A DNA stretch of 61,990 bases from Alphaproteobacteria bacterium (GTDB taxonomy: Bacteria; Pseudomonadota; Alphaproteobacteria; UBA2966): assembly GCA_018650465.1 (NCBI GenBank), contig JABIFY010000127.1, positions 1 through 61,990 of the forward strand. Reading direction: 5' to 3'. The translations under genes and the position numbers were made by a program. Below, one piece after another: positions 1 to 61,990 of the stretch. The notes beneath the pieces were generated by a model. The model had not been told where the DNA came from, did not search any database, and saw only the letters and a program-made list of their open reading frames with translations. Numbering within the stretch: position 1 is the first letter of the stretch; each line of letters opens with the position of its first letter.

Positions 1-132
1 AGGGGGATGTGCTCTCCTAACGGTGTGGATAAGGCCTTGCCAAGGAATTGCTGCATATTTTGAGACTTTCTTTGGTCGGAGAATCTCAAAGTATGAATCA
101 CTTCAGGGCTTTATCCTATTAAGTCGGGTACT

Positions 133-954
133 GTGGTTCGCAAGCGGGTTTCCAGTCCCCAGGGGAATTATGAAGCGACTGTGCATAATATTCGGGACCT
201 GGTTTTGGAAGTTGAAAGCAAAGCTGGCGGCACTGGCAGTGTCGGCGTCGCCATACCGGGCACCATTTCACCGGCTTCCGGGTTAATCAAAAATGCGAAT
301 TCGACATGGCTGGCTGGCAAAGCACTTGATAAAGACCTTGGCACAGTGCTGAACCGGCCTGTACGCCTGGCCAATGATGCCAATTGTTTCGCCCTTTCTG
401 AAGCTGTTGATGGGGCAGCGGTTGGAGCAAATGTCGTATTTGGCGTGATTATTGGCACAGGTGTCGGCGGAGGCATCGTTGTCGGCCAACGTGTCCTCAC
501 CGGCCCCAATTCTATCGCCGGTGAATGGGGTCACAATCCTATGCCCTGGCCCGGGGAAAACGAGTGGCCAGGCGTCACTTGTTATTGTGGCAAGCAAGCC
601 TGTATCGAGACGTTTGTTTCGGGGACCGGCATGGCACGTGATCATTTGTTGGTAACAGGTGAGGCAATTCCCGCAGAAGAAATTATCCGCCGGGCAGAAG
701 ATGACGATCAGGTATCAAGCGCAACGCTGGCCCGATATGAACGACGATTAGGCAAGTCCCTTGCCAGCATCCTGAATGTGCTCGACCCGGACATCATCGT
801 TCTGGGTGGTGGCGTTTCCAATGTCCAACGGCTCTATAAAAACATCCCGCCATTAATTGCTGAATATTCCTTCAGTGACGAGATTTCGACACCTGTGGTC
901 CAGAACCTCCATGGCGACAGCAGTGGCGTACGTGGTGCGGCCTGGCTCTGGTAG
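133..954 (+). CDS. ROK family sugar kinase (fructokinase/N-acetylglucosamine kinase type), N-terminus missing or frameshifted
   Basis: ROK kinases phosphorylate free hexoses with ATP. Family hallmarks are present: a GTGVGGG loop, the catalytic Asp in NDANCFALSEA, the zinc-binding cluster around CYCGKQAC followed by IET, and a C-terminal LGGGVS. What is absent is the N-terminal DxGGTK phosphate-binding segment that normally occupies the first 10 to 20 residues. Reading upstream in frame, SGTVVRKRV still looks ROK-like, but a TGA at 94-96 closes the frame and the preceding bases show no DxGGTK in any frame. The GTG at 133 is only the first possible start, so about 25-35 residues are lost through truncation, frameshift or an assembly error at the contig edge. 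As read, the protein should not bind ATP normally. The next gene is convergent. Confidence 0.82.
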   Translation: MVRKRVSSPQGNYEATVHNIRDLVLEVESKAGGTGSVGVAIPGTISPASGLIKNANSTWLAGKALDKDLGTVLNRPVRLANDANCFALSEAVDGAAVGANVVFGVIIGTGVGGGIVVGQRVLTGPNSIAGEWGHNPMPWPGENEWPGVTCYCGKQACIETFVSGTGMARDHLLVTGEAIPAEEIIRRAEDDDQVSSATLARYERRLGKSLASILNVLDPDIIVLGGGVSNVQRLYKNIPPLIAEYSFSDEISTPVVQNLHGDSSGVRGAAWLW

Positions 955-985
955 CGCGACGAAAAGCCCGTTTGATAAATATTCT

Positions 986-1780
986 TTAGCACCCGGTCGA
1001 AGGTAGTGCCTTAAATGCGGATAACTTTCCGCGCACCGAAAAATCTGAATAATCCATAACAAGATCACCGGCTACACCATTGGAATACAAAGTAAAATTA
1101 ACTTTGTAAGTTGGCATTTGATCCTGATTTTCCAGGTCAAAAAATGACAGTTGAATTCGCCATCCCGGGATATTTGAATAGCCCTCAAGTAAGGCATCGG
1201 GCTTCTCCAGCGCTGGCCCGACGACAAAGGCTACGGCCTCGAACAGACCTTGTTTGCCCGTTCCATCGAACATGGACATGGTAATTTGACGTTCGCCATT
1301 TGCCGCTCTGTCAATCATGCGGGCCATATGTTCACTGGGGAAAACAATCTTCTCAGGCAGTTCAACTTTCAGATTTTCAGGCTTTGTGAAGGTGGCCAAC
1401 CCGGCATTTTGAAAGCGTTTGGCCCGCCCCCTGAAAACTTCGGGGGCCGCACCCGTAAAGAGCGTCTTCACATCATATCGAAACTGGTCACCATCTTTTG
1501 ATTCCCAGGAGGAAAACTGAAAATCGCTGCTGACGACACCACTTTCAACATCCAACCGCATCAACATGCGCTGCTCGGTCGTATACCCGTCGCAAGTGTC
1601 CGCCCATTCTATCACAAGCCGACCGTCGGCATTGCTTACTTTGCCGTCTCCGCCCGGCATCAGGGTCAGGTCATAGACAGCCTGATGGGACAGAAGTTGA
1701 AAGGCAGCAGCCTGATCAGGCTGTCCAAGCGAGATCACAGTGGCAATTAAAACGACCGGCACCCAAAACAGTTTTCTCAT
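986..1780 (-). CDS. eipB: EipB family periplasmic cell-envelope integrity protein (DUF1849)
   Basis: This 264-residue protein begins with a signal peptide (MRKLF, hydrophobic core, QAAA cleavage region near residue 26). The mature part has the DUF1849/EipB pattern: SHQAVYDLTL, DGRLVIEWADTCDGY, then a WESKDG segment. EipB of Brucella is a periplasmic spiral beta-barrel needed for envelope integrity and closed by a disulfide. Here Cys63 and the very last residue Cys264 are the matching pair. The ATG at 1780 is preceded by GGGAG about 10 bases upstream. It diverges from the dehydrogenase gene and converges on the ROK gene. Family assignment is confident; the exact envelope role is inferred from Brucella. 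Confidence 0.85.
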   Translation of the reverse strand: MRKLFWVPVVLIATVISLGQPDQAAAFQLLSHQAVYDLTLMPGGDGKVSNADGRLVIEWADTCDGYTTEQRMLMRLDVESGVVSSDFQFSSWESKDGDQFRYDVKTLFTGAAPEVFRGRAKRFQNAGLATFTKPENLKVELPEKIVFPSEHMARMIDRAANGERQITMSMFDGTGKQGLFEAVAFVVGPALEKPDALLEGYSNIPGWRIQLSFFDLENQDQMPTYKVNFTLYSNGVAGDLVMDYSDFSVRGKLSAFKALPSTGC

Positions 1781-1889
1781 AGCGCAGTTTCTCCCAGATA
1801 CAGACTTTAACTCATTGTCCAGGTGGCGACATCCATCGACTGGCGTTATTATCGTGAAAACACAATTAAATCATTTCAGGAAAATACCC

Positions 1890-2864
1890 ATGAGCAAACA
1901 GCACAAAGTGTTGATTACCCGCCGCTTGCCTGTCGATGTTGCCGCGCGATTTGACAAGGATCATGACTCCATCCTGAACCAGGAGGATGACCGTTATACA
2001 TCCGAAGCCTTGCTGGAAGCCGCTGTGGGCATGGATGCGCTGGTTGTTTCCTCATCTGATAAATTAACAGCCGACGTGCTTGCGAAAATGCCAAAAAGCG
2101 TTCGCATTATCGCAACGGTATCTGTGGGTTATGAACATATTGACGTCGAAGCCGCAACGAAACACGGCATCATTGTGACAAATACACCTGATGTCCTGAC
2201 AGAAGCCACGTCAGATATCGGTATGCTTTTGTTGCTGGCCGCTGCGCGCCGCGCCCACGAGGGGCAGGCATTGGTAAGGGACAACAAATGGCAGGGTTTT
2301 GCCATGGATTATAATCTAGGTGTTGATTTGATGAACAAACGTCTTGGTGTTCTTGGCATGGGCCGTATTGGTCGCGCCCTGGCCCACAGGGCAGCCGCTT
2401 TTGGTATGAAGATCCACTATCACAATCGCAATCGTCTAACACCTGAGCTGGAAGAATATGCGGGTGGTGCAGTGTATTTTGATGACGCGGATGAAATGCT
2501 GACAACCTGTGACTTTCTCTCCATTCACAGCCCTCTGACACCGGAAACCACCAAATTTCTCAACGCTGAACGTATCGCCAGGATGCCCGACGGCGCTATT
2601 GTCGTGAACACGTCACGCGGCGGCGTGGTCGATGATGACGCCCTTATTGCCGCATTGAAATCAGGCAAGTTACGGGCGGCCGGTTTGGATGTTTATGAAG
2701 GTGAGCCAAATATTCATCCGGAATACCGTAATTTACAAAATATTTTCATGCTGCCACATGTCGGCAGTGGCACAGTGGAAACCCGGAACGCCATGGGGTT
2801 TTGTGCTGCAGATAACGTTGATGCCGTCCTCACAGGCAAACCTGCCGTGACACCTCTGAATTAA
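1890..2864 (+). CDS. NAD(P)-dependent 2-hydroxyacid dehydrogenase (glyoxylate/hydroxypyruvate reductase or D-glycerate dehydrogenase type)
   Basis: A 324-residue D-isomer-specific 2-hydroxyacid dehydrogenase. Its dinucleotide-binding motif GMGRIG lies near residue 156. The catalytic Arg (NTSRGG, about 242), Glu (DVYEGEP, about 270) and His (LPHVGSGT, about 290) are all present. Such enzymes reduce glyoxylate or hydroxypyruvate to glycolate or glycerate. The frame is open further upstream to about 1740, but similarity begins at MSKQHKVLITRRLP, which follows a TCAGGA ribosome-binding site, so I start at 1890. The gene stands alone between divergent eipB and the diguanylate cyclase. Substrate cannot be fixed from sequence. 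Confidence 0.88.
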   Translation: MSKQHKVLITRRLPVDVAARFDKDHDSILNQEDDRYTSEALLEAAVGMDALVVSSSDKLTADVLAKMPKSVRIIATVSVGYEHIDVEAATKHGIIVTNTPDVLTEATSDIGMLLLLAAARRAHEGQALVRDNKWQGFAMDYNLGVDLMNKRLGVLGMGRIGRALAHRAAAFGMKIHYHNRNRLTPELEEYAGGAVYFDDADEMLTTCDFLSIHSPLTPETTKFLNAERIARMPDGAIVVNTSRGGVVDDDALIAALKSGKLRAAGLDVYEGEPNIHPEYRNLQNIFMLPHVGSGTVETRNAMGFCAADNVDAVLTGKPAVTPLN

Positions 2865-2994
2865 CAGATTTCCGGAATTTTCCTGACGATCTATCCAGTT
2901 GGAGGCGGCAATATTGACCCGGTAATTTAAGGTGCCGGGCAATTATTGCCATCTCCTGTAATTATTAACCTATTGATATTTAATATTTTTTTCT

Positions 2995-3009
2995 TGGCAC
3001 GCCTATTGC
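2995..3009 (+). promoter_or_regulatory. Near-consensus sigma-54 (RpoN) promoter of the diguanylate cyclase gene
   Basis: TGGCACG (2995-3001), four bases, then TTGC (3006-3009). The invariant GG and GC dinucleotides are separated by exactly 10 bp, as RpoN requires. The only departures from the usual YTGGCACGrNNNTTGCW form are the base after TGGCACG and the final W. An A/T-rich stretch just upstream (about 2958-2993) could favour DNA bending. The predicted start is near 3021, giving a leader of about 95 nt before the ATG at 3115. I did not identify an enhancer site for an activator. Confidence 0.7.
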
Positions 3010-3114
3010 GTATTACCTCGCGCATGCCCGACTGACCGGCAAAAATGCTCAGGCGGGAAACAAAAACGTAAAGACCCGGATACACCGAGGTCAACATGTC
3101 GAGAGGTTTTATAG

Positions 3115-3822
3115 ATGACTGCTTCCCTGATTGCGCTGGACAGCTCAGACCCCAATTACGCAGCGAAGGCTTCACACCTGACAGAAATCTTGCGCGACGG
3201 CCTGCGCAACCGCACCGCTATCACCCGCAAGCAACCATGGCAGCTTCTTGAACAGATGCTGGATATTGTCGACACAGCCGAAGAACGTCTTGCTTCCCAG
3301 AAACGACGTATTCAACAGCTTGAATCCCAGGTGCTGACTGACCCCTTGACCAACCTCGTTAATCGTCGTGGATTTGACAGCCACTTGAAACGAATTCTCG
3401 CCGACGCTCACCGCCATGGTGATTCCGGCGTGTTGGTTTATATCGATCTCGACGACTTCAAACCGGTAAACGATAACTTTGGTCATGATGCCGGAGATGC
3501 CGTACTAAAGCAGGTCGCCAAATTGCTCAGCGATAACATTCGCACTTCCGACATCGTCGCCCGGCTTGGCGGAGATGAATTCGCTGTTATTCTGACCCAT
3601 ACCAGCGCCGCGGAAGGCATGTTCCGCACACGCAAACTGCAGGGCATTCTTGCGGCTTCGCAAGTAAAATACGGCTCACGCACAATTCCCCTGCAAGCCA
3701 GCTTCGGCGCTGTACCCTATGATGTTGAAAGCAGTGAATCCGAAGTTTTGCGCATGGCAGATGCCGCTATGTATGACGAAAAGCGCAAACGCTCACGCCG
3801 CATGGCTATGGCTGCCGAATAA
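3115..3822 (+). CDS. GGDEF diguanylate cyclase without a sensory domain
   Basis: A 235-residue cytoplasmic protein predicted to make cyclic di-GMP from two GTP. Residues 1-75 are helical with heptad-like content (AEERLASQKRRIQQLESQ), probably a dimerising coiled coil. The GGDEF domain follows, opening with LTDPLTNLVNRRGF. The active-site motif is intact (GGDEF, residues 152-156). A product-inhibition I-site RTSD (143-146) lies exactly five residues before it. No membrane, PAS or receiver domain is present, so control is probably transcriptional, which fits the sigma-54 promoter upstream. The gene is monocistronic and closed by a strong terminator. Confidence 0.92.
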   Translation: MTASLIALDSSDPNYAAKASHLTEILRDGLRNRTAITRKQPWQLLEQMLDIVDTAEERLASQKRRIQQLESQVLTDPLTNLVNRRGFDSHLKRILADAHRHGDSGVLVYIDLDDFKPVNDNFGHDAGDAVLKQVAKLLSDNIRTSDIVARLGGDEFAVILTHTSAAEGMFRTRKLQGILAASQVKYGSRTIPLQASFGAVPYDVESSESEVLRMADAAMYDEKRKRSRRMAMAAE

Positions 3823-3852
3823 CCTCCTTCAAGAAATTCCCTCGACTACAAT

Positions 3853-3887
3853 GAGGGCGGAAGCTTTGCTTTCGCCCTCCTTTTTTT
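3853..3887 (+). terminator. Rho-independent terminator of the diguanylate cyclase gene
   Basis: GAGGGCG (3853-3859) pairs with CGCCCTC (3873-3879), extended inward by GAAGC/GCTTT pairs to a 12-bp stem with a TTT loop, followed by C and seven T (3880-3887). Confidence 0.9.
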
Positions 3888-4030
3888 GAGTCTCCCTCTT
3901 TGAAGGTTGAAGCTCGGGTCGTGCGTCGATTTTACTGAATCGCCTTGTCTTCTTGTCTTTCCAGGTCTTGCTGTCACAGGCACACAGGCTACACTGAGCC
4001 GGAATTCTGTACACACTGGGCGAAGGTCAA

Positions 4031-5506
4031 ATGGCACAACAAATCAAGGATTACTGGCAGAACTACATTGACGGCAAGTGGGTTGATGGCGATGCAGGTA
4101 GTCGAATCGAGATCGAAAATCCGGCAACAGCTGAAAAACTCTGTGACATAGCAGAAGCCCGGGCCAGCGACGTCGACAAGGCCGTAACCGCTGCGCGTCG
4201 TGCTTTCGAAAGTCGTGTGCTGAGTGATATGCGACCTTCTGCCCGTGGACAATTGATGCAGGAAATTTCCCGTCATTTCACCGAGATGGCAGATGAAATT
4301 GCCTTGGCTGAATGTTTGGATAACGGTAAATCCCTGGCGGGTGGCAAGAACGAAGCTCTCGCTGCCGCCAGATACTTCTCCTATTACGGTGGTGCCGCTG
4401 ACAAGCTTGAAGGTCGCATGATCCCTCTGGGGGCAGGTTATGTGGATTACACGATCCCCGCCCCTTTTGGCGTCTCGGCGCAGATTGTGCCGTGGAATTT
4501 TCCTCTGCAAATCGCGGCCCGATCCGTTGCCTGCGCTCTTGCCACGGCCAACACCGTTGTCTTGAAGTCCCCTGAAATTTCACCCCTCAGCGTTGCACTG
4601 CTTGCCGAGGCCTGTGACCGCGCCGGCGTGCCTGCTGGCTGTGTAAATGTCATTTGTGGTTATGGTCATGATGCCGGGGCAGCCATGGTTTCCCACAATG
4701 ACATTGACCACATTGTCTTTACCGGATCATTGACAACCGGCCGCAGTATTCTGCATGCAGCCGCAGAACGTGTCATTCCTTCGGTTATGGAACTGGGCGG
4801 CAAATCTGCCGGTATCGTTTATGCCGATGCTGATCTGGAACAAGCTGCCAGTTCATCAGCCATTGGCATATTCAGTCATGCGGGTCAGGTTTGTTCCGCA
4901 CAGTCACGCCTGGTCGTTCATCGGTCCGTGCATGACGAAGTGGTCGACCGACTTGCAGAAAAAGCCAAGGCCCTGACAATCGGCCCTGGTATCGACGGCT
5001 GCGACCTCGGCCCCCTTATTTCTGCCCCCCAACGCGACAAGGTTGAAGGCTTTGCCCTGGCAGGCGCCCAGGCAGGTGCTACGGCGGTGACCGGCGGTCG
5101 GCGTGTGGATGATTTGCCAGGCCACTTTATGCAGCCCACTGTTTTCACCGGTGTGACACCCGACATGACAATTGCCCAGGAAGAAATATTCGGACCTGTT
5201 GTTGCCGTAATACCTTTCGATGATGACGAAGAGGCCATCCAGATTGCCAATGGAACTGATTTCGGCCTTGTTGCCGGGATTTACACCAAAGACCTGGACC
5301 GGGCACACCAGACCGCAGATCGTTTGTCAGCGGGTCAGGTATTCGTCAATGAATGGTTTGCCGGCGGCGTGGAAACACCCTTTGGCGGAACAAAACGTTC
5401 CGGCTTTGGGCGTGAAAAAGGTCAGGAAGCCTTGTTAAATTATGTTCAGACAAAGAATGTTGCCATCAAACTTGGCAGCGGTGCGGGCGGACGACCTGGT
5501 GGTTAA
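4031..5506 (+). CDS. NAD(P)-dependent aldehyde dehydrogenase
   Basis: A 491-residue ALDH-superfamily enzyme oxidising an aldehyde to the acid. It has PWNFPL in the cofactor fold, the general base Glu254 in MELGGKSAG, and the nucleophile Cys288 in HAGQVCSAQSR. EIFGPV and the terminal FGGTKRSGFGREKG segment are also in place, and the length is typical. GAAGG sits just before the ATG. It opens the plus-strand run that continues into two RidA genes 57 bp downstream. The pattern resembles betaine/4-aminobutyraldehyde-type dehydrogenases, but the substrate is not determinable. Confidence 0.9.
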   Translation: MAQQIKDYWQNYIDGKWVDGDAGSRIEIENPATAEKLCDIAEARASDVDKAVTAARRAFESRVLSDMRPSARGQLMQEISRHFTEMADEIALAECLDNGKSLAGGKNEALAAARYFSYYGGAADKLEGRMIPLGAGYVDYTIPAPFGVSAQIVPWNFPLQIAARSVACALATANTVVLKSPEISPLSVALLAEACDRAGVPAGCVNVICGYGHDAGAAMVSHNDIDHIVFTGSLTTGRSILHAAAERVIPSVMELGGKSAGIVYADADLEQAASSSAIGIFSHAGQVCSAQSRLVVHRSVHDEVVDRLAEKAKALTIGPGIDGCDLGPLISAPQRDKVEGFALAGAQAGATAVTGGRRVDDLPGHFMQPTVFTGVTPDMTIAQEEIFGPVVAVIPFDDDEEAIQIANGTDFGLVAGIYTKDLDRAHQTADRLSAGQVFVNEWFAGGVETPFGGTKRSGFGREKGQEALLNYVQTKNVAIKLGSGAGGRPGG

Positions 5507-5563
5507 TCCTGCCCCCCTTAATCTCAAAATCCGTTAGTTATCAAATAATCAGGAGAGACTCCA

Positions 5564-6031
5564 ATGGCTGGAAAAATTGACGCCAGACTTGCCGAACTCG
5601 GCATCGAAATCGCCACCCCGACACCCCCGCAGGCCAACTATGTACCTTACGTGATCAGCGGAAACCTGGTCTATGTTTCAGGCCAGGTTCCTGTTGTTGA
5701 TGGCGAGGTCAAATTCAAGGGCAAGGTCGGGGACGACGTTGATGTGGCGACCGCCGCCCAGGCAGCAAGAGCTTGTGCGCTAAATATCATTGCCCAGGTC
5801 AAGGCAGCCTGCGACGGCGATCTCGACCGGGTAAATCGCTGTATTCGCCTTGGTGGATTTATCAATGCGACCGCAGATTTCACAGAACAACCCCAGGTGA
5901 TCAATGGTGCTTCTGATCTGTTGGTTGAAATCTTCGGTGACGCAGGCCGGCACGCCCGCTTTGCTGTTGGCGCGGGGTCACTGCCGCTGGGTGTGGCCGT
6001 CGAAATTGACGCCATCTTTGAAATCTCCTGA
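5564..6031 (+). CDS. RidA family (YjgF/YER057c/UK114) protein, first of two tandem copies
   Basis: A 155-residue member of the longer RidA-like group. RidA enzymes hydrolyse reactive enamine/imine intermediates released by PLP enzymes. The deaminase Arg of canonical RidA corresponds to Arg132 in RHARFAVG, followed by the expected VAVEIDAIFEI strand. GGAGAG precedes the ATG. The next gene is a paralogue beginning with almost the same residues (AGKIDARLAELGI against SGKIEARLAELGI), only 18 bp downstream to its preferred start, so they are probably translated together. Activity is inferred from the family; some long RidA-like proteins are not imine deaminases. Confidence 0.9.
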   Translation: MAGKIDARLAELGIEIATPTPPQANYVPYVISGNLVYVSGQVPVVDGEVKFKGKVGDDVDVATAAQAARACALNIIAQVKAACDGDLDRVNRCIRLGGFINATADFTEQPQVINGASDLLVEIFGDAGRHARFAVGAGSLPLGVAVEIDAIFEIS

Positions 6032-6049
6032 AAACCGGAGCGCATGATT

Positions 6050-6517
6050 ATGAGTGGAAAAATTGAGGCCAGACTGGCCGAGTTGGGCATCACCCTGCCC
6101 CCGGCATTTGCCCCTGCAGCCAATTATCTTGGCTGGCAAATTGACGGGAACCTTTTGTATATCGCGGGCCAGGGCCCCGTGAAACAGGACGGTGGTCTGG
6201 TGACGGGCAGAGTCGGCAGCGACTTGACTGTCGAAGAAGGTTACGACGCCGCCCGCCATACAGCACTGGAACTGGTGGCCCACACCAAGGTTGCTCTTGA
6301 AGGAGATCTGGATCGGGTCAAACGCTGGGTCAAGCTGTTCGCCATGGTCAACTGCGGCCCCGATTTCGTCCAACAGCCACAGGTTATCAATGGTGCGTCT
6401 GATGTCCTGGTCGACATATTTGGCGATGCAGGTCGACATGCACGTTCGGCCGTTGGCATGAGCTCATTGCCCGTCGGTATATCTGTTGAAATTGAAGCGG
6501 TCGTTGAGATTGGCTGA
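6050..6517 (+). CDS. RidA family protein, second tandem copy
   Basis: A 155-residue paralogue of the preceding gene. Conserved blocks include INGASDVLVDIFGDAGRHARSAVG and SLPVGISVEIEA. The catalytic-type Arg is again residue 132 and is followed by Ser-Ala-Val as in classical RidA, where the first copy has Phe-Ala-Val. An upstream ATG at 6044 adds only Met-Ile, and the alignment with copy one favours 6050. The glycerophosphodiesterase gene follows 12 bp later. Two diverged copies side by side suggest different substrates or a hetero-oligomer, both inference. Confidence 0.88.
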   Translation: MSGKIEARLAELGITLPPAFAPAANYLGWQIDGNLLYIAGQGPVKQDGGLVTGRVGSDLTVEEGYDAARHTALELVAHTKVALEGDLDRVKRWVKLFAMVNCGPDFVQQPQVINGASDVLVDIFGDAGRHARSAVGMSSLPVGISVEIEAVVEIG

Positions 6518-6529
6518 GTTCCTTACGCA

Positions 6530-7279
6530 ATGACTGTAGACTGGCTGACATCTGCGCCCATTGCCCATCGCGGCTTACACGATTTAAAAGCTGGCGTGCC
6601 AGAGAATTCTCTTGCCGCAATCGAAGCATCTTGCCTTGCCGGGCTGCCAATAGAACTGGATGTTCGTATTCTTGGGGACCGCACCGTCGTTGTTTTTCAT
6701 GACAAGGATTTAAAACGCGTTGCCAACGACCTACGTCGATTGTCAAATCTTGGCAAAGCAGATATTTCAAAAATATCTTTATTGGGCACAGCCGAGCGCA
6801 TTCCAACTCTGGCCCAGACCCTTGATCTTGTCGCCGGACGTGTCCCGCTACTGATCGAAATAGAGAATGACCACCATCACGCGGGTGCACTGGAACAACA
6901 ATTGTACCAGCAGGTCAAAAATTATCGGGGTGAATTTGCCGTTATTTCTTTTAACCCGATTTCACTTTCCTGGTTCGCCAGGCGCTATCCCAATATTCTT
7001 CGTGGCCAAACGTCGTCTCACTTGCCGGTCTTGCGGCTTGATTATCTGGCACCTGTCCATGCCGGGCTCAAACATCTTGCATTTAACAGTCTCTCGCAGC
7101 CACACTTTATCATCTACAATCATCGCGGTCTGACCATGCGCGCACCCCGGAGGGCACGACGGCTGGGTATGCAGGTCCTGGCCTATACAATCCGATCAGA
7201 AGCAGAACGCGTCGAAGCGCTGAAATATTGTGATAATATTATTTTTGAAGGTTTCCCCCTTGCCAAAATGCCTTCGTGA
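6530..7279 (+). CDS. Glycerophosphodiester phosphodiesterase (GDPD) family protein
   Basis: A 249-residue TIM-barrel phosphodiesterase. Visible catalytic and metal residues are IAHRGLHD (His13, Arg14), PENS, Glu42 and Asp44 in PIELDVR, and the HD pair near residue 57 in VVFHDKDL. The C-terminal LAYTIRS segment is also typical. No signal peptide is seen, so it probably acts in the cytoplasm on glycerophosphodiesters from lipid turnover, giving glycerol-3-phosphate and an alcohol. It sits 12 bp after the second RidA gene and 18 bp before the acetyltransferase. Confidence 0.88.
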   Translation: MTVDWLTSAPIAHRGLHDLKAGVPENSLAAIEASCLAGLPIELDVRILGDRTVVVFHDKDLKRVANDLRRLSNLGKADISKISLLGTAERIPTLAQTLDLVAGRVPLLIEIENDHHHAGALEQQLYQQVKNYRGEFAVISFNPISLSWFARRYPNILRGQTSSHLPVLRLDYLAPVHAGLKHLAFNSLSQPHFIIYNHRGLTMRAPRRARRLGMQVLAYTIRSEAERVEALKYCDNIIFEGFPLAKMPS

Positions 7280-7297
7280 ACCACACTCCAGGACATC

Positions 7298-8467
7298 ATG
7301 GGTGATATAGAACAACCAGCCATCACCATCCGCGTTGCTGCCAGCATGGCCGATGTGGATGCGGCACAGTGGGATGCTTTGGGCGGCGACAAACATCCGT
7401 TTGTATCACACGCCTTTTTGCTGGCTGCCGAGGAAAGTGGGTCGGCCACACCTGAAACCGGTTGGGCAGCACAACATATCTTGGTTGAAGCCCCGGACGG
7501 CAGGCTAATGGGTGCCGCACCGCTTTATCTGAAATCCCACAGCCAAGGCGAATATATTTTTGACCATGGCTGGGCTGATGCCTTTGAGCGCGCAGGAGGC
7601 CAATACTTTCCCAAAGGCCTGGTTGGTGTGCCCTTTACACCCGTTACCGGACCGCGGCTGTTGGTTCACCCGGACGCACCTGAAGATACCCGCGGCAATG
7701 TTCTGGCCGGATGCCTGGAGGTCAGTCGACGTATTGGCGTTTCTTCCCTGCACATTAATTTCCTGCCGGAAGAGGAATGGGAATTTTGCGGACAGGCCGG
7801 ATTGTTGCAACGTACCTCGGAACAGTTTCACTGGCTGAACAAGGACTATCAAACATTCGATGATTTCCTTGTTGATTTGTCGTCACGCAAACGTAAGGCA
7901 ATTCGCAAGGAACGCCGCGGGGCCCTGGCGGGCGGTGAGCTGGAAATTGAAGTCATCTCAGGCGACGACCTGCGGGAAGAACACTGGGATGCCTTTTTTG
8001 CCTTTTATACGGATACTGGTGCTCGCAAGTGGGGTCGGCCGTACCTGACACGTGAGTTTTTCACGCAGATCAGCGAAACTATGCCGGATCGTATTGTGCT
8101 GTTCATGGTCAAACGCGCCGAACGATATATTGCCGGTGCCCTGAACCTGGTTGGACATGATTGTTTGTATGGCCGCTATTGGGGCTGCGTCGAAGACCAC
8201 CCTTTCCTGCATTTTGAGGTCTGTTACTACCAGGCCATCGACTATGCCATCAAACATGGACTGGCCCGCGTTGAAGCCGGTGCCCAGGGACCCCATAAAC
8301 TTGCCAGAGGTTACCTGCCGACACATACATATTCTGCCCACCACATTGCCAATGCCGGCTTCCGCGACGCCGTTGAAAACTATCTGGACCACGAACGACA
8401 ACAAATTGACCAGGATATCGAATATCTGGAAAGCCACGGGCCTTTCAAAAAAACCGACGATAGCTAG
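7298..8467 (+). CDS. GNAT/FemAB-like N-acyltransferase (DUF482, COG3146 peptidogalycan biosynthesis family)
   Basis: A 389-residue protein of the COG3146/DUF482 family, related to the double-GNAT FemAB fold. Characteristic segments are WDALGGDKHPFVSHAFL near the N-terminus, KSHSQGEYIFDHGWADAF, the basic RKRKAIRKERR patch, and YGRYWGC with GAQGPHKLARGY near the C-terminus. The biochemical substrate is not established for most members; the family name refers to a proposed cell-wall role. The C-terminus is strongly charged. Membership is certain, function is not. Confidence 0.85.
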   Translation: MGDIEQPAITIRVAASMADVDAAQWDALGGDKHPFVSHAFLLAAEESGSATPETGWAAQHILVEAPDGRLMGAAPLYLKSHSQGEYIFDHGWADAFERAGGQYFPKGLVGVPFTPVTGPRLLVHPDAPEDTRGNVLAGCLEVSRRIGVSSLHINFLPEEEWEFCGQAGLLQRTSEQFHWLNKDYQTFDDFLVDLSSRKRKAIRKERRGALAGGELEIEVISGDDLREEHWDAFFAFYTDTGARKWGRPYLTREFFTQISETMPDRIVLFMVKRAERYIAGALNLVGHDCLYGRYWGCVEDHPFLHFEVCYYQAIDYAIKHGLARVEAGAQGPHKLARGYLPTHTYSAHHIANAGFRDAVENYLDHERQQIDQDIEYLESHGPFKKTDDS

Positions 8468-8526
8468 TCGCGCAAGCTTGTGACTACGGCTAGAATAGTC
8501 TGACCGCAGTAGCGATGGGGGAAGAT

Positions 8527-8952
8527 GTGGCACGCGATCCGGAATGTATTTTCTGCAAAATCCTTGAAGGGGATATACCTGCCTACAAATTATTTGAGGA
8601 CGAACACACCTTTGCCTTCATGGATATCAACCCACTAAACGATGGTCATGCGTTGATCATCCCCAAGGATCATCACCCGAATATTTTTGACACGCCGACA
8701 AATGTGCTGGCCCCGTTGATGGAAACAACACAGCGCATTGCCAGAGCGATTCAAAATTCTATCGCTCCGGACGGTATCAATATATTACAAGCCAACGGCC
8801 ACGGTGCTGCCCAATCCGTTTTCCATGTCCACTTCCATGTCCTGCCACGCAAGAACGGCGATGATGCCAAACTGAACTGGGGTTTGCGTCCGGGAGATAT
8901 GGATCACATCAGCGATCTGGCTCAACAAATACGCGTCGCGATAAAAGATTGA
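8527..8952 (+). CDS. HIT (histidine triad) family nucleotide hydrolase/transferase
   Basis: A small HIT protein with the metal-like N-terminal motif CIFCKI, INPLNDGHALIIPK, and the triad His-phi-His-phi-His in VFHVHFHVLPR. HIT proteins cleave nucleoside phosphoramidates or dinucleotides. I prefer the GTG at 8527 because GGGGG at 8517-8521 lies five bases before it; the ATG at 8515 would add four residues without a ribosome-binding site. The stop overlaps the region just before the nitrile hydratase-like genes. The HIT, FemAB-like and GDPD genes form a close-packed run. Confidence 0.88.
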   Translation: MARDPECIFCKILEGDIPAYKLFEDEHTFAFMDINPLNDGHALIIPKDHHPNIFDTPTNVLAPLMETTQRIARAIQNSIAPDGINILQANGHGAAQSVFHVHFHVLPRKNGDDAKLNWGLRPGDMDHISDLAQQIRVAIKD

Positions 8953-8966
8953 AGGAACAAACCATC

Positions 8967-9311
8967 ATGTCAGAAGCAGAAACAAATCGCGGCCAACATG
9001 ATATCGGTGGCCTGAATGTCGACAGCCTGATTGATCGCTCGGAGCATCGATTGTCACTGTCAGAGCGTCGGGTCGATGCCATGATGAATTTATTGTTTGC
9101 ACCTGACCGCAAGATATTCAATATCGATGAAATGCGTCGCGCCATCGAAACTCTGCCCAGTGATTTGTACGAAAACTATAACTATTACGAACGTTGGACT
9201 CTGGCCATGGAAAAGCTGTTGATCGGCAAAGGTATTATGACGGCGGATGAGATCACCGCCAAAGTTGCCGATGTGCGGGCCCGTTTGAAAGAAGCCGGAG
9301 TTTCAGCATGA
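8967..9311 (+). CDS. Nitrile hydratase-family beta subunit, N-terminal half (split beta)
   Basis: A 114-residue protein matching only the N-terminal helical half of nitrile hydratase beta: the GQHDIGG opening, a MRRAIETLPSDLYENYNYYERW segment (in two parts), and the MEKLLIGKGIMTADEI helix. In ordinary nitrile hydratases this is fused to the beta-barrel half, which here is the next gene. Separation into three polypeptides is the arrangement of thiocyanate hydrolase (ScnB-ScnA-ScnC order) and of a few three-subunit nitrile hydratases. The ATG at 8967 fits the family start. Its stop overlaps the next start (ATGA), so the pair is translationally coupled. Confidence 0.85.
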   Translation: MSEAETNRGQHDIGGLNVDSLIDRSEHRLSLSERRVDAMMNLLFAPDRKIFNIDEMRRAIETLPSDLYENYNYYERWTLAMEKLLIGKGIMTADEITAKVADVRARLKEAGVSA

Positions 9312-9640
9312 GCACAGAGACTATCCCGCCACGCTTTGGCATCGGTGATACAGTCCGTGTCAAATCGTTGAGCCCTGAAGGCCATATGCGGACGCCCTGG
9401 TATATTCGCGGCAAGGTCGGTGTCATTGGCGGCTTGATGGGCAGTTACTGGAACCCGGAAGAAAGCGCCATGGGCCGGGACGGCAAACCGGATCGTATGG
9501 TCTATCACGTACATTTTGATCAAGCCCGTTTGTGGCCTGATTATAATGGCAGGGAAACGGATCAACTGGTTGTAGACTTACAGGATCACTGGCTGGATAT
9601 CGCCAGTCCACAAGAACTGGAAGCGGGGAATTTATCATGA
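9308..9640 (+). CDS. Nitrile hydratase-family beta subunit, C-terminal half (split beta)
   Basis: A 110-residue SH3-like barrel corresponding to the C-terminal half of nitrile hydratase beta. It has FGIGDTVRV, a GHMRTPWYIRGKVGVI stretch, and VHFDQARLWPDY. The GHxRxPxYxRGKxGxI pattern is closer to what I recall of nitrile hydratase beta than of thiocyanate hydrolase ScnA, favouring a nitrile-hydrating enzyme; this is a judgement from memory. Start and stop both overlap the neighbouring genes by four bases, implying 1:1:1 synthesis of the three chains. Confidence 0.85.
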   Translation: MSTETIPPRFGIGDTVRVKSLSPEGHMRTPWYIRGKVGVIGGLMGSYWNPEESAMGRDGKPDRMVYHVHFDQARLWPDYNGRETDQLVVDLQDHWLDIASPQELEAGNLS

Positions 9641-10299
9641 GCCCACATGATCATGAGCACGGCGACGATCATGGCCACGATCACGTCTATGGCGATGATG
9701 ACCTTCTGGCCGAAGTTTTTGAAGGTGGCCCGCCGGACGATTATGAAATTCTGGAAATCGCTTTGCGTGAGTTGTTATTCGACAAAGGTGTTATCACGCC
9801 AGCCGAACTACGCGCCAAAATCGTCGAGTGGGATGGCAAGACGCCCGAAAACGGTGCGCGCATTGTCGCCCACGCCTGGGTCGACCCGGCCTACAAGCAA
9901 CGCCTGAAAGACGATTTTTACAGTGCCGCCGCTGAACTGGATATCGATACGGCTGGCCCTCAACTGGTCGCCGTCGAAAGCACAGACGATGTGCACCACG
10001 TTTTCTGCTGCACACTGTGTTCGTGTTATCCCCGTGCCGTCCTGGGCATCCCGCCGGAATGGTACAAGTCAAAAGAATACCGCAGCCGCATCGTTGTAGA
10101 CCCACGCAGTGTATTGTCAGAATTTGGCACCACCCTGCCCGACCACACAGATGTGCGGGTCATCGACAACACCGCAGAAAGCAGATACTTCGTCATTCCC
10201 AAACGCCCTGAAGGGACAGAAGGTTTAAGCGAAGAAGAACTTGCAAAACTGGTCACCCGCGATTCGATTATCGGTGTGACCGAAGCCCTCAAACCATAA
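9637..10299 (+). CDS. Cobalt-type nitrile hydratase/thiocyanate hydrolase-family alpha subunit with His-rich N-terminus
   Basis: A 220-residue catalytic subunit. The metal site is Cys125-Thr-Leu-Cys128-Ser129-Cys130. Thr rather than Ser inside the loop is the cobalt-type signature, and two of these Cys are normally oxidised to sulfinic/sulfenic acid. An extra Cys124 precedes the site. Downstream, WYKSKEYRSRIVVDPRSVL and RPEGTEG are family-typical. The first 16 residues carry six His (positions 4, 6, 8, 12, 14, 16) mixed with Asp/Glu, a likely metal-binding tail. No cobalt activator (P14K/NhlE-type) or amidase gene lies nearby. The reaction would be nitrile to amide, or thiocyanate to carbonyl sulfide. 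Confidence 0.87.
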   Translation: MSPHDHEHGDDHGHDHVYGDDDLLAEVFEGGPPDDYEILEIALRELLFDKGVITPAELRAKIVEWDGKTPENGARIVAHAWVDPAYKQRLKDDFYSAAAELDIDTAGPQLVAVESTDDVHHVFCCTLCSCYPRAVLGIPPEWYKSKEYRSRIVVDPRSVLSEFGTTLPDHTDVRVIDNTAESRYFVIPKRPEGTEGLSEEELAKLVTRDSIIGVTEALKP

Positions 10300-10321
10300 C
10301 CTTCATCAGGATCAATTTAGT

Positions 10322-10747
10322 ATGTCTCAAATATCACTCGCCTTGGCAAACCAGATCATTGTCGCTGCCCTGAAAGCCGCCCGGGAAAAGAATTTTCAGC
10401 AATTAACCGTCGTCGTACTCGATGCCGGCGGGCACATGGTGGCGCTTCAGCGAGAAGATAATTCCGGCATTCTGCGTGTCGAAATTGCCACGGGCAAAGC
10501 CTATGGCGCTTTGGGTTTCGGTATTTCCAGCCGCAACATTGGTGCCAACAATACAGACCGTCCCGCATTTATGGCGGCAGTAAGTTCAGCCGCTGACGGC
10601 AAAATGATCCCGGTTGCTGGTGGTGTCCTGATTAAAAATGATGACGACAACATCATCGGTGCAGTTGGCGTCAGTGGCGACAATTCCGACAACGACGAAA
10701 TCGCTGCGATTGCCGGTATAGAAGCCGCCGGGTTAACGGCGGCTTAG
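10322..10747 (+). CDS. GlcG/HbpS-like protein (DUF336)
   Basis: A 141-residue Haem_degrading/GlcG domain protein. It shows VVLDAGGHMVALQREDNS, the KAYGALGFG segment and PVAGGVLI, ending in a GAVGVSG strand and a D/E-rich helix. HbpS of Streptomyces binds haem, and GlcG-type proteins occur in many catabolic operons with no settled role. It lies 22 bp after the alpha subunit and is probably in the same transcript. Its TAG overlaps the stop of the convergent aminotransferase gene by four bases. A chaperone or cofactor role for the hydratase is possible but unproven. Confidence 0.85.
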   Translation: MSQISLALANQIIVAALKAAREKNFQQLTVVVLDAGGHMVALQREDNSGILRVEIATGKAYGALGFGISSRNIGANNTDRPAFMAAVSSAADGKMIPVAGGVLIKNDDDNIIGAVGVSGDNSDNDEIAAIAGIEAAGLTAA

Positions 10748-11970
10748 GCGCTCCTTGCCTCTCGACTTATCAAACCTGCCAGACGCTTCATGGCATCTTC
10801 AATGACGTCTGGTGGGCAGGTCGAAAACGACAGGCGCAAGGTGTTATCGCCACCGCCATTGGCATGGAAAGCAGCACCTGGCACAAAGGCAAGCTTTTCC
10901 TGATCCAGCGCTTTTTCCAATAGCCGTCGGGCATCCATACCTTCCGGCAAGGTCAGCCAGACAAACATGCCACCGGATGGGGCGGAGAAGTGAACACTGT
11001 TGGGTAAATGCCGGCGCAAGGCCTCGACCATGGCGTCACGTCGCAAGGCATAGATCTCACGCAACATTTGAACATGATCAGGCAAATGATGACTGGCCAG
11101 TTCAAAGGCCAGCATCTGATTGATACCGGACGAGGAGAGATCATTCGCCTGTTTGAGAATCGCGAGCTTATCGAACAGGCCTGGAGGGGCGATGGTCCAG
11201 CCAACCCGTAAGGCGGGCATCATGGTTTTGGAAGCTGTGCCCACCTGAATGACCAGGCCGTCGTCAGCCCAGCGATCTTTTCCGAGGTATCGGCCTTCGG
11301 TTTCCAGTAGCGATGGCGGTGGAGGATTGTCGTACCAGAGATCACGATAGGCGATGTCTTCCAGAATGGGCACGTCATATTCGTGCGCCAGTTCAATAAT
11401 CCGCTGGCGCCGGTTCAACGGCAAAGTCATGCCGCCCGGATTCTGGAAATCAGGAATGGTATAGAGGAATTTGGCACCCTGTTGAAAGGCGCGCTCCAGG
11501 TCATCCATGATCAGGCCATCGTCATCTGTTGCAACGGCAATAAATGTCGGGCGACGGGCTTCAAAAACCTGTAAGGCTCCCAGGTAGCTGGGATTGGCGA
11601 CGGCGATTGGAGCATGAGTATCCAGCAAGGCTGCTGCCAACAATGTCAGCGACTGTTGCGCGCCGTTTGTCACCAGGACGTTATCAGCATTCAATCTTGT
11701 TTCTGGCGTTGAATACCGGGCGGCTATCCATTGACGAAGAGGCAGATAGCCTTCGGTCTGTGAATATTGGAATGACTTCCGATGCAGTTCTTCGTCCTGC
11801 TCAAGTCTTTGCCTGATCAGCCTGATCTCCGAAACAGGAAACAAGTCCGGATCCGGAATGCCGCCCGCAAAAGACAAGACTTCAGGGTCTGCCAGAACCT
11901 TGAGCAGTTCCCGGATTTCAGATGCCTTGATGGCACGCGCGTCTTCAGAAAGAACAGATTGCCAGATCAT
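10744..11970 (-). CDS. PLP-dependent fold type I aminotransferase (2-aminoadipate/LysN-like, COG1167 catalytic domain)
   Basis: A 408-residue class I/II aminotransferase lacking the GntR-type DNA-binding domain of MocR regulators. Recognisable parts are LSFAGGIPDPDLFP, the TNGAQQSL cofactor loop, PDFQNPGG, the PLP lysine Lys248 in TASKTMMPALRVGW, and a C-terminal LRLSFS Arg. This group includes 2-aminoadipate and broad aromatic/branched-chain transaminases. The first ATG (11982) lies inside a palindrome. The ATG at 11970 has GAGG six bases upstream and is preferred. The adjacent operator suggests dedicated control. Confidence 0.87.
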   Translation of the reverse strand: MIWQSVLSEDARAIKASEIRELLKVLADPEVLSFAGGIPDPDLFPVSEIRLIRQRLEQDEELHRKSFQYSQTEGYLPLRQWIAARYSTPETRLNADNVLVTNGAQQSLTLLAAALLDTHAPIAVANPSYLGALQVFEARRPTFIAVATDDDGLIMDDLERAFQQGAKFLYTIPDFQNPGGMTLPLNRRQRIIELAHEYDVPILEDIAYRDLWYDNPPPPSLLETEGRYLGKDRWADDGLVIQVGTASKTMMPALRVGWTIAPPGLFDKLAILKQANDLSSSGINQMLAFELASHHLPDHVQMLREIYALRRDAMVEALRRHLPNSVHFSAPSGGMFVWLTLPEGMDARRLLEKALDQEKLAFVPGAAFHANGGGDNTLRLSFSTCPPDVIEDAMKRLAGLISREARSA

Positions 11971-11981
11971 AATATGCCTCA

Positions 11982-12016
11982 TTCAATAAACGTCAGTAAT
12001 ACTGACCTTTATTGAA
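11982..12016. promoter_or_regulatory. 35-bp near-perfect inverted repeat upstream of the aminotransferase gene
   Basis: TTCAATAAA (11982-11990) mirrors TTTATTGAA (12008-12016), and GTCAGTA/TACTGAC mirror each other around the centre at 11999. Only the central base and one c/c pair break symmetry. It ends directly before the ribosome-binding site of the 11970 start. A TTGACG at about -35 relative to its centre lies just upstream on the minus strand. Best explained as a dimeric repressor operator; the regulator is unknown. Confidence 0.7.
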
Positions 12017-12027
12017 TTGGCCGTCAA

Positions 12028-12059
12028 ACAATATATTGTCCCGATACAATCAGTATCGG
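12028..12059. promoter_or_regulatory. Two further small palindromes between purC and the aminotransferase gene
   Basis: ACAATATATTGT (12028-12039) is a perfect 12-bp palindrome. CCGATAC (12041-12047) pairs with GTATCGG (12053-12059). The first resembles FCD/GntR-type operator geometry and lies upstream of the aminotransferase promoter. The second is a possible weak 3' hairpin for purC, though no U-tract follows on the minus strand. Confidence 0.45.
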
Positions 12060-12073
12060 CAACTCATCGCAAT

Positions 12074-13051
12074 TTACAGATGGTATTGCGCAAGATTATT
12101 GCGCACCCTGTCCAGCGTTGAAGTCTCTGATCCCTGCCCGTCGAACGTCAGACCAGTAACCGTTTCAAACAATCTGATATAGCGCGATGAAAATTCGATC
12201 AGGGTATCTTCTGGAATTTCAGGGATATCATCTTTGTAGGGGTCGCAGCGCTCATTAACCCAGAGGCGCAAAAACTCTTTATCCAGGCCTTCCGGATTTT
12301 CACCCGCGGCGAACTTTGCTTCATAGGAATTGGCCAGCCAGAAACGGCTTGAATCCGGTGTCAGAATTTCGTCAGCCAGACAAACATCGCCCTTTTCATC
12401 GAGGCCAAACTCAAACTTGGTATCAACCAGAATAAGCCCGCGCTCAGCTGCCAGCTCTCGGCCCCTTGCGAATACAGCGAGGGATTTTTCCGCCAGTTCA
12501 TCCCACAATTCCTGGGTCAGCAATCCCTGAGATACAATCTCGGTAGCCGTGATCGGTGCATCATGTTCACCCTGGACTGCCTTGGTCGTCGGCGTCAAAA
12601 TTGTGTCTGGCAATTTCTGGTTCTTCTTCAAACCATCAGGAAACTGAATGCCGTACATTTCGCGGGCACCATTTTCATACATTGGCCAAATCGATGTGTT
12701 GGTTGAACCTGTCATGTAATCCCGCACGACCATTTCGACCGGCAACATGTCCAGCTTCTTGCAAACCAAGACATTGGGATCGGGATATTCGATAACATGG
12801 TTCTGACAGATATCGCGGGTGGCCTCAAACCAGTATCGTGCCGTCTGGGTGAGCACCTCACCCTTGAATGGCACCGATGCCAATGCCCGGTCAAAAGCAC
12901 TTTGCCGATCAGTCGCAATGATGATCATGCGGCCATCGTCAAGGCTGTAGGTATCGCGGACCTTGCCCTTATAATGATTGGGAAGGTCTAAAATGGTGGC
13001 GTCCGTCAGAACGTTGTGGGTCTGGCGGCGAATGACTTCTGGATCAAGCAT
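12074..13051 (-). CDS. purC: Phosphoribosylaminoimidazole-succinocarboxamide synthase (SAICAR synthetase)
   Basis: A 325-residue PurC of the longer ADE1-like type, which condenses CAIR with aspartate in purine synthesis. Diagnostic stretches are YKGKVRDTY, the ATDRQSAFD motif, VVRDYMTGST and LVDTKFEFG, followed by DEILTPDSSRFW. The frame is open to 13153, but similarity starts at MLDPEVIRRQ, so I use 13051; the ribosome-binding site is weak (CCGGA). It is downstream of clpA on the same strand with a strong hairpin in between, so it may have its own promoter. No other purine gene is adjacent. Confidence 0.93.
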   Translation of the reverse strand: MLDPEVIRRQTHNVLTDATILDLPNHYKGKVRDTYSLDDGRMIIIATDRQSAFDRALASVPFKGEVLTQTARYWFEATRDICQNHVIEYPDPNVLVCKKLDMLPVEMVVRDYMTGSTNTSIWPMYENGAREMYGIQFPDGLKKNQKLPDTILTPTTKAVQGEHDAPITATEIVSQGLLTQELWDELAEKSLAVFARGRELAAERGLILVDTKFEFGLDEKGDVCLADEILTPDSSRFWLANSYEAKFAAGENPEGLDKEFLRLWVNERCDPYKDDIPEIPEDTLIEFSSRYIRLFETVTGLTFDGQGSETSTLDRVRNNLAQYHL

Positions 13052-13205
13052 GAAAATTCCGGCTTTGTCAGTGGCGATTCCGTCTTTAACGGTATCGCTT
13101 TTACTTTGATTACAAGCGCATACCCCTGGATTGAGGCAACGCTGCGTTTCCATAAGACCGGAAACGCTCGGATGGGACAGAAGCCGGATTTATACAGGAA
13201 TTTAT

Positions 13206-13239
13206 GGGCGGAGGAAGTGTTATTGTTACTCCTCCGCCC
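13206..13239 (-). terminator. 10-bp hairpin between clpA and purC, probable clpA terminator or processing site
   Basis: GGGCGGAGGA (13206-13215) pairs perfectly with TCCTCCGCCC (13230-13239) around a 14-nt loop. It lies 24 bp after the clpA stop. The following minus-strand sequence is A/T-rich but lacks a proper U-run, so termination may be partial. Confidence 0.5.
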
Positions 13240-13262
13240 AAATAATTTTTCACAAGGTAGGC

Positions 13263-15596
13263 TCAGCCCTTAACCGGTACCGGCACTTTGAAGTCACTGG
13301 GTTTGCGGGCTGGCAAAGCCTGGACCTCGTAGGTGAAGGTCAAAGCACCATCTTCCAGCCCGACAATCACCCGGCCACCCTTGGCCAGCTTACCAAACAG
13401 TAGCTCTTCCGACAGCGGTTTTTTGATATATTCCTGGATCGCCCTGCTGAGTGGACGGGCACCGTTGAGTTTGTCATATCCCTTATCGGCCAACCATTCC
13501 CTGGCTGGATCAGTCAAAGTGATTTCCACATTTCGGTCATGCAACTGGACTTCCAACTGCAGGACGAATTTGTCGACGACACGGGCGACAATTTCTGGCG
13601 TCAGCGCACCAAAACCAATGGTCGCATCCAGGCGATTGCGGAATTCAGGTGAGAACATGCGCTTGATGGCTTCTTCGTCCTCCCCTTCCTTCAGGCCGCG
13701 TTGGAAACCAATGGCTTGCTTGCTCATTTCCTGGGCACCGGCATTGGTCGTCATGATCAGCACAACATTGCGGAAATCTACCGTTTTGCCGTGATGGTCT
13801 GTCAGCTTGCCATGATCCATAACTTGCAGCAGCACATTGAACAAATCCGGATGGGCTTTTTCGATTTCATCCAGCAGCAAAACCGTATGCGGGTTCTGGT
13901 CGACAGCATCCGTCAACAAACCACCCTGGTCAAAACCCACATAGCCCGGTGGTGCGCCGATCAAACGCGAAACAGCATGGCGTTCCATATATTCGGACAT
14001 ATCAAAGCGTGTCAGTTCCACACCCAGAATAGACGAAAGCTGGCGTGCAACTTCGGTTTTACCGACACCCGTGGGGCCAGAAAACAAATAACATCCAATG
14101 GGTTTTTCTGGCTCTCGCAAACCGGCACGTGCCAGTTTGATGGCGCTGGCCAGCTCGCCAATTGCCTTGTCCTGTCCAAAGACGACATTTTGCAGATCGC
14201 GCTCAAGTGTGCGGAGAAGCGACATATCGTTTTTGGAAACCGATTTCGGTGGAATGCGGGCAATCTTGGCAACGACAGCCTCGATATCTTTCACACCGAT
14301 GGTCTTCTTGCGCTTGTTTTCCGGCTTGAGCATTTCATAAGCACCGGTTTCATCGATCACATCGATGGCCTTGTCCGGCAGCTTGCGGTCATGAATGTAT
14401 CGGGCGGACAATTCAACTGCTGACTTGATGGCTTCAGCTGTGTAGCGAACGGAATGAAATTCCTCAAAATAAGGCTTCAAACCTTTCAGGATTTTGACCG
14501 CATCCTCAACCGATGGCTCTTTCACATCAATTTTCTGGAAGCGCCGCAGTAAAGCCCGATCTTTTTCGAAGTAAGACCGGTATTCCTTATAGGTCGTCGA
14601 CCCCACACAACGTAGTGTCCCTTGAGCCAACGCTGGCTTCAGAAGGTTTGATGCATCCATGGCACCACCAGATGTGGCACCGGCACCAATCACTGTGTGA
14701 ATTTCATCAATAAACAGAATTGCGCTGGGGTGTTCCTCGATCTCACTGATTACAGCTTTCACGCGTTCTTCAAAATCACCGCGATAACGCGTACCGGCCA
14801 ACAAAGACCCCATATCAAGCGAGAAGATAACCGCATCAGCCAGAACCTTTGGCACATCATCTTCGACAATCCGCCGGGCAAGGCCTTCAGCAATTGCGGT
14901 TTTACCGACGCCCGGATCACCTACGAACAAAGGGTTGTTCTTGGATCGACGACACAGGATCTGGATCGTTCGTTCAATTTCCTCGGCACGACCGATTAGC
15001 GGATCAATGCGCCCCGCTCGCGCTTTTTCGTTCAGATTAACGCAATAGGCATCCAGCGCTTCTGTTTCGCTGTCGTCCGATCCATCGTGATCAGCCGTAT
15101 GTTCGCTACCGTCATCTTCCTGGGCACCGCTCACACGTTTTGTCTCGGATTTACCCGGTGTCTTGGCAACGCCATGGGAAATATAACTGACCGCATCGAG
15201 GCGGGTCATGTTCTGTTTTTGCAGGAAATAAACAGCATGGCTTTCGCGTTCGGCAAAGATGGCAACCAGCACATTAGCGCCGGTTACCTCTTCCCTGCCC
15301 GACGATTGCACATGAATAAGCGCCCGTTGAACAACGCGTTGAAATCCAGCGGTTGGCTTCGGCTCGTCAAATTTTTCCAGAACAAGGCCTGCCAGTTCTT
15401 CCTGCAGATGATCATCCAGATCATGGCGCAATTCGTCCACATTGACGCTGCAGGCATTCATTACAGCAATGCCATCGTCATCTTCTGTCAACGCCAAAAG
15501 CAAATGTTCCAGCGTCGCAAATTCGTGGCGATGCTCAGCGGCAAGGGCCAGCGCTCGGTGCAGTGTCTTTTCAAGCTTGGAAGAAAATCCGGGCAT
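13263..15596 (-). CDS. clpA: ATP-dependent Clp protease ATP-binding subunit ClpA
   Basis: A 777-residue AAA+ unfoldase that feeds ClpP. The N-domain (about 1-145, FEEFATLEHLLLAL-like) is followed by an acidic linker rich in Asp/Ser (about 155-180). The first AAA module has Walker A GDPGVGKT near residue 230 and FIDEIHT. The second has GPTGVGKTEVARQ near residue 505, LLDEIEKAHPDLFN, and a C-terminal sensor region. Its ATG abuts the TAA of clpS with no gap, so the adaptor and unfoldase are coupled. ClpP is not in the window. Confidence 0.97.
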   Translation of the reverse strand: MPGFSSKLEKTLHRALALAAEHRHEFATLEHLLLALTEDDDGIAVMNACSVNVDELRHDLDDHLQEELAGLVLEKFDEPKPTAGFQRVVQRALIHVQSSGREEVTGANVLVAIFAERESHAVYFLQKQNMTRLDAVSYISHGVAKTPGKSETKRVSGAQEDDGSEHTADHDGSDDSETEALDAYCVNLNEKARAGRIDPLIGRAEEIERTIQILCRRSKNNPLFVGDPGVGKTAIAEGLARRIVEDDVPKVLADAVIFSLDMGSLLAGTRYRGDFEERVKAVISEIEEHPSAILFIDEIHTVIGAGATSGGAMDASNLLKPALAQGTLRCVGSTTYKEYRSYFEKDRALLRRFQKIDVKEPSVEDAVKILKGLKPYFEEFHSVRYTAEAIKSAVELSARYIHDRKLPDKAIDVIDETGAYEMLKPENKRKKTIGVKDIEAVVAKIARIPPKSVSKNDMSLLRTLERDLQNVVFGQDKAIGELASAIKLARAGLREPEKPIGCYLFSGPTGVGKTEVARQLSSILGVELTRFDMSEYMERHAVSRLIGAPPGYVGFDQGGLLTDAVDQNPHTVLLLDEIEKAHPDLFNVLLQVMDHGKLTDHHGKTVDFRNVVLIMTTNAGAQEMSKQAIGFQRGLKEGEDEEAIKRMFSPEFRNRLDATIGFGALTPEIVARVVDKFVLQLEVQLHDRNVEITLTDPAREWLADKGYDKLNGARPLSRAIQEYIKKPLSEELLFGKLAKGGRVIVGLEDGALTFTYEVQALPARKPSDFKVPVPVKG

Positions 15597-15986
15597 TTAT
15601 TCTTTCTCCATCGTGCACTGCAGGGGGTGTTCGCTGCGACGGGCGATATCAACGACCTGGGCAACTTTGGTTTCGGCAATATCGTAGGTGTAGACGCCGC
15701 AAACGCCGACGCCTTTCTGGTGGACATGAAGCATAATTCTGGTGGCATCTTCGCCGGTCTTGTGGAAGATGGCCTCCAGAATGCGAACAACAAATTCCAT
15801 GGGCGTATAGTCGTCGTTCAGCAACAAAACCTTGTACATAGACGGCTTTTTGGTTTTGGGCGATGTCCGGGTAGCGATGGCAGTGTCATTGCCACCGCTG
15901 CCGCCACCGTCGCCAGGGCGCCCTTTGCCGGGGTCGTTGGGGGTGGATTTATCTGGTCCTGCCCCGCGTATATCGCATGTCTTCAT
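15597..15986 (-). CDS. clpS: ATP-dependent Clp protease adaptor ClpS
   Basis: The N-end-rule adaptor that delivers substrates to ClpA. The conserved core is [40 protein letters not shown] and a C-terminal Cys/Glu-rich end. The frame stays open to 16274, which would more than double the length. I choose the ATG at 15986 because CAGGAC lies just before it and the resulting 129 residues fit ClpS proteins with a disordered Gly/Asp/Lys-rich N-terminal extension (about residues 1-40). The first gene of a clpS-clpA operon with a long leader. Confidence 0.93.
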
Positions 15987-16030
15987 GTTGTCCTGATCAA
16001 AAATTATTCGGCGGTCCGGAATGCGCCTCC

Positions 16031-16077
16031 GGCCGTACGGCCCGAAGCAGTGCAGGAAACGGCAAAACAGCGTTTCC
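16031..16077 (-). promoter_or_regulatory. Structured clpS leader: two hairpins
   Basis: GGCCGTACGGCC (16031-16042) is a perfect palindrome. GGAAACG (16055-16061) pairs with CGTTTCC (16071-16077). Both fall within the roughly 200-nt stretch between the phasin-side terminator and the clpS start, so they would lie in the clpS 5' untranslated region. No U-tract follows, so attenuation is not shown. Confidence 0.4.
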
Positions 16078-16198
16078 TTTCCATTCACATCAATAATATC
16101 GGTCTGAACAGGAATGATTCCAAGCCCACATCGGTAAATATCGTGCGAGCGACGATAAATAAGCTGTGGACTGTCGGAACTGGGCCGGTTTCGGCCAC

Positions 16199-16237
16199 AA
16201 AAAAGGGCCCGGTCAAAGGGGGAGGAAGACCGGGCCC
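16199..16237 (-). terminator. Rho-independent terminator downstream of the phasin gene
   Basis: Reading the minus strand, GGGCCCGGTC (16237-16228) pairs with GACCGGGCCC (16214-16205), a 10-bp G/C stem followed by six T (16204-16199). The 13-nt loop (16227-16215) is the anti-Shine-Dalgarno-like sequence described for the RNA candidate here. Confidence 0.92.
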
Positions 16238-16303
16238 AAATTGGAGAGAGTTGCAATACAACCCTTCCTGTCAAGTCGCCACTAAAGGGGGAGGAAAGTG
16301 GCG
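16199..16303 (-). ncRNA. Cuckoo-like small RNA candidate: two hairpins with identical C-rich anti-Shine-Dalgarno loops
   Basis: Hairpin A pairs CGCCACT (16303-16297) with AGTGGCG (16283-16277). Hairpin B is the terminator stem just described. The stems differ completely, yet both loops are the same 13 bases, TTCCTCCCCCTTT. This loop contains CCTCC, the anti-Shine-Dalgarno core of 16S rRNA. Two hairpins presenting CCUCC-type loops define the cuckoo/CcsR RNAs known from Rhizobiales and Rhodobacter. Here the element follows a phasin gene. It may be released from the phasin 3' end or made from its own promoter. RNA expression is inferred. Confidence 0.7.
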
Positions 16304-16308
16304 CCTTG

Positions 16309-16336
16309 TCTATATGCCGCCTGTATCAGGCAGCAA
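16309..16336 (-). promoter_or_regulatory. Possible promoter of the two-hairpin RNA
   Basis: On the minus strand TTGCTG (16336-16331) and TATAGA (16314-16309) are 16 bases apart. The predicted start near 16302 falls at the first base of hairpin A, so the RNA would be about 105 nt. The match to consensus is moderate and this could be chance. Confidence 0.35.
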
Positions 16337-16350
16337 TTGTGTCTTGAAGC

Positions 16351-16878
16351 TTAAGAAACGAAAGGTTTGGCGAATGATTCCATTGCAACGTTGGCGCGGG
16401 CTGAAACAGGCGCAATTGCTTCGTTAGCCAATTTGGTGCTCATTTCGTTGATTTCGGTTGTTTTGGCAACCAAGGCATCGAAAGTGGTTTTAGCCATTTC
16501 ACTTTGCATTTCAACAGCTTCCTGAGGGGATTTGACAGCCATCAGTTTGCTGAAAGAAGCCATGTTGGCTTCAAAAGCGCTTTTGGTGAAGTTCATGATT
16601 TGGGTGTTGATGGCTTCCATGCCTTTAGCGGCGATGTTGCCTGCTTCAACAACTGCGTCAACGTTTTCTTTGCTGAAGGCAGCAGCCTGGTCATAATTTT
16701 TGTTCATGGCGTCAGCTTGTTCCTTACTGAGAGTAAAGGCTTTTTCGTAACCTTTGTTTGCGGCGTCGTTGCCGGCGGTGACGAAGTTTTCCAAAGTTTC
16801 TTTGCTGGCAGCAGCCATGGAATCCATGGTTTTAGTTGCTGTATCTACAGTCGATTTGGTCGAATTAGTTTTAGCCAT
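16351..16878 (-). CDS. phaP: Phasin family protein (polyhydroxyalkanoate granule-associated)
   Basis: A 175-residue, almost wholly helical, Ala/Lys/Glu/Met-rich protein of the phasin 2 family. It has repeating amphipathic helices (AAASKETLENFVTAGNDAA, QAAAFSKENVDAVVEAGNIA) and the FTKSAFEANMASFSKL region. Phasins coat PHA storage granules. The start at 16878 (MAKTNSTKS) is chosen because AGGAAAA precedes it; upstream in-frame Met codons lack this. No PHA synthase, depolymerase or PhaR gene is in the window. The promoter and flanking boxes fit PhaR-type repression, and the 3' side carries the two-hairpin RNA. Confidence 0.9.
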   Translation of the reverse strand: MAKTNSTKSTVDTATKTMDSMAAASKETLENFVTAGNDAANKGYEKAFTLSKEQADAMNKNYDQAAAFSKENVDAVVEAGNIAAKGMEAINTQIMNFTKSAFEANMASFSKLMAVKSPQEAVEMQSEMAKTTFDALVAKTTEINEMSTKLANEAIAPVSARANVAMESFAKPFVS

Positions 16879-16994
16879 CTTCTTTTTCCTCATATGCACA
16901 TCTGCTGTTCGCAGTCGCGGTGAACGGGATCTATCATTGGCCCGTCTGAATATTTATCCAAGCAGTATCAGCCGCTTACCAACCAACCAATTAA

Positions 16995-17006
16995 TGCTGC
17001 ACTGCA
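16995..17006. promoter_or_regulatory. TGC-rich box 1, putative PhaR operator in the phasin leader
   Basis: TGCTGCACTGCA, identical to box 2 exactly 60 bp away. It lies just downstream of the predicted phasin transcription start. PhaR repressors of alphaproteobacteria bind TGC/GCA-rich sites at phasin promoters. Confidence 0.6.
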
Positions 17007-17016
17007 ATATATCAGG

Positions 17017-17045
17017 AATATGATACTTCAAGAGCGCTGTGTCAA
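17017..17045 (-). promoter_or_regulatory. Sigma-70-type promoter of the phasin gene
   Basis: On the minus strand a perfect TTGACA (17045-17040), 17-bp spacer, then CATATT (17022-17017). The start would be near 17010, giving a leader of about 130 nt. The two identical TGC boxes bracket this promoter, one upstream of -35 and one just after +1. Confidence 0.65.
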
Positions 17046-17054
17046 CATAAATTT

Positions 17055-17066
17055 TGCTGCACTGCA
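17055..17066. promoter_or_regulatory. TGC-rich box 2, putative PhaR operator upstream of the phasin -35
   Basis: TGCTGCACTGCA again, on the same strand and with the same 5' and 3' T/A context as box 1. A repressor bound to both would cover the phasin promoter. The rest of 17067-17288 shows no gene; it is A/T-rich and probably holds the promoter of the carboxypeptidase gene. Confidence 0.6.
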
Positions 17067-17288
17067 CAATATTTTCCAAATCTGCGAAATGGATGGAGGT
17101 TTTGCTGTTTAAAAACAGGGAATTATGGCATTATTTAGCCACTGATGGATTATTTGGGACATTTGTTTGAAATTTACACAAATTTAGGGTTGATGGCGCA
17201 ATGTAAGCCGTGATTCAATCGCTACACTTATGATGGCGGTGATTATATAAACCGGGTTCTTGTAATGATCCGGGTTCAAGGGGACTTC

Positions 17289-17324
17289 ACTTAATGACGG
17301 CAATTGACTTAATGACGGCAATTG
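17289..17324 (+). repeat. Exact 18-bp tandem duplication at the start of the carboxypeptidase gene
   Basis: ACTTAATGACGGCAATTG at 17289-17306 is repeated without a gap at 17307-17324. Each copy contains an ATG in the same frame, so the duplication offers two start codons six residues apart (MTAIDL and MTAIAH). Confidence 0.95.
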
Positions 17325-18652
17325 CCCATGGCAATAAAACCCGGACTCTGAAAACTGCCAAAACATTATCGGTTATGGCCGTTCTTGTTGGGTTGCTGAT
17401 TACCGTTTTACAGCCTGCAACTGTTTCTGCCAGAGTTTCTGCCATTGTGATTGATGCAACAAGTGGTGAAGTTTTGTATTCTCGCCGCGCTGATCAGCGA
17501 CGTTACCCCGCTTCCCTCACCAAGATGATGACGCTTTACCAGATATTCACCGCGCTGGAAAATGGTAAATTGAATCTGAAACAGAAACTGAAGGTATCCA
17601 GGCGTGCCGCTGGACAGACGCCATCAAAAATTGGTTTGAAGCGCGGTTCCAGGATTTCAGTTGAAAAGGCAATAATCGCTGTTGCAGTGAAATCAGCAAA
17701 TGATGCCGCGACAGTTTTGTCTGAAGCAATGGGCGAAACTGAATTCGAATTCGCCATGCGAATGACGGATACCGCCCACAAACTGGGGATGAAGAGCACC
17801 CGCTTTATGAATGCTTCGGGGCTGCCGAACAGGCGCCAACGGACGACCGCCAGAGACATCGCCTTGCTCTCCAGGGCACTGATTGACGAGTTTCCCCAGT
17901 ATTACCACTATTTTTCGATTCCTAGTTTCAAATGGGGCAAACGCACATTCCGCACCCACAACCGTCTGCTGGAAAAATACTCTGGCATGGACGGTTTGAA
18001 AACGGGCTACATTCGCGCTTCAGGTTTTAATATCGCCACATCTGCGGTCAAAGACGAACGCCGGTTAATTGCGGTTTTACTGGGCGGACGAACGGCAAAG
18101 AAGCGTGACAGAAAAGTCGCCTTTCTGATGAATGCTTCGTTCAATCGCGCCCGAACACTGGACAAGCATAAAGGCAAAAAGGCCCAGCCTGTTATTATCG
18201 CCAAAGTCGGTACTGGTAAATCTGCAAAAAAGATCCCTCTGCCTCGGCTGAAATCAACACAAGCCAATCCGGAAAAGGCTAAAGCAGAACCCTTTACAAC
18301 TATGTTAGCCAGAACCATCAAATCCCTGATTGCCCCTTCTAAATCTGATGCCGCACCGTCACCGGAAGATGGCAAAAGCTGGTGGGGCATTCAGGTTGGT
18401 GCCTACAAGCGTTATGCCTCAGCCCGACGCCGTCTGGATCTGGCCACCCATGCATTACCTGATGTTCTGATGCACGCCCGACCTTCTATTGATCAAGTTC
18501 CGATCAAGGGTGGTAAAGTTTATCGAGCTCGCCTTTTGGGTTTGCGCAAAACAGACGCTGCCTCTGCCTGCAAAATCCTGAAGCGCCAAGCAATTTCTTG
18601 CGTTGCGATTTCGCCTGAAGGTGACCAGGTCGTCAAAGTAGCGTCGCGCTGA
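17294..18652 (+). CDS. D-alanyl-D-alanine carboxypeptidase (peptidase S11, DacF-like) with C-terminal SPOR domain
   Basis: A 452-residue penicillin-binding protein that trims the terminal D-Ala from peptidoglycan pentapeptides. A signal segment (about 25-47) is followed by the SxxK nucleophile motif Ser74-Leu-Thr-Lys77 in YPASLTKMM, SAN in VKSANDAA, and KTG in GLKTGYIRASG. The last 80 residues (WWGIQVGAYKRYASARRRL onward) form a SPOR domain that binds septal denuded glycan, suggesting recruitment to the division site. The start may be 17294 or the duplicated ATG at 17312. The MFS transporter follows 31 bp later. Confidence 0.92.
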   Translation: MTAIDLMTAIAHGNKTRTLKTAKTLSVMAVLVGLLITVLQPATVSARVSAIVIDATSGEVLYSRRADQRRYPASLTKMMTLYQIFTALENGKLNLKQKLKVSRRAAGQTPSKIGLKRGSRISVEKAIIAVAVKSANDAATVLSEAMGETEFEFAMRMTDTAHKLGMKSTRFMNASGLPNRRQRTTARDIALLSRALIDEFPQYYHYFSIPSFKWGKRTFRTHNRLLEKYSGMDGLKTGYIRASGFNIATSAVKDERRLIAVLLGGRTAKKRDRKVAFLMNASFNRARTLDKHKGKKAQPVIIAKVGTGKSAKKIPLPRLKSTQANPEKAKAEPFTTMLARTIKSLIAPSKSDAAPSPEDGKSWWGIQVGAYKRYASARRRLDLATHALPDVLMHARPSIDQVPIKGGKVYRARLLGLRKTDAASACKILKRQAISCVAISPEGDQVVKVASR

Positions 18653-18683
18653 TCCATATCCTTTGACCAGGCCTCCCCCTGCC

Positions 18684-19934
18684 ATGCTGCGCATCGTGCT
18701 GACGGTTTTCCTGCCATTTGCCAGCGGCTATTACTTGTCTTACTTCTTTCGCTCGGTTAACGCTGTTATCGCGCCGGACCTGATCGATGACATGGGCCTC
18801 AGCGCCAGTGATCTTGGATTGATGACTGCGGCCTATTTCCTGACATTTGCAGCCTTTCAAATTCCTCTTGGCATTCTTCTGGACCGTTTTGGTCCCGTAA
18901 AGGTCCAGGCAGCACTCTTTGCAACAGCTGCACTTGGCGCATTTGTCTTTGCCACCGGCGACAGCAAGACAACCCTGTTTGTTGGTCGGGCCCTGATCGG
19001 CTTGGGCGTTTCAGGCGGTTTGATGGCATCCTTCAAGGCAATTGTACTGTGGTTCCCCCGGGATCGCCTGCCCTTGGTCAATGGCTTGTTCATGAGTTTT
19101 GGCGGCCTTGGCGCACTGTCTGCAACGGCCCCGGTTGAATTGGCGCTGGGTGTTACGGATTGGCGCGGCGTGTATACAGGCATTGGCTTCGCCACAGTCG
19201 CTGTCGCCTTGATCATTTTCTTCATTTGCCCGGAAAAGCCCGAGGCAAAAACTTCCGGATCCATTGCCGACCAAATCAAAGGCCTGAAAAATATTTATCG
19301 TGACAGGCTTTTCTGGAGAGTAGCCCCGCTCACCTTCACGGCGGCATCAGCTGGAATGGCGATGCAAACATTGTGGATTGGTCCCTGGCTAAAGGATGTT
19401 GCCGGGATGCCAGCCGCGCCTGCGGCAAATCATATGTTCCTCGTTGCCTTCGCTATGTTTATTGGCATGGCAGCGATGGGGGTCGTACCCGATGTCGCCT
19501 TTCGAAAATGGAAAATACGTCCTCAGACAGTCATCATTGCGGGGAATGCGCTGTTTTTGCTCACACAGTTTGGCATCATTTACGGCGGGATCGAGACAAG
19601 CCTGAACATGTGGTTGCTGTTCGGATTTCTCAGTAATTATTCGGCCATCGCCTTCGCTGTGCTGTCGCAACATTTCCCAACGAAAAAATCTGCGGCCGCG
19701 AACACTGGCTTGAATGTATTTGTATTCGGGATGGCTTTTGCCTTTCAGTACGGCATTGGCATCGTCATAAACCAGTTCCCGGTTTCTGGAGACAATATCT
19801 ATCCGCCAGATGCGTATCAAACAGCATTCTTGATTGTTGCTGTGATTCAAATTGTCGCTATAGCCTGGTACTTTATCTCCCCAAGACTATTGCCTGAACG
19901 AGCTTATCAGACAGAAGAAATGTCAAACCGCTGA
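18684..19934 (+). CDS. MFS transporter
   Basis: A roughly 416-residue major facilitator with about 12 hydrophobic segments. It starts with a Tyr/Phe-rich first helix (FASGYYLSYFFRSVNAVIAP) and carries the loop 2-3 motif LGILLDRFGPVKV. The pattern resembles nitrate/nitrite- or sugar-phosphate-like MFS families, but the substrate cannot be assigned. A TTG start at 18663 would add seven residues; the ATG at 18684 fits the hydrophobic onset better. The 3' end overlaps the convergent phosphomannomutase gene by 12 bp. Confidence 0.85.
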   Translation: MLRIVLTVFLPFASGYYLSYFFRSVNAVIAPDLIDDMGLSASDLGLMTAAYFLTFAAFQIPLGILLDRFGPVKVQAALFATAALGAFVFATGDSKTTLFVGRALIGLGVSGGLMASFKAIVLWFPRDRLPLVNGLFMSFGGLGALSATAPVELALGVTDWRGVYTGIGFATVAVALIIFFICPEKPEAKTSGSIADQIKGLKNIYRDRLFWRVAPLTFTAASAGMAMQTLWIGPWLKDVAGMPAAPAANHMFLVAFAMFIGMAAMGVVPDVAFRKWKIRPQTVIIAGNALFLLTQFGIIYGGIETSLNMWLLFGFLSNYSAIAFAVLSQHFPTKKSAAANTGLNVFVFGMAFAFQYGIGIVINQFPVSGDNIYPPDAYQTAFLIVAVIQIVAIAWYFISPRLLPERAYQTEEMSNR

Positions 19935-21329
19935 TGCATCAATGCCACTTGTGTTGAGAGCTTCGCGCAAGGCAGTCTTGAGCGTTTCAAGCTGAGCGGT
20001 ATCTTTGGCCTCACAACGCGCGACCAGAACGGCTTGAGTATTGGATGCCCGAAGCAACCACCAGCCGCCATCGACACTTACCCGAACGCCGTCGATGTCG
20101 TCGACATCAGCGCCATCGGCCTTCAGTCGATCCCGGATTTCTGCAACGATATCGAATTTGCGTTCATCGGGGCAATCAATGCGGATTTCTGGCGTATTGA
20201 TAAAGATCGGTAGTTCATCAAACAGCTCAGCCAGTGACTTGCCGGTCCGCGTCAATACACCCAGCAGCCGGACGCCTGCATAGAGCGCGTCGTCATAACC
20301 GTAATAGCGATCAGCAAAAAAGATGTGGCCAGACATTTCCCCGGCGAAAGGAGAATTTTCGGCTGCCATTTTTCCTTTAATCAGAGAATGACCTGTTTGC
20401 CACATGATGGGCTTGCCGCCCAAGCGGGCAACTTCGTCAAAGAATAACTGGCTGGATTTAACGTCCGCAATTATCGTGGCACCGGGATTGTCGGCCAACA
20501 CGTCTCGCGCCAATAACGCCATCAGTTGGTCAGCCCACAGAATACGTCCCTGCCCGTCGACCACGCCAATACGGTCAGCATCACCATCCAGGGCGATACC
20601 AAGATCAAGGTTTTGTTCGCGGACGACGTCTTGAATCTGGACAAGATTTTCAGCCACAGTTGGATCCGGATGATGGTTCGGAAACGAGCCGTCTATTTCT
20701 TCATTAAGAAGGATGTGCTCGCCAGGCAGACGTTTCACAAGTTCCGCCATCATCTCACCGCCTGAGCCATTCCCGGCATCCCAAGCCACCCGAAAGGCAT
20801 CAAGCTCACCGACAGGCGCACAGGCTGCAGCCAGCTCTTCAAGATAGGCTTCTTTCAGGTCATGTTCCCGGAACTGACCGGGCGTATCAGCGACTTCGAT
20901 ATCTCCATCCGCACACATTTTCCCAAGACGCTGGATATCCTCGCCAAAAAATGATTTGTGCCCCATCATCATTTTGAAACCGTTGTGGGCTGGTGGATTG
21001 TGTGAGCCCGTTACCATAATTCCGCCATCGGCCTCAAGGTGATAGACCGCGAAGTACAACATGGGGGTCGGACCGCGACCAATGCGGATCACATCAACAC
21101 CAGCTGACGTCAGGCCGTCACATAGCGCCTCCTCCATGTCTGGTGATGTTGTGCGCCCATCATAGCCGAGGCAGATGCTGGTACCTTTGCCGGATTGGCG
21201 GACCACGATGGTGCCAAAGGCCCGACCAATGGCGTTAGCATCAGCAGTCGACAAAGTTTCGCCGACGATGCCACGAATGTCGTATTCGCGTAGAATGGTT
21301 GGGTGAAATTTATAGCTGTGATCAGTCAT
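19923..21329 (-). CDS. Phosphomannomutase/phosphoglucomutase (PMM/PGM, AlgC-like)
   Basis: A 468-residue alpha-D-phosphohexomutase interconverting hexose 1- and 6-phosphates. It has the YDIRGIVGETL opening, the phosphoserine loop TGSHNPPAHNGFKMM, the metal-binding DGDADRIGVVD, and the sugar-binding GEMSGHIFF. A C-terminal phosphate loop SNTQAVLVARCEA completes the family set. It is the last of three minus-strand genes (galU-ugd-pmm) with gaps of only 15-22 bp. These supply UDP-glucose, UDP-glucuronate and mannose-1-phosphate for polysaccharide or LPS. Confidence 0.94.
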   Translation of the reverse strand: MTDHSYKFHPTILREYDIRGIVGETLSTADANAIGRAFGTIVVRQSGKGTSICLGYDGRTTSPDMEEALCDGLTSAGVDVIRIGRGPTPMLYFAVYHLEADGGIMVTGSHNPPAHNGFKMMMGHKSFFGEDIQRLGKMCADGDIEVADTPGQFREHDLKEAYLEELAAACAPVGELDAFRVAWDAGNGSGGEMMAELVKRLPGEHILLNEEIDGSFPNHHPDPTVAENLVQIQDVVREQNLDLGIALDGDADRIGVVDGQGRILWADQLMALLARDVLADNPGATIIADVKSSQLFFDEVARLGGKPIMWQTGHSLIKGKMAAENSPFAGEMSGHIFFADRYYGYDDALYAGVRLLGVLTRTGKSLAELFDELPIFINTPEIRIDCPDERKFDIVAEIRDRLKADGADVDDIDGVRVSVDGGWWLLRASNTQAVLVARCEAKDTAQLETLKTALREALNTSGIDASAV

Positions 21330-21344
21330 GTAAAGGTTTTCCAG

Positions 21345-22673
21345 CTATTCGTCGTTGTCGACCATTGCGGTTCCACGGCCAATGCCAAAATAGGCAAAAC
21401 CAGCATTTTTCATGTCTACGGGATCGTAGATATTTCGCAAGTCGACCATTATAGGCTGTGTGAGCAACGATTTAACGCGATCAAGATCAAGGCCACGAAA
21501 TTCGTTCCATTCCGTGATGATAGCGACAACGTCTGCGCCCTCAAGCGCTTCATAGGTGCCATCACACCATTCCACATCTTGCAGCATCTCTTTTGCTTCG
21601 CGCATACCTTCAGGGTCATAGGCCCGAACAGTTGCACCGGCTTTCTGCAGAGCGGGAATGATATCAAGGCTCGGGGCATCCCGCATGTCATCGGTATTTG
21701 GCTTGAAAGCAACGCCCAATATACCGACCGTTTTGCCGTTCACATCACCACCACAAGCATCAATAATCCGACCCGCCATGGCATGTTTGCGCCGGTCGTT
21801 AACACCCACAACCGCTTCGACAATGGCCGTTGGTGCTCCGGCTTCCCGGGCCGTATTGACCAGCGCATTGGTATCTTTCGGGAAACAGCTGCCGCCATAA
21901 CCAGGGCCGGCATTCAAAAATTTCTTGCCAATCCGGCCATCCAGGCCAATTCCCCGGGCTACATCCTGAATATCTGCACCGACTTTTTCACTCAAGTCAG
22001 CCATTTCGTTAATGAACGAGATTTTTGTCGCCAGGAATGCGTTCGCAGCATACTTGATCAGCTCAGCCGATTTTCGACTAACGAAAATGACGGGGGTCTC
22101 GCTAAGAAACAAAGGCCGGTATAATTCACGCATGGCGTCAATGGCGCGTTCGGATCGCGTGCCGACAACGACGCGGTCCGGGCGCATGAAGTCTTCAATT
22201 GCCGCTCCTTCTCGCAAAAATTCCGGGTTCGATGCCACATCAAAGTCCGCATCAGGCCTGCGCGCCCGTATCCGCGCTTCCACTTCAGCCCCCGTGCCAA
22301 CAGGAACCGTCGACTTGGTCACAATCACGGTATAACCCGTCAAAGCATCGGCTACTTCTTCTGCTGCAGCAAACACGTAACTCAGATCAGCCGCACCATC
22401 TCCGCGGCGACTGGGTGTTCCCACGGCAATGAAGACGGCGTCTGCATCTTTGACCGCAGAAGCCAGATCGGTTGTAAATGTCAAACGACCTGCCTTCACA
22501 TTGCTGGCAACCAAAGCATCCAGGCCAGGCTCAAAAATTGGAATCTTTCCGGCTTCCAAAGTGTCGATTTTGCTTTTGTCCTTGTCGACACAAACAACAT
22601 CGGCTCCGAATTCAGAAAAGCAGGTTCCGGAAACAAGACCGACGTAGCCAGTCCCAATCATCGCAATTTTCAT
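21345..22673 (-). CDS. ugd: UDP-glucose 6-dehydrogenase
   Basis: A 442-residue UDP-glucose/GDP-mannose dehydrogenase. The N-terminal Rossmann motif MIGTGYVGLVSG lies at residues 4-15. The mid-domain FLREGAAIEDF, the catalytic Cys263 in GGSCFPKDT, and the C-terminal GVAFKPNTDDMRDAPS motif are all present. It performs the NAD-dependent four-electron oxidation of UDP-glucose to UDP-glucuronate. Its neighbour galU makes its substrate, strongly supporting UDP-glucose over GDP-mannose. Confidence 0.94.
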   Translation of the reverse strand: MKIAMIGTGYVGLVSGTCFSEFGADVVCVDKDKSKIDTLEAGKIPIFEPGLDALVASNVKAGRLTFTTDLASAVKDADAVFIAVGTPSRRGDGAADLSYVFAAAEEVADALTGYTVIVTKSTVPVGTGAEVEARIRARRPDADFDVASNPEFLREGAAIEDFMRPDRVVVGTRSERAIDAMRELYRPLFLSETPVIFVSRKSAELIKYAANAFLATKISFINEMADLSEKVGADIQDVARGIGLDGRIGKKFLNAGPGYGGSCFPKDTNALVNTAREAGAPTAIVEAVVGVNDRRKHAMAGRIIDACGGDVNGKTVGILGVAFKPNTDDMRDAPSLDIIPALQKAGATVRAYDPEGMREAKEMLQDVEWCDGTYEALEGADVVAIITEWNEFRGLDLDRVKSLLTQPIMVDLRNIYDPVDMKNAGFAYFGIGRGTAMVDNDE

Positions 22674-22695
22674 TTTTGTACCTTAAGGACTATCG

Positions 22696-23577
22696 TTAGC
22701 TGTTATTTGCAAAGTTGTTGATGAAAGCCTGTACGTCATCCCGCAATTCTTCACGCTCCAATGCAAACGCAATATTAGCTCGCAGAAAACCAGCTTTGTC
22801 GCCACAATCGAACCGTTCACCCTCAAATCGCAGTCCATGAAACGGGTCCGTCCCGATTTGCGCAGCAAGAGCGTCAGTAAGCTGAATTTCATTACCAGCC
22901 CCGCGCTCTCCCTTTTCAAGTTGAGAAAATACTTCCGGCTGTAGAATATAACGACCAATGATAGATAACGTGGATGGTGCAACTTCAGGCGCTGGCTTTT
23001 CGACCAACCCCTTCACTTGTACAAGTGATCCGGAAGTTTCACCCGGCTCCAGTATGCCATATCTGTTTGTATGTTCCCGTGGCACATCCATAACGGCGAC
23101 GATATTCCCACCCGCCTCGGCATAGGCGTCCGTCATTTGTTTCAGGCAAGCCGTCTGGGACAGCACAAGATCATCCGCCAGCAAAACAGCAAACGGCTCA
23201 TCCCCAACAAGGTTACGGGCGCACCAAACGGCATGCCCCAGCCCCAGCGGTTCCATCTGACGTGTGTAGGCGACAGCACCAGCAGCTGGTAACCATTCAC
23301 CAAGGGCTGCCAGCTCTTGATGTTTGTTCTTGGTCTCCAATTGCTCCTGCAATTCCCAGGATTGATCGAAGTGATCTTCAATGGCCGATTTGCCGCGACC
23401 AGTTACAAAAATAAACTCCTCAATTCCGGCGGCCCGCGCCTCTTCAACAGCATATTGAATAAGAGGTTTATCAACGACCGGTAACATTTCCTTCGGCATG
23501 GCTTTGGTCGCCGGCAAAAACCGGGTACCAAGACCGCCAACTGGAAAAACAGCCTTTCGGACTTTAGGAATGCTCAT
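22696..23577 (-). CDS. galU: UTP--glucose-1-phosphate uridylyltransferase
   Basis: A 293-residue GalU nucleotidyltransferase making UDP-glucose. The signature is GGLGTRFLPATKAMPKEML (from residue 15), then LLADDLV, the VKGLVEKP motif and a GNEIQLTDA segment. Similarity starts at MSIPKVRKAVFPVGG, hence 23577, although the frame is open 31 codons further. The start codon lies inside a 17-bp tandem duplication that creates a second, out-of-frame ATG upstream. First gene of the galU-ugd-pmm group. Confidence 0.95.
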   Translation of the reverse strand: MSIPKVRKAVFPVGGLGTRFLPATKAMPKEMLPVVDKPLIQYAVEEARAAGIEEFIFVTGRGKSAIEDHFDQSWELQEQLETKNKHQELAALGEWLPAAGAVAYTRQMEPLGLGHAVWCARNLVGDEPFAVLLADDLVLSQTACLKQMTDAYAEAGGNIVAVMDVPREHTNRYGILEPGETSGSLVQVKGLVEKPAPEVAPSTLSIIGRYILQPEVFSQLEKGERGAGNEIQLTDALAAQIGTDPFHGLRFEGERFDCGDKAGFLRANIAFALEREELRDDVQAFINNFANNS

Positions 23578-23600
23578 ACTGGGGGAATGCTCATACTGGC
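23567..23600 (-). repeat. 17-bp tandem duplication over the galU start codon
   Basis: GGAATGCTCATACTGGG (23567-23583) is followed at once by the same sequence with one changed base (23584-23600). The period of 17 moves the duplicated ATG out of frame. Confidence 0.93.
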
Positions 23601-23670
23601 AGGTCTCGTCAAGAAGTGTGGCGGGCAAGACTAAGTTCGCAGATAAAGGCTGGCGCACTACAAACGACAA

Positions 23671-23700
23671 TTAGCAGTTGTTTCATTAGCAGTTGTTTCA
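23671..23700. repeat. Exact 15-bp tandem duplication upstream of galU
   Basis: TTAGCAGTTGTTTCA occurs at 23671-23685 and again at 23686-23700, in the space between galU and the J-domain gene. Confidence 0.95.
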
Positions 23701-23747
23701 GATGAAAGGGTTTTGCCATGGGTGACCGCAGAACGCAAGCGCATCCC

Positions 23748-24494
23748 TCAGGCACTCAACAACAGGTCCTTGGCTTGATTTATCTTGCTTGCGAGCCAAG
23801 TTGATCCACCCAGGTCCGGATGCATTTTTTGCATCAATTTGTGGTGCGCCGCCTTGATTTCATCTCTGTCCGGCCTGCCACTGAGACCAAGTACTTCAAG
23901 CGCTTCCTCCATTGTCATTGGCCCGCTTGCCGCGCTGCCCGCCTGGCCATTAGAATTTGCGCCCTGCCCCGACCAGTCCTCTCGCCATTCTGGCCCAACG
24001 GTCTTATCGAGATAAGTCTCAAGCAAATGGGCTGATTTAGCGTCGTTGGCGTGGCATTCATTCAATAATTCGATGATTTGCGTTGTCGAAAGGTCTGTTA
24101 GTGTTGCGCCTTTAAAGGGACCTTTCAGAACCTCACCGGATATCTCGCCACTTGAATGGTTCAAAAACATTCGCAAATAGTCTGTCCTGATGCCGGACTC
24201 ACCACCGTTCCCGGAAGAGCCACTGCCAGCACGCCTGAAAGCCTTTTGGGCACCGCGAAACAGAATACCTTTGAGACTGCTTCGTACGACCCACCAGAAC
24301 GCGGCAACCAACAAGGGAATGGCAAAGCCCAAGCGTCCGGTAAGGGCCAGAAAGATGATGGCGCAAACGACAAGCCCCAATCCAAGCCGCGTCAAAATCC
24401 GCAGCATATCCTTCGGATCAGCCGTTGCAAACCAGCGCCCCGCGAGCGTGACGCCCAGCAGAATGCTGATTCCTAATACAAACCAGGCCAACAT
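23748..24494 (-). CDS. Membrane-anchored J-domain protein, Pam18/Tim14-like
   Basis: A 248-residue protein with an N-terminal membrane helix (MLAWFVLGISILLGVTLAG), a second hydrophobic pair (about 38-68), a Gly/Ser-rich linker and a C-terminal J-domain. The HPD motif lies at about 225-227 within KLMQKMHPDLGGS, followed by LASKINQAKDLLL. HPDxGGSxxLAxKINxAKDxL is the arrangement of mitochondrial Pam18/Tim14, the J-protein stimulating Hsp70 at the import motor. The gene follows the VWA gene by 9 bp, so the two are one unit. Its Hsp70 partner is presumably DnaK. Confidence 0.88.
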   Translation of the reverse strand: MLAWFVLGISILLGVTLAGRWFATADPKDMLRILTRLGLGLVVCAIIFLALTGRLGFAIPLLVAAFWWVVRSSLKGILFRGAQKAFRRAGSGSSGNGGESGIRTDYLRMFLNHSSGEISGEVLKGPFKGATLTDLSTTQIIELLNECHANDAKSAHLLETYLDKTVGPEWREDWSGQGANSNGQAGSAASGPMTMEEALEVLGLSGRPDRDEIKAAHHKLMQKMHPDLGGSTWLASKINQAKDLLLSA

Positions 24495-24503
24495 CGTCGC
24501 TCC

Positions 24504-25211
24504 CTACCTTATTTGTTTGGCAATTTTCAGCACTTCGCCACCCCGGTCTTGACTGAAGTCCTGCAATGCCTTGCGACCGCCTGCCGCATAAACAGCGACA
24601 GCAGCCAATAAATCACGCAGTTGTTGGGCACTTGAAAGATCAAAACGGCAGTGCGCGCCACCCGAAAGCTCCGCGATTTGCCCGAAAGCCCGGGCGGCAA
24701 AGGGCTCATCACCTTCTTGAAAAATGAATGCGGGAATGCCCAACAATCCCATTTTCCCCGCCAATCCACATAGCCTGTCGACATCTTCCTCTACACAATC
24801 ACCAACAAACACAAGGGCGTTGATCTTCCCCTTGGCGGCTTCGTCCAACGCATGATCAAGTATTTTTTCTATTTGCGTCTGGCCACCCAGACAACGCACA
24901 GACCCCATAAAACCTACGAGGTCCCTGGAATTTGACAACCAGGGGGTCGTTCGGAAATTGGCAAAGCCCCGGTACCAGGCCATTTGAATTTCAAGTCCGC
25001 CCAGCGCTTCTGTTTCGCTAAACATATCACTTTGAATGCGGCAGGCCTTGTTCCAGGCGGGTTCCCGACTAGCTGTCGCGTCCATGGCGAAAATCAGACG
25101 GCCTTTTTGGCCCCGTGGTCGCAACACAGGCAGGGATGACATTTTGGCAAAAAAGTCATCGATATCTTGATCACTGGACCGGGTAACCAGCCCTTTTTTG
25201 TCATTCGTCAT
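24504..25211 (-). CDS. VWA-like domain protein partnered with the J-domain protein
   Basis: A 235-residue soluble protein with a von Willebrand A-like fold. The first metal-site strand is LIFAMDATASREPAW (Asp-x-Thr-x-Ser instead of the classical DxSxS). A Thr in CLGGQTQIEK and an Asp in LVFVGDCVEEDVD complete a MIDAS-like site. VWA proteins mediate metal-dependent protein contacts, often with ATPases or chaperones. GAGACGGG precedes the ATG. Position immediately upstream of the Pam18-like gene suggests that it presents substrates or couples to that J-protein. Function otherwise unknown. Confidence 0.82.
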   Translation of the reverse strand: MTNDKKGLVTRSSDQDIDDFFAKMSSLPVLRPRGQKGRLIFAMDATASREPAWNKACRIQSDMFSETEALGGLEIQMAWYRGFANFRTTPWLSNSRDLVGFMGSVRCLGGQTQIEKILDHALDEAAKGKINALVFVGDCVEEDVDRLCGLAGKMGLLGIPAFIFQEGDEPFAARAFGQIAELSGGAHCRFDLSSAQQLRDLLAAVAVYAAGGRKALQDFSQDRGGEVLKIAKQIR

Positions 25212-25683
25212 CCCGTCTCACCCTGAACTCAAGTAGATTAGCCAATCAAGATCAACCAAACTGACAATACGCGTCGTTTTTGCGTTGACCCCTACACAAT
25301 ATGGTTACAAATTCCGCTAAATACCAGATTAACCATGCGATTCCCGACTTAACAAAACGGCAATCAGCTGTGTCGTTGGTGGCTACCTTGACCTGTTTCG
25401 CCACGGGGCGTTTCCAACAAAGTTGGCTACACCCTGCTGATTTGACCTGCCGAAAAGGCTGGCCAGACTAGTGGTTAGGATAATATTCACCTATTGTACT
25501 CATAATCATTTATTGTGACCCCAGTCAGTAATCATTCCAAAACAGAAGAAACTACTGAAGCCTAAATCAGGTTCTGTTGATATTTAGTTTGATTTTTTGT
25601 CAATCTAGCCTTATTTGAATCCGCAGGGGCGAAGATTTAACATTTCAGGTTTCGAATACCTCGTTGCCTGGTGGAGTAGTTAG
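25212..25683. other. 472-bp intergenic region without a recognisable gene
   Basis: Divergent spacer between the VWA and pentapeptide genes. It is A/T-rich, most of all at 25560-25620. No tRNA, clear operator or convincing coding frame is seen. It must hold two divergent promoters, but I could not place -35/-10 boxes with confidence. GGAG at 25673-25676 is the ribosome-binding site of the next gene. Confidence 0.6.
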
Positions 25684-27084
25684 TTGCCCGATCAGTTGTC
25701 TCATATGGAACCAAATGAACTTGACGATGTGATAAAGTCACATGTCAAACATTTGAAATCCCAAAGTGGCGGCCGCCGGGCACGTCTTGAAAACTACAAC
25801 CTTTCATCGATAAATCTGGATGGCCGAAACCTTTCTGAAGGTTTTTTCTCTGGCTGTACGTTCAAATTCACTTCGCTTCGAAAAGCTGGTCTGGTTTCCG
25901 CAGATCTTATGGGATGTGACTTCAGTGTCGCAAACCTGCAAGGCGCTGACTTGACCTACGCTGATTTGCGCGGTGCTGTTTTGCGAGGCGCGGTCCTGAC
26001 TGAAACGTGCTTCCGTGAAGCCAATTTAAGTCAAAGCCAGTTTGGCGAATCGCCTTCATCTGATGGCGGGATGAAAACCTCTACCGACATGCGAGGGGTG
26101 GATGGTCGTGGCTCCGACTTTTCGGATGTTTCCCTCGAAGGTGCGGAACTTTCAGACAGTGATTTCTCTACCGCAGGCATGGTTCGCACGGACTTGACCA
26201 GCGTAAATGCACGAAATTCGATATTTGCCTCAGCTCAACTGAACAACGCCTTGCTCATCAAAGGTGATTTTACCAACGCAGATTTTTCGAACGCTAATCT
26301 ACAAGGTGCTGATCTTCGGGAGTGCAATTTAACAGGTGCCGGTTTCAAAGGTGCAGATTTGAGCAATAGTAATTTATCAGGTGCCAATTTGCAGGGCGCG
26401 TCACTCGAAAAAGCTGATCTGGCTGCAGCTAATCTGACTGATACCGAATTGCGAGGCGCTATTCTCGACGATGGAGCCCTGACAGATGAACAGGTTCGCT
26501 CAGCTCTGTTACATCGCTCACCTGAGGCCCAAGGCGTTGTTATCAAGGATGTTCTTGTCCGACACAACATTTGGATATCGTCAGGAGGCCGTGAGGGAGA
26601 GCGTGCTGATTTATCTGGTCTTGACCTCTCTAATCTCGATTTTTCCGGCGTTGATTTGTCAGCGGCCAAATTGGTCGGCTGCAGTCTGAAAAACAGCTCC
26701 TTGAAGGGTGCCCTTCTTGCGCACGCAAACCTTGGCTATGCAGACTGTCGGCAGGCAAATCTTGAAGACTCCGATTTACGGGGCGCCGATCTTTGTTTTG
26801 TAAATTTATCTGCTGCTGATCTCCGCAACGCCAACATAACCCCCTTGAAAATTGACAGTGTCTCTGTTCGCAACTGGCCTGCGGATCTAACACGGGTTCG
26901 GGCTGTCGGCGCAAATTTTTCCTTTGCCCGACTTACCGATGCAAAGCTGGATGGTGCGAACCTGACCAACGCTGATTTCGACGGTGCAGTCCTTGATGGA
27001 TGCAGTGTCGTTGGGGCGATATTTACCGGTGTCGATCTCGAAACAACCAGCACAGTCGGACTAATCAACCCCAAGCCAAGCTGA
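25684..27084 (+). CDS. Pentapeptide-repeat protein with a central non-repeat insert
   Basis: A 466-residue protein built mainly of A(D/N)LXX repeats, which form a right-handed quadrilateral beta-helix. Repeat blocks lie at about residues 40-120, 140-260 and 300-390, with a final block around 410-460. A spacer around residues 265-300 contains HNIWISSGGREGERADLSG, a segment often seen before repeat blocks in other pentapeptide proteins. The start is TTG at 25684, seven bases after GGAG; the ATG at 25705 has no such site. No signal peptide. Some relatives mimic DNA and inhibit gyrase, but nothing here shows that. Confidence 0.87.
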   Translation: MPDQLSHMEPNELDDVIKSHVKHLKSQSGGRRARLENYNLSSINLDGRNLSEGFFSGCTFKFTSLRKAGLVSADLMGCDFSVANLQGADLTYADLRGAVLRGAVLTETCFREANLSQSQFGESPSSDGGMKTSTDMRGVDGRGSDFSDVSLEGAELSDSDFSTAGMVRTDLTSVNARNSIFASAQLNNALLIKGDFTNADFSNANLQGADLRECNLTGAGFKGADLSNSNLSGANLQGASLEKADLAAANLTDTELRGAILDDGALTDEQVRSALLHRSPEAQGVVIKDVLVRHNIWISSGGREGERADLSGLDLSNLDFSGVDLSAAKLVGCSLKNSSLKGALLAHANLGYADCRQANLEDSDLRGADLCFVNLSAADLRNANITPLKIDSVSVRNWPADLTRVRAVGANFSFARLTDAKLDGANLTNADFDGAVLDGCSVVGAIFTGVDLETTSTVGLINPKPS

Positions 27085-27132
27085 AGTGTTTCCATCAGCA
27101 TCAATCACTCTCTGATATCACAGTCTATTTTA

Positions 27133-28140
27133 TTAGTTTTTTACTTCAATTTTTGGGTAGAAGGCATTGAAAGCAAAAGCAAAATCAACACCGTAGGCCA
27201 CATCAACATACCCGCTATTTTTTCGAATCTGCACAACGACATTTCCAACATCCATTCCTTCACTGATCGTCGGTGAATCCAGGGCCGAGTTCTGCCCCGC
27301 CTCCCAGGTGATAACAATGTTTCCCGGGGCCTCTACCCTGCGATCACGTCGCAAACGGTCCAGGGACCACGCCTGACGCTTGCCGTCTCCATCCACGAAT
27401 GAAACCACCCTCGCCAATGGTGCAATGCCGACAGGCATGGGTCCGCGATACAAAAAAGGCTGAGGCATAGAGTCGTAATAGGCATATGGGTTCGCTCCAT
27501 AGCGACGACGGCTGTCTACCGATGGCACCAATACTTTGGCGTTTTCGAAACGCTGGCGAAACAATGCCATGGATTCAAGGCGGGAAGGAATTGTCTTCAG
27601 AACTTTGCCATTCAATTCCCCGGCGATCCCCTGCCCCAGAAACTGCTGCCACCAGGTCTCGGTTTGCCGGTCGTACATCACCAGATCGGAACGACGTAAT
27701 TTGCCTGTTGTGCCAAATTCAAGTGTACGTCCGTCAAGACGTCGATCAAACACGATGGCTGCATTGCACAAGGGACAAAACGTTATCGAAACGGGTACGC
27801 CGCCGACGGTATCATTGACAATCTCGTGCCACATGAGGATTTGTAATGGATAAGCCCGGGCATCACCGTTGATAGAGAGGCCAATTACGGGTTCAGTTTC
27901 GGCATATTGCGTCGCCTCGGCCAATGGAACAAACAAAGGATTATCAATGGAGGGAATGCCATCTTTTGGCGGGCCGCCAGACATGATTTCAGACAAATCA
28001 ATTGATGTATTTGAAAAATCTGTTTTCGGCCATTCAGATTTCCACTGGGCAGGCCCGGCGCTCGCCATTGCCAGTACAAAAAACAAGCCTGCAATGGCCA
28101 ACGTTGAAACGGCACTAAGGCGCCGAAGGTATCCAGTCAT
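27133..28140 (-). CDS. DUF3179 domain-containing exported protein
   Basis: A 335-residue protein with an N-terminal signal/anchor helix (about residues 8-27) followed by the DUF3179 domain. Hallmarks are YPLQILMWHEIVND, VPVSITFCPLCNAAIVFDR and FGTTGKLRRSDLVMYDRQT, then WWQQFLGQ. The CPLC motif looks redox- or metal-related, but the family has no assigned activity. GGAG seven bases before the ATG at 28140 fixes the start; an ATG five codons earlier lacks one. Convergent with the pentapeptide gene. Confidence 0.87.
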   Translation of the reverse strand: MTGYLRRLSAVSTLAIAGLFFVLAMASAGPAQWKSEWPKTDFSNTSIDLSEIMSGGPPKDGIPSIDNPLFVPLAEATQYAETEPVIGLSINGDARAYPLQILMWHEIVNDTVGGVPVSITFCPLCNAAIVFDRRLDGRTLEFGTTGKLRRSDLVMYDRQTETWWQQFLGQGIAGELNGKVLKTIPSRLESMALFRQRFENAKVLVPSVDSRRRYGANPYAYYDSMPQPFLYRGPMPVGIAPLARVVSFVDGDGKRQAWSLDRLRRDRRVEAPGNIVITWEAGQNSALDSPTISEGMDVGNVVVQIRKNSGYVDVAYGVDFAFAFNAFYPKIEVKN

Positions 28141-28165
28141 CCAACAACTCCACAAATAACATGTC

Positions 28166-28196
28166 AGAGCGATTCCGTTTGAACCGGAATCGCTCT
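28166..28196. repeat. Perfect 12-bp inverted repeat, copy 1 of a dispersed palindrome
   Basis: AGAGCGATTCCG (28166-28177), 7-base loop, CGGAATCGCTCT (28185-28196). Related palindromes occur near the right end of the window. No T-run follows on either strand, so it is a dispersed intergenic element rather than an obvious terminator. The rest of 28197-28417 has a decayed similar stretch but no gene. Confidence 0.85.
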
Positions 28197-28417
28197 AGTT
28201 TGGCAAGATCGCCTTCACGAAGAACGCCTGCCATGGCAAGGTTGCTTGATCAGGTGAAAACCAGCAAATCACGCCGATACACCATGGCGTGACCAGAACA
28301 TTTCCGGACTTAACGAAAACGCAGCGTTCCGTCAAACTCAAGGTGTGCGCCGAAAATGGAAGCTGAAGCTTATCCGATTAAACCGCAAAAGCCCTGGTTT
28401 CGGCCAAAAGGATAAAC

Positions 28418-29521
28418 ATGAGCGAAAAAGTAGATTGCGTTGTTGTTGGCGCAGGTGTTATCGGCCTGGCTATCGCCAGGTCTTTGGCAAAGAAAGGCCG
28501 GGAAGTTATTGTTCTGGAAGCAGAAAATGATATTGGTACAGGAACCAGTTCCCGCAACAGCGAGGTCATCCATGCCGGTATTTATTATCAACCCGGCAGT
28601 CTTAAGGCGAAGCTTTGTGTCCAGGGAAAAGAGGCGCTTTACCACTATTGCGAAGAACGCGGCGTCGAACACAAACGACTGGGCAAACTAATTGTCGCCT
28701 CACAGGACAAAGATCTGGCAACGCTTGAGAAACTGAAAAGGACGGCGGAAACTAATGGCATCCCTGATATGGTGTTTCTCAACGGGCCGGAAATGAAGTC
28801 CCTTGAGCCTGCCTTGGCGGGTGTTGGTGCCCTTTTGTCCCCGTCGACCGGAATTGTCGACAGCCATGGACTGATGCTGGCCTATCAAGGGGAAGCAGAA
28901 GACCTGGGCATGGTGATCGCCTTCAACAGTCCATTTCAGTCCGCCAGATCCGAAAGTAATCAATTTCACATCGAGGTTGGTGGCGATACCCCGCTCTCCC
29001 TGACGGCGAATACCCTGATTAACTCTGCCGGGCTTGGGGCGCAAGATATTGCTAACAATATCAGTGGCTTGAAGCCAAACCATATTCCGAAACGTTACCT
29101 GTTGAAGGGCTCGTATTTTTCCATGACGGGCAAATCACCTTTCACAAGGCTGATTTACCCGGTCCCCCCGGACGCCAGTCTGGGCATCCATTTAACGCTT
29201 GATCTTGGCGGGCAGGCAAAATTTGGCCCGGATCAGGAATGGATTGACTCTATTGATTACACGATGAACCCATCGCGAGCGGACAGCTTTTATGCCTCGG
29301 TCCGGCAATATTATCCAGACCTGGCTGATGGCGCTCTGGAAGCAGCTTATTCCGGTATCAGGCCCAAGATTCAGGCACCAGGTGACCCGGTTGCTGACTT
29401 CATGATCGAAGGTCCTGCGGATCATGGTATAGCGGGTTTGGTTAACCTGTTTGGTATGGAGTCTCCCGGCCTGACATCATCGTTGGCCATCGGCGATTAT
29501 GTCTGCGCATTGCTGGATTGA
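28418..29521 (+). CDS. FAD-dependent oxidoreductase of the DAO family (L-2-hydroxyglutarate oxidase LhgO-like)
   Basis: A 367-residue flavoprotein. The N-terminal dinucleotide motif is [18 protein letters not shown], followed by [18 protein letters not shown], the substrate-side signature of the LhgO/L2HGDH group. [18 protein letters not shown] and a C-terminal [14 protein letters not shown] loop close the FAD site. LhgO oxidises L-2-hydroxyglutarate to 2-oxoglutarate; the sequence supports this group, but related 2-hydroxyacid oxidases are possible. It is a single gene. Confidence 0.85.
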
Positions 29522-29571
29522 ATCTGTTCTTGACGAATGGCTTGCCAGCGAGACTGCAACCGGGTTAAGTT

Positions 29572-29584
29572 GTTGATAATCAAC
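29572..29584. promoter_or_regulatory. Small palindrome in the mipA leader
   Basis: GTTGATAATCAAC is a perfect 13-bp palindrome 18 bp before the mipA start, just upstream of its AGGGG ribosome-binding site. It could be an operator or a leader hairpin. Confidence 0.4.
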
Positions 29585-29601
29585 ACGAACAGGGGAACAT
29601 C

Positions 29602-30423
29602 ATGAAATTGCGCCAGTTATTTGCCGTCGGCGTCGCTGTCGCTCTATCCAGCAGCTTTGCTCTCGATGCTGTCGCTGGTGTTCCTGATCTTGAGGCTTGG
29701 ACATTTGGCGCCACCGCGACACGGATTGAAAACGACAGTGAGTGGAAAACCAACGTTGGCGCCGGTATGGGGTTTGCTGCTGATTATGTTGGCAGTGATG
29801 ATTACACAGGCCAAGCGATGCCGGTGGTTGATATTGAGTGGCGCGGGGCTTACTTCCTCAGCACCCAGCGCGGGCTTGGCCTGAATTTGGTCCGGCGGCG
29901 ACAAACCAAAGCAGGTCCCAGGATTACCTGGTCTGCTGGCAGGGATTCATCAGATAATACTGATCTGTCCGGCATGGCAGATCTGAAATCCAGTATTGAA
30001 GCCGGGGTGTTTTTTCAACATTTTAATGGCCCCTGGCGCCTCGAAGGCGATCTGCGCTATGGCCTGAACGGCAGCGGTCACCATGGCATTGTCGGGAATG
30101 CCAGCTTGGCCCTTGGTGGCCGGCTCAGTGAAGATTCCAGCTTGATCCTTGGTGCCGCCACGAAATTTGCCAGCGCTTCCTATATGCTGGCAAATTTTGG
30201 TGTGACAAGTTCAGAGGCGACCTCTGGTCGCGCTGCCTATACACCAACCGCCGGTTTCCAGGAATTTGCCGGCTTTGCTTCCATTGTTTACAACGTTGAC
30301 CAGAATATTTACCTGACCATAGATGGTCGCGGTACCTTGATGATGGATCAAGCGGCCAACAGTCCGTTGGTCAAGGCCTCTGACCAATACTTTGTCGGGA
30401 CCACCGTAGGTTACCGCTTCTGA
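29602..30423 (+). CDS. MipA/OmpV family outer-membrane protein
   Basis: A 273-residue outer-membrane beta-barrel. The signal peptide (about 1-25, ending ALDAVAG) precedes alternating amphipathic strands: VGAGMGFAADYVGSDDY, MPVVDIEWRGAYFLS, GLGLNLV. The protein ends in Tyr-Arg-Phe, the aromatic signal used by the Bam complex. MipA scaffolds murein enzymes in E. coli, but most family members are simply barrels of unknown role. AGGGG lies before the ATG. Its stop codon is part of an 11-bp duplication. Confidence 0.88.
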   Translation: MKLRQLFAVGVAVALSSSFALDAVAGVPDLEAWTFGATATRIENDSEWKTNVGAGMGFAADYVGSDDYTGQAMPVVDIEWRGAYFLSTQRGLGLNLVRRRQTKAGPRITWSAGRDSSDNTDLSGMADLKSSIEAGVFFQHFNGPWRLEGDLRYGLNGSGHHGIVGNASLALGGRLSEDSSLILGAATKFASASYMLANFGVTSSEATSGRAAYTPTAGFQEFAGFASIVYNVDQNIYLTIDGRGTLMMDQAANSPLVKASDQYFVGTTVGYRF

Positions 30424-30442
30424 GCCACGGCTGAGCCACGGC
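30421..30442. repeat. Exact 11-bp tandem duplication across the mipA stop codon
   Basis: TGAGCCACGGC at 30421-30431 and 30432-30442. The first TGA is the stop of the mipA-like gene. Confidence 0.93.
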
Positions 30443-30563
30443 TGCTTGAATAAGTTCATTTGAATAATTCAGGCCCTGTTCCCTCTTCTATTGAATGATT
30501 TGAAGTGCTATTTAGCGGCGACGCTATTAAACTTCTTTTTTATGTAAAATAGATGGGTCCGTG

Positions 30564-32249
30564 ATGAAAAACGTCGCTTTGGTCGACAAGGTTCGCAATT
30601 CACTGATCGGCAACGATCAGGCGATGCAAGGCCCGGCTGGTGTGCGGCGGATTACTTACGCAGACTACACGGCGTCTGGCCGATCCCTTGGGTTTATCGA
30701 AGACTTCATTCGTGACGAAGTTTTGCCTTTCTACGCAAATACCCATACCGAAACATCCGGCACAGGACACCAGACAACCCGTTACCGTGAAGATGCCCGT
30801 AGTATCATCCTGAAGGCTGTGAACGGCGACGAGCGTGATGCTGTTCTGTTCTGCGGCTCAGGAGCCACAGGCACGGTCGATCGTTTGATCAATATCCTGA
30901 ATCTTCGACTGCCAAACGAACTTGATGAAGAATATGGTTTTGCGGACCAAATTCCTCCTGAAATGCGGCCTGTTATTTTCATTGGCCCTTATGAACACCA
31001 TTCAAATGAAGTTTTGTGGCGGGAAACCATCGCGGATGTCATCGTCGTTGAAGAAGATGAAGCGGGTCTGGTCGATCTCGATATTCTGCAGACCAGGTTA
31101 CTGGAATTTGCCGACCGACCTTTGAAAATCGGTAGCTTTTCAGCGGCTTCAAACGTTACAGGCATTATTACCAACACAGATACCGTCACGACAATGTTGC
31201 ACGAGCATGGTGCCATCGCCTGCTGGGATTTTGCTGCCGCCGCTCCCTATGTGCCCATCGATATGAACTACGCAGACGCGCCAGACAGCGCGGCCAACAA
31301 GGATGTTGTTTTCATTTCCCCGCATAAATTCCCGGGCGGTCCGGGCACGCCGGGTATTTTGATCATGAAAAAATCCTTGATGAAAAACAAGGTCCCGGTC
31401 ATTCCCGGGGGTGGCACCGTCAGCTACGTCAGTTCCGACGCCCATCGCTATATTGACGATCCTGAACATCGCGAAGAAGGTGGCACGCCTGACATCGTTG
31501 GCTCAATCCGCGCAGGGCTGGTGTTCCAGTTGAAAGAAGCCGTTGGTGCAGAAAATATCTTCACCCACGAAAAGGACATGGCCCGCCATGCCATTGATAT
31601 ATTAGGGAAAAACCCGAACATCAACATCCTTGGCAACAACCAGACAGACCGCTTGCCAATCATTTCCTTTCTCGTGCGCCACGGCGAACGCTATCTGCAT
31701 CATGACTTTGTGGTGGCTGTTCTCAATGATTATTTTGGCATCCAGACCCGCGGTGGCTGTTCCTGCGCTGGACCTTACGGTCACCGTTTGCTTGGCATCG
31801 ACAGCGAGACGTCCGAGGAATTCAACGTTCAGATCATGGGTGGCTGTGAAATCATCAAACCGGGCTGGACCCGTTTTGGCCTCAACTATTTTAACAGCGA
31901 AGACGAAGTCAGCTTTATCCTGGGCGCCATAGACTGGGTCGCGACCAACGGCCACAAGCTGCTGTCAGCCTACGCCTGCGACGGCCCCACAGGGCGCTGG
32001 TGGCACAAGCAGGCGGGCAAGGCCGCCGTCATGTCGTTGAACGACATTGATTACACAGCCTCTGGCCCCACTTATTCAACGCACAAATCCAGCATATCGC
32101 TGCAAAATCTGGACGACCTGGTACAGGATGCCCAAAAGGCGATTGCGGCCCTGGAGGGTACTTCCGCCAGCGGATCAGCGGATGCTGTCATACCGGAGCC
32201 TGCCCGTCATCTGCAATGGTTTCCGTTGCCATCCGAGGCCGCTGAATAA
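30564..32249 (+). CDS. Class V aminotransferase-fold PLP enzyme (cysteine desulfurase-like, long form)
   Basis: A 561-residue PLP enzyme. The Schiff-base lysine is Lys255 in SPHKFPGGPGTPG. TSGTGHQTTRYREDAR, CGSGATGTVDRLI, YEHHSNEVLWRE and the later Cys-containing RGGCSCAGPYG are visible. These recall cysteine desulfurase/isopenicillin-epimerase relatives, though the protein is about 150 residues longer than SufS/IscS. Its C-terminal extension (about 430-561) contains Trp-rich WWHKQ and ends near LQWFPLP. No sulfur-transfer partner is adjacent, so the substrate remains open. A GTG three bases earlier is the alternative start. Confidence 0.85.
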   Translation: MKNVALVDKVRNSLIGNDQAMQGPAGVRRITYADYTASGRSLGFIEDFIRDEVLPFYANTHTETSGTGHQTTRYREDARSIILKAVNGDERDAVLFCGSGATGTVDRLINILNLRLPNELDEEYGFADQIPPEMRPVIFIGPYEHHSNEVLWRETIADVIVVEEDEAGLVDLDILQTRLLEFADRPLKIGSFSAASNVTGIITNTDTVTTMLHEHGAIACWDFAAAAPYVPIDMNYADAPDSAANKDVVFISPHKFPGGPGTPGILIMKKSLMKNKVPVIPGGGTVSYVSSDAHRYIDDPEHREEGGTPDIVGSIRAGLVFQLKEAVGAENIFTHEKDMARHAIDILGKNPNINILGNNQTDRLPIISFLVRHGERYLHHDFVVAVLNDYFGIQTRGGCSCAGPYGHRLLGIDSETSEEFNVQIMGGCEIIKPGWTRFGLNYFNSEDEVSFILGAIDWVATNGHKLLSAYACDGPTGRWWHKQAGKAAVMSLNDIDYTASGPTYSTHKSSISLQNLDDLVQDAQKAIAALEGTSASGSADAVIPEPARHLQWFPLPSEAAE

Positions 32250-32481
32250 CAGATTCTTGTTGTCAGGAGATGTAGTGCGGAAGGTCAGCCTGCCTTACCG
32301 TTCGGAGAAAAGTTGCGTGAATTCACATTCAATAGATTGATTTTTTCAAAACTCCTCACTTGCGTAACAGATTGATGCTATTTCTGTTAATGATCGTTTA
32401 ATTTATTGTTTTGAAACGATTTTCTGCAAATATGTCCACCATCACATTAACCCTGTTTTGCTTTTGTGGATGGAGGATCCC

Positions 32482-33540
32482 ATGTCGGTTTTTGATCACG
32501 GTGAATTTAGCGAGCACGAAGATGTTATTTACTGCCATGATCGGGCAACCGGCCTTCGGGCGATTATCGCCATCCATGATACGACCCTTGGGCCAGCCCT
32601 TGGTGGCTTGCGCATGTGGCCTTATGCCAGCGACGACGAGGCCCTGACTGACGTCCTCAGGCTGTCGCGCGGCATGACTTACAAGGCCGCCATGGCGGGA
32701 CTGAACCAGGGTGGCGGCAAGGCCGTGATTATTGGTGATCCGCGATCAGACAAATCCCCTGAACTTTTCCAGTCTTTCGGACGCTTTGTCGAGCAACTGG
32801 GTGGGCGGTACATCACAGCCGAAGATGTTGGCACATCCGTTGCTGACCTTGGCCTTGTGGCCGGTGTCACCGATCATGTGGCCGGTCTGGCAGCACTTTC
32901 GGGCGATCCCTCACCGGCGACGGCCTGGGGCGTTTATCATGGTATTCGGGCAGCGGTCGCCCATCGTTTACAGCGCCCCACGCTGGAAGGCGTGAAGGTT
33001 GCGGTGCAGGGTGTGGGGCATGTTGGATACTATCTTTGCCAGTACCTGGCCGAGGCCGGAGCGCAGCTGACAGTGACCGATATTGACGCCAAAGCCATGG
33101 AGCAAATGGCAGACAAATGGGGCGCAAACACCGTACATCCGGATAGCATTTACGAGGCAAAGGTAGATGTATTTGCCCCTTGCGCCATGGGTGCCGTGAT
33201 CAATGACGAGACCCTGCCACGATTGCAGGCAAACATCGTTGCCGGTTCCGCCAATAACCAATTGTCCCAGGCGCATCATGGTGAAAGCCTCGCCGCACAA
33301 AAAATCCTGTACGCACCGGACTACGTAATCAACGCCGGCGGCATTATCAATATTTCACACGAGCGACCGGTATATGACGAAGTGAAGGCTTATGCGCATA
33401 CGGCACAAATCCATGACACGTTGATCGATCTGTTCCGCAAGGCAAATGCAGCGCAAATGGCACCGGAAAAAATGGCTGACAAGATGGCCGAGGCGCGGAT
33501 TTTCAATGCCCGCCAACAACAAAACTCGGTTGCCGCCTGA
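32482..33540 (+). CDS. Leucine dehydrogenase (Leu/Phe/Val dehydrogenase family)
   Basis: A 352-residue NAD-dependent amino-acid dehydrogenase converting leucine or valine to the 2-oxo acid plus ammonium. The substrate domain has GPALGGLRMWPYAS, the MTYKAAMAGLNQGGGKAVI stretch with both catalytic-type lysines, and TAEDVGTS. The NAD domain has VQGVGHVGYYLCQYL. The ATG at 32482 follows GGAGG by five bases; upstream in-frame codons are not used. It feeds naturally into the leucine catabolic cluster that begins 1.4 kb downstream on the other strand. Length fits the family. Confidence 0.92.
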   Translation: MSVFDHGEFSEHEDVIYCHDRATGLRAIIAIHDTTLGPALGGLRMWPYASDDEALTDVLRLSRGMTYKAAMAGLNQGGGKAVIIGDPRSDKSPELFQSFGRFVEQLGGRYITAEDVGTSVADLGLVAGVTDHVAGLAALSGDPSPATAWGVYHGIRAAVAHRLQRPTLEGVKVAVQGVGHVGYYLCQYLAEAGAQLTVTDIDAKAMEQMADKWGANTVHPDSIYEAKVDVFAPCAMGAVINDETLPRLQANIVAGSANNQLSQAHHGESLAAQKILYAPDYVINAGGIINISHERPVYDEVKAYAHTAQIHDTLIDLFRKANAAQMAPEKMADKMAEARIFNARQQQNSVAA

Positions 33541-33562
33541 TCTTGATCAGAGCAAGCTTTGC

Positions 33563-33979
33563 TTAAAGTAGACCGAGGTTTCTGAGTTCAGCCGCCATAT
33601 CCGGAGGGATGTCGCTGGCGGAACCGCCTTTGGGCGCATCACCTGGTGCCACGTCGTCTTCTAAATACCGCCAACCCTGATGCGGCCTGCGGGGCTGCGG
33701 CATGGTCAGCACCAGATCAGGATGCAAGATTATGGCGCAACGCCGAACGCCATCGCTGCCGTGTACCTCTTCCAGACCAATGATCTGCTGGCGCACCGCA
33801 ACAATCCGCTTGATCACCCAATAGAGCGAACCGCCATCCAGAACTTCCCCATCCCGCCGGGGTCTGTTGCGCGTCACATGCACCAGCCGTTCCCCCCGCG
33901 CAGTGCGGGCTTCCTGGTGGCGGCGCAACTGGTCAACGTCATCGACGCCAACACATAATTTTAGCAAATGAACCGTCAT
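33563..33979 (-). CDS. DUF1489 family protein
   Basis: A 138-residue protein of the alphaproteobacterial DUF1489 family (COG5458). The signature is MTVHLLKLCVGVDDV, HVTRNRPRR, LDGGSLYWVIK, RCAIILHPDLV and PRRPHQGWRYL. Function is unknown; the compact alpha/beta sequence without signal or membrane segment suggests a cytoplasmic protein. It sits 92 bp downstream of the response regulator on the same strand, and the leucine dehydrogenase gene converges on it. Confidence 0.87.
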   Translation of the reverse strand: MTVHLLKLCVGVDDVDQLRRHQEARTARGERLVHVTRNRPRRDGEVLDGGSLYWVIKRIVAVRQQIIGLEEVHGSDGVRRCAIILHPDLVLTMPQPRRPHQGWRYLEDDVAPGDAPKGGSASDIPPDMAAELRNLGLL

Positions 33980-34070
33980 GGGAGCTCATGAACATGGAAA
34001 TCGAGGGCTGTACTTTTGTGCCACGCAGCCCGCCATCGATCAAGCCATTCCGGACACGTCCGGCTTGATT

Positions 34071-34571
34071 TTACTTCACAGGCGCTGAAAAACGTCTTTC
34101 ACCGACACCTGGCGGGGTCAGGAATTTTCGGCGGCGGTCAGGGCCGCGAAAGTGGGGCTGGGCAATGAAGTCACGGGGCCTGTCGAGCACAGAGAGTACC
34201 CGGTCAAACAGTTTGACGGGATTGTAGGGTTTGCGCAAAATTTCGGTTGCCCCGGCGTCGCGGGCTGACTCCACATTCAACATTGTACTGTAACCCGTTG
34301 AAACTATGATGGGAATTTGTTTGACGTTGGCAAAGGGCAGCTTGCGAATATTGCGGCAGAGCTCGAAGCCATCCATGGGAAACATCATCAGATCGCAGAG
34401 CACAAAATCTACCCGACCCTGGCGAAAAATCTCCAGCGCCTGGTGCCCACCCGTCGCCGCCATGACCTTGACGCCGCCAATCAGGCTGACAACTTTTTCG
34501 ATGAGTCGCAGCTGCATTGGATCGTCATCGACAATCAGGAAAACCTTGTTTTCAAGCCGGTTGCGGGTCAA
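34071..34571 (-). CDS. Single-domain response regulator (CheY-like receiver)
   Basis: A 166-residue receiver protein. VFLIVDDDPMQ gives the acidic pocket, Asp60 in VLCDLMM is the phosphorylation site, Thr/Ser lies in IIVSTGYS, and Lys in ILRKPYN. The roughly 35-residue C-terminal tail includes FRGPDRRRKF, a motif common at the ends of alphaproteobacterial receivers. There is no output domain, so it acts by protein contact. The start is a TTG at 34571, nine bases after GAGG; a stop lies just upstream in frame. No kinase is adjacent. Confidence 0.9.
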   Translation of the reverse strand: MTRNRLENKVFLIVDDDPMQLRLIEKVVSLIGGVKVMAATGGHQALEIFRQGRVDFVLCDLMMFPMDGFELCRNIRKLPFANVKQIPIIVSTGYSTMLNVESARDAGATEILRKPYNPVKLFDRVLSVLDRPRDFIAQPHFRGPDRRRKFLTPPGVGERRFSAPVK

Positions 34572-34709
34572 TTTTCAATGCCTCAGTTACGCTGTACTGA
34601 AGGCACGTTATTCCAGAATGCTTGAGATTCAGTGAATCGTTCCTGGTGTAAATATTCGAGACACTGCCACCACAGGTAGCTTATTGGGACTGACGGTCGG
34701 TCAATAACC

Positions 34710-34940
34710 CTCCGTCATTGCCGTACTTGATCCGGCAATCTTCAAGGCTGTTACAAATTGGCGGAACACTCCCCTTTCGTCATGCCCGTGGCTGACACGG
34801 GTATCTACGTCTTGACGGCATTTTTGTTCAGGCAAAGGATTTTGGTCATTTCAGGAAGATGCAGAACATGAGAAATCAACCTTCTGGTAAACTTGTCTCC
34901 CAAAGGCGTGGGTACGCGGGTCAAGCCCGCGCATGACGGT
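34710..34940. repeat. Composite intergenic repeat element with CCGTCAT/ATGACGG ends, copy 1
   Basis: A 409-bp gap (34572-34980) with no gene is largely occupied by this element. It begins CTCCGTCATTGCCG and ends GCATGACGGT, giving inverted CCGTCAT/ATGACGG termini. Internal hairpins are TTGCCG...CGGCAA (about 34718-34738), CCCGT...ACGGG (34784-34801) and GCGGG...CCCGC (34916-34930). The sequence style, including ACTTGATCCGGCA and GTCAAGCCCGCGCATGACG, is the well-known dispersed repeat of alphaproteobacterial genomes. A second copy is at 44967. Confidence 0.8.
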
Positions 34941-34980
34941 ATTTGGCTTGGCCGTGACAGGAAAATTGCTCAGCTACACA

Positions 34981-36999
34981 TCAATCTTCTGCCACGCTGA
35001 AGGCCACCAGCACGGTGCCTTCGTCGACCGCATCCCCGATTTCAAAATGGATTTCATCGACAACGCCATCTGCCGGGGCAGTAATTGTATGTTCCATCTT
35101 CATGGCCTCGACAATCATCAAAGGCGTGCCCTTGTCGACACTGGCACCTGCTTCGGTTAATACGGCGACGACCTTGCCTGGCAGCGGGGCGACGACACCG
35201 CCGGTACCAGCATCGTCAACTTCGGCTGCGGCGAGGACATCAAAAATACCGATCTGGTGAACATGCCCGGCATCAATCACCGTCACACCACCGTCATCCA
35301 GCAGCACGGTTGCCACAATCCGCACACCATCAATATTGGCGACGATGCGATCTTCGTCTTCCAGTTCCCCGTTCACGATCAGAGTTTTATCCGCAATGGT
35401 CAGCTCGTATCCGCCTGTCACATAGCGAACCGGGATGGCAACAATTTCCTCTGCGTCAACCAGCTTGATTTCATCGTGCCCGTCGTCATTCATGCGCCAG
35501 CCATGGACCTGATGCCAGGGTGAAGTTGGATCACCGTTGCCATGCGCATTGAAAGCCGCCTCATCGGCCCGGTCCAGCAGAACGGCCAGGGCCGCAATGG
35601 CCAAGGCCCGTACAGGTGCCGCTCCTGGTTCAGGCACAAGTTCAGCAATGTGGCGTTCAATGAAGCCTGTATCCAGATTTGCTGATGCAAAATCTTCGTT
35701 GACGGCAATGCGGGCAAGGAACGCTGTGTTGGTTTTCACCCCGACCACTTCGGTTTGCTGTAAGGCCCGGCGCAAGCGTCGCAGGGCACGGGTCCGGTCT
35801 TCATCCCAGACGATTAATTTGGCAATCATGGGATCGTAAAAAGGCGTTACCTCGTCGCCCTCTTCCACGCCGGTATCAATGCGCACGTGCGGACCGGCAG
35901 CCGGGAATCGCAGACGTTTCAAGCGACCGGTTGAAGGCAGAAAACCCTTGTCCGGATTTTCAGCATAGATGCGGACTTCCAGGGCATGACCGGTGATGGA
36001 AAGCTCTTCCTGTCGCAACGGCAAGGGCTCGCCCGCCGCAACACGTAATTGCCATTCCACCAGATCCACACCTGTGATCAATTCTGTCACAGGATGTTCG
36101 ACCTGTAGGCGGGGATTCATTTCCATAAAATAGAAAGGCGCGTCCGCCAGGCCGTTCGAGACATCGACGATAAACTCGATGGTTCCTGCCCCGCGATAAC
36201 CAATGGCCAGTGCCGCCTTGACCGCTGCCTCGCCCATGGCTTTGCGAATATCGGGCGATAAATCCGGCGCCGGGGCTTCTTCGATGACCTTTTGATGGCG
36301 ACGTTGCAGGGAGCAATCGCGCTCGAACAGATAAACCGCATTGCCATGATTATCCGCAAAGACCTGGACTTCGATATGGCGTGGAATTTCAAGATACTTT
36401 TCAATCAGCACCCGATCATCGCCAAAGGAATTTTTACCTTCCCGTCGGGCACCGGCCAGGGCATCGGCAAATTCATCGCCTTTGTTCACCCGGCGCATAC
36501 CTTTACCGCCACCGCCAGATGTGGCTTTGATCAAAACCGGATAACCAATTTCATCTGCGGCCTTTCTTAAAACCGCATCGTCTTGATTTTCTTCATGATA
36601 GCCCGGCACCACAGGTACACCGCTGGTCACCATCAGGGCCTTGGCCGCATGCTTTTCACCCATGGCCCGGATGGCTGACGGCGGGGGTCCCACAAAAATT
36701 ATGCCGGCAGCCTCACAAGCTTCAGCGAAAGCCGCATTTTCGGACAAAAATCCATAGCCAGGATGCACTGCCCTGGCGCCGGAGGCCTTGGCCGCAGCCA
36801 GCACCTTGTCCGCATCCAGATAGCTCTGGGTCGCAGGTGATGGGCCAATATGATGGGCCTCATCAGCCTTTGAGACATGACGCGATGTCGCATCAGCGTC
36901 GGAATAAACCGCGACGGACCGAATACCCATATGACGGGCTGTTTCCATGACGCGGCAAGCGATTTCGCCGCGGTTGGCAATAAGCAAAGTATCAAACAA
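34981..36999 (-). CDS. mccA: 3-methylcrotonyl-CoA carboxylase, biotin-containing alpha subunit
   Basis: A 672-residue biotin carboxylase/carrier fusion (LiuD). The N-terminal NRGEIACRVM and the ATP-grasp loop KATSGGGGKGMR are followed by the HIEVQVF and FYFMEMNPRLQVEHPVTE (in two parts) metal-site region. The C-terminal lipoyl-like domain carries the biotinylated Lys634 in EAMKMEH. Assignment to methylcrotonyl-CoA rather than acetyl- or propionyl-CoA rests on the neighbouring hydratase, MCC beta and isovaleryl-CoA dehydrogenase genes. Last gene of the liu operon. The paralogue at 54279 has a different context. Confidence 0.9.
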   Translation of the reverse strand: MFDTLLIANRGEIACRVMETARHMGIRSVAVYSDADATSRHVSKADEAHHIGPSPATQSYLDADKVLAAAKASGARAVHPGYGFLSENAAFAEACEAAGIIFVGPPPSAIRAMGEKHAAKALMVTSGVPVVPGYHEENQDDAVLRKAADEIGYPVLIKATSGGGGKGMRRVNKGDEFADALAGARREGKNSFGDDRVLIEKYLEIPRHIEVQVFADNHGNAVYLFERDCSLQRRHQKVIEEAPAPDLSPDIRKAMGEAAVKAALAIGYRGAGTIEFIVDVSNGLADAPFYFMEMNPRLQVEHPVTELITGVDLVEWQLRVAAGEPLPLRQEELSITGHALEVRIYAENPDKGFLPSTGRLKRLRFPAAGPHVRIDTGVEEGDEVTPFYDPMIAKLIVWDEDRTRALRRLRRALQQTEVVGVKTNTAFLARIAVNEDFASANLDTGFIERHIAELVPEPGAAPVRALAIAALAVLLDRADEAAFNAHGNGDPTSPWHQVHGWRMNDDGHDEIKLVDAEEIVAIPVRYVTGGYELTIADKTLIVNGELEDEDRIVANIDGVRIVATVLLDDGGVTVIDAGHVHQIGIFDVLAAAEVDDAGTGGVVAPLPGKVVAVLTEAGASVDKGTPLMIVEAMKMEHTITAPADGVVDEIHFEIGDAVDEGTVLVAFSVAED

Positions 37000-37057
37000 T
37001 GTGTCAGACCAATTCAGTGAGAGGGAAATACCAGGCAGTCAGGTAATCGGGCAGGTA

Positions 37058-37840
37058 TCACCATTCAGGTTTTCGTTTATCGAAAAAGGCACCAATGCCT
37101 TCACGGGCTTCGTCGCTGGCCCGCCGGTCGGCAATTCGGCGTGCGGTATCTTCCATTAAATCAGCCGATATGGCCTTGTCGCGAACCGAGGCGATTAAAT
37201 CCTTTGAGGCCGCAACAGCACCAGGGGCCGTTTCCATGAACATACGGGCGTAGCGTTCAGCCGCCGCCCGCATTTCGCCTTCGTCATTCACGATCAGATG
37301 CACCAGGCCAATGCGATAAGCCTCCTGGGCATCGAAGCGTTCCGCTGTCAGAAAATAGCGCCTGGCCTGGCGGGCACCAACCGCGCCAATGACATAAGGC
37401 GACACTACTGCCGGGATTAGTCCCAGTTTGACCTCAGACAACGAGAACGTTGCACTGCGCACGGCGATAGCAATATCACAGGCGGCAATTACACCGATGC
37501 CACCGCCATAGGCCGGGCCCTGGATCAGCGCCAGCGTGGGTTTGGACATGGTGTCCAACCGATGCAGCGCTTCTGCCAGTTTGCGCGAATCTGCGATATT
37601 CTCTTCTTTGCTGAAGTTGGCAGATTTGCGCATCCATTCAAGATCGGCCCCGGCGCAAAAGGTCCGCCCGCGCGCCGCAATCACCACCAGCCGAACATCA
37701 TCTTCATTTTCAGCCGACTCAAAGCGGGCAGACAATTCTTCAATCAGATGATCGTCAAAAGCATTATGAACTTCCGGGCGATTGATCGTGATGGTTGCTA
37801 CGCCCAAATCATCGATTTGTAATGTCGTGGTATCTGACAT
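37058..37840 (-). CDS. liuC: Methylglutaconyl-CoA hydratase (enoyl-CoA hydratase family)
   Basis: A 260-residue crotonase-fold enzyme. ARGRTFCAGADLEWMRK and the oxyanion-hole segment GPAYGGGIGVIAACDIAI are typical, and SEVKLGLIPAVVSPYV carries the region of the catalytic acids. The frame runs open to 38215, overlapping mccB, but similarity starts at MSDTTTLQIDDLG, so 37840 is right, four bases after the mccB stop. In leucine degradation this enzyme hydrates 3-methylglutaconyl-CoA, the carboxylase product, to HMG-CoA. Confidence 0.9.
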   Translation of the reverse strand: MSDTTTLQIDDLGVATITINRPEVHNAFDDHLIEELSARFESAENEDDVRLVVIAARGRTFCAGADLEWMRKSANFSKEENIADSRKLAEALHRLDTMSKPTLALIQGPAYGGGIGVIAACDIAIAVRSATFSLSEVKLGLIPAVVSPYVIGAVGARQARRYFLTAERFDAQEAYRIGLVHLIVNDEGEMRAAAERYARMFMETAPGAVAASKDLIASVRDKAISADLMEDTARRIADRRASDEAREGIGAFFDKRKPEW

Positions 37841-37844
37841 GTCA

Positions 37845-39452
37845 CTACATCCGGAATATGCCGAAATCAGTTTTTTCGACGGGTTGATTGAGGGCAGCGG
37901 AAATTGACAGTCCCAGAACCATGCGGGTGTCCGCTGGATCAAAAATGCCGTCATCCCACAACCGTGCACTGGCGTAATAAGGATGGCCCTGAACCGCGTA
38001 CTGTTCGCGGATCGGTGCCTTGAACGCCTCTTCTTCTTCGGCTGGCCATTCTTTGTCGCCAGCTTCCATGGCATCGCGTTTGACCTGGGCCAAAACATTT
38101 GCCGCTTGTTCGCCACCCATGACCGAAACCCGGGCGTTGGGCCACATCCACAGGAACCGGGGACTGTAAGCCCGGCCACACATGCCATAGTTTCCCGCAC
38201 CGTGAGAGCCGCCAATAATCATGGTGAATTTTGGTACTTTGGCACAGGCCACAGCGGTCACCAGTTTCGCCCCGTCCTTGGCGATGCCGCCATTTTCGTA
38301 CTTTTGACCAACCATAAAGCCGGTGATGTTCTGCATGAATATCAAGGGGATGCCACGTTGGGCACAGAGCTCAACAAAGTGTGCCCCTTTGAGGGCTGAT
38401 TCAGAAAACAGAATACCATTATTGGCAACGATCCCGACCGGATAACCATGAATACGGGCGAAGCCTGTGACCAAAGTGGTGCCATAAAGTTTTTTGAATT
38501 CATCGAATTCACTACCATCCACCACGCGCGCGATGACCTCGCGCACATCAAAAGGTGTGCGATCATCATTGGGCACGATGCCGCGAATTTCCGCCGGATC
38601 ATACAGGGGTTCGACCACATCATGGGTCACCACATTGGGCAGCTTTTCGCGATTGGTATTGCCAATGATGCGCCGGGCCAGGGCCAGGGCATGTTCATCA
38701 TTCAGGGCGAGGTGATCGGTAACACCTGAGGTCCGGGTGTGGACATCGGCACCACCAAGGTCTTCGGCACTGACGACTTCGCCCGTGGCGGCTTTCACCA
38801 AAGGTGGTCCGCCCAGGAAGATCGTGCCCTGGTTTTTAACGATAATGCTTTCGTCCGACATGGCCGGCACATAGGCACCGCCCGCTGTGCAGCTGCCCAT
38901 AACGACGGCAACCTGCGGAATCCCCTGGGCCGACATGTTGGCCTGGTTATAGAAGATGCGACCGAAATGATCGCGGTCGGGAAATACTTCATCCTGGTTG
39001 GGCAAGTTGGCTCCGCCCGAATCCACCAGATAGACGCAGGGCAAATTATTCTGGGCTGCAATTTCCTGGGCCCGCAGATGCTTTTTGACCGTCAGCGGAT
39101 AATATGTCCCGCCCTTGACCGTCGCGTCATTACAGACCACGACGCATTCCTGGCCTTTGACCCGCCCAATACCTGTGATTACACCGGCGGAAGATATGTC
39201 GCCGGAATACATGCCATGGGCCGCCAGTTGGGAAAATTCCAGAAAGGGCGAGCCCGGATCAAGCAGCATGCGCACGCGTTCTCGTGGCAGTAATTTGCCC
39301 CGGCTCAAATGTTTGGCGCGGGCGCGTTCACCGCCACCCTGTTTGACCTTGCTGACCTCTTCGCGCAGTTGATCAACCAGCGCCAACATGGCTGCTTCAT
39401 TATCTTTGAAATCTTGTGAGCGGGTATTTACCCGGCTTTCCAGAACACTCAT
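37845..39452 (-). CDS. mccB: 3-methylcrotonyl-CoA carboxylase, carboxyltransferase beta subunit
   Basis: A 535-residue carboxyltransferase (LiuB). It has [20 protein letters not shown], the [20 protein letters not shown] motif typical of the MCC branch, and [17 protein letters not shown]. The acyl-CoA-binding [14 protein letters not shown] and the biotin-site region [20 protein letters not shown] follow. This differs clearly from the propionyl-CoA-type beta subunit at 56321. GGAG lies 10 bases before the ATG. Its promoter is shared back-to-back with the divergent SDR gene. Confidence 0.93.
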
Positions 39453-39643
39453 ACGGCGTCAAACTCCAGATTGAATTTTTGCCCCTCACACCCGACAGCA
39501 TGCGCCGGGGTGGAGGACATTCGCAACAATATTCTTGCTAACATGTTTTGCACCAGGGGCAAGAATGCGCCCCGCTCCCTTGGCGCTTGATCACTGGCTG
39601 ATATAGTAGCCAAAATATTTGGACTTTTTTGGGAGACGACGAG

Positions 39644-40426
39644 ATGGCTTATCAACCTTTTGACCTGACTGGCAAAGTTTTGCTGGTGACCGGCGGCAAC
39701 GGCGGCATTGGCCTTGGCATGGCGGATGCTGCGGCACAGGCCGGTGCCGACGTTTGCATATGGGGCACCAACCCGGATAAAAATGCAGCCGCAGTTGAAA
39801 GCCTGAAGACGCATGGCGGCAAGGTTGAAGCCTTGATCTGCAATGTGGCCGACGAGGCGGAAGTCGATACGGCCTTTGCCAAGACCCTGGACAGCATGGG
39901 CCGCGTCGACATGTGTGTTGCCAATGCTGGCGTCACGGGTAAATCGAAATCTTTCCTCGACATCAGTGCCGAAGAATGGCGACGTGTGCTGAGCGTCAAT
40001 CTCGATGGCGTGTTTTATACCCTGAAGGCAGCGGCTGCCCACATGAGCGACCGGGCTAAAAATGGTGACCCCGGTGGACGCCTGGTGGCGACCGCCAGTC
40101 TTGCGGCGATTTCCGGTGCGGCTCGAAACGAACATTACGCGGCCACCAAAGGCGGCGTGATTTCCATGATCCGCGCCCTGGCCGTTGAATTCGCTCAGGA
40201 TGGCATCACCGCTAACGCTGTTCTGCCGGGCTGGATTGAAACCGACATGACCGAACGCCTGACAACCTGGGACAAATTCTCCGACGCCGTCCTGCCACGT
40301 ATCCCGGCCAAGCGCTGGGGCAAGCCCGAAGACTTCGGCGGCTCGGCGGTCTACCTGATGAGTGATGCAAGTTCCTATCATACCGGTGACACGTTCCTCA
40401 TTGATGGCGGTTATTTCCTGTTTTAG
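39644..40426 (+). CDS. SDR family NAD(P)-dependent oxidoreductase
   Basis: A 260-residue classical short-chain dehydrogenase: cofactor motif TGGNGGIGLGMA, NAG in VANAGVTG, catalytic Ser in ATASLAAISG and YxxxK in HYAATKGG, with IDGGYFLF at the C-terminus. The ATG at 39644 follows GGGAG by eight bases; a TTG at 39629 would add five residues. It is the only plus-strand gene inside the leucine cluster, divergent from mccB and convergent with a thioesterase. A 327-residue open frame on the opposite strand is a shadow of it. Substrate unknown; it may reduce or oxidise an acyl-CoA intermediate. Confidence 0.9.
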   Translation: MAYQPFDLTGKVLLVTGGNGGIGLGMADAAAQAGADVCIWGTNPDKNAAAVESLKTHGGKVEALICNVADEAEVDTAFAKTLDSMGRVDMCVANAGVTGKSKSFLDISAEEWRRVLSVNLDGVFYTLKAAAAHMSDRAKNGDPGGRLVATASLAAISGAARNEHYAATKGGVISMIRALAVEFAQDGITANAVLPGWIETDMTERLTTWDKFSDAVLPRIPAKRWGKPEDFGGSAVYLMSDASSYHTGDTFLIDGGYFLF

Positions 40427-40444
40427 GGACATGGTAAAATCTGG

Positions 40445-41326
40445 TCAGTCCTGCGTCACCAGCATGGTGGCGGCTTTGCTGCGGATATCTTCCGGCATGG
40501 GTGTGGATTTTCGGGCATCCATGTCGAGGAAGGCACCAAACTGACTCATGGTCGCAACCACCTCGCCGGTGTCCTGATTTTTCATGCGGTGGACAAAACG
40601 AATGGATGACCGACCGAGGTCCGTGACGGCTGATTCAACAGTCACACTGTCGCCGCCATTCACTTCTTTCAGATATTTCACATCCAGCTCGAAGGTCGAC
40701 ATGCCGCGCCGGTTTTCACGATTGTACGCAGGCGTTATGCCCGCCATAGCCATGGCTTGCATACAGGCTTGCGAAAAGCGGTGGATATAAAAATGCGCAC
40801 TCAGGTGACCGAGCACATCCAGCTCCCACATTTTAACCGTATCGCGTAAAGTTGGCACAAAACCGTCTGACGATTGAGGGAACCAACGCTCGACCATGGG
40901 ACTTTCCCACGGCACTTTGTGCGCCTCAAGCTTCGCCAGTGTGTCCGGTGGAATTTCAGCTGCGCGCCGGGCATCCAGATCAAGATGGATCGCATGACTT
41001 TCAAAGGTCGAGACCAGGTCACCCGTGGCAGAATTATAAATGTTGTTACAGAGCTTCAGCAATTTACGCTCAACACCAACAATGCCACCTTCCATGTGCA
41101 GCACATCGCCCACACGCAATTCCTTCTTGAGATTACAAAAGGTGTGCACAGCGGCGAAAGCCCGTCGTTCTGTCGCACGATGAGCGGCGCCCAAGCCCAT
41201 ACGTTCGGTGAAGCTGACATAAGCATCGCCCAGTCGTTCGTAATAAGACGCGATGGTCATGTGCTCGACCATGTCACAATGCCAGGGCATAACGCCGCCG
41301 CGATAGGTTTCGTAAAATTCACTCAT
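40445..41326 (-). CDS. Double hot-dog acyl-CoA thioesterase
   Basis: A 293-residue protein with two 4HBT domains. The first has MPWHCDMVEHMTIASYYERLGDA, the second MWELDVLGHLSAHFYIHRFSQA, each with an Asp/His-containing hot-dog signature. Such proteins hydrolyse acyl-CoA thioesters, possibly to recover CoA during branched-chain catabolism. It starts eight bases after the adjacent acyl-CoA dehydrogenase stop, so they are one transcript. The exact acyl group is unknown. Confidence 0.83.
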   Translation of the reverse strand: MSEFYETYRGGVMPWHCDMVEHMTIASYYERLGDAYVSFTERMGLGAAHRATERRAFAAVHTFCNLKKELRVGDVLHMEGGIVGVERKLLKLCNNIYNSATGDLVSTFESHAIHLDLDARRAAEIPPDTLAKLEAHKVPWESPMVERWFPQSSDGFVPTLRDTVKMWELDVLGHLSAHFYIHRFSQACMQAMAMAGITPAYNRENRRGMSTFELDVKYLKEVNGGDSVTVESAVTDLGRSSIRFVHRMKNQDTGEVVATMSQFGAFLDMDARKSTPMPEDIRSKAATMLVTQD

Positions 41327-41333
41327 ATTTGTT

Positions 41334-42470
41334 TTATTCCGCTGCTATCGCACGTGAGATGACAAGACGCTGGACATCACTGGTGCCTTCATAAATCTGG
41401 CAAACCCGGACATCGCGATATATTCGCTCCACCGGAAAATCACTGGTATAACCATAACCGCCAAAAGTCTGGATCGCCTGAGAACAAACTTTCTCGGCCA
41501 TCTCGGAGGCAAAGACCTTGGCCATGGACGCCTCTTTCAGACAAGGCAATCCGGCATCGCGCAGGCGGGCGGCTTCATGCACCATCAGCCTTGCCGCATG
41601 GATTTGTGTCGCCATATCCGCCAGGCGAAAGGCCACTGCCTGGTGTTCAATAATGGCTTGGCCAAAAGCCACGCGCTCCTTGGCATATTCAAGGGCAGCC
41701 TCATAGGCCGCCCGTGCCATGCCCACAGATTGTGCCCCGATTCCGATACGCCCGCCTTCCAGGTTTGACAAGGCAATTTTGTAGCCCTGCCCCGCTTCAC
41801 CCAGCATCATGTCCGGCGGCACTTCAACATTCTCCAGCACGACCTGACAGGTGTCCGACGCATGCTGGCCCAATTTCTTTTCCACACTGGCGACGCGATA
41901 TCCCACACTTGTGGTTGGCACCAAAAAGGCCGACAGCCCCTTCTTGCCCGCGTCCGGATCGGTAACCGCAAAGACAATGGCGATGTCACCATTTTGCCCT
42001 GAAGTGATAAATTGTTTGGTCCCGTTCAGGATCCAGCGATTGCCCTCAAAGGTGGCTTTGGTCCGGATGGCCGACGCATCTGATCCGGTGTGGGGCTCGG
42101 TCAGGCAAAAGGCCGAGATTAATTCGCCGGTGGCCATCTTGCGCAGGTAGCTGTCTTTTTGCACTTCCGTGCCATAGTTCAGAACCGGCAAATTACAGGT
42201 CGAATTCTGCACACTCATGATCGTTGAACAGGCCCCGTCTCCGGCAGCGATTTCTTCCAGGGCCAGCATGTAAGTGACGTGATCAAGACCGACCCCGTCC
42301 CAGGTTGAAGGCACCAGCATGCCCATGAAACCCAGCGCACCCATTTTGGAAATTTCATCTTCCGGATAATAAGATGTCCGGTCCCATTCGGCGGCGTTAG
42401 GCAGGAGTTCGTTCTGCGCGAACTGACGCGCCGTCTCCTGGATCATTTGTTGCTGTTCCGTCAAAATCAT
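41334..42470 (-). CDS. Acyl-CoA dehydrogenase (short/branched-chain type)
   Basis: A 378-residue flavoenzyme. AFCLTEPHTGSDASA and FITSGQNGDI are FAD-binding signatures, and the C-terminal QTFGGYGYTSDFPVERIYRD motif precedes the catalytic base Glu361 in IYEGTSDVQR. Glu at this position is typical for butyryl-, 2-methylbutyryl- and isobutyryl-CoA dehydrogenases and distinguishes it from the isovaleryl-CoA enzyme upstream. In this setting it probably serves isoleucine or valine breakdown. Substrate preference is inference. Confidence 0.88.
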   Translation of the reverse strand: MILTEQQQMIQETARQFAQNELLPNAAEWDRTSYYPEDEISKMGALGFMGMLVPSTWDGVGLDHVTYMLALEEIAAGDGACSTIMSVQNSTCNLPVLNYGTEVQKDSYLRKMATGELISAFCLTEPHTGSDASAIRTKATFEGNRWILNGTKQFITSGQNGDIAIVFAVTDPDAGKKGLSAFLVPTTSVGYRVASVEKKLGQHASDTCQVVLENVEVPPDMMLGEAGQGYKIALSNLEGGRIGIGAQSVGMARAAYEAALEYAKERVAFGQAIIEHQAVAFRLADMATQIHAARLMVHEAARLRDAGLPCLKEASMAKVFASEMAEKVCSQAIQTFGGYGYTSDFPVERIYRDVRVCQIYEGTSDVQRLVISRAIAAE

Positions 42471-42503
42471 TTTTTTACTTTTCTCTCTTGCAACAACACC
42501 AAA

Positions 42504-42695
42504 TCACACATTGGCGGTTTGAGGTTTTCTTTTCGGTCGGGCCAATAATTCACCCCCGCAATTGGGGCAGATGTTATTCATATCCACGGTGCAAGGCACA
42601 CAGAACGTACACTCGTAAGAACAGATGCAGGCTTGTGCTTCATGCCCTAAAGGCGTCTCGCATTTTTCGCAAATCTCTCTCATTTCGAGTGGCAT
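42504..42695 (-). CDS. DUF1272 family small Cys-rich (zinc-binding) protein
   Basis: A 63-residue protein with nine Cys: C9, C12, C23, C25, C29, C32, C35, C43 and C46, in CxxC and CPNC patterns, then a basic Arg/Pro tail. DUF1272 proteins share the CSxECTFC and CPNCGGEL motifs, which look like zinc ribbons. The ATG at 42695 follows GGGAG by seven bases; the longer frame to 42740 would overlap the preceding gene. It lies 13 bp after the isovaleryl-CoA dehydrogenase stop and so is part of the operon. A regulatory or metal-chaperone role is conceivable; none is known to me. Confidence 0.85.
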   Translation of the reverse strand: MPLEMREICEKCETPLGHEAQACICSYECTFCVPCTVDMNNICPNCGGELLARPKRKPQTANV

Positions 42696-42708
42696 GTCAG
42701 CGCTCCCG

Positions 42709-43881
42709 TTATGCTGTTTCGTTGAACAACTCACGACCAATTAACATACGGCGAATTTCAGATGTGCCCGCGCCAATTTCATAGAGCTTGGCATCCCGCA
42801 ACAAACGGCCCGTCGGGCTTTCATTCATATAGCCCATACCACCCAAAGCCTGGATTGCTTCCAGCGCCATCCAGGTTGCTTTTTCGGCGGAATAAAGAAT
42901 GGCCCCTGCCGCGTCCTTGCGCGTGGTCCGCCCCCGGTCACAAGCCTTTGCCACTGTATAAACATAGGCCCTGGCCGCATTCATGATGGTGTACATATCG
43001 GCGATTTTACCTTGCATCAGCTGGAATTCGCCGATGGGTTTGCCGAACTGTTCGCGTTCATGCACATAGGGCAGCACCACATCCATGCAGGCCTGCATGA
43101 TCCCCAGCGGCCCCCCGGACAGAACGGCGCGTTCATAATCCAGACCACTCATCAATACATTCACACCCGCCCCGACGCCCGCCATGACATTTTCTTCCGG
43201 GACTTCGCAATCCTCAAAGACCAGCTCGCAGGTGTTGGAGCCGCGCATACCCAGCTTGTCGAGCTTTGGCGACGTGGAAAACCCCTTGAAGTCCTTTTCG
43301 ATCAGGAAGGTCGTGATGCCCCTAGGGCCGGCTTCTGGATCAGTTTTGGCATAGACCACCAGCACATCGGCATTGGGGCCATTTGTGATCCACATCTTGT
43401 TGCCATTGAGAATATATTTGTCGCCCTTCTTCTCGGCCTTGAGGCGCATGCTGACAACGTCCGACCCGGCACCAGGCTCGCTCATGGCCAAGGCCCCGAC
43501 ATGTTCGCCTGAGACCAGTTTGGGCAGGTATCTGGCCTTTTGCTCTTCCGATCCATTGCGACTGATCTGGTTGACGCACAGGTTGGAATGAGCCCCGTAG
43601 GACAGCCCCACCGAGGCCGAGCCGCGACTGATTTCTTCCATGGCAATCACATGGTCCACGTAACCCATGGCAGAGCCGCCATATTCCTCATCGACGGTGA
43701 CACCCAGCAAGCCCATGGCGCCCATTTTTTGCCAAAGATCGGCGGGGAAATCGTTGTCGATGTCGATTTGCGCCGCGCGCGGCGAAATTTCGTCAGCCGT
43801 GAAATTCATCACAGACTCGCGCAACATATCGGCGCTTTCACCCAGATCAAAATCCAGCGAAGGAAGGCTGTTGGCAATCAT
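42709..43881 (-). CDS. ivd: Isovaleryl-CoA dehydrogenase
   Basis: A 390-residue acyl-CoA dehydrogenase (LiuA) forming 3-methylcrotonyl-CoA from isovaleryl-CoA. [14 protein letters not shown] and [10 protein letters not shown] bind FAD. The catalytic base is Glu250 in [15 protein letters not shown], the position unique to the isovaleryl/long-chain branch. IYEGT-type Glu is replaced by [10 protein letters not shown] at the C-terminus. AAGGAG eight bases before the ATG at 43881 fixes the start. Its product is the substrate of MCC in the same cluster. Confidence 0.95.
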
Positions 43882-43933
43882 CTCAAAGGCTCCTTGGTGC
43901 AAGGGGGTTATTGTAGGGGTCGGGAAGAATGAA

Positions 43934-44425
43934 TCAATCGGGCATATCTGTAGGCGTATCTGACGGCATGTCTGATGTTTGGGGCAAACGCATCATGGTT
44001 GCCGTGATCAAACCACATTCCTTTTTGATGCCGCCTTTTTCATTATAGACACGCCCCTCACAGATCGTCAGCCGTGCGCCGGCTCTGACCACGGAGGCTC
44101 TGGCGCTCAAACGCTCGCCATCACCTGGTCCCATAATGTTCAACTTGTATTCAACGGTCAGCAAACTGTCTTGTGCCGCCATCAGGGAATAAGCAGCATA
44201 ACCACAGGCCGTATCGCCCAGGGTACCGATGACACCGCCATGGAAAAAGCCCTTTTGCTGGGCAAGGCCAGGGCTGTAATCGACGGCAACTTCGCAAATT
44301 CCAGGTTCCAGCAACGTCAGCTCACCACCGATCAAGGTCATGAACCCCTGGCGGTCGAAACTATCCTGAATACGCTGGCGATAGTCGGGATCACGAACGA
44401 CATATTCTGATTTGGTTACGTTCAT
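43934..44425 (-). CDS. PaaI family thioesterase
   Basis: A 163-residue hot-dog fold thioesterase of the PaaI/YdiI group. [23 protein letters not shown] is the signature with the HGG turn, preceding a [12 protein letters not shown] strand. The C-terminal tail ([13 protein letters not shown]) is disordered. It lies 52 bp before ivd and 10 bp after the 4HBT gene. It presumably clears acyl-CoA that stalls in leucine breakdown, though PaaI itself acts on phenylacetyl-CoA derivatives. Confidence 0.87.
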
Positions 44426-44435
44426 CTATCGGCCC

Positions 44436-44876
44436 TTAACCACGTCTGCCAAAATCGTACTCAACCAGCAATCCCTGAGCCTTGTCGAGGGCCTCCTGAG
44501 GGATCGGAGCGCTTTTCCGCTTGGTGGTATCCAGCATGACGCCCGTCATTTCAGCGACAGCCGTCACCTCGCCTGTTCCCCGGTTGATCATTTCGTGCAC
44601 AAACATGACTTTCTTTTCACTGACATTCAGGAAACCTGAGCGAACTTCCACCAGATCACCAGAGGTCATTTCTTTTCGGTAACTGATATTCATCTGTACC
44701 GCCGCCATGCCGCGTTGATTTTCCTTCATCCACTCTGCCGTCAGGCCAGTTTCAGCAAACAGGTTCCAGGTGCCGCCATCAAACATGCCGATATAGTGCT
44801 GCACGTTCATGTGGCCCATCTGATCCTCGTGCCACGGATAAACCACGCCGATAAATGTTGTCACCATTTTGGACAT
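44436..44876 (-). CDS. 4HBT-type acyl-CoA thioesterase
   Basis: A 146-residue single hot-dog protein. The YbgC/4HBT-like motif VVYPWHEDQMGHMNVQHYIGMF contains the Asp/His active-site region. The end is disordered (YDFGRRG). A GGGGAAG ribosome-binding site precedes the ATG at 44876. It is the first gene of the minus-strand leucine cluster, so the operon promoter should lie in 44877-44966, where I could not mark it convincingly. Confidence 0.85.
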   Translation of the reverse strand: MSKMVTTFIGVVYPWHEDQMGHMNVQHYIGMFDGGTWNLFAETGLTAEWMKENQRGMAAVQMNISYRKEMTSGDLVEVRSGFLNVSEKKVMFVHEMINRGTGEVTAVAEMTGVMLDTTKRKSAPIPQEALDKAQGLLVEYDFGRRG

Positions 44877-44966
44877 TCGATACTTCCCCTTTGATAACCA
44901 GCTCTACTTGACAGATGTAACTTTTCTTTCACCCTGGTTGGCTCCGCACTACCCACCACTAATTCG

Positions 44967-45062
44967 CTCCGTCATGCCGGACTTGATCCGGCATCCATGC
45001 CTGGATCAAGAGGGACACTTCAATCCAAAGGCGTAGACCCCGCATCAAGTGCGGGGTGACGA
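44967..45062. repeat. Intergenic repeat element with CCGTCATG/GTGACG ends, copy 2
   Basis: CTCCGTCATGCCGG begins the element. ATGCCGG (44974-44980) pairs with CCGGCAT (44988-44994), and CCCCGC (45038-45043) pairs with GCGGGG (45051-45056), ending GTGACGACGG. It is the same family as the element at 34710, with ACTTGATCCGGCA in common. It separates the leucine operon from the divergent LysR gene. Confidence 0.83.
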
Positions 45063-45128
45063 CGGGTTTGTTGGCCAACTCAATTTTCTAATGAACCATA
45101 ACCCGTGTTGAAACATAGAAATATTCAT

Positions 45129-45156
45129 TTGTTTCTATCAAAGACATTGATATTGT
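45129..45156 (+). promoter_or_regulatory. Possible promoter giving a leaderless LysR mRNA, with overlapping inverted repeat
   Basis: TTGTTT (45129-45134), 16 bases, TATTGT (45151-45156). The start would fall at about 45163, the A of the ATG, and no ribosome-binding site is visible. ATAGAAA (from about 45115) and TTTCTAT (to about 45138) form an inverted repeat over the -35, a fitting autoregulatory LysR site. Confidence 0.4.
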
Positions 45157-45162
45157 CTATGG

Positions 45163-46068
45163 ATGGAAATCTATCAAATCCGCTACTTTCTGGCCGTCGC
45201 TGAAACCGGTAGCTTCACCAAGGCGGCAGACCGTGTTCATGTCTCGCAACCAACGCTTTCGGCTGGCATTAAAAAGCTTGAGGCCGGTCTGCAATCAACT
45301 CTGTTTGACCGCCAGGCCAGGCGTTCTGTGCTGTCGCCCGCCGGTATCCGGTTTCTCGACCGGGCCCGCACGATCATGGCGGAGGTTGAGCGTGCCCGTA
45401 CTGAATTGACAGAAACCAGCCAGACCCGCCTGTTGCGCCTTGGCTGCCTGCCAGGTTTGCCGGGTAGACGCCTGGCGGATCTTCTGGCGACCTTCTCTGC
45501 GGCTTACAGCGATATCACCCTGGACCTGCGCGAAGCGGAAGCGGACCGCCTGGAACAATGGCTGGAACAAGACCGCATTGATGTGGCCCTGACGACGACA
45601 GGACCTTTGAGCGACGCGCGTTCAACACCCCTTTACCGCCAGAATATGGTGCTGGGCATGGCACAGGATCATCCCTTCACCAGCCGCCAGACCGTGCGCC
45701 CGGAGGATCTGAAAGACCAGCCCTATGTCCTGCGCCAGCACTGCCCTTTTGTGCGACCCCTGAACACTTATTTCACAGAACGAAACATCCGCCCCAAGGT
45801 GCTCTGCCGTACCCGCCAGGAAACCAGGGCCTTGACCCTGGTCGCCGCTGGCCTGGGCGTCACCATCCTGCCGGACACCCTGAACTGGCCCGGCGTCAGA
45901 CTGCGCCCTATGGACGGCCTGAACATGCAGTCAACCATCGCTTTGGTTCGCCAGGACGGTGTGGCAAACGAAACCGCAGACCTGTTCCAGACCTTCGCCA
46001 CCAGCCACGACTGGAAACCGCATGAAGGCGATGACATCACAGCGGCGCGCCTGAACTGGGCGCACTAG
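45163..46068 (+). CDS. LysR family transcriptional regulator
   Basis: A 301-residue LTTR. The N-terminal winged helix (1-60) reads FLAVAETGSFTKAADRVHVSQPTLS, followed by a linker helix and a periplasmic-binding-like effector domain (about 90-290). One Cys falls in LRLGCLPG and others in RQHCPF and LCRTRQE; the OxyR-like look of the start is not enough to call a redox sensor. It is divergent from the acyl-CoA operon, 286 bp apart, so that operon is a natural target. The 3' end overlaps the stop of mgtE by four bases. Confidence 0.92.
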   Translation: MEIYQIRYFLAVAETGSFTKAADRVHVSQPTLSAGIKKLEAGLQSTLFDRQARRSVLSPAGIRFLDRARTIMAEVERARTELTETSQTRLLRLGCLPGLPGRRLADLLATFSAAYSDITLDLREAEADRLEQWLEQDRIDVALTTTGPLSDARSTPLYRQNMVLGMAQDHPFTSRQTVRPEDLKDQPYVLRQHCPFVRPLNTYFTERNIRPKVLCRTRQETRALTLVAAGLGVTILPDTLNWPGVRLRPMDGLNMQSTIALVRQDGVANETADLFQTFATSHDWKPHEGDDITAARLNWAH

Positions 46069-47468
46069 ATTAAAAAGGCAGCTGCCAGTCCCAGAAAGGC
46101 CAGAAAGCCGATGACGTCGGTGATGGTTGTCACGAAAACGCTGGCGGCGATGGCGGGGTCTATCCCTAAGCGGCCAAAGCCCAGAGGGACGAGAACGCCG
46201 CCCAGACCGGCCACGATCATGTTGATGACCATGGCGGCGGCGAGGACCAGCCCCAAGGCCACATTCTGAAACCAGCCGCCGGCCAGCACACCTGCGAGGA
46301 TGGCGAAGACAACACCATTGGCGACACCCACCCACAGTTCCTTTCGGATGAAGCGGCGGGAGTTGGTTGTCGTCAGCTCACGTATGGCCAGGGCCCGCAC
46401 GGCAACTGTCATGGTTTGGGTTCCGGCATTGCCCCCCATGGAAGCCACAATAGGCATCAGGATCGCCAAGGCGACAATTTCTTCGATGGCTGCATCAAAC
46501 TGGGCGATGACGACCGACGCCAGCACGGCCGTCAGCAGATTAATCAGTAACCAGGAAAACCGGCGCCTGGACGTATTCAGCACGGTTGAATAGATGTTGC
46601 CTTCCGACAAACCGGCCAGGTGCATGATATCTTCTTCGGCCTCTTCATGGATCACGTCGACCACGTCATCGTGCATAATCACACCCACCAGGCGGCCGCT
46701 TTCATCGATCACCGGGGCCGAGGTCAGATCATATTGCTGAAACTGAAAGGCCACATCTTCCTGATCAGTTTCCACATGGATAAAGACCGGTTCTTGCTCC
46801 ATGACATCACTAAGCACCACAAGGCGTTTGGTGCGCATGGCTTTATTCAAAGGGATGGAACCAATGGGTTTGTGCCCTGGATCAACGACAAAGATTTCGT
46901 AAAAATCTTCCGGCAAGTCATCGCTGTCACGTAAATGATCAATCATCTGGCCAATGGTCCAGAAGGCAGGCACCGCGATCAGGTCCCGCTGCATCATACG
47001 ACCGGCACTGTCTTCCGGATAAGCCAGGGCCTGTTCGATCTGGCCGCGTTCTTCTTCCGGCACAGCCCGCAGGACTTCGCGTTGTTCGTCTTCGTCGAGG
47101 TCTTCAATAACGTCGACGGCGTCATCGACATCCAGTTCGGCAACGGCTGCCGCCACTTCTTGCATGCCCAGCTGGTCAACGACGTCATCCAGCACGTCTT
47201 CTTCCAGATCAACCAGATACTCCGGATCCAGCAAACCACGCGTGGCATCGATCAACAGATGGCGGTGATCGGGCGTGATCTGTTCCATCAGATCGGCAAT
47301 ATCAGCCGTGTGTAAATTGTTGACCAGCTCATTGACCTGATCGACATTGCCGCCATCCAGGGCGCTGGTTATGGCCTGGACGCGCTCATGTGTCAGGCCG
47401 TGCAAATCCTCTGCCACATCCTGACTGGTGTAATCGACATCAAGGTCAGGAGGTTGAACAGACGACAT
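46065..47468 (-). CDS. mgtE: Magnesium transporter MgtE
   Basis: A 467-residue Mg2+ channel. The acidic N-domain (about 1-130, many Asp/Glu including LDVDDAVDVIEDLDEDEQ) and tandem CBS domains (about 135-260) form the cytosolic Mg2+ sensor. Five membrane helices follow (about 290-465), with MPIVASMGGNAGTQT carrying the pore motif. High cytosolic Mg2+ closes it. No Mg2+ riboswitch is seen upstream; the 21-bp gap to maeB suggests co-transcription. Confidence 0.93.
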   Translation of the reverse strand: MSSVQPPDLDVDYTSQDVAEDLHGLTHERVQAITSALDGGNVDQVNELVNNLHTADIADLMEQITPDHRHLLIDATRGLLDPEYLVDLEEDVLDDVVDQLGMQEVAAAVAELDVDDAVDVIEDLDEDEQREVLRAVPEEERGQIEQALAYPEDSAGRMMQRDLIAVPAFWTIGQMIDHLRDSDDLPEDFYEIFVVDPGHKPIGSIPLNKAMRTKRLVVLSDVMEQEPVFIHVETDQEDVAFQFQQYDLTSAPVIDESGRLVGVIMHDDVVDVIHEEAEEDIMHLAGLSEGNIYSTVLNTSRRRFSWLLINLLTAVLASVVIAQFDAAIEEIVALAILMPIVASMGGNAGTQTMTVAVRALAIRELTTTNSRRFIRKELWVGVANGVVFAILAGVLAGGWFQNVALGLVLAAAMVINMIVAGLGGVLVPLGFGRLGIDPAIAASVFVTTITDVIGFLAFLGLAAAFLI

Positions 47469-47489
47469 ACTTTTGATTTCCTGTAACGA

Positions 47490-49772
47490 CTAAACCAATG
47501 CCTGTTTTTGCATCTGGGCATCGACAACAGCCAGGGCTGTCATGTTAACCATGCCGCGTACAGTGATGGTCGTACTGACGATATGGGCCGGTTTGGCAGC
47601 GCCAACCAGAATGGGGCCAACGGACAACCCATCGGTCAGAACGCGTGCCAAATTGAAGGCGATGCTGGCAGCGTCAAGGGTTGGCATGATCAACAGGTTG
47701 GCGCTGCCCTGAAGACGAGAATTGGGAAAGACCATATCGCGGACAGCCGGATCAATGGCTGTATCCGCGCGCATTTCCCCTTCCACCACCAGATCGGGTG
47801 CCTGTTCGATAATCAATTCCAGCGCCTTGCGCATACGCTTGGCGGTCTTTGAATCCGATGTGCCGAAGCTGGAATGGGACACCAGCGCAACACGCGGCTC
47901 AATGCCAAAGCGCTGAACTTCTTCGGCGGATAGTATGGCGATCTCGGCCAGTTGTTCGGCACTGGGTGTTTCGGTCACATGGGTGTCGGCAATAAAGACC
48001 GTGTTTTTTGGTGCCAGCAACAGGTGCAAGGCAGCCAGGTCCTTCACTCCTTCCCGCTTGCCAATAACATCGCGAATATCGCGCAGGTGGCGCGTGTAGC
48101 GCCCGACGGTACCGCACAACATAGCGTCCGCATCGCCGCGCTCCACCATCAATGCCCCAATAACGGTTGAGCGTGTCCTGATGACCGTGCGGGCCGCATC
48201 TTCCGACACACCCTTACGCTCCATCAGGCCGTGATAGTGCTGCCAGTATTCGCGGTAACGAGAATCATTTTCGGGATCGACCAGGGTGACATCTTGATCC
48301 AGCTTGAGACGCAATCCCAGGCGTTCGATGCGGTTCGAGACGATGGCCCGGCGTCCGATCAGAATGGGATGGGCGATGCCTTCGTCAATGGCGACCTGGG
48401 CTGCCCGCAACACACGCGGATCTTCTCCTTCTGCATAGGCAACCCGTTTGGGATCAGCACTGGCCCGTTCGAACACCGGCTTCATAACAAAGCCGGTGCG
48501 ATAAACAAACTGGGTCAATTTGTTTCGGTAGCTGTCAAAATCATCGATAGGCCGGGTCGCGACGCCACTGTCCATGGCCGCCTTGGCGACAGCAGGGGCA
48601 ATTTCAATGATCAGACGCGGGTCGAACGGCTTGGGGATCAAATAGTCAGCCCCGAAGCTCTGGCTTTGGTCACCATAGGCATTGGCGACGATGTCCGTTG
48701 ATTCTGCCATGGCCAAATTGGCAATGGCGCGCAGGCAGGCAACTTCCATTTCCCGGTTAATCTCGGTGGCACCCACATCCAGCGCGCCCCTGAACAGAAA
48801 AGGAAAGCACAATACGTTGTTGACCTGGTTGGGATAATCCGAACGTCCCGTCGCCATCACCGCATCATCACGCACGGCTTCAACTTCTTCCGGCGTAATC
48901 TCGGGCGTCGGGTTGGCCAGAGCCATGATCAAAGGTTTGGCCGCCATCGATTTGACCATGTCAGCTTTCAACACGCCCGGCGCGGACAACCCCAGGAAAA
49001 TATCGGCATCGGCAATGACATCGCTCAATGTGCGGGCTTCTGTTTCCACTGCCCAGCGAGCACGATACTTGTCCATATCTTCTTTGCGGCCCTTGTAGAG
49101 CACCCCATAAAGATCAGTCACAACCACATTTTCCGGCTTCAAACCCAGCGATTGCAGGATATCGAGGCAAGCCAGTGCCGCAGCACCTGCCCCGGAGCAA
49201 ACCAGTTTAACTTCTTCAATTTTTTTGCCCACAACGCGCAAGCCATTGTAAATGGCGGCCCCTACGCAGATGGCGGTGCCATGCTGGTCATCATGGAATA
49301 CCGGAATGTTCATGCGCTCGCGCAAGCGGGACTCAATTTCAAAACATTCCGGGGCCTTGATATCTTCCAGATTGATGCCGCCAAATGTCGGCTCAAGTGC
49401 GGCGACGGCTTCAATGAAGCGATCCGGATCGGTTTCATCAACTTCAATATCAAAAACATCAATGCCGGAAAAAACCTTGAACAGAACGCCCTTGCCCTCC
49501 ATCACCGGTTTGGAGGCCAGCGGACCAATGGCGCCCAGGCCCAACACCGCTGTGCCATTGGTAATAACGCCCACCAGGTTGCCGCGCGCGGTAAGTTGTT
49601 CAGCCTGGGACGGATCATTGGCAATTGCCATGGAGGCCGCCGCGACACCAGGGGAATAGGCAAGAGCCAGATCGCGCTGGTTCGACAGCGGTTTGGTCGG
49701 CGTCACGCTGATTTTGCCGGGTACCGGATTGCGATGATAGGCCAGTGCCATTTCGTCCAGATCGTCAGCCAT
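47490..49772 (-). CDS. maeB: NADP-dependent malic enzyme with C-terminal phosphotransacetylase-like domain
   Basis: A 760-residue MaeB decarboxylating malate to pyruvate with NADP. The malic enzyme part (about 1-430) includes [13 protein letters not shown], the [10 protein letters not shown] motif and [13 protein letters not shown]. The PTA-like part (about 440-755) has [16 protein letters not shown] and [14 protein letters not shown]. In MaeB the PTA domain senses acetyl-CoA and is not catalytic. This enzyme links the TCA cycle and acyl-CoA catabolism seen elsewhere here. Confidence 0.95.
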
Positions 49773-49893
49773 TCCCGTGTCCCCGCCTGATTATTTTTCG
49801 ATTGGGTCTACTATACCGAAAGCACCAGGGACTGTGTGATTTTTTCTTTATTTATGGGGGCTTATTCCAATTGCGAGATCATGAATGCACAAA

Positions 49894-49954
49894 TAAAAAG
49901 GCCCGCAAGCTGGGGCGTATCCGGTTTAGACGGATAAGCCACGACTTGCAGGCC
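49894..49954 (-). terminator. Terminator after the tRNA-Leu gene
   Basis: On the minus strand GGCCTGCAAG (49954-49945) pairs with CTTGCGGGCC (49909-49900), with an inner ATCCG/CGGAT helix, then a T-rich run (49899-49894). Confidence 0.7.
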
Positions 49955-49964
49955 TTTATAAACT

Positions 49965-50052
49965 TGGTGCGGCCGAGAAGACTCGAACTTCCACGGGATA
50001 TTATCCCACAGCGACCTCAACGCTGCGCGTCTACCAGTTCCGCCACGGCCGC
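49965..50052 (-). tRNA. tRNA-Leu (anticodon GAG)
   Basis: An 88-nt type II tRNA ending in genomically encoded CCA. The acceptor helix is GCGGCCG with its complement near the 3' end. The D-loop contains TGGTAGACG, the anticodon loop is TTGAGGT with GAG at 50018-50016, and the T-arm reads GTTCGAGT. A long variable arm (GTGGGAT...ATCCCGT) confirms the leucine class. Confidence 0.96.
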
Positions 50053-50135
50053 ACTGAGGTGAGTGCGGAAATACCACCTCCGCAGGGTTGGATCAAGTCT
50101 GTATTGAAAACTATTAAGGATAGGTCGAAAAGAGA

Positions 50136-50384
50136 TCAGGTCTCGCTGATAACCATTTTTTCGGTGATCGAAACGGCAACGTTCTCGCTGGAAACCATAA
50201 CCATACCGCGTGCGATCAAACGATTATTCGCATAAACCCAGGCATCGTCATCAACCGTCGCGTCAAGTTCAATCACAGCACCACGACCCATTTTCAACAA
50301 TTGGTGGATGGGCATGCTGGATCGACCAAGGACGACCGAAATCTCGACCGATACGCCCTGTATTGCTTGTTCAGCTTCAGACAT
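50136..50384 (-). CDS. fliN: FliN-type flagellar motor switch protein (SpoA domain only)
   Basis: An 82-residue protein consisting almost wholly of a SpoA/FliN C-terminal domain: VEISVVLGRSSMPIHQLLKM, GAVIELDATVDDDAWVYANN and LIARGMVMVSSENVAV. FliN in the C-ring binds CheY-P and export factors. This one lacks the N-terminal region of E. coli FliN, though several alphaproteobacterial FliN are short. No other flagellar gene is in the window, so it is an orphan or a second copy. GAAGG precedes the ATG. A four-unit 17-bp repeat lies directly upstream. Confidence 0.85.
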   Translation of the reverse strand: MSEAEQAIQGVSVEISVVLGRSSMPIHQLLKMGRGAVIELDATVDDDAWVYANNRLIARGMVMVSSENVAVSITEKMVISET

Positions 50385-50396
50385 AATAACCTTCAG

Positions 50397-50464
50397 AATT
50401 AGATATCGGCCAAAATTAGATGTCTGCCAAAATCAGATATAAGGCAGAATTAGATATCAGTTAA
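50397..50464. repeat. Four tandem 17-bp repeat units between fliN and lipB
   Basis: Units at 50397, 50414, 50431 and 50448. They read AATTAGATATCGGCCAA, AATTAGATGTCTGCCAA, AATCAGATATAAGGCAG and AATTAGATATCAGTTAA. The AATTAGAT core is best kept. The array fills the divergent promoter space between the fliN start (50384) and the lipB start (50488). Confidence 0.9.
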
Positions 50465-50487
50465 TAATATTCAGCTACGGTTAGCAA

Positions 50488-51162
50488 ATGATTAACGAAA
50501 AAGCAGCCATGGACGAAACAGCAAACCTGGATTGGCGCATTTCTGACGCGCTTGTCGATTATGAACCTGCCCGCTCCTTCATGGAAGGACGGGTGGCTCA
50601 AATCATTGATGGCGAAGCCCCTGAAATGGTCTGGTTGCTTGAGCACCCGCCACTTTATACCGCCGGCACCAGTGCAGATCCAGCGGAGCTTGTTGATCGG
50701 GAAAAATTTCCGGTCTTTGATGCCGGTCGGGGGGGGCGCTACACCTATCACGGGCCGGGCCAGCGTATCGCCTATGTTATGCTGGACCTCAGGCAACGTG
50801 GGCGGGATGTGCGAGCCCATGTGCATAATCTGGAAGCCTGGGTCATCGCCGCCCTGGACCGGTTTAATGTCAAAGGCGAGCGCCGGGAAGGCCGGATCGG
50901 CATCTGGGTTGACCGGGGCAATGGTCGAGAAGACAAAATCGGTGCGATCGGCGTTCGGGTCCGCCACTGGGTGACCTTTCACGGTATCTCCCTGAATGTT
51001 GAACCAGACCTCAGTCATTACGAAGGCATAGTGCCCTGTGGCATCTCCGACCAGGGGGTGACGTCACTGGTTGACCTTGGCCTGCCCGTCACCATGGCCG
51101 ACGTCGATGTCGTTTTACAGGAAACCTGGGATGACGTTTTCGGACGACAGGGCAAAGCCTGA
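50488..51162 (+). CDS. lipB: Lipoyl(octanoyl) transferase
   Basis: A 224-residue LipB transferring octanoate from acyl carrier protein to lipoyl domains. [20 protein letters not shown] is the diagnostic motif. Catalytic Lys150 lies in DKIGAIGVR and Cys184 in VPCGISDQG. Length is typical. A second ATG (50509) is possible, but the upstream start keeps a stronger context. It diverges from fliN. Lipoylated dehydrogenases such as branched-chain ketoacid dehydrogenase would depend on it. Confidence 0.95.
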
Positions 51163-51174
51163 TTAGTCCTGACG

Positions 51175-51480
51175 TCAATTCGTCCCCAGAGTGTCAAAGC
51201 CCTGTCCAGGTGGTACGGCATCGGGTTCCGCAGGCGTCACCTGGATATCATCAACCCTGGCCATGGGCGGGCCACGACGACAGGCTTCAATCATATCGTT
51301 AACCTGGGCGCTGGGACCTGAAAAAATTGCCTCTACTGCACCATCGAGGCGATTGCGAACCCAGCCGTCCAGCTGTCGTTTGATCGCTTCTTCCTGTGTC
51401 CAGCCACGATACCAAACACCCTGGACACGTCCGGTAATCAGGACGTTGACGGTTGTGCGAAGAGGCTTGTCACTTCCCAA
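51175..51480 (-). CDS. Acylphosphatase
   Basis: A roughly 101-residue acylphosphatase hydrolysing acyl phosphates. RVQGVWYRGWTQ carries the catalytic Arg and the phosphate loop, then GWVRNRLDGAVEAIFSG with the catalytic Asn. The frame runs open into the kinase gene; similarity begins near LRTTVNVLITG, and the TTG at 51480 overlaps the kinase stop by 11 bases with AGGA upstream, so translation is coupled. Pairing with a sensor kinase is notable because acyl phosphates can phosphorylate response regulators. Confidence 0.85.
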   Translation of the reverse strand: MGSDKPLRTTVNVLITGRVQGVWYRGWTQEEAIKRQLDGWVRNRLDGAVEAIFSGPSAQVNDMIEACRRGPPMARVDDIQVTPAEPDAVPPGQGFDTLGTN

Positions 51481-54157
51481 TGGCCCAATCCTGATTAACA
51501 AGGCGATCTTTGGGGAAAGTAATAAAGACGGTTGTGCCGACCCCCAATTCACTTTCCAAACGGAAATCACCCCCATGTAGTTCCACCAGGGCCTTCGTCA
51601 AAGGCAAGCCCAAACCCGCCCCTTCAAACCGCCGGTCCTGGGCAGATTCAGCCTGACCAAAGACACGAAAGACAGCGTCCATGTCTTCTGCCGCGATACC
51701 AATACCGGTGTCCTTGACCTGTATTTCCATTTCACCGTCGTCGTTCAATCCAGCGAAAACTTCAATCTTGCCGCCAGCATCTGTAAATTTGACAGCGTTG
51801 TTCAGCACATTGATCAAAATCTGGCGAAATTTGGTTTCGTCGCAACGCAGGAATGGCAAGCCAGGCGCGACAGTGCCTGAAATTATCAGACCGGATTTGT
51901 TGGCCCGGCCTTCAACCGAGCGGATCCCGCGCAAGACCATATCATCCAGATCAACTTCATTTTCACGTAATTCCATCTTGCCGGCTTCGACTTTTGCCAC
52001 ATCAAGGATTTCGTTAATCAGGTTCAAAAGATGAGTACCACTGTCGCGAATATCGCCAATATATTCCTTGTACCGGGCATCCCCCAGGGGGCCAAAAGTC
52101 TCGTTTGCCAAAAATTCGGAAAAGCCGATAACAGCGTTCAAAGGTGTGCGCAGCTCATGGCTCATATTTGCCAGGAACTCGCTTTTGGTTCGGTTGGCAA
52201 ATTCGGCTTCGTTCTTTGCTGTGATCAAGGAGTTTTCAAGTCGCTTGTGACTGGAGAAATCGAGGCCAATAATTAGGATGCTTTGTTCGCCCGCCACTTC
52301 CACGATATCGCCGGAAATCAGAACCTCAAACAGCTCACCATTTTTGTGGCTCATGACAATTTCCATGTCATCGATTTCCTGGCCCCGCATCAATTTGGAA
52401 CGAATTTTGCTGTCTGTTTGTTCGTCTTCCATCACAGAAACTTCAGTGCCGCCATTCGCCAACAATTCTTCCCGTGAATAGCCGGTCATCTCCATAAATT
52501 TGTCATTGACTTCAACGTAGCCACCATCAGAAAGGCGGGAAATCGACATCAACAAGGGACTTGAATGAAAGGCAATGGAAAACCGGCTTTCGGTTTCCCG
52601 CAAAGCTTGTTCCTGTTCCTTGATTTGTGAAACATCGGTCCAGACGGTGACGGTCCCGCCGTTCTGTGATTTCGATTCGTTGATATATTTCCAGACACCA
52701 GGTCGCGTCTCGATCGTTCTTGGAATTTCCTGCCCCTTGCGCATTTCAATCCGCCTGGCAACAAACCCTTCCACATCCTCCATATTATTGGCAATCGCCC
52801 CTGCACGTGCAACGTCTTCGAATTTTGTGCCAGGAACCAGGAAATGTTCCATACCTTGAAACATGGATCTGAAAGCTGAATTAACCAGAACCAGGCGGTC
52901 CTCTGCATCATAAATCGAAAAGCCGAGGTCAATGGATTCCAGCGCGTCGGTTAATTGGGTCCGGGCCTGATCAAGTTCCTTTTCCCTTTGTTTCAGTTCG
53001 GTAATGTCTATCGACGAAATCAGAATACCGCCTGAAGCCAATCTGGAGACTGTCAGCCGCACCCAGCTGCCATCGGCTCGAAAGTTCTCGAAAGGCTCAC
53101 CTGAGGCTTCACGGAGACGCAGTAATCTTGCCTCGAACCAATCATCATCACCCTCTGAGGCTTTTGAAATGAAACCTTTATTGGCTGCTGCGTGGCTAAA
53201 GTCTTCCAGCTTCACGCCCGGCACCAACGGCATTTCAATATCGACGGGTAGGTACTGATTCATGCCCGAGTTGGCAACGATAAATCTTTCATTTTCATCC
53301 CAGAGTGAAATGCCCATCGGAACGAGTTCAAGCGCATCCAGGATTTGTTGCTCAGACCGTCTGCTGGCCAATAAAGCTTCTTGTTCTTTGGTGAAATCCC
53401 TGCCCGTGCCCCTGTATCCGGCAAACTTTCCAGCCCGGTCAAAATAGGGCGTACCGCTGGTTCGGATCCATCGAAGGCTGCCGTCCGGCGTATGGTTGGG
53501 GTAGGTAAAATCCTTGAAGGCACGGTGTGCTGCCAAATCGGCTCGATGTTGGGCCATGGCCTCAACATCAAAATCGGCTCCTGTGAAATCAGAGCGTTCC
53601 CGACCAATAAAATTGGCATTGGGAATACCTGTTGTTTCCTCCTGGCTTTCCGATAAATAGGAAACTCGTAAATCGGAATCAAATTCCCAAAACCAGTCTG
53701 CACCAGAATTGGCCAGGTCTCGCCAGCGCTCAAGCTCCGCGTCTTTGTCCGTCGCGGGAGAAAGACTGGCTGGTTCGAGCTGACAGGTTCCCACTAATCC
53801 GGCGACGGCTTTGCTCTCGTTTAACAAGGGCTGGAGGCAAACGGCATATTGCCTGTTCCCCCCGTCCGGTCCGGTGATATCAACTTTCAGGTCAACGGAT
53901 TTTTGACCCTCTCGGCAGCGCGCCAAAACGGTTGTCCAATTTTCTTCGTCACAAGGTTGCCAGTCCAGGTCTTCAAGGGATTTGCCCTGAACGTCGTCCG
54001 CAGCAACATCAAATAATGTCAAAAAACCAGGTGAACAGAATTGGAATTTTTGCGCCTCGTCAACTTGCCAGATGTGCACACCTGACCGGTCCAGCAGTCC
54101 AGCCATTGATTGCCATTCCCGATCGCTGTGCACCACTTTATCAGGGTCAGAAAACAA
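51470..54157 (-). CDS. Multi-PAS sensor histidine kinase
   Basis: An 895-residue soluble kinase with no membrane segment. I read five PAS domains: about 15-125, 150-265, 270-395 and 400-520 (PAS-7/PAS-12-like, LVLVNSAFRSMFQG) and 525-645. HisKA follows with His667 in MSHELRTPLNAVIGFSEFL, then HATPase_c with NVLNNAVKFTD and DTGIGI. The G2 box GAGLGLPLTK is close to the end. No receiver domain is attached and no response regulator is adjacent; the lone receiver at 34071 is distant. The start is a TTG at 54157, with later ATG codons possible, so the exact N-terminus is uncertain. Confidence 0.9.
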   Translation of the reverse strand: MFSDPDKVVHSDREWQSMAGLLDRSGVHIWQVDEAQKFQFCSPGFLTLFDVAADDVQGKSLEDLDWQPCDEENWTTVLARCREGQKSVDLKVDITGPDGGNRQYAVCLQPLLNESKAVAGLVGTCQLEPASLSPATDKDAELERWRDLANSGADWFWEFDSDLRVSYLSESQEETTGIPNANFIGRERSDFTGADFDVEAMAQHRADLAAHRAFKDFTYPNHTPDGSLRWIRTSGTPYFDRAGKFAGYRGTGRDFTKEQEALLASRRSEQQILDALELVPMGISLWDENERFIVANSGMNQYLPVDIEMPLVPGVKLEDFSHAAANKGFISKASEGDDDWFEARLLRLREASGEPFENFRADGSWVRLTVSRLASGGILISSIDITELKQREKELDQARTQLTDALESIDLGFSIYDAEDRLVLVNSAFRSMFQGMEHFLVPGTKFEDVARAGAIANNMEDVEGFVARRIEMRKGQEIPRTIETRPGVWKYINESKSQNGGTVTVWTDVSQIKEQEQALRETESRFSIAFHSSPLLMSISRLSDGGYVEVNDKFMEMTGYSREELLANGGTEVSVMEDEQTDSKIRSKLMRGQEIDDMEIVMSHKNGELFEVLISGDIVEVAGEQSILIIGLDFSSHKRLENSLITAKNEAEFANRTKSEFLANMSHELRTPLNAVIGFSEFLANETFGPLGDARYKEYIGDIRDSGTHLLNLINEILDVAKVEAGKMELRENEVDLDDMVLRGIRSVEGRANKSGLIISGTVAPGLPFLRCDETKFRQILINVLNNAVKFTDAGGKIEVFAGLNDDGEMEIQVKDTGIGIAAEDMDAVFRVFGQAESAQDRRFEGAGLGLPLTKALVELHGGDFRLESELGVGTTVFITFPKDRLVNQDWAIGK

Positions 54158-54278
54158 AATAATTACGCCCGAAATACATCAACCTGATCTTCAGCCACGA
54201 ATAAATTCCGGCGCTGAAAATCTGTTGGTCCCAGCAAATTCTGGTCCAGCAAGGTTAAACCAAATGAATGATTAATTA

Positions 54279-56261
54279 CTACTCAAACTCGATAATTATT
54301 TGATCTGTGGCAAGGCTGTCTCCGGCTTTGGCCTTGACCGCAGCAACGACGCCATCATTCTCGGCCAACAACACATTTTCCATCTTCATGGCGTCTATAA
54401 TCGCCAGTTGTTGCCCAGCCTGCACTTCTTCGCCTTCTACGACTTTTATTTCGACCACCAGTCCCGGCATGGGCGACAAAAGGAAGCGTGACAAGTCAGC
54501 CGGTTCCTTCACAGGCATCTTGGCAGCCAGCAATGCCGCTTTGGGGTGACGGACAGCGACCACTGTATCAACGCCCCGACGCGCGACCTTGTAGCCACCT
54601 GGTTGGCGTTCAATTTTTACAGCAACATCATCGCCATTGACCGTTCCGATAAACAGCAGATCACCAAATTTCCAATCGCTGTGGACGGCAAAAATTCTGC
54701 CGTCGAGCGTGATGTTCGTGATGTGCCCCTCGACGGCAACTTCAACAAAATGCTCTTCATCGTTCAGCACAACAGACCATTGATGTTGTACCCGGGGTCG
54801 CTGACCTGGCAATTGCCCTGGACCGTTCGCTTCACGCGCCGCATATTCATGATGAACAGCCGAGGCAACGGCGATCAAAACAGAAGCCCCCGCCGCGTCA
54901 ATATCAGCACCAACAAAACCGTCTGGATATTCATCAGCAATGAAGTTGGTCGACAGGCGTCCTTCACGGAAGCGCGGGTGCGCCATGACGGCGGCTAAAA
55001 AACCAACATTGTTGCCAATGCCACGTAACTGAAATTCATCCAGCGCCGTCGACATACGCTCAATCGCCTGCGCCCGCGTCGCGCCATGCGTACACAGTTT
55101 GGCAATCATGGGATCATAATACAGCGAAATTTCGTCGCCTTCGACCACGCCCGTATCATTGCGAACAAAGTCATGGGCGGGCGGACGGTAAGTTGCCAGG
55201 CGCCCGATTGAAGGCAAAAAGCCACGCACAGGATCTTCCGCATAAATCCGCGACTCAATGGCCCAGCCTTCCAGTTTCACGTCGCCCTGGGTAAGTCCGA
55301 GTTTTTCACCATTAGCAACGCGGATCATCTGTTCGACCAGGTCGATACCCGTGATCAGTTCGGTTACCGGGTGTTCCACTTGCAGACGGGTATTCATCTC
55401 CAGGAAGTAGAAATTGCGATCCACATCGACGATGAACTCCACAGTGCCTGCAGATTTGTAGTCCACTGCCTTTGACATGGCCACCGCTTCTTCGCCCATG
55501 GCCTTGCGGGTGGCGTCGTCAATAAAGGGGCTTGGGGCTTCTTCGATAACTTTCTGGTGGCGACGCTGGATCGAACATTCGCGCTCACCCAGATAGATCA
55601 CATTGCCATGGCTGTCAGCCAGGATCTGAATTTCAATGTGGCGAGGCTCGACAATATACTTTTCAATAAAGATACGATCATCACCAAAGCTGGACATGGC
55701 TTCCGAGACCGAGCGATCAAAACCATCACGGGCTTCATCGTCATTCCAGGCGACGCGCATGCCTTTGCCACCACCGCCAGCCGAGGCCTTGATCATGACA
55801 GGATAACCGACTTCGTTGGCGATCTTTACCGCGTCATCGGCATCGGCAATCTCACCGAGATAGCCTGGCACCGTCGACACACCCGCCTTGTCGGCAAGCT
55901 TCTTCGATGCGATCTTGTCACCCATGGCTGCAATGGCTTTGGTGCCGGGGCCAATAAAGGCCACGCCAGCCGCTTCCAGGGCTTCAACAAAAGCGGCATT
56001 TTCCGACAGAAATCCGTAACCCGGATGCACAGCTTCCGCACCGGTTTCCTTGACAGCTGCGATAACCTTGTCGATGACCAGATAGCTCTCCGCCGCTGCC
56101 GAGGGGCCAATGTGGACGGCTTCGTCTGCCATTTCCACATGCAAGGCACTGCGGTCTGCATCAGAATAAATGGCGACGGTTTTGATGCCCATGGCCTGGG
56201 CGCTGCGAATAACCCTGCAGGCAATTTCACCGCGGTTCGCAATCAGTATTTTTGAAAACAT
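54279..56261 (-). CDS. pccA: Propionyl-CoA carboxylase, biotin-containing alpha subunit
   Basis: A 660-residue biotin carboxylase/carrier fusion. NRGEIACRVIRSAQ, the ATP-grasp KASAGGGGKGMRVAW and EMNTRLQVEHPVTELI are present. The biotinylated Lys626 lies in IDAMKMEN. Compared with mccA, the intermediate region and the DAMKMENVL end are of the propionyl-CoA type. Its partner pccB is 59 bp upstream. No methylmalonyl-CoA mutase or epimerase is in the window. Confidence 0.9.
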   Translation of the reverse strand: MFSKILIANRGEIACRVIRSAQAMGIKTVAIYSDADRSALHVEMADEAVHIGPSAAAESYLVIDKVIAAVKETGAEAVHPGYGFLSENAAFVEALEAAGVAFIGPGTKAIAAMGDKIASKKLADKAGVSTVPGYLGEIADADDAVKIANEVGYPVMIKASAGGGGKGMRVAWNDDEARDGFDRSVSEAMSSFGDDRIFIEKYIVEPRHIEIQILADSHGNVIYLGERECSIQRRHQKVIEEAPSPFIDDATRKAMGEEAVAMSKAVDYKSAGTVEFIVDVDRNFYFLEMNTRLQVEHPVTELITGIDLVEQMIRVANGEKLGLTQGDVKLEGWAIESRIYAEDPVRGFLPSIGRLATYRPPAHDFVRNDTGVVEGDEISLYYDPMIAKLCTHGATRAQAIERMSTALDEFQLRGIGNNVGFLAAVMAHPRFREGRLSTNFIADEYPDGFVGADIDAAGASVLIAVASAVHHEYAAREANGPGQLPGQRPRVQHQWSVVLNDEEHFVEVAVEGHITNITLDGRIFAVHSDWKFGDLLFIGTVNGDDVAVKIERQPGGYKVARRGVDTVVAVRHPKAALLAAKMPVKEPADLSRFLLSPMPGLVVEIKVVEGEEVQAGQQLAIIDAMKMENVLLAENDGVVAAVKAKAGDSLATDQIIIEFE

Positions 56262-56320
56262 GCCAATAACTCTCTTTAGAAGAAGTAATTCTCAACCGGA
56301 AAAAGTGTCAGAAACGAACC

Positions 56321-57853
56321 TTAAAGCGGAATGTTGCCGTGCTTTTTCCAGGGATTTTCCAGCTGCTTGTTGCGCAACATGGCAAAGGCCCGCGCCAGTC
56401 TGCGACGCGTATTATGCGGCATGATGACATCGTCAACGAAACCACGATTACTGGCCACAAATGGATTGGCGAATTTTTCCTGATACTCCTGGGTCCGGGC
56501 TTCGATCTTGCCTTCGTCACCGATTTCACTGCGGAAAATGATTTCCACGGCACCCTTGGAACCCATCACAGCAATTTCAGCTGTCGGCCAGGCATAATTC
56601 ATGTCGCCACGCAAATGCTTGGAGCTCATCACATCATAAGCCCCGCCATAAGCCTTGCGCGTAATCAGCGTTACCTTTGGCACCGTCGCTTCGGCAAAGG
56701 CATAAAGAAGTTTTGCGCCATGTTTGATGATACCGCCATATTCCTGGGCTGTACCCGGCAAGAAGCCCGGTACATCCACAAGCGTCAGGATCGGAATATT
56801 GAAGCAATCACAGAAGCGGACAAACCGTGCAGCCTTGCGACTGGAATCTATGTCCAGGCAACCGGCCAGAACCATGGGCTGATTGGCCACGATACCAATG
56901 GTCTCGCCACCGATGCGCGCCGTGCCAACAATGATATTTTTGGCATGATCCGCCTGGGTTTCAAAGAAATCGCCTTCGTCGACAATTTTATGGATCAGCT
57001 CTTTCATATCATAGGGCTTGGTTGCGTCTGCCGGGATCAGCGTATCGAGAGAGTTTTCAATCCGTTCAACCGAATCAGGCGTTTCCCTGATGGGTGATTT
57101 TTCGCGGTTGGATGCTGGCAGGAAATCAACAAAGCGCCGGACCTGTTCCAGTGCTTCCACATCGTTTTCAAAAGCCAGATCAGCGACACCTGATTTACTG
57201 GTATGGGTGACGGCCCCGCCCAGCTCTTCCTGGGTTACGGTTTCCTGGGTCACGGTCTTCACCACGTCGGGACCGGTGACAAACATATAAGACGAATCCT
57301 TCACCATGAAGATGAAGTCGGTCATGGCCGGCGAATAAACCGCCCCACCGGCACAAGGCCCCATGATCACAGAAATTTGCGGCACAACACCAGAAGCCAT
57401 GACGTTGCGCTGAAAGACTTCTGCGTAGCCAGCGAGGGAGGCGACACCTTCCTGAATGCGGGCACCACCGGAATCGTTCAAGCCGATAACAGGTGCGCCC
57501 ACTTTCATGGCCTGATCCATGATCTTGCAGATTTTTTCCGCATGTGATTCAGACAACGATCCACCAAAAACCGTGAAATCCTGGCTGAAGACAAACACCA
57601 GTCGTCCATTGATCGTGCCAGAACCGGTGACAACACCGTCGCCCGGTACTTTTTGATCCGGCATGCCGAAATCGGCACAGCGGTGCTCGACAAACATGTC
57701 ATATTCTTCGAAGGAGTCTTCGTCGAGCAGGAGCTCAAGACGTTCACGCGCGGTCAATTTGCCTTTTGCGTGCTGGGCCAGGGCCCGTTTTTCGCCGCCA
57801 CCCAAGCGTGCCTGGGCGCGTTTTTCTTCTAGTTGCTGAATTATGTGCTGCAT
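56321..57853 (-). CDS. pccB: Propionyl-CoA carboxylase, carboxyltransferase beta subunit
   Basis: A 510-residue carboxyltransferase. The PCC-branch motifs are [41 protein letters not shown] and [21 protein letters not shown]. The acyl-CoA pocket [13 protein letters not shown] and [21 protein letters not shown] follow. The frame extends upstream, but [12 protein letters not shown] is the true start, supported by AGAGG five bases before the ATG at 57853. Upstream, 57854-57989 holds only a spacer. Confidence 0.93.
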
Positions 57854-57989
57854 TTGGTCCTCTTGCCAGCGACTGCCTGGAGCGTCCTCGTACGAAGCGG
57901 AAACACTCAACGGGGGGAATGCATGGGAAATACCATTATCCAGACACAAAAACCAGTCCTGGTAGGACCTTGTATCAGCTCAAACCTGA

Positions 57990-58712
57990 TCAGGCGTCCG
58001 TGCAAAGGGTAAAGAACCGGGCGCCATCCACCATCGATTGTTGACGGGCAATCAGGCGGTCTTCAGCTTCGGCATCCCTGCCCCAGACAATTTCCTGAAA
58101 CCGTTCATCAACAACTGTTGCTTCCCACGCCTTGTCCACGTCGATTTCGCCCCTGGTCAACGCCAATGCAATGATCAGGGATCCTGTAATCGAGGTAATC
58201 GTATGTAGAGCCGACAATTCCATATCCGAGCATTCGCAGACACATTTTTCCAGGATCGCCAGAGCAGATGCATCCTGGTCGATGGATGATATGCCCGAGG
58301 TTACTTCAAGTTTGGCACCAAGAGTATTGGATGCCCAATCAAGCAAGGGCTGCCATAGGCTGGCTTGCAAGGCTGCCAATTCGGGCTCAACACCGCGATA
58401 GCACAGCATATCATGCCCGCCAAAGGCTGAAATCTCCGCAATAACAGCCTTTCGCTGAGTAGTGATCCGATCAATGGCGGTGGCCGCGAACCGCATCATG
58501 GGCATGGTGGCAGGGTCGATTTTTTCGCCCTGGGCCTGCCATTCTTGTGCAATGGCTTCAGCCACTATTTTGCTAGTGACGACAAGGCCATTTTTGGCAG
58601 GTGTCTTGATAGAACGACCATCCAGCAAGACGACAAAACCACCGTCAACAGTATCTGAACTGCCGCCATTTTCTGCACGACCAACAGTGGCATCTTTGTA
58701 GAAACGTTTCAT
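57990..58712 (-). CDS. ATP12 family F1-ATPase assembly chaperone
   Basis: A 240-residue protein of the alphaproteobacterial/mitochondrial ATP12 family. MKRFYKDATVG, VLLDGRSIKTPAKNGLVV and IAQEWQAQGEKIDPATMPMMRFAATAID are typical, followed by the DMLCYR and QWQPLLDW-like regions. In mitochondria Atp12 binds the F1 alpha subunit during assembly. It sits in the same strand run as asmA upstream and pccB downstream, 24 bp after the asmA stop. ATP synthase genes are absent. Confidence 0.9.
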   Translation of the reverse strand: MKRFYKDATVGRAENGGSSDTVDGGFVVLLDGRSIKTPAKNGLVVTSKIVAEAIAQEWQAQGEKIDPATMPMMRFAATAIDRITTQRKAVIAEISAFGGHDMLCYRGVEPELAALQASLWQPLLDWASNTLGAKLEVTSGISSIDQDASALAILEKCVCECSDMELSALHTITSITGSLIIALALTRGEIDVDKAWEATVVDERFQEIVWGRDAEAEDRLIARQQSMVDGARFFTLCTDA

Positions 58713-58735
58713 ATAGTACTAATCAATCCGCATGT

Positions 58736-60799
58736 TTATTTCTTTATGGAATCAGTAAGGCTGTTCAACAACCCGCCAATGCCACCGCTTTTTTCTTTTT
58801 TCTCTGGCGCAGGTTGAACTTGTGCTCCTGCGGGTTTGGCAGCAGCCTTGCCGCCACCCTTCATTGCAGCCACACAGGGGTTTTTGTCGTCACTACCGCC
58901 ACTGATCAGCGGGATCAACAAGCCCAATGGATTGATCGCGGTTGAGACAACAGCGATGGCCACACCCGCGGCCACAGCGGCTGTATTGGGGCCAGCTTCG
59001 GGTGCTGCCAGTGTTCCGCGCACCTGAATAGGTACCGCAAGACTAAGCAAGCTCGCATCCTTCGGCTTTGGCTCGTAATCAAGCTCAATCGTCTCGTCCT
59101 GCAAGTTGATCTTGCCACCACCAGTGATGACGACCCGCGCCGTATCGAACAGGAAGGCTGAATTGTTGGCGATGCCGTTTTTGATTTCAAAGCGGTTGAT
59201 GAAACAATTGACTTTGGTTTCATCTTTTTTGTCACCGCCCGGCACCAGAGCCGTCAGCAAATCAGCTGCAATCAGGTCGAGATACTTACTGCCAACAATG
59301 GCGTTCGTGGAAACGACATCAACATTACCGTTCAGCCCGGCCATGATCGCGCGAACAGATGTTCCTTTGCCTTTAATATCAGCGCCTGTACTGACTTTGG
59401 CGTCCAGAAGATCTGTGACTTTCATCTCCTTCAACATCTTGCCTACATCAACATCCGTGGCCTTGAATTTTGCAGTTACCCCTGATTTGCCTTTGCGACC
59501 ATCCGCCTTGATCCGTGCCGACAAGGCGCCACCAGACACTGACCCCTTCTTCAGGTTCACATCCGCCGTGCCATTTTTGATATTTGCCGCAAGGTCGATG
59601 CCTTGTACCACAATGCCAGAGGCCATCAGTTTGGCGATCACGATATTGGCCGCAACGTCAATAGATGACAGGGCATCGAGGGGCAGCGGATCAGCACTGA
59701 AGATGCGCTTCTCACCGCCGTCGCCTTCTTTGGCGGGGGCAGCCTCTGCTGCCTTTTCCTGCTTCGGTCCGGTGAAGTCGTCGACGTTCAGCAATTTGGA
59801 CTTCAGGGTCGCGGCAATGACCGGTTTGGATTTACCGACCTTGACCTGAACCTTGCCGGCAAGATCACTGCCACCCATTTTGACCGCCAATCCACTCAGC
59901 GAAATGTTTGCAGGACTACCCTTCAGGTTGCCACTAATATTGTAAGGGCCAATCGGGGGCAATGAGGCCCCGGCCAGGGCGCTCAGGTCCGCAACTGAAT
60001 TACCGCTGATGGCAAGTTTCAAAGCCATGCCGGATGCGGCCATAGGGTTGGCGATACTGCCGGAAACCTTGATGGTGGCACCGCCCGCCTTAAGGGTCAG
60101 GTCCAGTGGCCAGGGCTTGTCGTTATCGGCCAGTTCAGCCAGGGGACCCAGTTTGCCGGCAGCTGTAATGGCACTGTCATTCAGGGCCGCTACAAGATCA
60201 AAGGCCAGCGGCGAAGAAGCACTATCAGCCTCGCCCGTTAATTTTGAAATCTTGACGACTTTGCTGTCGCCGCTTTGACCATCTTTCCAGGTCAGATTAA
60301 TGTCGCGCAATTCAACAAGATTGACCGTCGGTAACGCGGCATCCCCAGCTTCGCCTGCCGCACTGTCATCCGCATCCTTGTCGGCTTTTTTTGCAGCTTT
60401 TTTGGCGTCGGCAAAAGCCCAGTTCGGCGTGCCCTTGGAATTGGTTTCCAACAGCACATCAAGCCCGCTTAAAACCAGGCGTTTGACCTGAATATTGCCG
60501 GAGATCAGCGGCATCAGCGCGACCTCTACAGAAACATCCCTCAGCTTGACCATTTCTGGACGCGACCCCCAACCTGCATTGGCAAAGGTAATGTCGGACG
60601 CGGTAATAGATGGCGACAGAGAGACATTCAGTTTGAGCTCCCCTCCAAGGGTCAACTTGCGACCAGTTGCCTTCTCGGCTTCCTCTGCAATGACATCGCG
60701 ATATTCATTTACATCCAGCGAGGCAATAACGACATACAAGCCTCCAACAACGATAACGACCAGGGCAACGATGCCTATCAGAATTTTTTTGCCGTTCAT
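58736..60799 (-). CDS. AsmA family protein
   Basis: A 687-residue protein. An N-terminal membrane helix (about 5-28) is followed by the AsmA N-domain (RKLTLGGELKLNVSLSPSI, LPLISGNIQVKRLVL). Low-complexity Ala/Lys/Asp stretches (about 130-150 and 355-375), a C-terminal AsmA_2-like half and a Pro/Lys tail complete it. AsmA-like proteins are elongated envelope proteins in phospholipid transport and outer-membrane homeostasis. It follows the Gph-type gene by two bases and precedes the ATP12 gene, forming one operon. Confidence 0.9.
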   Translation of the reverse strand: MNGKKILIGIVALVVIVVGGLYVVIASLDVNEYRDVIAEEAEKATGRKLTLGGELKLNVSLSPSITASDITFANAGWGSRPEMVKLRDVSVEVALMPLISGNIQVKRLVLSGLDVLLETNSKGTPNWAFADAKKAAKKADKDADDSAAGEAGDAALPTVNLVELRDINLTWKDGQSGDSKVVKISKLTGEADSASSPLAFDLVAALNDSAITAAGKLGPLAELADNDKPWPLDLTLKAGGATIKVSGSIANPMAASGMALKLAISGNSVADLSALAGASLPPIGPYNISGNLKGSPANISLSGLAVKMGGSDLAGKVQVKVGKSKPVIAATLKSKLLNVDDFTGPKQEKAAEAAPAKEGDGGEKRIFSADPLPLDALSSIDVAANIVIAKLMASGIVVQGIDLAANIKNGTADVNLKKGSVSGGALSARIKADGRKGKSGVTAKFKATDVDVGKMLKEMKVTDLLDAKVSTGADIKGKGTSVRAIMAGLNGNVDVVSTNAIVGSKYLDLIAADLLTALVPGGDKKDETKVNCFINRFEIKNGIANNSAFLFDTARVVITGGGKINLQDETIELDYEPKPKDASLLSLAVPIQVRGTLAAPEAGPNTAAVAAGVAIAVVSTAINPLGLLIPLISGGSDDKNPCVAAMKGGGKAAAKPAGAQVQPAPEKKEKSGGIGGLLNSLTDSIKK

Positions 60800-60801
60800 T
60801 T

Positions 60802-61476
60802 TTAGTCTCCCAGTAAATTTGTGACTTGATGGAGTAATTCTTCGCTGTGATCGACAACGATTTTTGCGCCCGCTTCGATCAGTTCTTCAACCCCATGGTA
60901 TCCCCATGAGACGCCAATCGCCAGCGCGCCGGCATTAACCGCCATTTCCATATCAAATGTCGTATCGCCAATCATAACGGTGTTTTCGATATCAGCGCCG
61001 GTTTCCCTGAGGGCTGATTCGATCATGCCCGGATGCGGCTTGCCTGGATTTATGTCAGCTGTCTGCATGGTCATAAACTTTGGGCGAAGTCCGTGTAAAT
61101 CAAGGGTGTCATGCAATCCGGCCTGTGATTTTCCCGTCGCAACACCCAGCAGGTATCCGTTTTCATCCAGATGGGAAATCACATTCTCCATACCGGGATA
61201 AAGCGCCTCGTGATGGTCTGGCTGTGCTTTTAGCTGTCGAAAGGAATGTTTGTAGCCATCAACCAGACGCTCGTGAGTTTGCACAGGGTGATCCGGCGCC
61301 AGGCGACCAATGCCTTCCAGCAGCGACAGCCCCACTGTCCGGCGGATGGCCTCGGGTTCAGGTGCATCCAAACCATGATGTTCGAAGCCCGCCTGCATGC
61401 AGGCAACAATCGTATGCTGACTGTCGACGATGGTACCGTCGCAATCAAAAATGACGAGCTTCAGCGGTGAAGTCAT
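60802..61476 (-). CDS. gph: HAD-IA family phosphatase (phosphoglycolate phosphatase-like)
   Basis: A 224-residue HAD hydrolase. Motif I is FDCDGTIVDS with Asp11 and Asp13. Motif II is the Thr in GVATGKSQAGL, the Lys lies in NPGKPHPGMI, and motif IV is MIGDTTFDMEMA. This matches Gph/PGP-type enzymes, but HAD substrates are hard to assign from sequence. The ATG at 61476 is preferred over the TTG at 61500. It opens the operon toward asmA. Confidence 0.85.
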   Translation of the reverse strand: MTSPLKLVIFDCDGTIVDSQHTIVACMQAGFEHHGLDAPEPEAIRRTVGLSLLEGIGRLAPDHPVQTHERLVDGYKHSFRQLKAQPDHHEALYPGMENVISHLDENGYLLGVATGKSQAGLHDTLDLHGLRPKFMTMQTADINPGKPHPGMIESALRETGADIENTVMIGDTTFDMEMAVNAGALAIGVSWGYHGVEELIEAGAKIVVDHSEELLHQVTNLLGD

Positions 61477-61527
61477 GGCGTTACTACCTGTTTTACTCAA
61501 GGTCTACCTATACAGTGATCAAGAGCG

Positions 61528-61546
61528 TTTCCGTGTTTAACGGAAA
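61528..61546. repeat. Dispersed palindrome, copy 2
   Basis: TTTCCGT (61528-61534), 5-base loop, ACGGAAA (61540-61546), within AGAGCG...GC flanks like those of the 28166 copy. Confidence 0.6.
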
Positions 61547-61592
61547 TGCAGCGATTCTTCAAACCCAAAGTATGCGTTAAAAGGACTCAGAA

Positions 61593-61617
61593 GCGATACC
61601 GATAAAACCGGAATCGC
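61593..61617. repeat. Dispersed palindrome, copy 3
   Basis: GCGATACCG pairs, with one mismatch, with CGGAATCGC (61609-61617). The 3' arm is identical to the corresponding part of the 28166 copy. Confidence 0.6.
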
Positions 61618-61659
61618 CTAAGGCTGTGCGACATTATGCCACGCGAATTAATCGGCGGG

Positions 61660-61888
61660 ATAGTGCATTATTGGTTTGTCGACGTGGTACCGGGATTTAT
61701 CTCAGGTGCGGCGGCGGTGATATCAGGACCACGTGTCAGTCCGTCAATTACTCACCCACCTGAGTGACGGGTGTTGGTCCAGATGTCAGCCTACCCTTCG
61801 ATCGACCCGGGATACTCCTCCCCCCCCTTGGAGTATCCTCTTCTACCCCGGCAATCCCGCCACCAGGATTGCCGGGGTTTTATTTTGT
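61660..61888 (+). ncRNA. Candidate structured small RNA ending at a strong terminator
   Basis: Four hairpins in a row with no coding frame of note. H1: ACGTGGT (61682-61688) with ACCACGT (61728-61734). H2: CCGTCA (61741-61746) with TGACGG (61765-61770) plus inner CTCA/TGAG and a CCCACC loop. H3: GGATACTCC (61810-61818) with GGAGTATCC (61830-61838), loop of T, eight C and two T. H4 is the terminator. I recognise no known RNA family. The 5' end and promoter are not located. A C-rich loop just before a terminator is typical of trans-acting RNAs. Confidence 0.5.
61846..61881 (+). terminator. Rho-independent terminator at the right end
   Basis: CCCCGGCAATCC (61846-61857) pairs perfectly with GGATTGCCGGGG (61866-61877), 8-base loop, followed by TTTT (61878-61881) and a further T-rich run. 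Confidence 0.85.
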
Positions 61889-61990
61889 CTTTTGGGGGGC
61901 AATCCCGCCACCAGGATTGCCGGGGTTTTATTTTGTCTTTTGGGGGCAATCCCGCCACCAGGATTGCCGGGGTTTTATTTTGTCTTTTGG
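61851..61990 (+). repeat. 47-48 bp tandem repeat, three copies to the last base
   Basis: Units begin at 61851, 61899 and 61946, each starting GCAATCCCGCCACCAGG and ending TTTTGTCTTTTGG. They differ only in the number of G at the joint. Copies 2 and 3 retain the 3' half of the terminator hairpin but not its CCCC 5' arm. The contig stops inside the array. Confidence 0.95.

Follow-up and report, generated by a model that had tools for sequence, protein, structure and literature searches.

The 61,990-bp stretch of alphaproteobacterial DNA analyzed here (the window) includes a three-gene operon that likely encodes a three-chain, cobalt-type enzyme of the nitrile hydratase (NHase) family, of the same kind as ScNHase from Streptomyces canus, which would mature without a dedicated activator and with its β-N chain as the probable chaperone. 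The operon is a further member, found in another bacterium, of an already published activator-free three-chain kind. Its genes code for β-N, β-C and α, in that order (Table 1), in three separate open reading frames with no β-α fusion, and ATGA overlaps are found at both joints, β-N/β-C and β-C/α. Each of the three matched one Pfam family: NHase_beta_N (PF21006, 60.5 bits for a gathering cut-off of 21.5), NHase_beta_C (PF02211, 78 bits for 27.7), and NHase_alpha (PF02979, 245.9 bits for 27.2), respectively. A preliminary description had claimed that the β subunit is split into two coupled genes; the reading frames, the two overlaps and the separate matches bear this out, and the observation of a three-gene split-β cobalt NHase-family operon is confirmed. 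The residues His26, Arg28, Pro30, and Gly35 of β-C are invariant in 125 split β-C sequences.

Table 1. Features of the three-gene operon, in window coordinates.
Feature	Coordinates	Strand	Remarks
β-N gene (AnhD/ScnB-like half of the NHase β subunit)	8967..9311	+	114 aa; PF21006 2e-16; structural β type with Arg57
β-C gene (AnhE/ScnA-like SH3 half of β)	9308..9640	+	110 aa; PF02211 7.6e-22
α gene (AnhA/ScnC-like)	9637..10299	+	220 aa; PF02979 2.4e-73
His-rich N-terminal tail of α, residues 1 to about 22, predicted disordered	9637..9702	+	6 His in 16 residues; residues 1-27 with AlphaFold2 pLDDT <50
Cobalt-site motif C125-T-L-C128-S-C130 of α	10009..10026	+	invariant in alignment A1
α Arg133, split-clade marker (Trp in most classic enzymes)	10033..10035	+	α alignment

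The α chain has the cobalt-type motif CTLCSC (C125-T-L-C-S-C130), which was read within the sequence FCCTLCSCYPR. Cys124 directly precedes Cys125, so the extra Cys that had been noticed before the motif is indeed present; it is a rare feature, found in 3 of the 233 α chains with a readable motif. Two other positions separate the α chains of split-β enzymes from those of classic ones. At residue 133, Arg occupies 98% of 134 split-side rows of the alignment and Trp 89% of the 101 classic ones, and residue 176 is His in 78% of the split rows, Trp in 100% of the classic rows, and Ile in the window. The presence of Arg133 instead of the usual Trp suggests a substrate pocket that is more polar or anionic than that of the classic enzymes. 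Ile176 of α and Ser32 of β-N, a position where Trp is found in 85%, depart from the split majority, which counts against a standard enzyme of this kind, and activity could be altered. An AlphaFold2 model of α, made with a nine-sequence alignment, has a folded core and a mean pLDDT of 76.8 over the chain. The score of α with TIGR01323, the NHase α equivalog, is 233.0 bits, below the cut-off of 249.85.

An unrooted α tree, built by a quick search from 111 of the 235 rows, is divided by a single branch (SH-aLRT 100) into a split side of 53 rows and a classic side of 58. The split side includes the window, its sister genome (G001), Pseudomonadota, Chloroflexota, Rokubacteria, and Streptomyces sp. 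NBC_01176; the SAR324 loci (L047 and L054) are outside the 111 rows and are alike in split architecture and motif. The window α therefore groups with a Streptomyces three-gene enzyme and apart from the classic NHases, the Streptomyces row being that of NBC_01176 and not that of S. canus. The operon of NBC_01176 (L245) consists of β-N, β-C, α, an aquaporin, a hypothetical gene, and a NixA-type Ni/Co transporter; although it belongs to the same clade, the window operon has neither the aquaporin nor the NixA-type gene beside it.

The three-chain structure is also that of the thiocyanate hydrolase of Thiobacillus thioparus (ScnA, ScnB, and ScnC), and the window enzyme could be one of these, converting thiocyanate to carbonyl sulfide and ammonia. 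Both have a split β and a His-rich N-terminus, which in the cobalt-containing thiocyanate hydrolase is that of the γ chain and starts with a His-Asp repeat, and the signature ILE-A-REL is common to the window α and γ, of which residues 1-95 were compared. γ favors the split profile (237.5 bits, as compared to 199.9 with the classic profile), unlike the cobalt NHases, among which the α chain of Pseudomonas putida gave 262.3 bits with the split profile and 356.7 with the classic one. Small differences of this sort mean little, since for four Fe-type chains (4zgj, 4fm4, 4zge, and 4zgd) the split profile also exceeded the classic one, by about 3 bits, but the 37.6 bits of thiocyanate hydrolase are a larger difference, and by profile score, as distinct from tree placement, γ would side with the split clade. 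However, the window α reached 188.7 bits with TIGR03887, the thiocyanate hydrolase equivalog, which is 103 bits short of the curated cut-off of 291.45, and none of 398 genomes of the phylum is above that cut-off. In addition, the window β-N matched the β chain of thiocyanate hydrolase at 8e-4 only, and no second β-N-like or accessory protein that could be a P15K homolog was found in the genome. P15K and the substrate thiocyanate are properties of thiocyanate hydrolase; P15K is reportedly its activator, as the title of Kataoka 2006 is said to state. Identification of the window enzyme as a thiocyanate hydrolase is thus improbable. The comparison also bears on the preferred reading, an activator-free NHase: because thiocyanate hydrolase has an activator and sides with the split clade by profile score, absence of an activator would not be universal on that side.

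The genome that includes the window (4.8 Mb, 98.9% complete) has one PF02979 place, one β-N place, and one β-C place. Genome-wide, no second PF21006 place was found at E values up to 10, the sole place being gene 1 (β-N), and nothing scored above the cut-off of 46 bits of TIGR03889, the NHase accessory protein family, for which the best match was 18.2 bits, again on gene 1; an activator within an assembly gap is possible. Absence of an activator gene, proposed before on the basis of the locus, therefore extends to the genome in that no activator homolog is found in it. Since activators and β-N belong to one family, and in view of the 18.2-bit match, gene 1 itself was considered as a P14K-like activator, the structural β being then incomplete or located elsewhere. 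Several features of gene 1 are those of a β chain. All of 119 split and 88 classic β-N domains have Arg57 and Glu61, while in 83 activators the first of these positions is mostly Ala or Ser and the second mostly Gly or Ser; gene 1 has both residues and the HDxGG start, which are of the β type and absent in activators, and lacks the activator signature residues. In a β-N tree (103 of 291 rows, with few columns) split β-N and activators are each on one side of a branch, with SH-aLRT values of 92 and 97, classic β-N sits between them, and gene 1 groups with split β-N. The PF21006 search identified no other β-N in the genome that could take its structural place. Gene 1 was rejected as an activator on the grounds of its residues, start, missing signature, and tree placement, and the assignment is highly improbable.

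Another candidate for maturation is a trans-acting GTPase of the COG0523/CobW type encoded elsewhere in the genome. COG0523 proteins serve Fe-type NHases, and two CobW_C (COG0523-type) proteins are indeed encoded elsewhere in the window genome; they could act as metallochaperones, which is also an argument against maturation by the operon's own products. However, such proteins are widespread (7 of 14 control genomes have CobW_C), no neighbor of the operon is a gene of that type, and the three ScNHase genes are reported to yield active enzyme in E. coli (PMC7329996), a point limited by the presence of CobW_C proteins in that host. We consider dependence on such a GTPase unlikely, and maturation without a dedicated activator is the reading that we favor.

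To place the operon among its relatives, 240 α loci were read. They comprise loci of relatives, 80 named genome contigs, which were picked by similarity and are a biased set, and the matches listed of 385 genomes of the class, so that all class-wide counts refer to the matches listed only. Activators were searched for in flanks of 1.5 to 4 kb per locus, less at contig ends. With this sample, including the class part as matches listed, the 131 loci with Arg after CYP (CYPR) all lacked an activator match in the flank, whereas 96 of the 109 others had one. Removal of 6 duplicate α chains for the architecture and tail counts left, with the class part again as matches listed, 119 loci with the order β-N, β-C, α; 5 with β-C, α, β-N; 77 with fused β and an activator; 12 with split β and an activator; 9 with fused β and no activator in view; 4 with a CSLC motif; and 8 others. 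The split loci with an activator (13 before deduplication) all have Trp after CYP and the order α, β-N, β-C, activator, which indicates that β was split more than once. The five loci with the order β-C, α, β-N (L037, L072, L088, L089, and L097) form one tree branch next to Streptomyces. Whole genomes gave a similar picture. Among the matches listed, 25 of 27 single-α genomes of the split type have exactly one PF21006 place, their own β-N, and 43 of 47 single-α genomes with fused β and activator have two or more, so that PF21006 detects most activators. The exceptions in the split group are G550, with two places, and G043, with three. One extra copy of G043 was read and is of the β type; the third place of G043 and the second of G550 were not found within the 10 kb read. 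Extra tandem or nearby β-N copies are found in the split operons L081 and L246 (the latter in G043:C57), and their residues are of the β type and not of the activator type.

The preliminary description had also proposed that the enzyme could be a bacterial, unfused relative of the fused NHase of Monosiga brevicollis with a built-in cobalt loader, the His-rich N-terminus of α. The His count was correct: six of the 10 His in the 220 residues are within residues 1-16, and the hypergeometric probability of at least 6 His in the 15 residues after Met is 6e-6. A tail was taken as His-rich when a stretch of 15 residues ahead of the core included 4 or more His, with start codons picked by rule. By this measure, and with the class part as matches listed, 107 of the 124 split loci have such a tail, as do 48 of the 77 fused-β cobalt loci adjoining an activator, but none of the 12 split loci with an activator and none of the 3 CSLC-motif loci with one. 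The tail is thus more frequent on the activator-free side, and the class-wide draw, among the matches listed, points in the same direction (46 of 50 split loci versus 43 of 72 fused loci with activator). Furthermore, the sister species retains a His-rich tail of a different length, and loss of the tail in close orthologs, which would have argued against the proposed loader, is not what is seen there.

These figures could be taken to mean that the tail is a device for cobalt loading that replaces the activator. However, tail and activator are associated through a single tree branch, and with essentially one change in activator presence over the α tree such a comparison can offer little phylogenetic power. 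Moreover, activator-dependent relatives have the tail too. The closest solved α (3qxe, 2.1e-59), that of the cobalt NHase of P. putida NRRL-18668 (α, β, and P14K), has a His-rich N-terminus in an enzyme that differs from that of the window by its fused β, a separate P14K, and Trp after CYP; its mature N-terminus was found to be GQSHTHD by N-terminal sequencing, and P14K is reported to be necessary for functional expression (PMC3511329). The γ chain of thiocyanate hydrolase is a second such case. Conversely, 7 of the 124 activator-free split loci have a weak tail, in which no stretch of 15 residues holds more than 2 His, and 3 of them have no His there. The Monosiga enzyme is also a poor prototype for a loading tail, as a review states that its (His)17 is not needed for metal incorporation (PMC7193024). 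A tail that is common in relatives needing an activator is unlikely to be the replacement for one; on its distribution and the literature this role was rejected, and we regard a cobalt-loading substitute as quite improbable. The proposal therefore stands in part: the enzyme is bacterial, unfused, three-chain, cobalt-type and activator-free, with a precedent in S. canus (PMC7329996), while the built-in loader is contradicted by tails in activator-linked enzymes and by their absence in some activator-free members. The tail accompanies a wide range of cobalt NHases and is unlikely to account for the dispensability of the activator; we take it for a disordered appendage of these enzymes at large that probably binds metal and perhaps aids cobalt capture.

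NHases hold Co(III) in a claw of three Cys, with an Arg from each half of β holding the oxidized cysteines, and hydrate nitriles. In the window enzyme β-N and β-C together would form the usual β subunit, α would bind low-spin Co(III) through Cys125, Cys128, and Cys130, and, as in known NHase structures, Arg57 of β-N and Arg28 of β-C would complete an active site at which a carbon-nitrogen triple bond may be hydrated to an amide. For maturation the model is ScNHase of S. canus CGMCC 13662, whose genes are in the order anhD, anhE, anhA and whose genome is described as having no activator gene (PMC7329996). The same source reports that AnhD (β-N) acts in vitro as metallochaperone and swapping chaperone, and that treatment of apo-AnhDEA with Co and DTT restored 36% activity and a metal content of 0.66 Co per protein. 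By analogy with AnhD, free β-N of the window probably pairs with apo-α as metallochaperone and swapping partner, and α may also be able to take cobalt directly under reducing conditions. The likeness to ScNHase (gene order, cobalt type, lack of activator) is one of description, as distinct from sequence, and ScNHase differs in being actinobacterial and in its substrates, acetamiprid and thiacloprid. The toyocamycin NHase ToyJKL of Streptomyces rimosus, likened to the window by description and not by sequence, is another three-subunit NHase, for which α alone is reported, in a citation by PMC7329996, to suffice for maturation and activity.

A wider reading of these data, which we advance tentatively and consider doubtful, is that the activator-free enzymes are a broad, old sister lineage of the classic NHases in which β-N serves as subunit and chaperone, with the P14K-type activator as a later duplicate and the Monosiga linker as the equivalent of the α tail. 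Two single frames, L012 (G039:C38) and L028 (G039:C192), have β-N joined to α via a His-rich linker, with no β-C alongside and one β-C place elsewhere in the genome. They suggest a bacterial counterpart of the Monosiga arrangement, in which the His linker would correspond to the α tail. The Monosiga enzyme, compared here by description and not by sequence, resembles that of the window in having β before α, a His-rich stretch preceding α, and no known activator, and differs in being one polypeptide from a eukaryotic clade. If the reading is right, activator-free three-chain cobalt enzymes span Pseudomonadota, Chloroflexota, Rokubacteria, SAR324, and Streptomyces and are not an oddity of one Streptomyces, P14K-type activators arose from a later β-N duplicate within the classic lineage, and fused eukaryotic NHases owe their His-rich linker to an α tail kept on fusion, as in L012 and L028. 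No description of such breadth was found in the literature searched, which was that available without subscription. The activator requirement limits the expression of NHases, which serve as industrial catalysts; a large activator-free group would be useful and would help to explain the origin of activators. The window itself contributes one more member and a clear negative, namely that its distinguishing feature is not the His tail.

The genes around the operon were compared by clustering the neighbors of 74 of the 80 named loci (activator-bearing and fused-β loci and one duplicate were left out) together with the window and L245. Most of the recurrent neighbors look like synteny among marine Rhodobacteraceae, and an aquaporin-like cluster (cluster names were given by eye) is found in 4 loci. 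The operon is preceded by a HIT-domain gene and followed by an HbpS-like gene and a class I aminotransferase; the sister genome G001 has these neighbors too, and among the clustered loci none of the immediate ones recurs elsewhere. Gene neighbors were thus discarded as a guide to the substrate, since the clustering gave no lead. The HbpS-like gene (10322-10747) starts 22 bases past the end of α and is retained in the sister genome and in no other locus read. At 5564-6514 the window has two adjoining RidA/YjgF paralogs behind an aldehyde dehydrogenase-like ORF, the dehydrogenase having been named by eye. Between the window and the sister genome (L005) β-C is only 77% identical, as compared to 92% for β-N and 96% for the α core, and changes at first and second codon positions are more numerous in β-C.

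Follow-up and report, generated by a model that had tools for sequence, protein, structure and literature searches.

The minus strand of the window (the whole 61,990-nt stretch of DNA that was analysed) carries, behind the gene of a phasin (a protein that coats storage granules), two hairpins that have unrelated stems and yet present the same 13-base loop, TTCCTCCCCCTTT, with an anti-Shine-Dalgarno (aSD) sequence at its core. Sequence comparison across Alphaproteobacteria suggests that an aSD element recurs behind phasin genes that are linked to clpS and controlled by PhaR. We incline towards a process where the PhaR-controlled phasin mRNA bears in its 3' untranslated region (3'UTR) an aSD RNA that would, presumably upon processing, act on other mRNAs.

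Hairpins behind the phasin gene

The first hairpin (16272..16308, minus strand) begins about 45 nt past the phasin stop codon. Its core of 7 bp, CGCCACT-TTCCTCCCCCTTT-AGTGGCG (16303-16277, loop at 16284-16296), is lengthened past a G.A mismatch via CAAG/CTTG, resulting in 11 pairs over 12 positions (16308-16272). It is followed on the same strand by a predicted middle hairpin of 11 bp (about 16241..16266), the loop of which lacks CCTCC, and by a third hairpin (16199..16237, minus strand) that is predicted to be an intrinsic terminator, with a 10-bp stem and a run of six T. The terminator hairpin reads GGGCCCGGTC-TTCCTCCCCCTTT-GACCGGGCCC (16237-16205) and then TTTTTT, and its loop, at 16215-16227, is identical to that of the first hairpin in 13 of 13 positions. 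Minimum free energy and centroid predictions agree on this fold (-71.2 kcal/mol over 161 nt, z = -5.97, with none of the shuffled sequences as good), so that both the letters and the fold bear out the original prediction of a 7-bp hairpin and a 10-bp terminator with unrelated stems and a common 13-base loop.

The 13-mer occurs only twice in the 4.8-Mb genome, both copies being at the phasin 3'UTR, while the reversed pattern, used as a control, does not occur. A genome-wide search for a 12-mer of the loop with one mismatch returned scattered sites only, and none of the five inspected had the motif in a hairpin loop. Many palindromic, REP-like repeats (CCTCCCCC...GGGGGAGG and CCCTCCCCC...GGGGGAGGG) were noted in a sister species (G003) and in two further related genomes (G001 and G002; loci L004-L033 for the three), and none of this form was found in the genome of the window. 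A repeat origin of the loops was rejected on these grounds, as the 13-mer has no copies away from the phasin 3'UTR. A coding element was likewise rejected: although the open clpS frame continues upstream across the element, this region has acquired indels relative to the sister species, including a gap of 25 nt. A plasmid search gave no match.

Comparison with the sister species, the phasin of which is 90% identical, separates the two loops. In the first hairpin the loop is unchanged (13/13) while the arms differ at 10 of 24 positions (14/24 identical), and all 12 pairs are formed, by way of four double compensations, one A-U pair turned into G-U and one mismatch repaired. When the same arm positions were altered at random, as many pairs survived in 0.8% of trials, and the comparison is good evidence that this stem exists to present its loop. 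The terminator hairpin behaves in the opposite manner, as its stem is identical in the sister species while the loop, ATTGTCCCCCTTT, differs at 3 positions and lacks CCTCC; in the related genus represented by G001 this loop is ATTGCCCCCCTCCC. Because the terminator loop differs in both relatives, the exact repeat of the loop seems to be a new acquisition and the identical pair is in part recent. The CCTCC of the terminator loop has probably been gained in the species of the window, a loss in the sister species being a conceivable alternative. Most of the middle hairpin is conserved between the two species.

The alignment of phasin 3' regions of relatives that had been called for therefore divides the earlier claim of selection on the loops: it is supported for the first hairpin, where the loop is kept and the stem compensated, and by the class-wide enrichment described below, while conservation of the loops as a pair is not supported, since the sister species lacks the second aSD loop.

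The phasin gene itself (16351..16878, minus strand, with its ATG at 16878 and its stop codon ending at 16351) had been recognised correctly, as it matches Pfam Phasin_2 (PF09361, E 6.8e-26). The next gene downstream is clpS (15597..15986, minus strand; Pfam ClpS, PF02617, E 6.2e-37), followed by clpA (13263-15596). A phasin promoter, TTGACA-17-CATATT, is predicted at 17017..17045 (minus strand) with 10 of 12 consensus matches. It is the sole minus-strand promoter-like site that a simple consensus scan reported in 15900-17200, although chance alone would give 1.7 sites where the scan returned 2, so that the site alone is weak evidence. The same scan revealed no promoter-like site near the hairpins or in the 3' part of the phasin gene; an alphaproteobacterial promoter could escape so simple a consensus.

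The predicted promoter is flanked by two palindrome cores of the PhaR type, TGCACTGCA, at 16998-17006 and 17058-17066, which match the PhaR/AniA core YGCRNYGCR derived from Sinorhizobium meliloti (PMC12542648). In that organism phaP1 and phaP2 each have two PhaR/AniA sites around the -35 element (PMC12542648). A PhaR homologue is encoded in the genome of the window (PF07879, E 3.4e-30), and the boxes together with this homologue imply that the hairpin element should be made during PHA accumulation.

Recurrence behind clpS-linked phasin genes

Phasin 3'UTRs were gathered from Alphaproteobacteria via clpS and phasin searches, with the orientation of each locus set from open frames and the phasin profile, and comprised 107 non-redundant clpS-linked cases and 67 other phasins. 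Within 80 nt of the phasin stop codon, TCCTCC was found in 20 of the 107 clpS-linked 3'UTRs, where dinucleotide shuffles led us to expect 3.2 (0 of 200 shuffles were as high) and the reverse complement GGAGGA occurred in 1; for CCTCCC the count was 18 of 107 against 5.0 expected, with GGGAGG in none. The 67 phasins that were not seen linked to clpS showed no enrichment (TCCTCC in 2, GGAGGA in 2). In 11 of the 107 clpS-linked 3'UTRs CCTCC lies inside a hairpin loop, compared with 0.5 expected, and the mean predicted unpaired probability of the motif is 0.80 versus 0.38 for the remaining sequence. The motif is absent from 84 of the 107.

Its placement varies, as the motif occupies the terminator loop in some lineages (L118, L264, L266 and L047) and directly follows the stop codon in others (L105, L109, L132, L129, L257, L337 and L054). 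The 3'UTR in locus L158 (minus strand, about 1384-1475) has CCTCC in a hairpin and in a terminator loop, much like the window, and gave sub-threshold matches to 6C, BjrC68 and ar14. Other terminators in the same loci showed no enrichment, with CCTCC in 5 of 77, a small control set in which 2 of the 5 are phasins of the set listed under a second locus and one more (L081) is probably a phasin truncated by the contig end.

On a phasin tree, which is poorly resolved because phasin is short, the motif label needs 13 changes, 8 of them forced by well supported branches, and is nevertheless clustered (none of 500 shuffles needed so few); this indicates that the motif has been repeatedly gained or lost and is kept within clades. 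PhaR boxes were present upstream of all 22 motif-bearing clpS-linked phasins that had enough upstream sequence and of 63 of the 71 without the motif, so that the boxes mark the phasin class and not the motif.

Proposed action and alternative explanations

In the process that we favour, the phasin mRNA would end in the three-hairpin 3'UTR, two loops of which would expose a C-rich aSD sequence resembling the 3' tail of 16S rRNA. Being under a PhaR-controlled promoter, the transcript should become more abundant when PhaR is titrated by newly forming PHA granules. The 3'UTR could act on the mRNA itself or after cleavage, probably by RNase E, as an RNA of ~105 nt that ends at the terminator, and its loops would pair with strong Shine-Dalgarno (SD) sites of the GGGGAGG type in other mRNAs, which would then be translated less. 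Action in trans is preferred by analogy, from the silencing by the loops of NfeR1 and from the precedents for RNAs of 3'UTR origin.

The pattern GGGGAGG-N3-11-ATG was found at 46 places in the genome and its reversed control at 12, as expected of strong SDs generally. Among the better duplexes are starts of open frames predicted to resemble a PAS sensor kinase, an ABC-transporter binding protein, COQ9 and glutamine synthetase, these candidate names having been given by eye from the sequence. The target list comes from a single pattern search and is to that extent naive, and the shortness and generic nature of the aSD motif limit the weight of predicted targets. We advance more hesitantly, as an idea that is possible but somewhat doubtful, that in many families the PhaR-controlled phasin mRNA is dual-function, its 3'UTR giving rise to or serving as an aSD RNA, that PHA granule formation directly triggers repression of the translation of a set of strong-SD mRNAs, and that the aSD sequence was gained repeatedly at one gene. 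If true, translation control would be coupled to carbon storage by a single transcript across many kinds of Alphaproteobacteria, and the 3'UTR of one gene would provide a clear case of repeated aSD-RNA evolution.

As the element sits in the phasin transcript, its loops might instead base-pair to the ribosome binding site (RBS) of phasin itself or protect the 3' end, tuning the translation or stability of the phasin mRNA without any targets in trans. The phasin RBS in the window indeed has GAGGAA, complementary to UUCCUC of the loop. However, across 23 species the motif showed no preference in pairing for its own phasin RBS over those of other species (mean rank 0.49), and autoregulation via the own RBS was rejected for this lack of a pairing signal; nor were stronger SDs seen in motif-bearing phasins (5/23 vs 26/74). 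We thus regard action in cis as unlikely.

It is quite improbable that the element represents an independent sRNA gene of the cuckoo/alpha-r14 family with its own promoter, located between phasin and clpS by happenstance. The ar14 model does align over its full length (43.1 bits, E 1e-6), and NfeR1 is known to be transcribed from a sigma70 promoter of its own (PMC7143759). Against this, the score is below the cutoff of 58.8, the motif is missing from the middle hairpin, the simple consensus scan showed no promoter-like site just upstream of the hairpins, and the class-wide tie to clpS-linked phasins points to the phasin transcript. Other ar14-like matches in the class lie at different sites, with no phasin among the neighbour matches listed.

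The loops are long and pyrimidine-rich, as might suit binding by a protein or the sequestering of another RNA, rather than an aSD function. Sponging of RNA is possible in principle, while we know of no candidate protein for C-rich loops. What the lineages have in common is a core complementary to the SD, CCTCC(C), and we consider such roles no less improbable than a stand-alone gene. Although CCTCC is short, Alphaproteobacteria are often G+C-rich and most clpS-linked phasin 3'UTRs lack the motif, it is very improbable that an ordinary terminator and a neighbouring hairpin in C-rich DNA arose here by chance, given identical 13-nt loops on unrelated stems, a compensated stem in the sister species and a strand-specific enrichment strongly above shuffles.

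Relation to known anti-Shine-Dalgarno RNAs

The original prediction described a cuckoo-like RNA, and the covariance-model search it proposed found a real resemblance that stays below threshold: against the Rfam model of ar14 (RF02344), the hairpin region scored 43.1 bits in a full-length alignment (1-123) against a gathering cutoff of 58.8, the match coming from cmscan on a short stretch, whereas a genome search with RF02344 did not report the site at 16200, a difference that we ascribe to the filters of that search. No Rfam family matched at its gathering threshold within the window. A second weak ar14-like match (28.8 bits) was noted at 61769-61883 (plus strand), where a hairpin, GGATACTCC-TCCCCCCCCTT-GGAGTATCC, precedes a terminator within an intergenic region with no evident plus-strand gene upstream. 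At the contig end (61850-61990) a 47-bp unit, itself a terminator-like hairpin with a T run, occurs three times in tandem. Identities with BjrC68, SorX, 6C and anti-hemB were rejected, as matches here or in related loci were all below cutoff. Two Hyphomicrobiales phasin 3'UTRs gave sub-threshold SorX matches (L066 2705-2773, 29.8 bits; L074 2715-2775, 35.8 bits; cutoff 46.6).

The cuckoo/alpha-r14 RNAs, such as NfeR1/Smr14C2 of S. meliloti, have three successive hairpins of which the last is an intrinsic terminator, as is predicted here, and are about 105-123 nt long, a length that our element may share, with the aSD sequence unpaired in the loops and hypervariable stems (PMC10746234, PMC7143759, PMC3927594). 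Their identical aSD loops silence mRNAs by pairing with ribosome binding sites and are redundant (PMC10746234). Conserved loops on diverging stems are seen in the first hairpin of our element, and the third shows the opposite. Unlike alpha-r14, which has CCUCCUCCC in each hairpin loop, the window has the motif in two of three loops, as TTCCTCCCCCTTT with the aSD sequence CCUCCCCC; and, unlike NfeR1 with its own promoter, the element lies behind phasin with none detected nearby by the simple consensus scan.

CcsR RNAs also display CCUCC loops. CcsR1-4 of Rhodobacter sphaeroides are cut from the 3'UTR of the ccaF1 (DUF1127) mRNA of the CIN1 locus, which ends at a terminator (PMC8625941, PMC10253847), and a 3'UTR origin is known for SorX and PcrX as well (PMC8625941, PMC9438474). 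Our element resembles CcsR1-4 in being an aSD element in an mRNA 3'UTR that ends at a terminator, and would be processed in a similar way, but differs in its host gene, which is phasin instead of DUF1127. The six DUF1127 genes of the genome all lie away from the phasin locus; the 400 nt downstream include a CCTCC for one of them, but for none a CCTCC placed in a hairpin loop, so that DUF1127-linked CcsR copies were rejected. By analogy, our best reading is that the element would function in the manner of cuckoo/alpha-r14 RNAs and of CcsR RNAs. We assign it to neither, because 43.1 bits is below 58.8, the middle loop is motif-free and its host is not a DUF1127 gene.

The association with phasin had been put forward as a context not described before, and we found no sRNA from a phasin 3'UTR in the open-licence literature that was searched. 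The nearest parallel is MmgR (alpha-r8, Rfam suhB, RF00519), an aSD-loop RNA that is tied to PHB storage and phasin and repressed by AniA/PhaR (PMC7143759, PMC12542648), a control that probably applies to our element as well. MmgR is, however, a separate, trans-encoded gene of 77 nt, unlike the element in the phasin 3'UTR, which scored 16.7 bits against RF00519 (cutoff 41). If our reading is true, rhizobia have in MmgR a separate solution that exists beside the phasin-3'UTR route.
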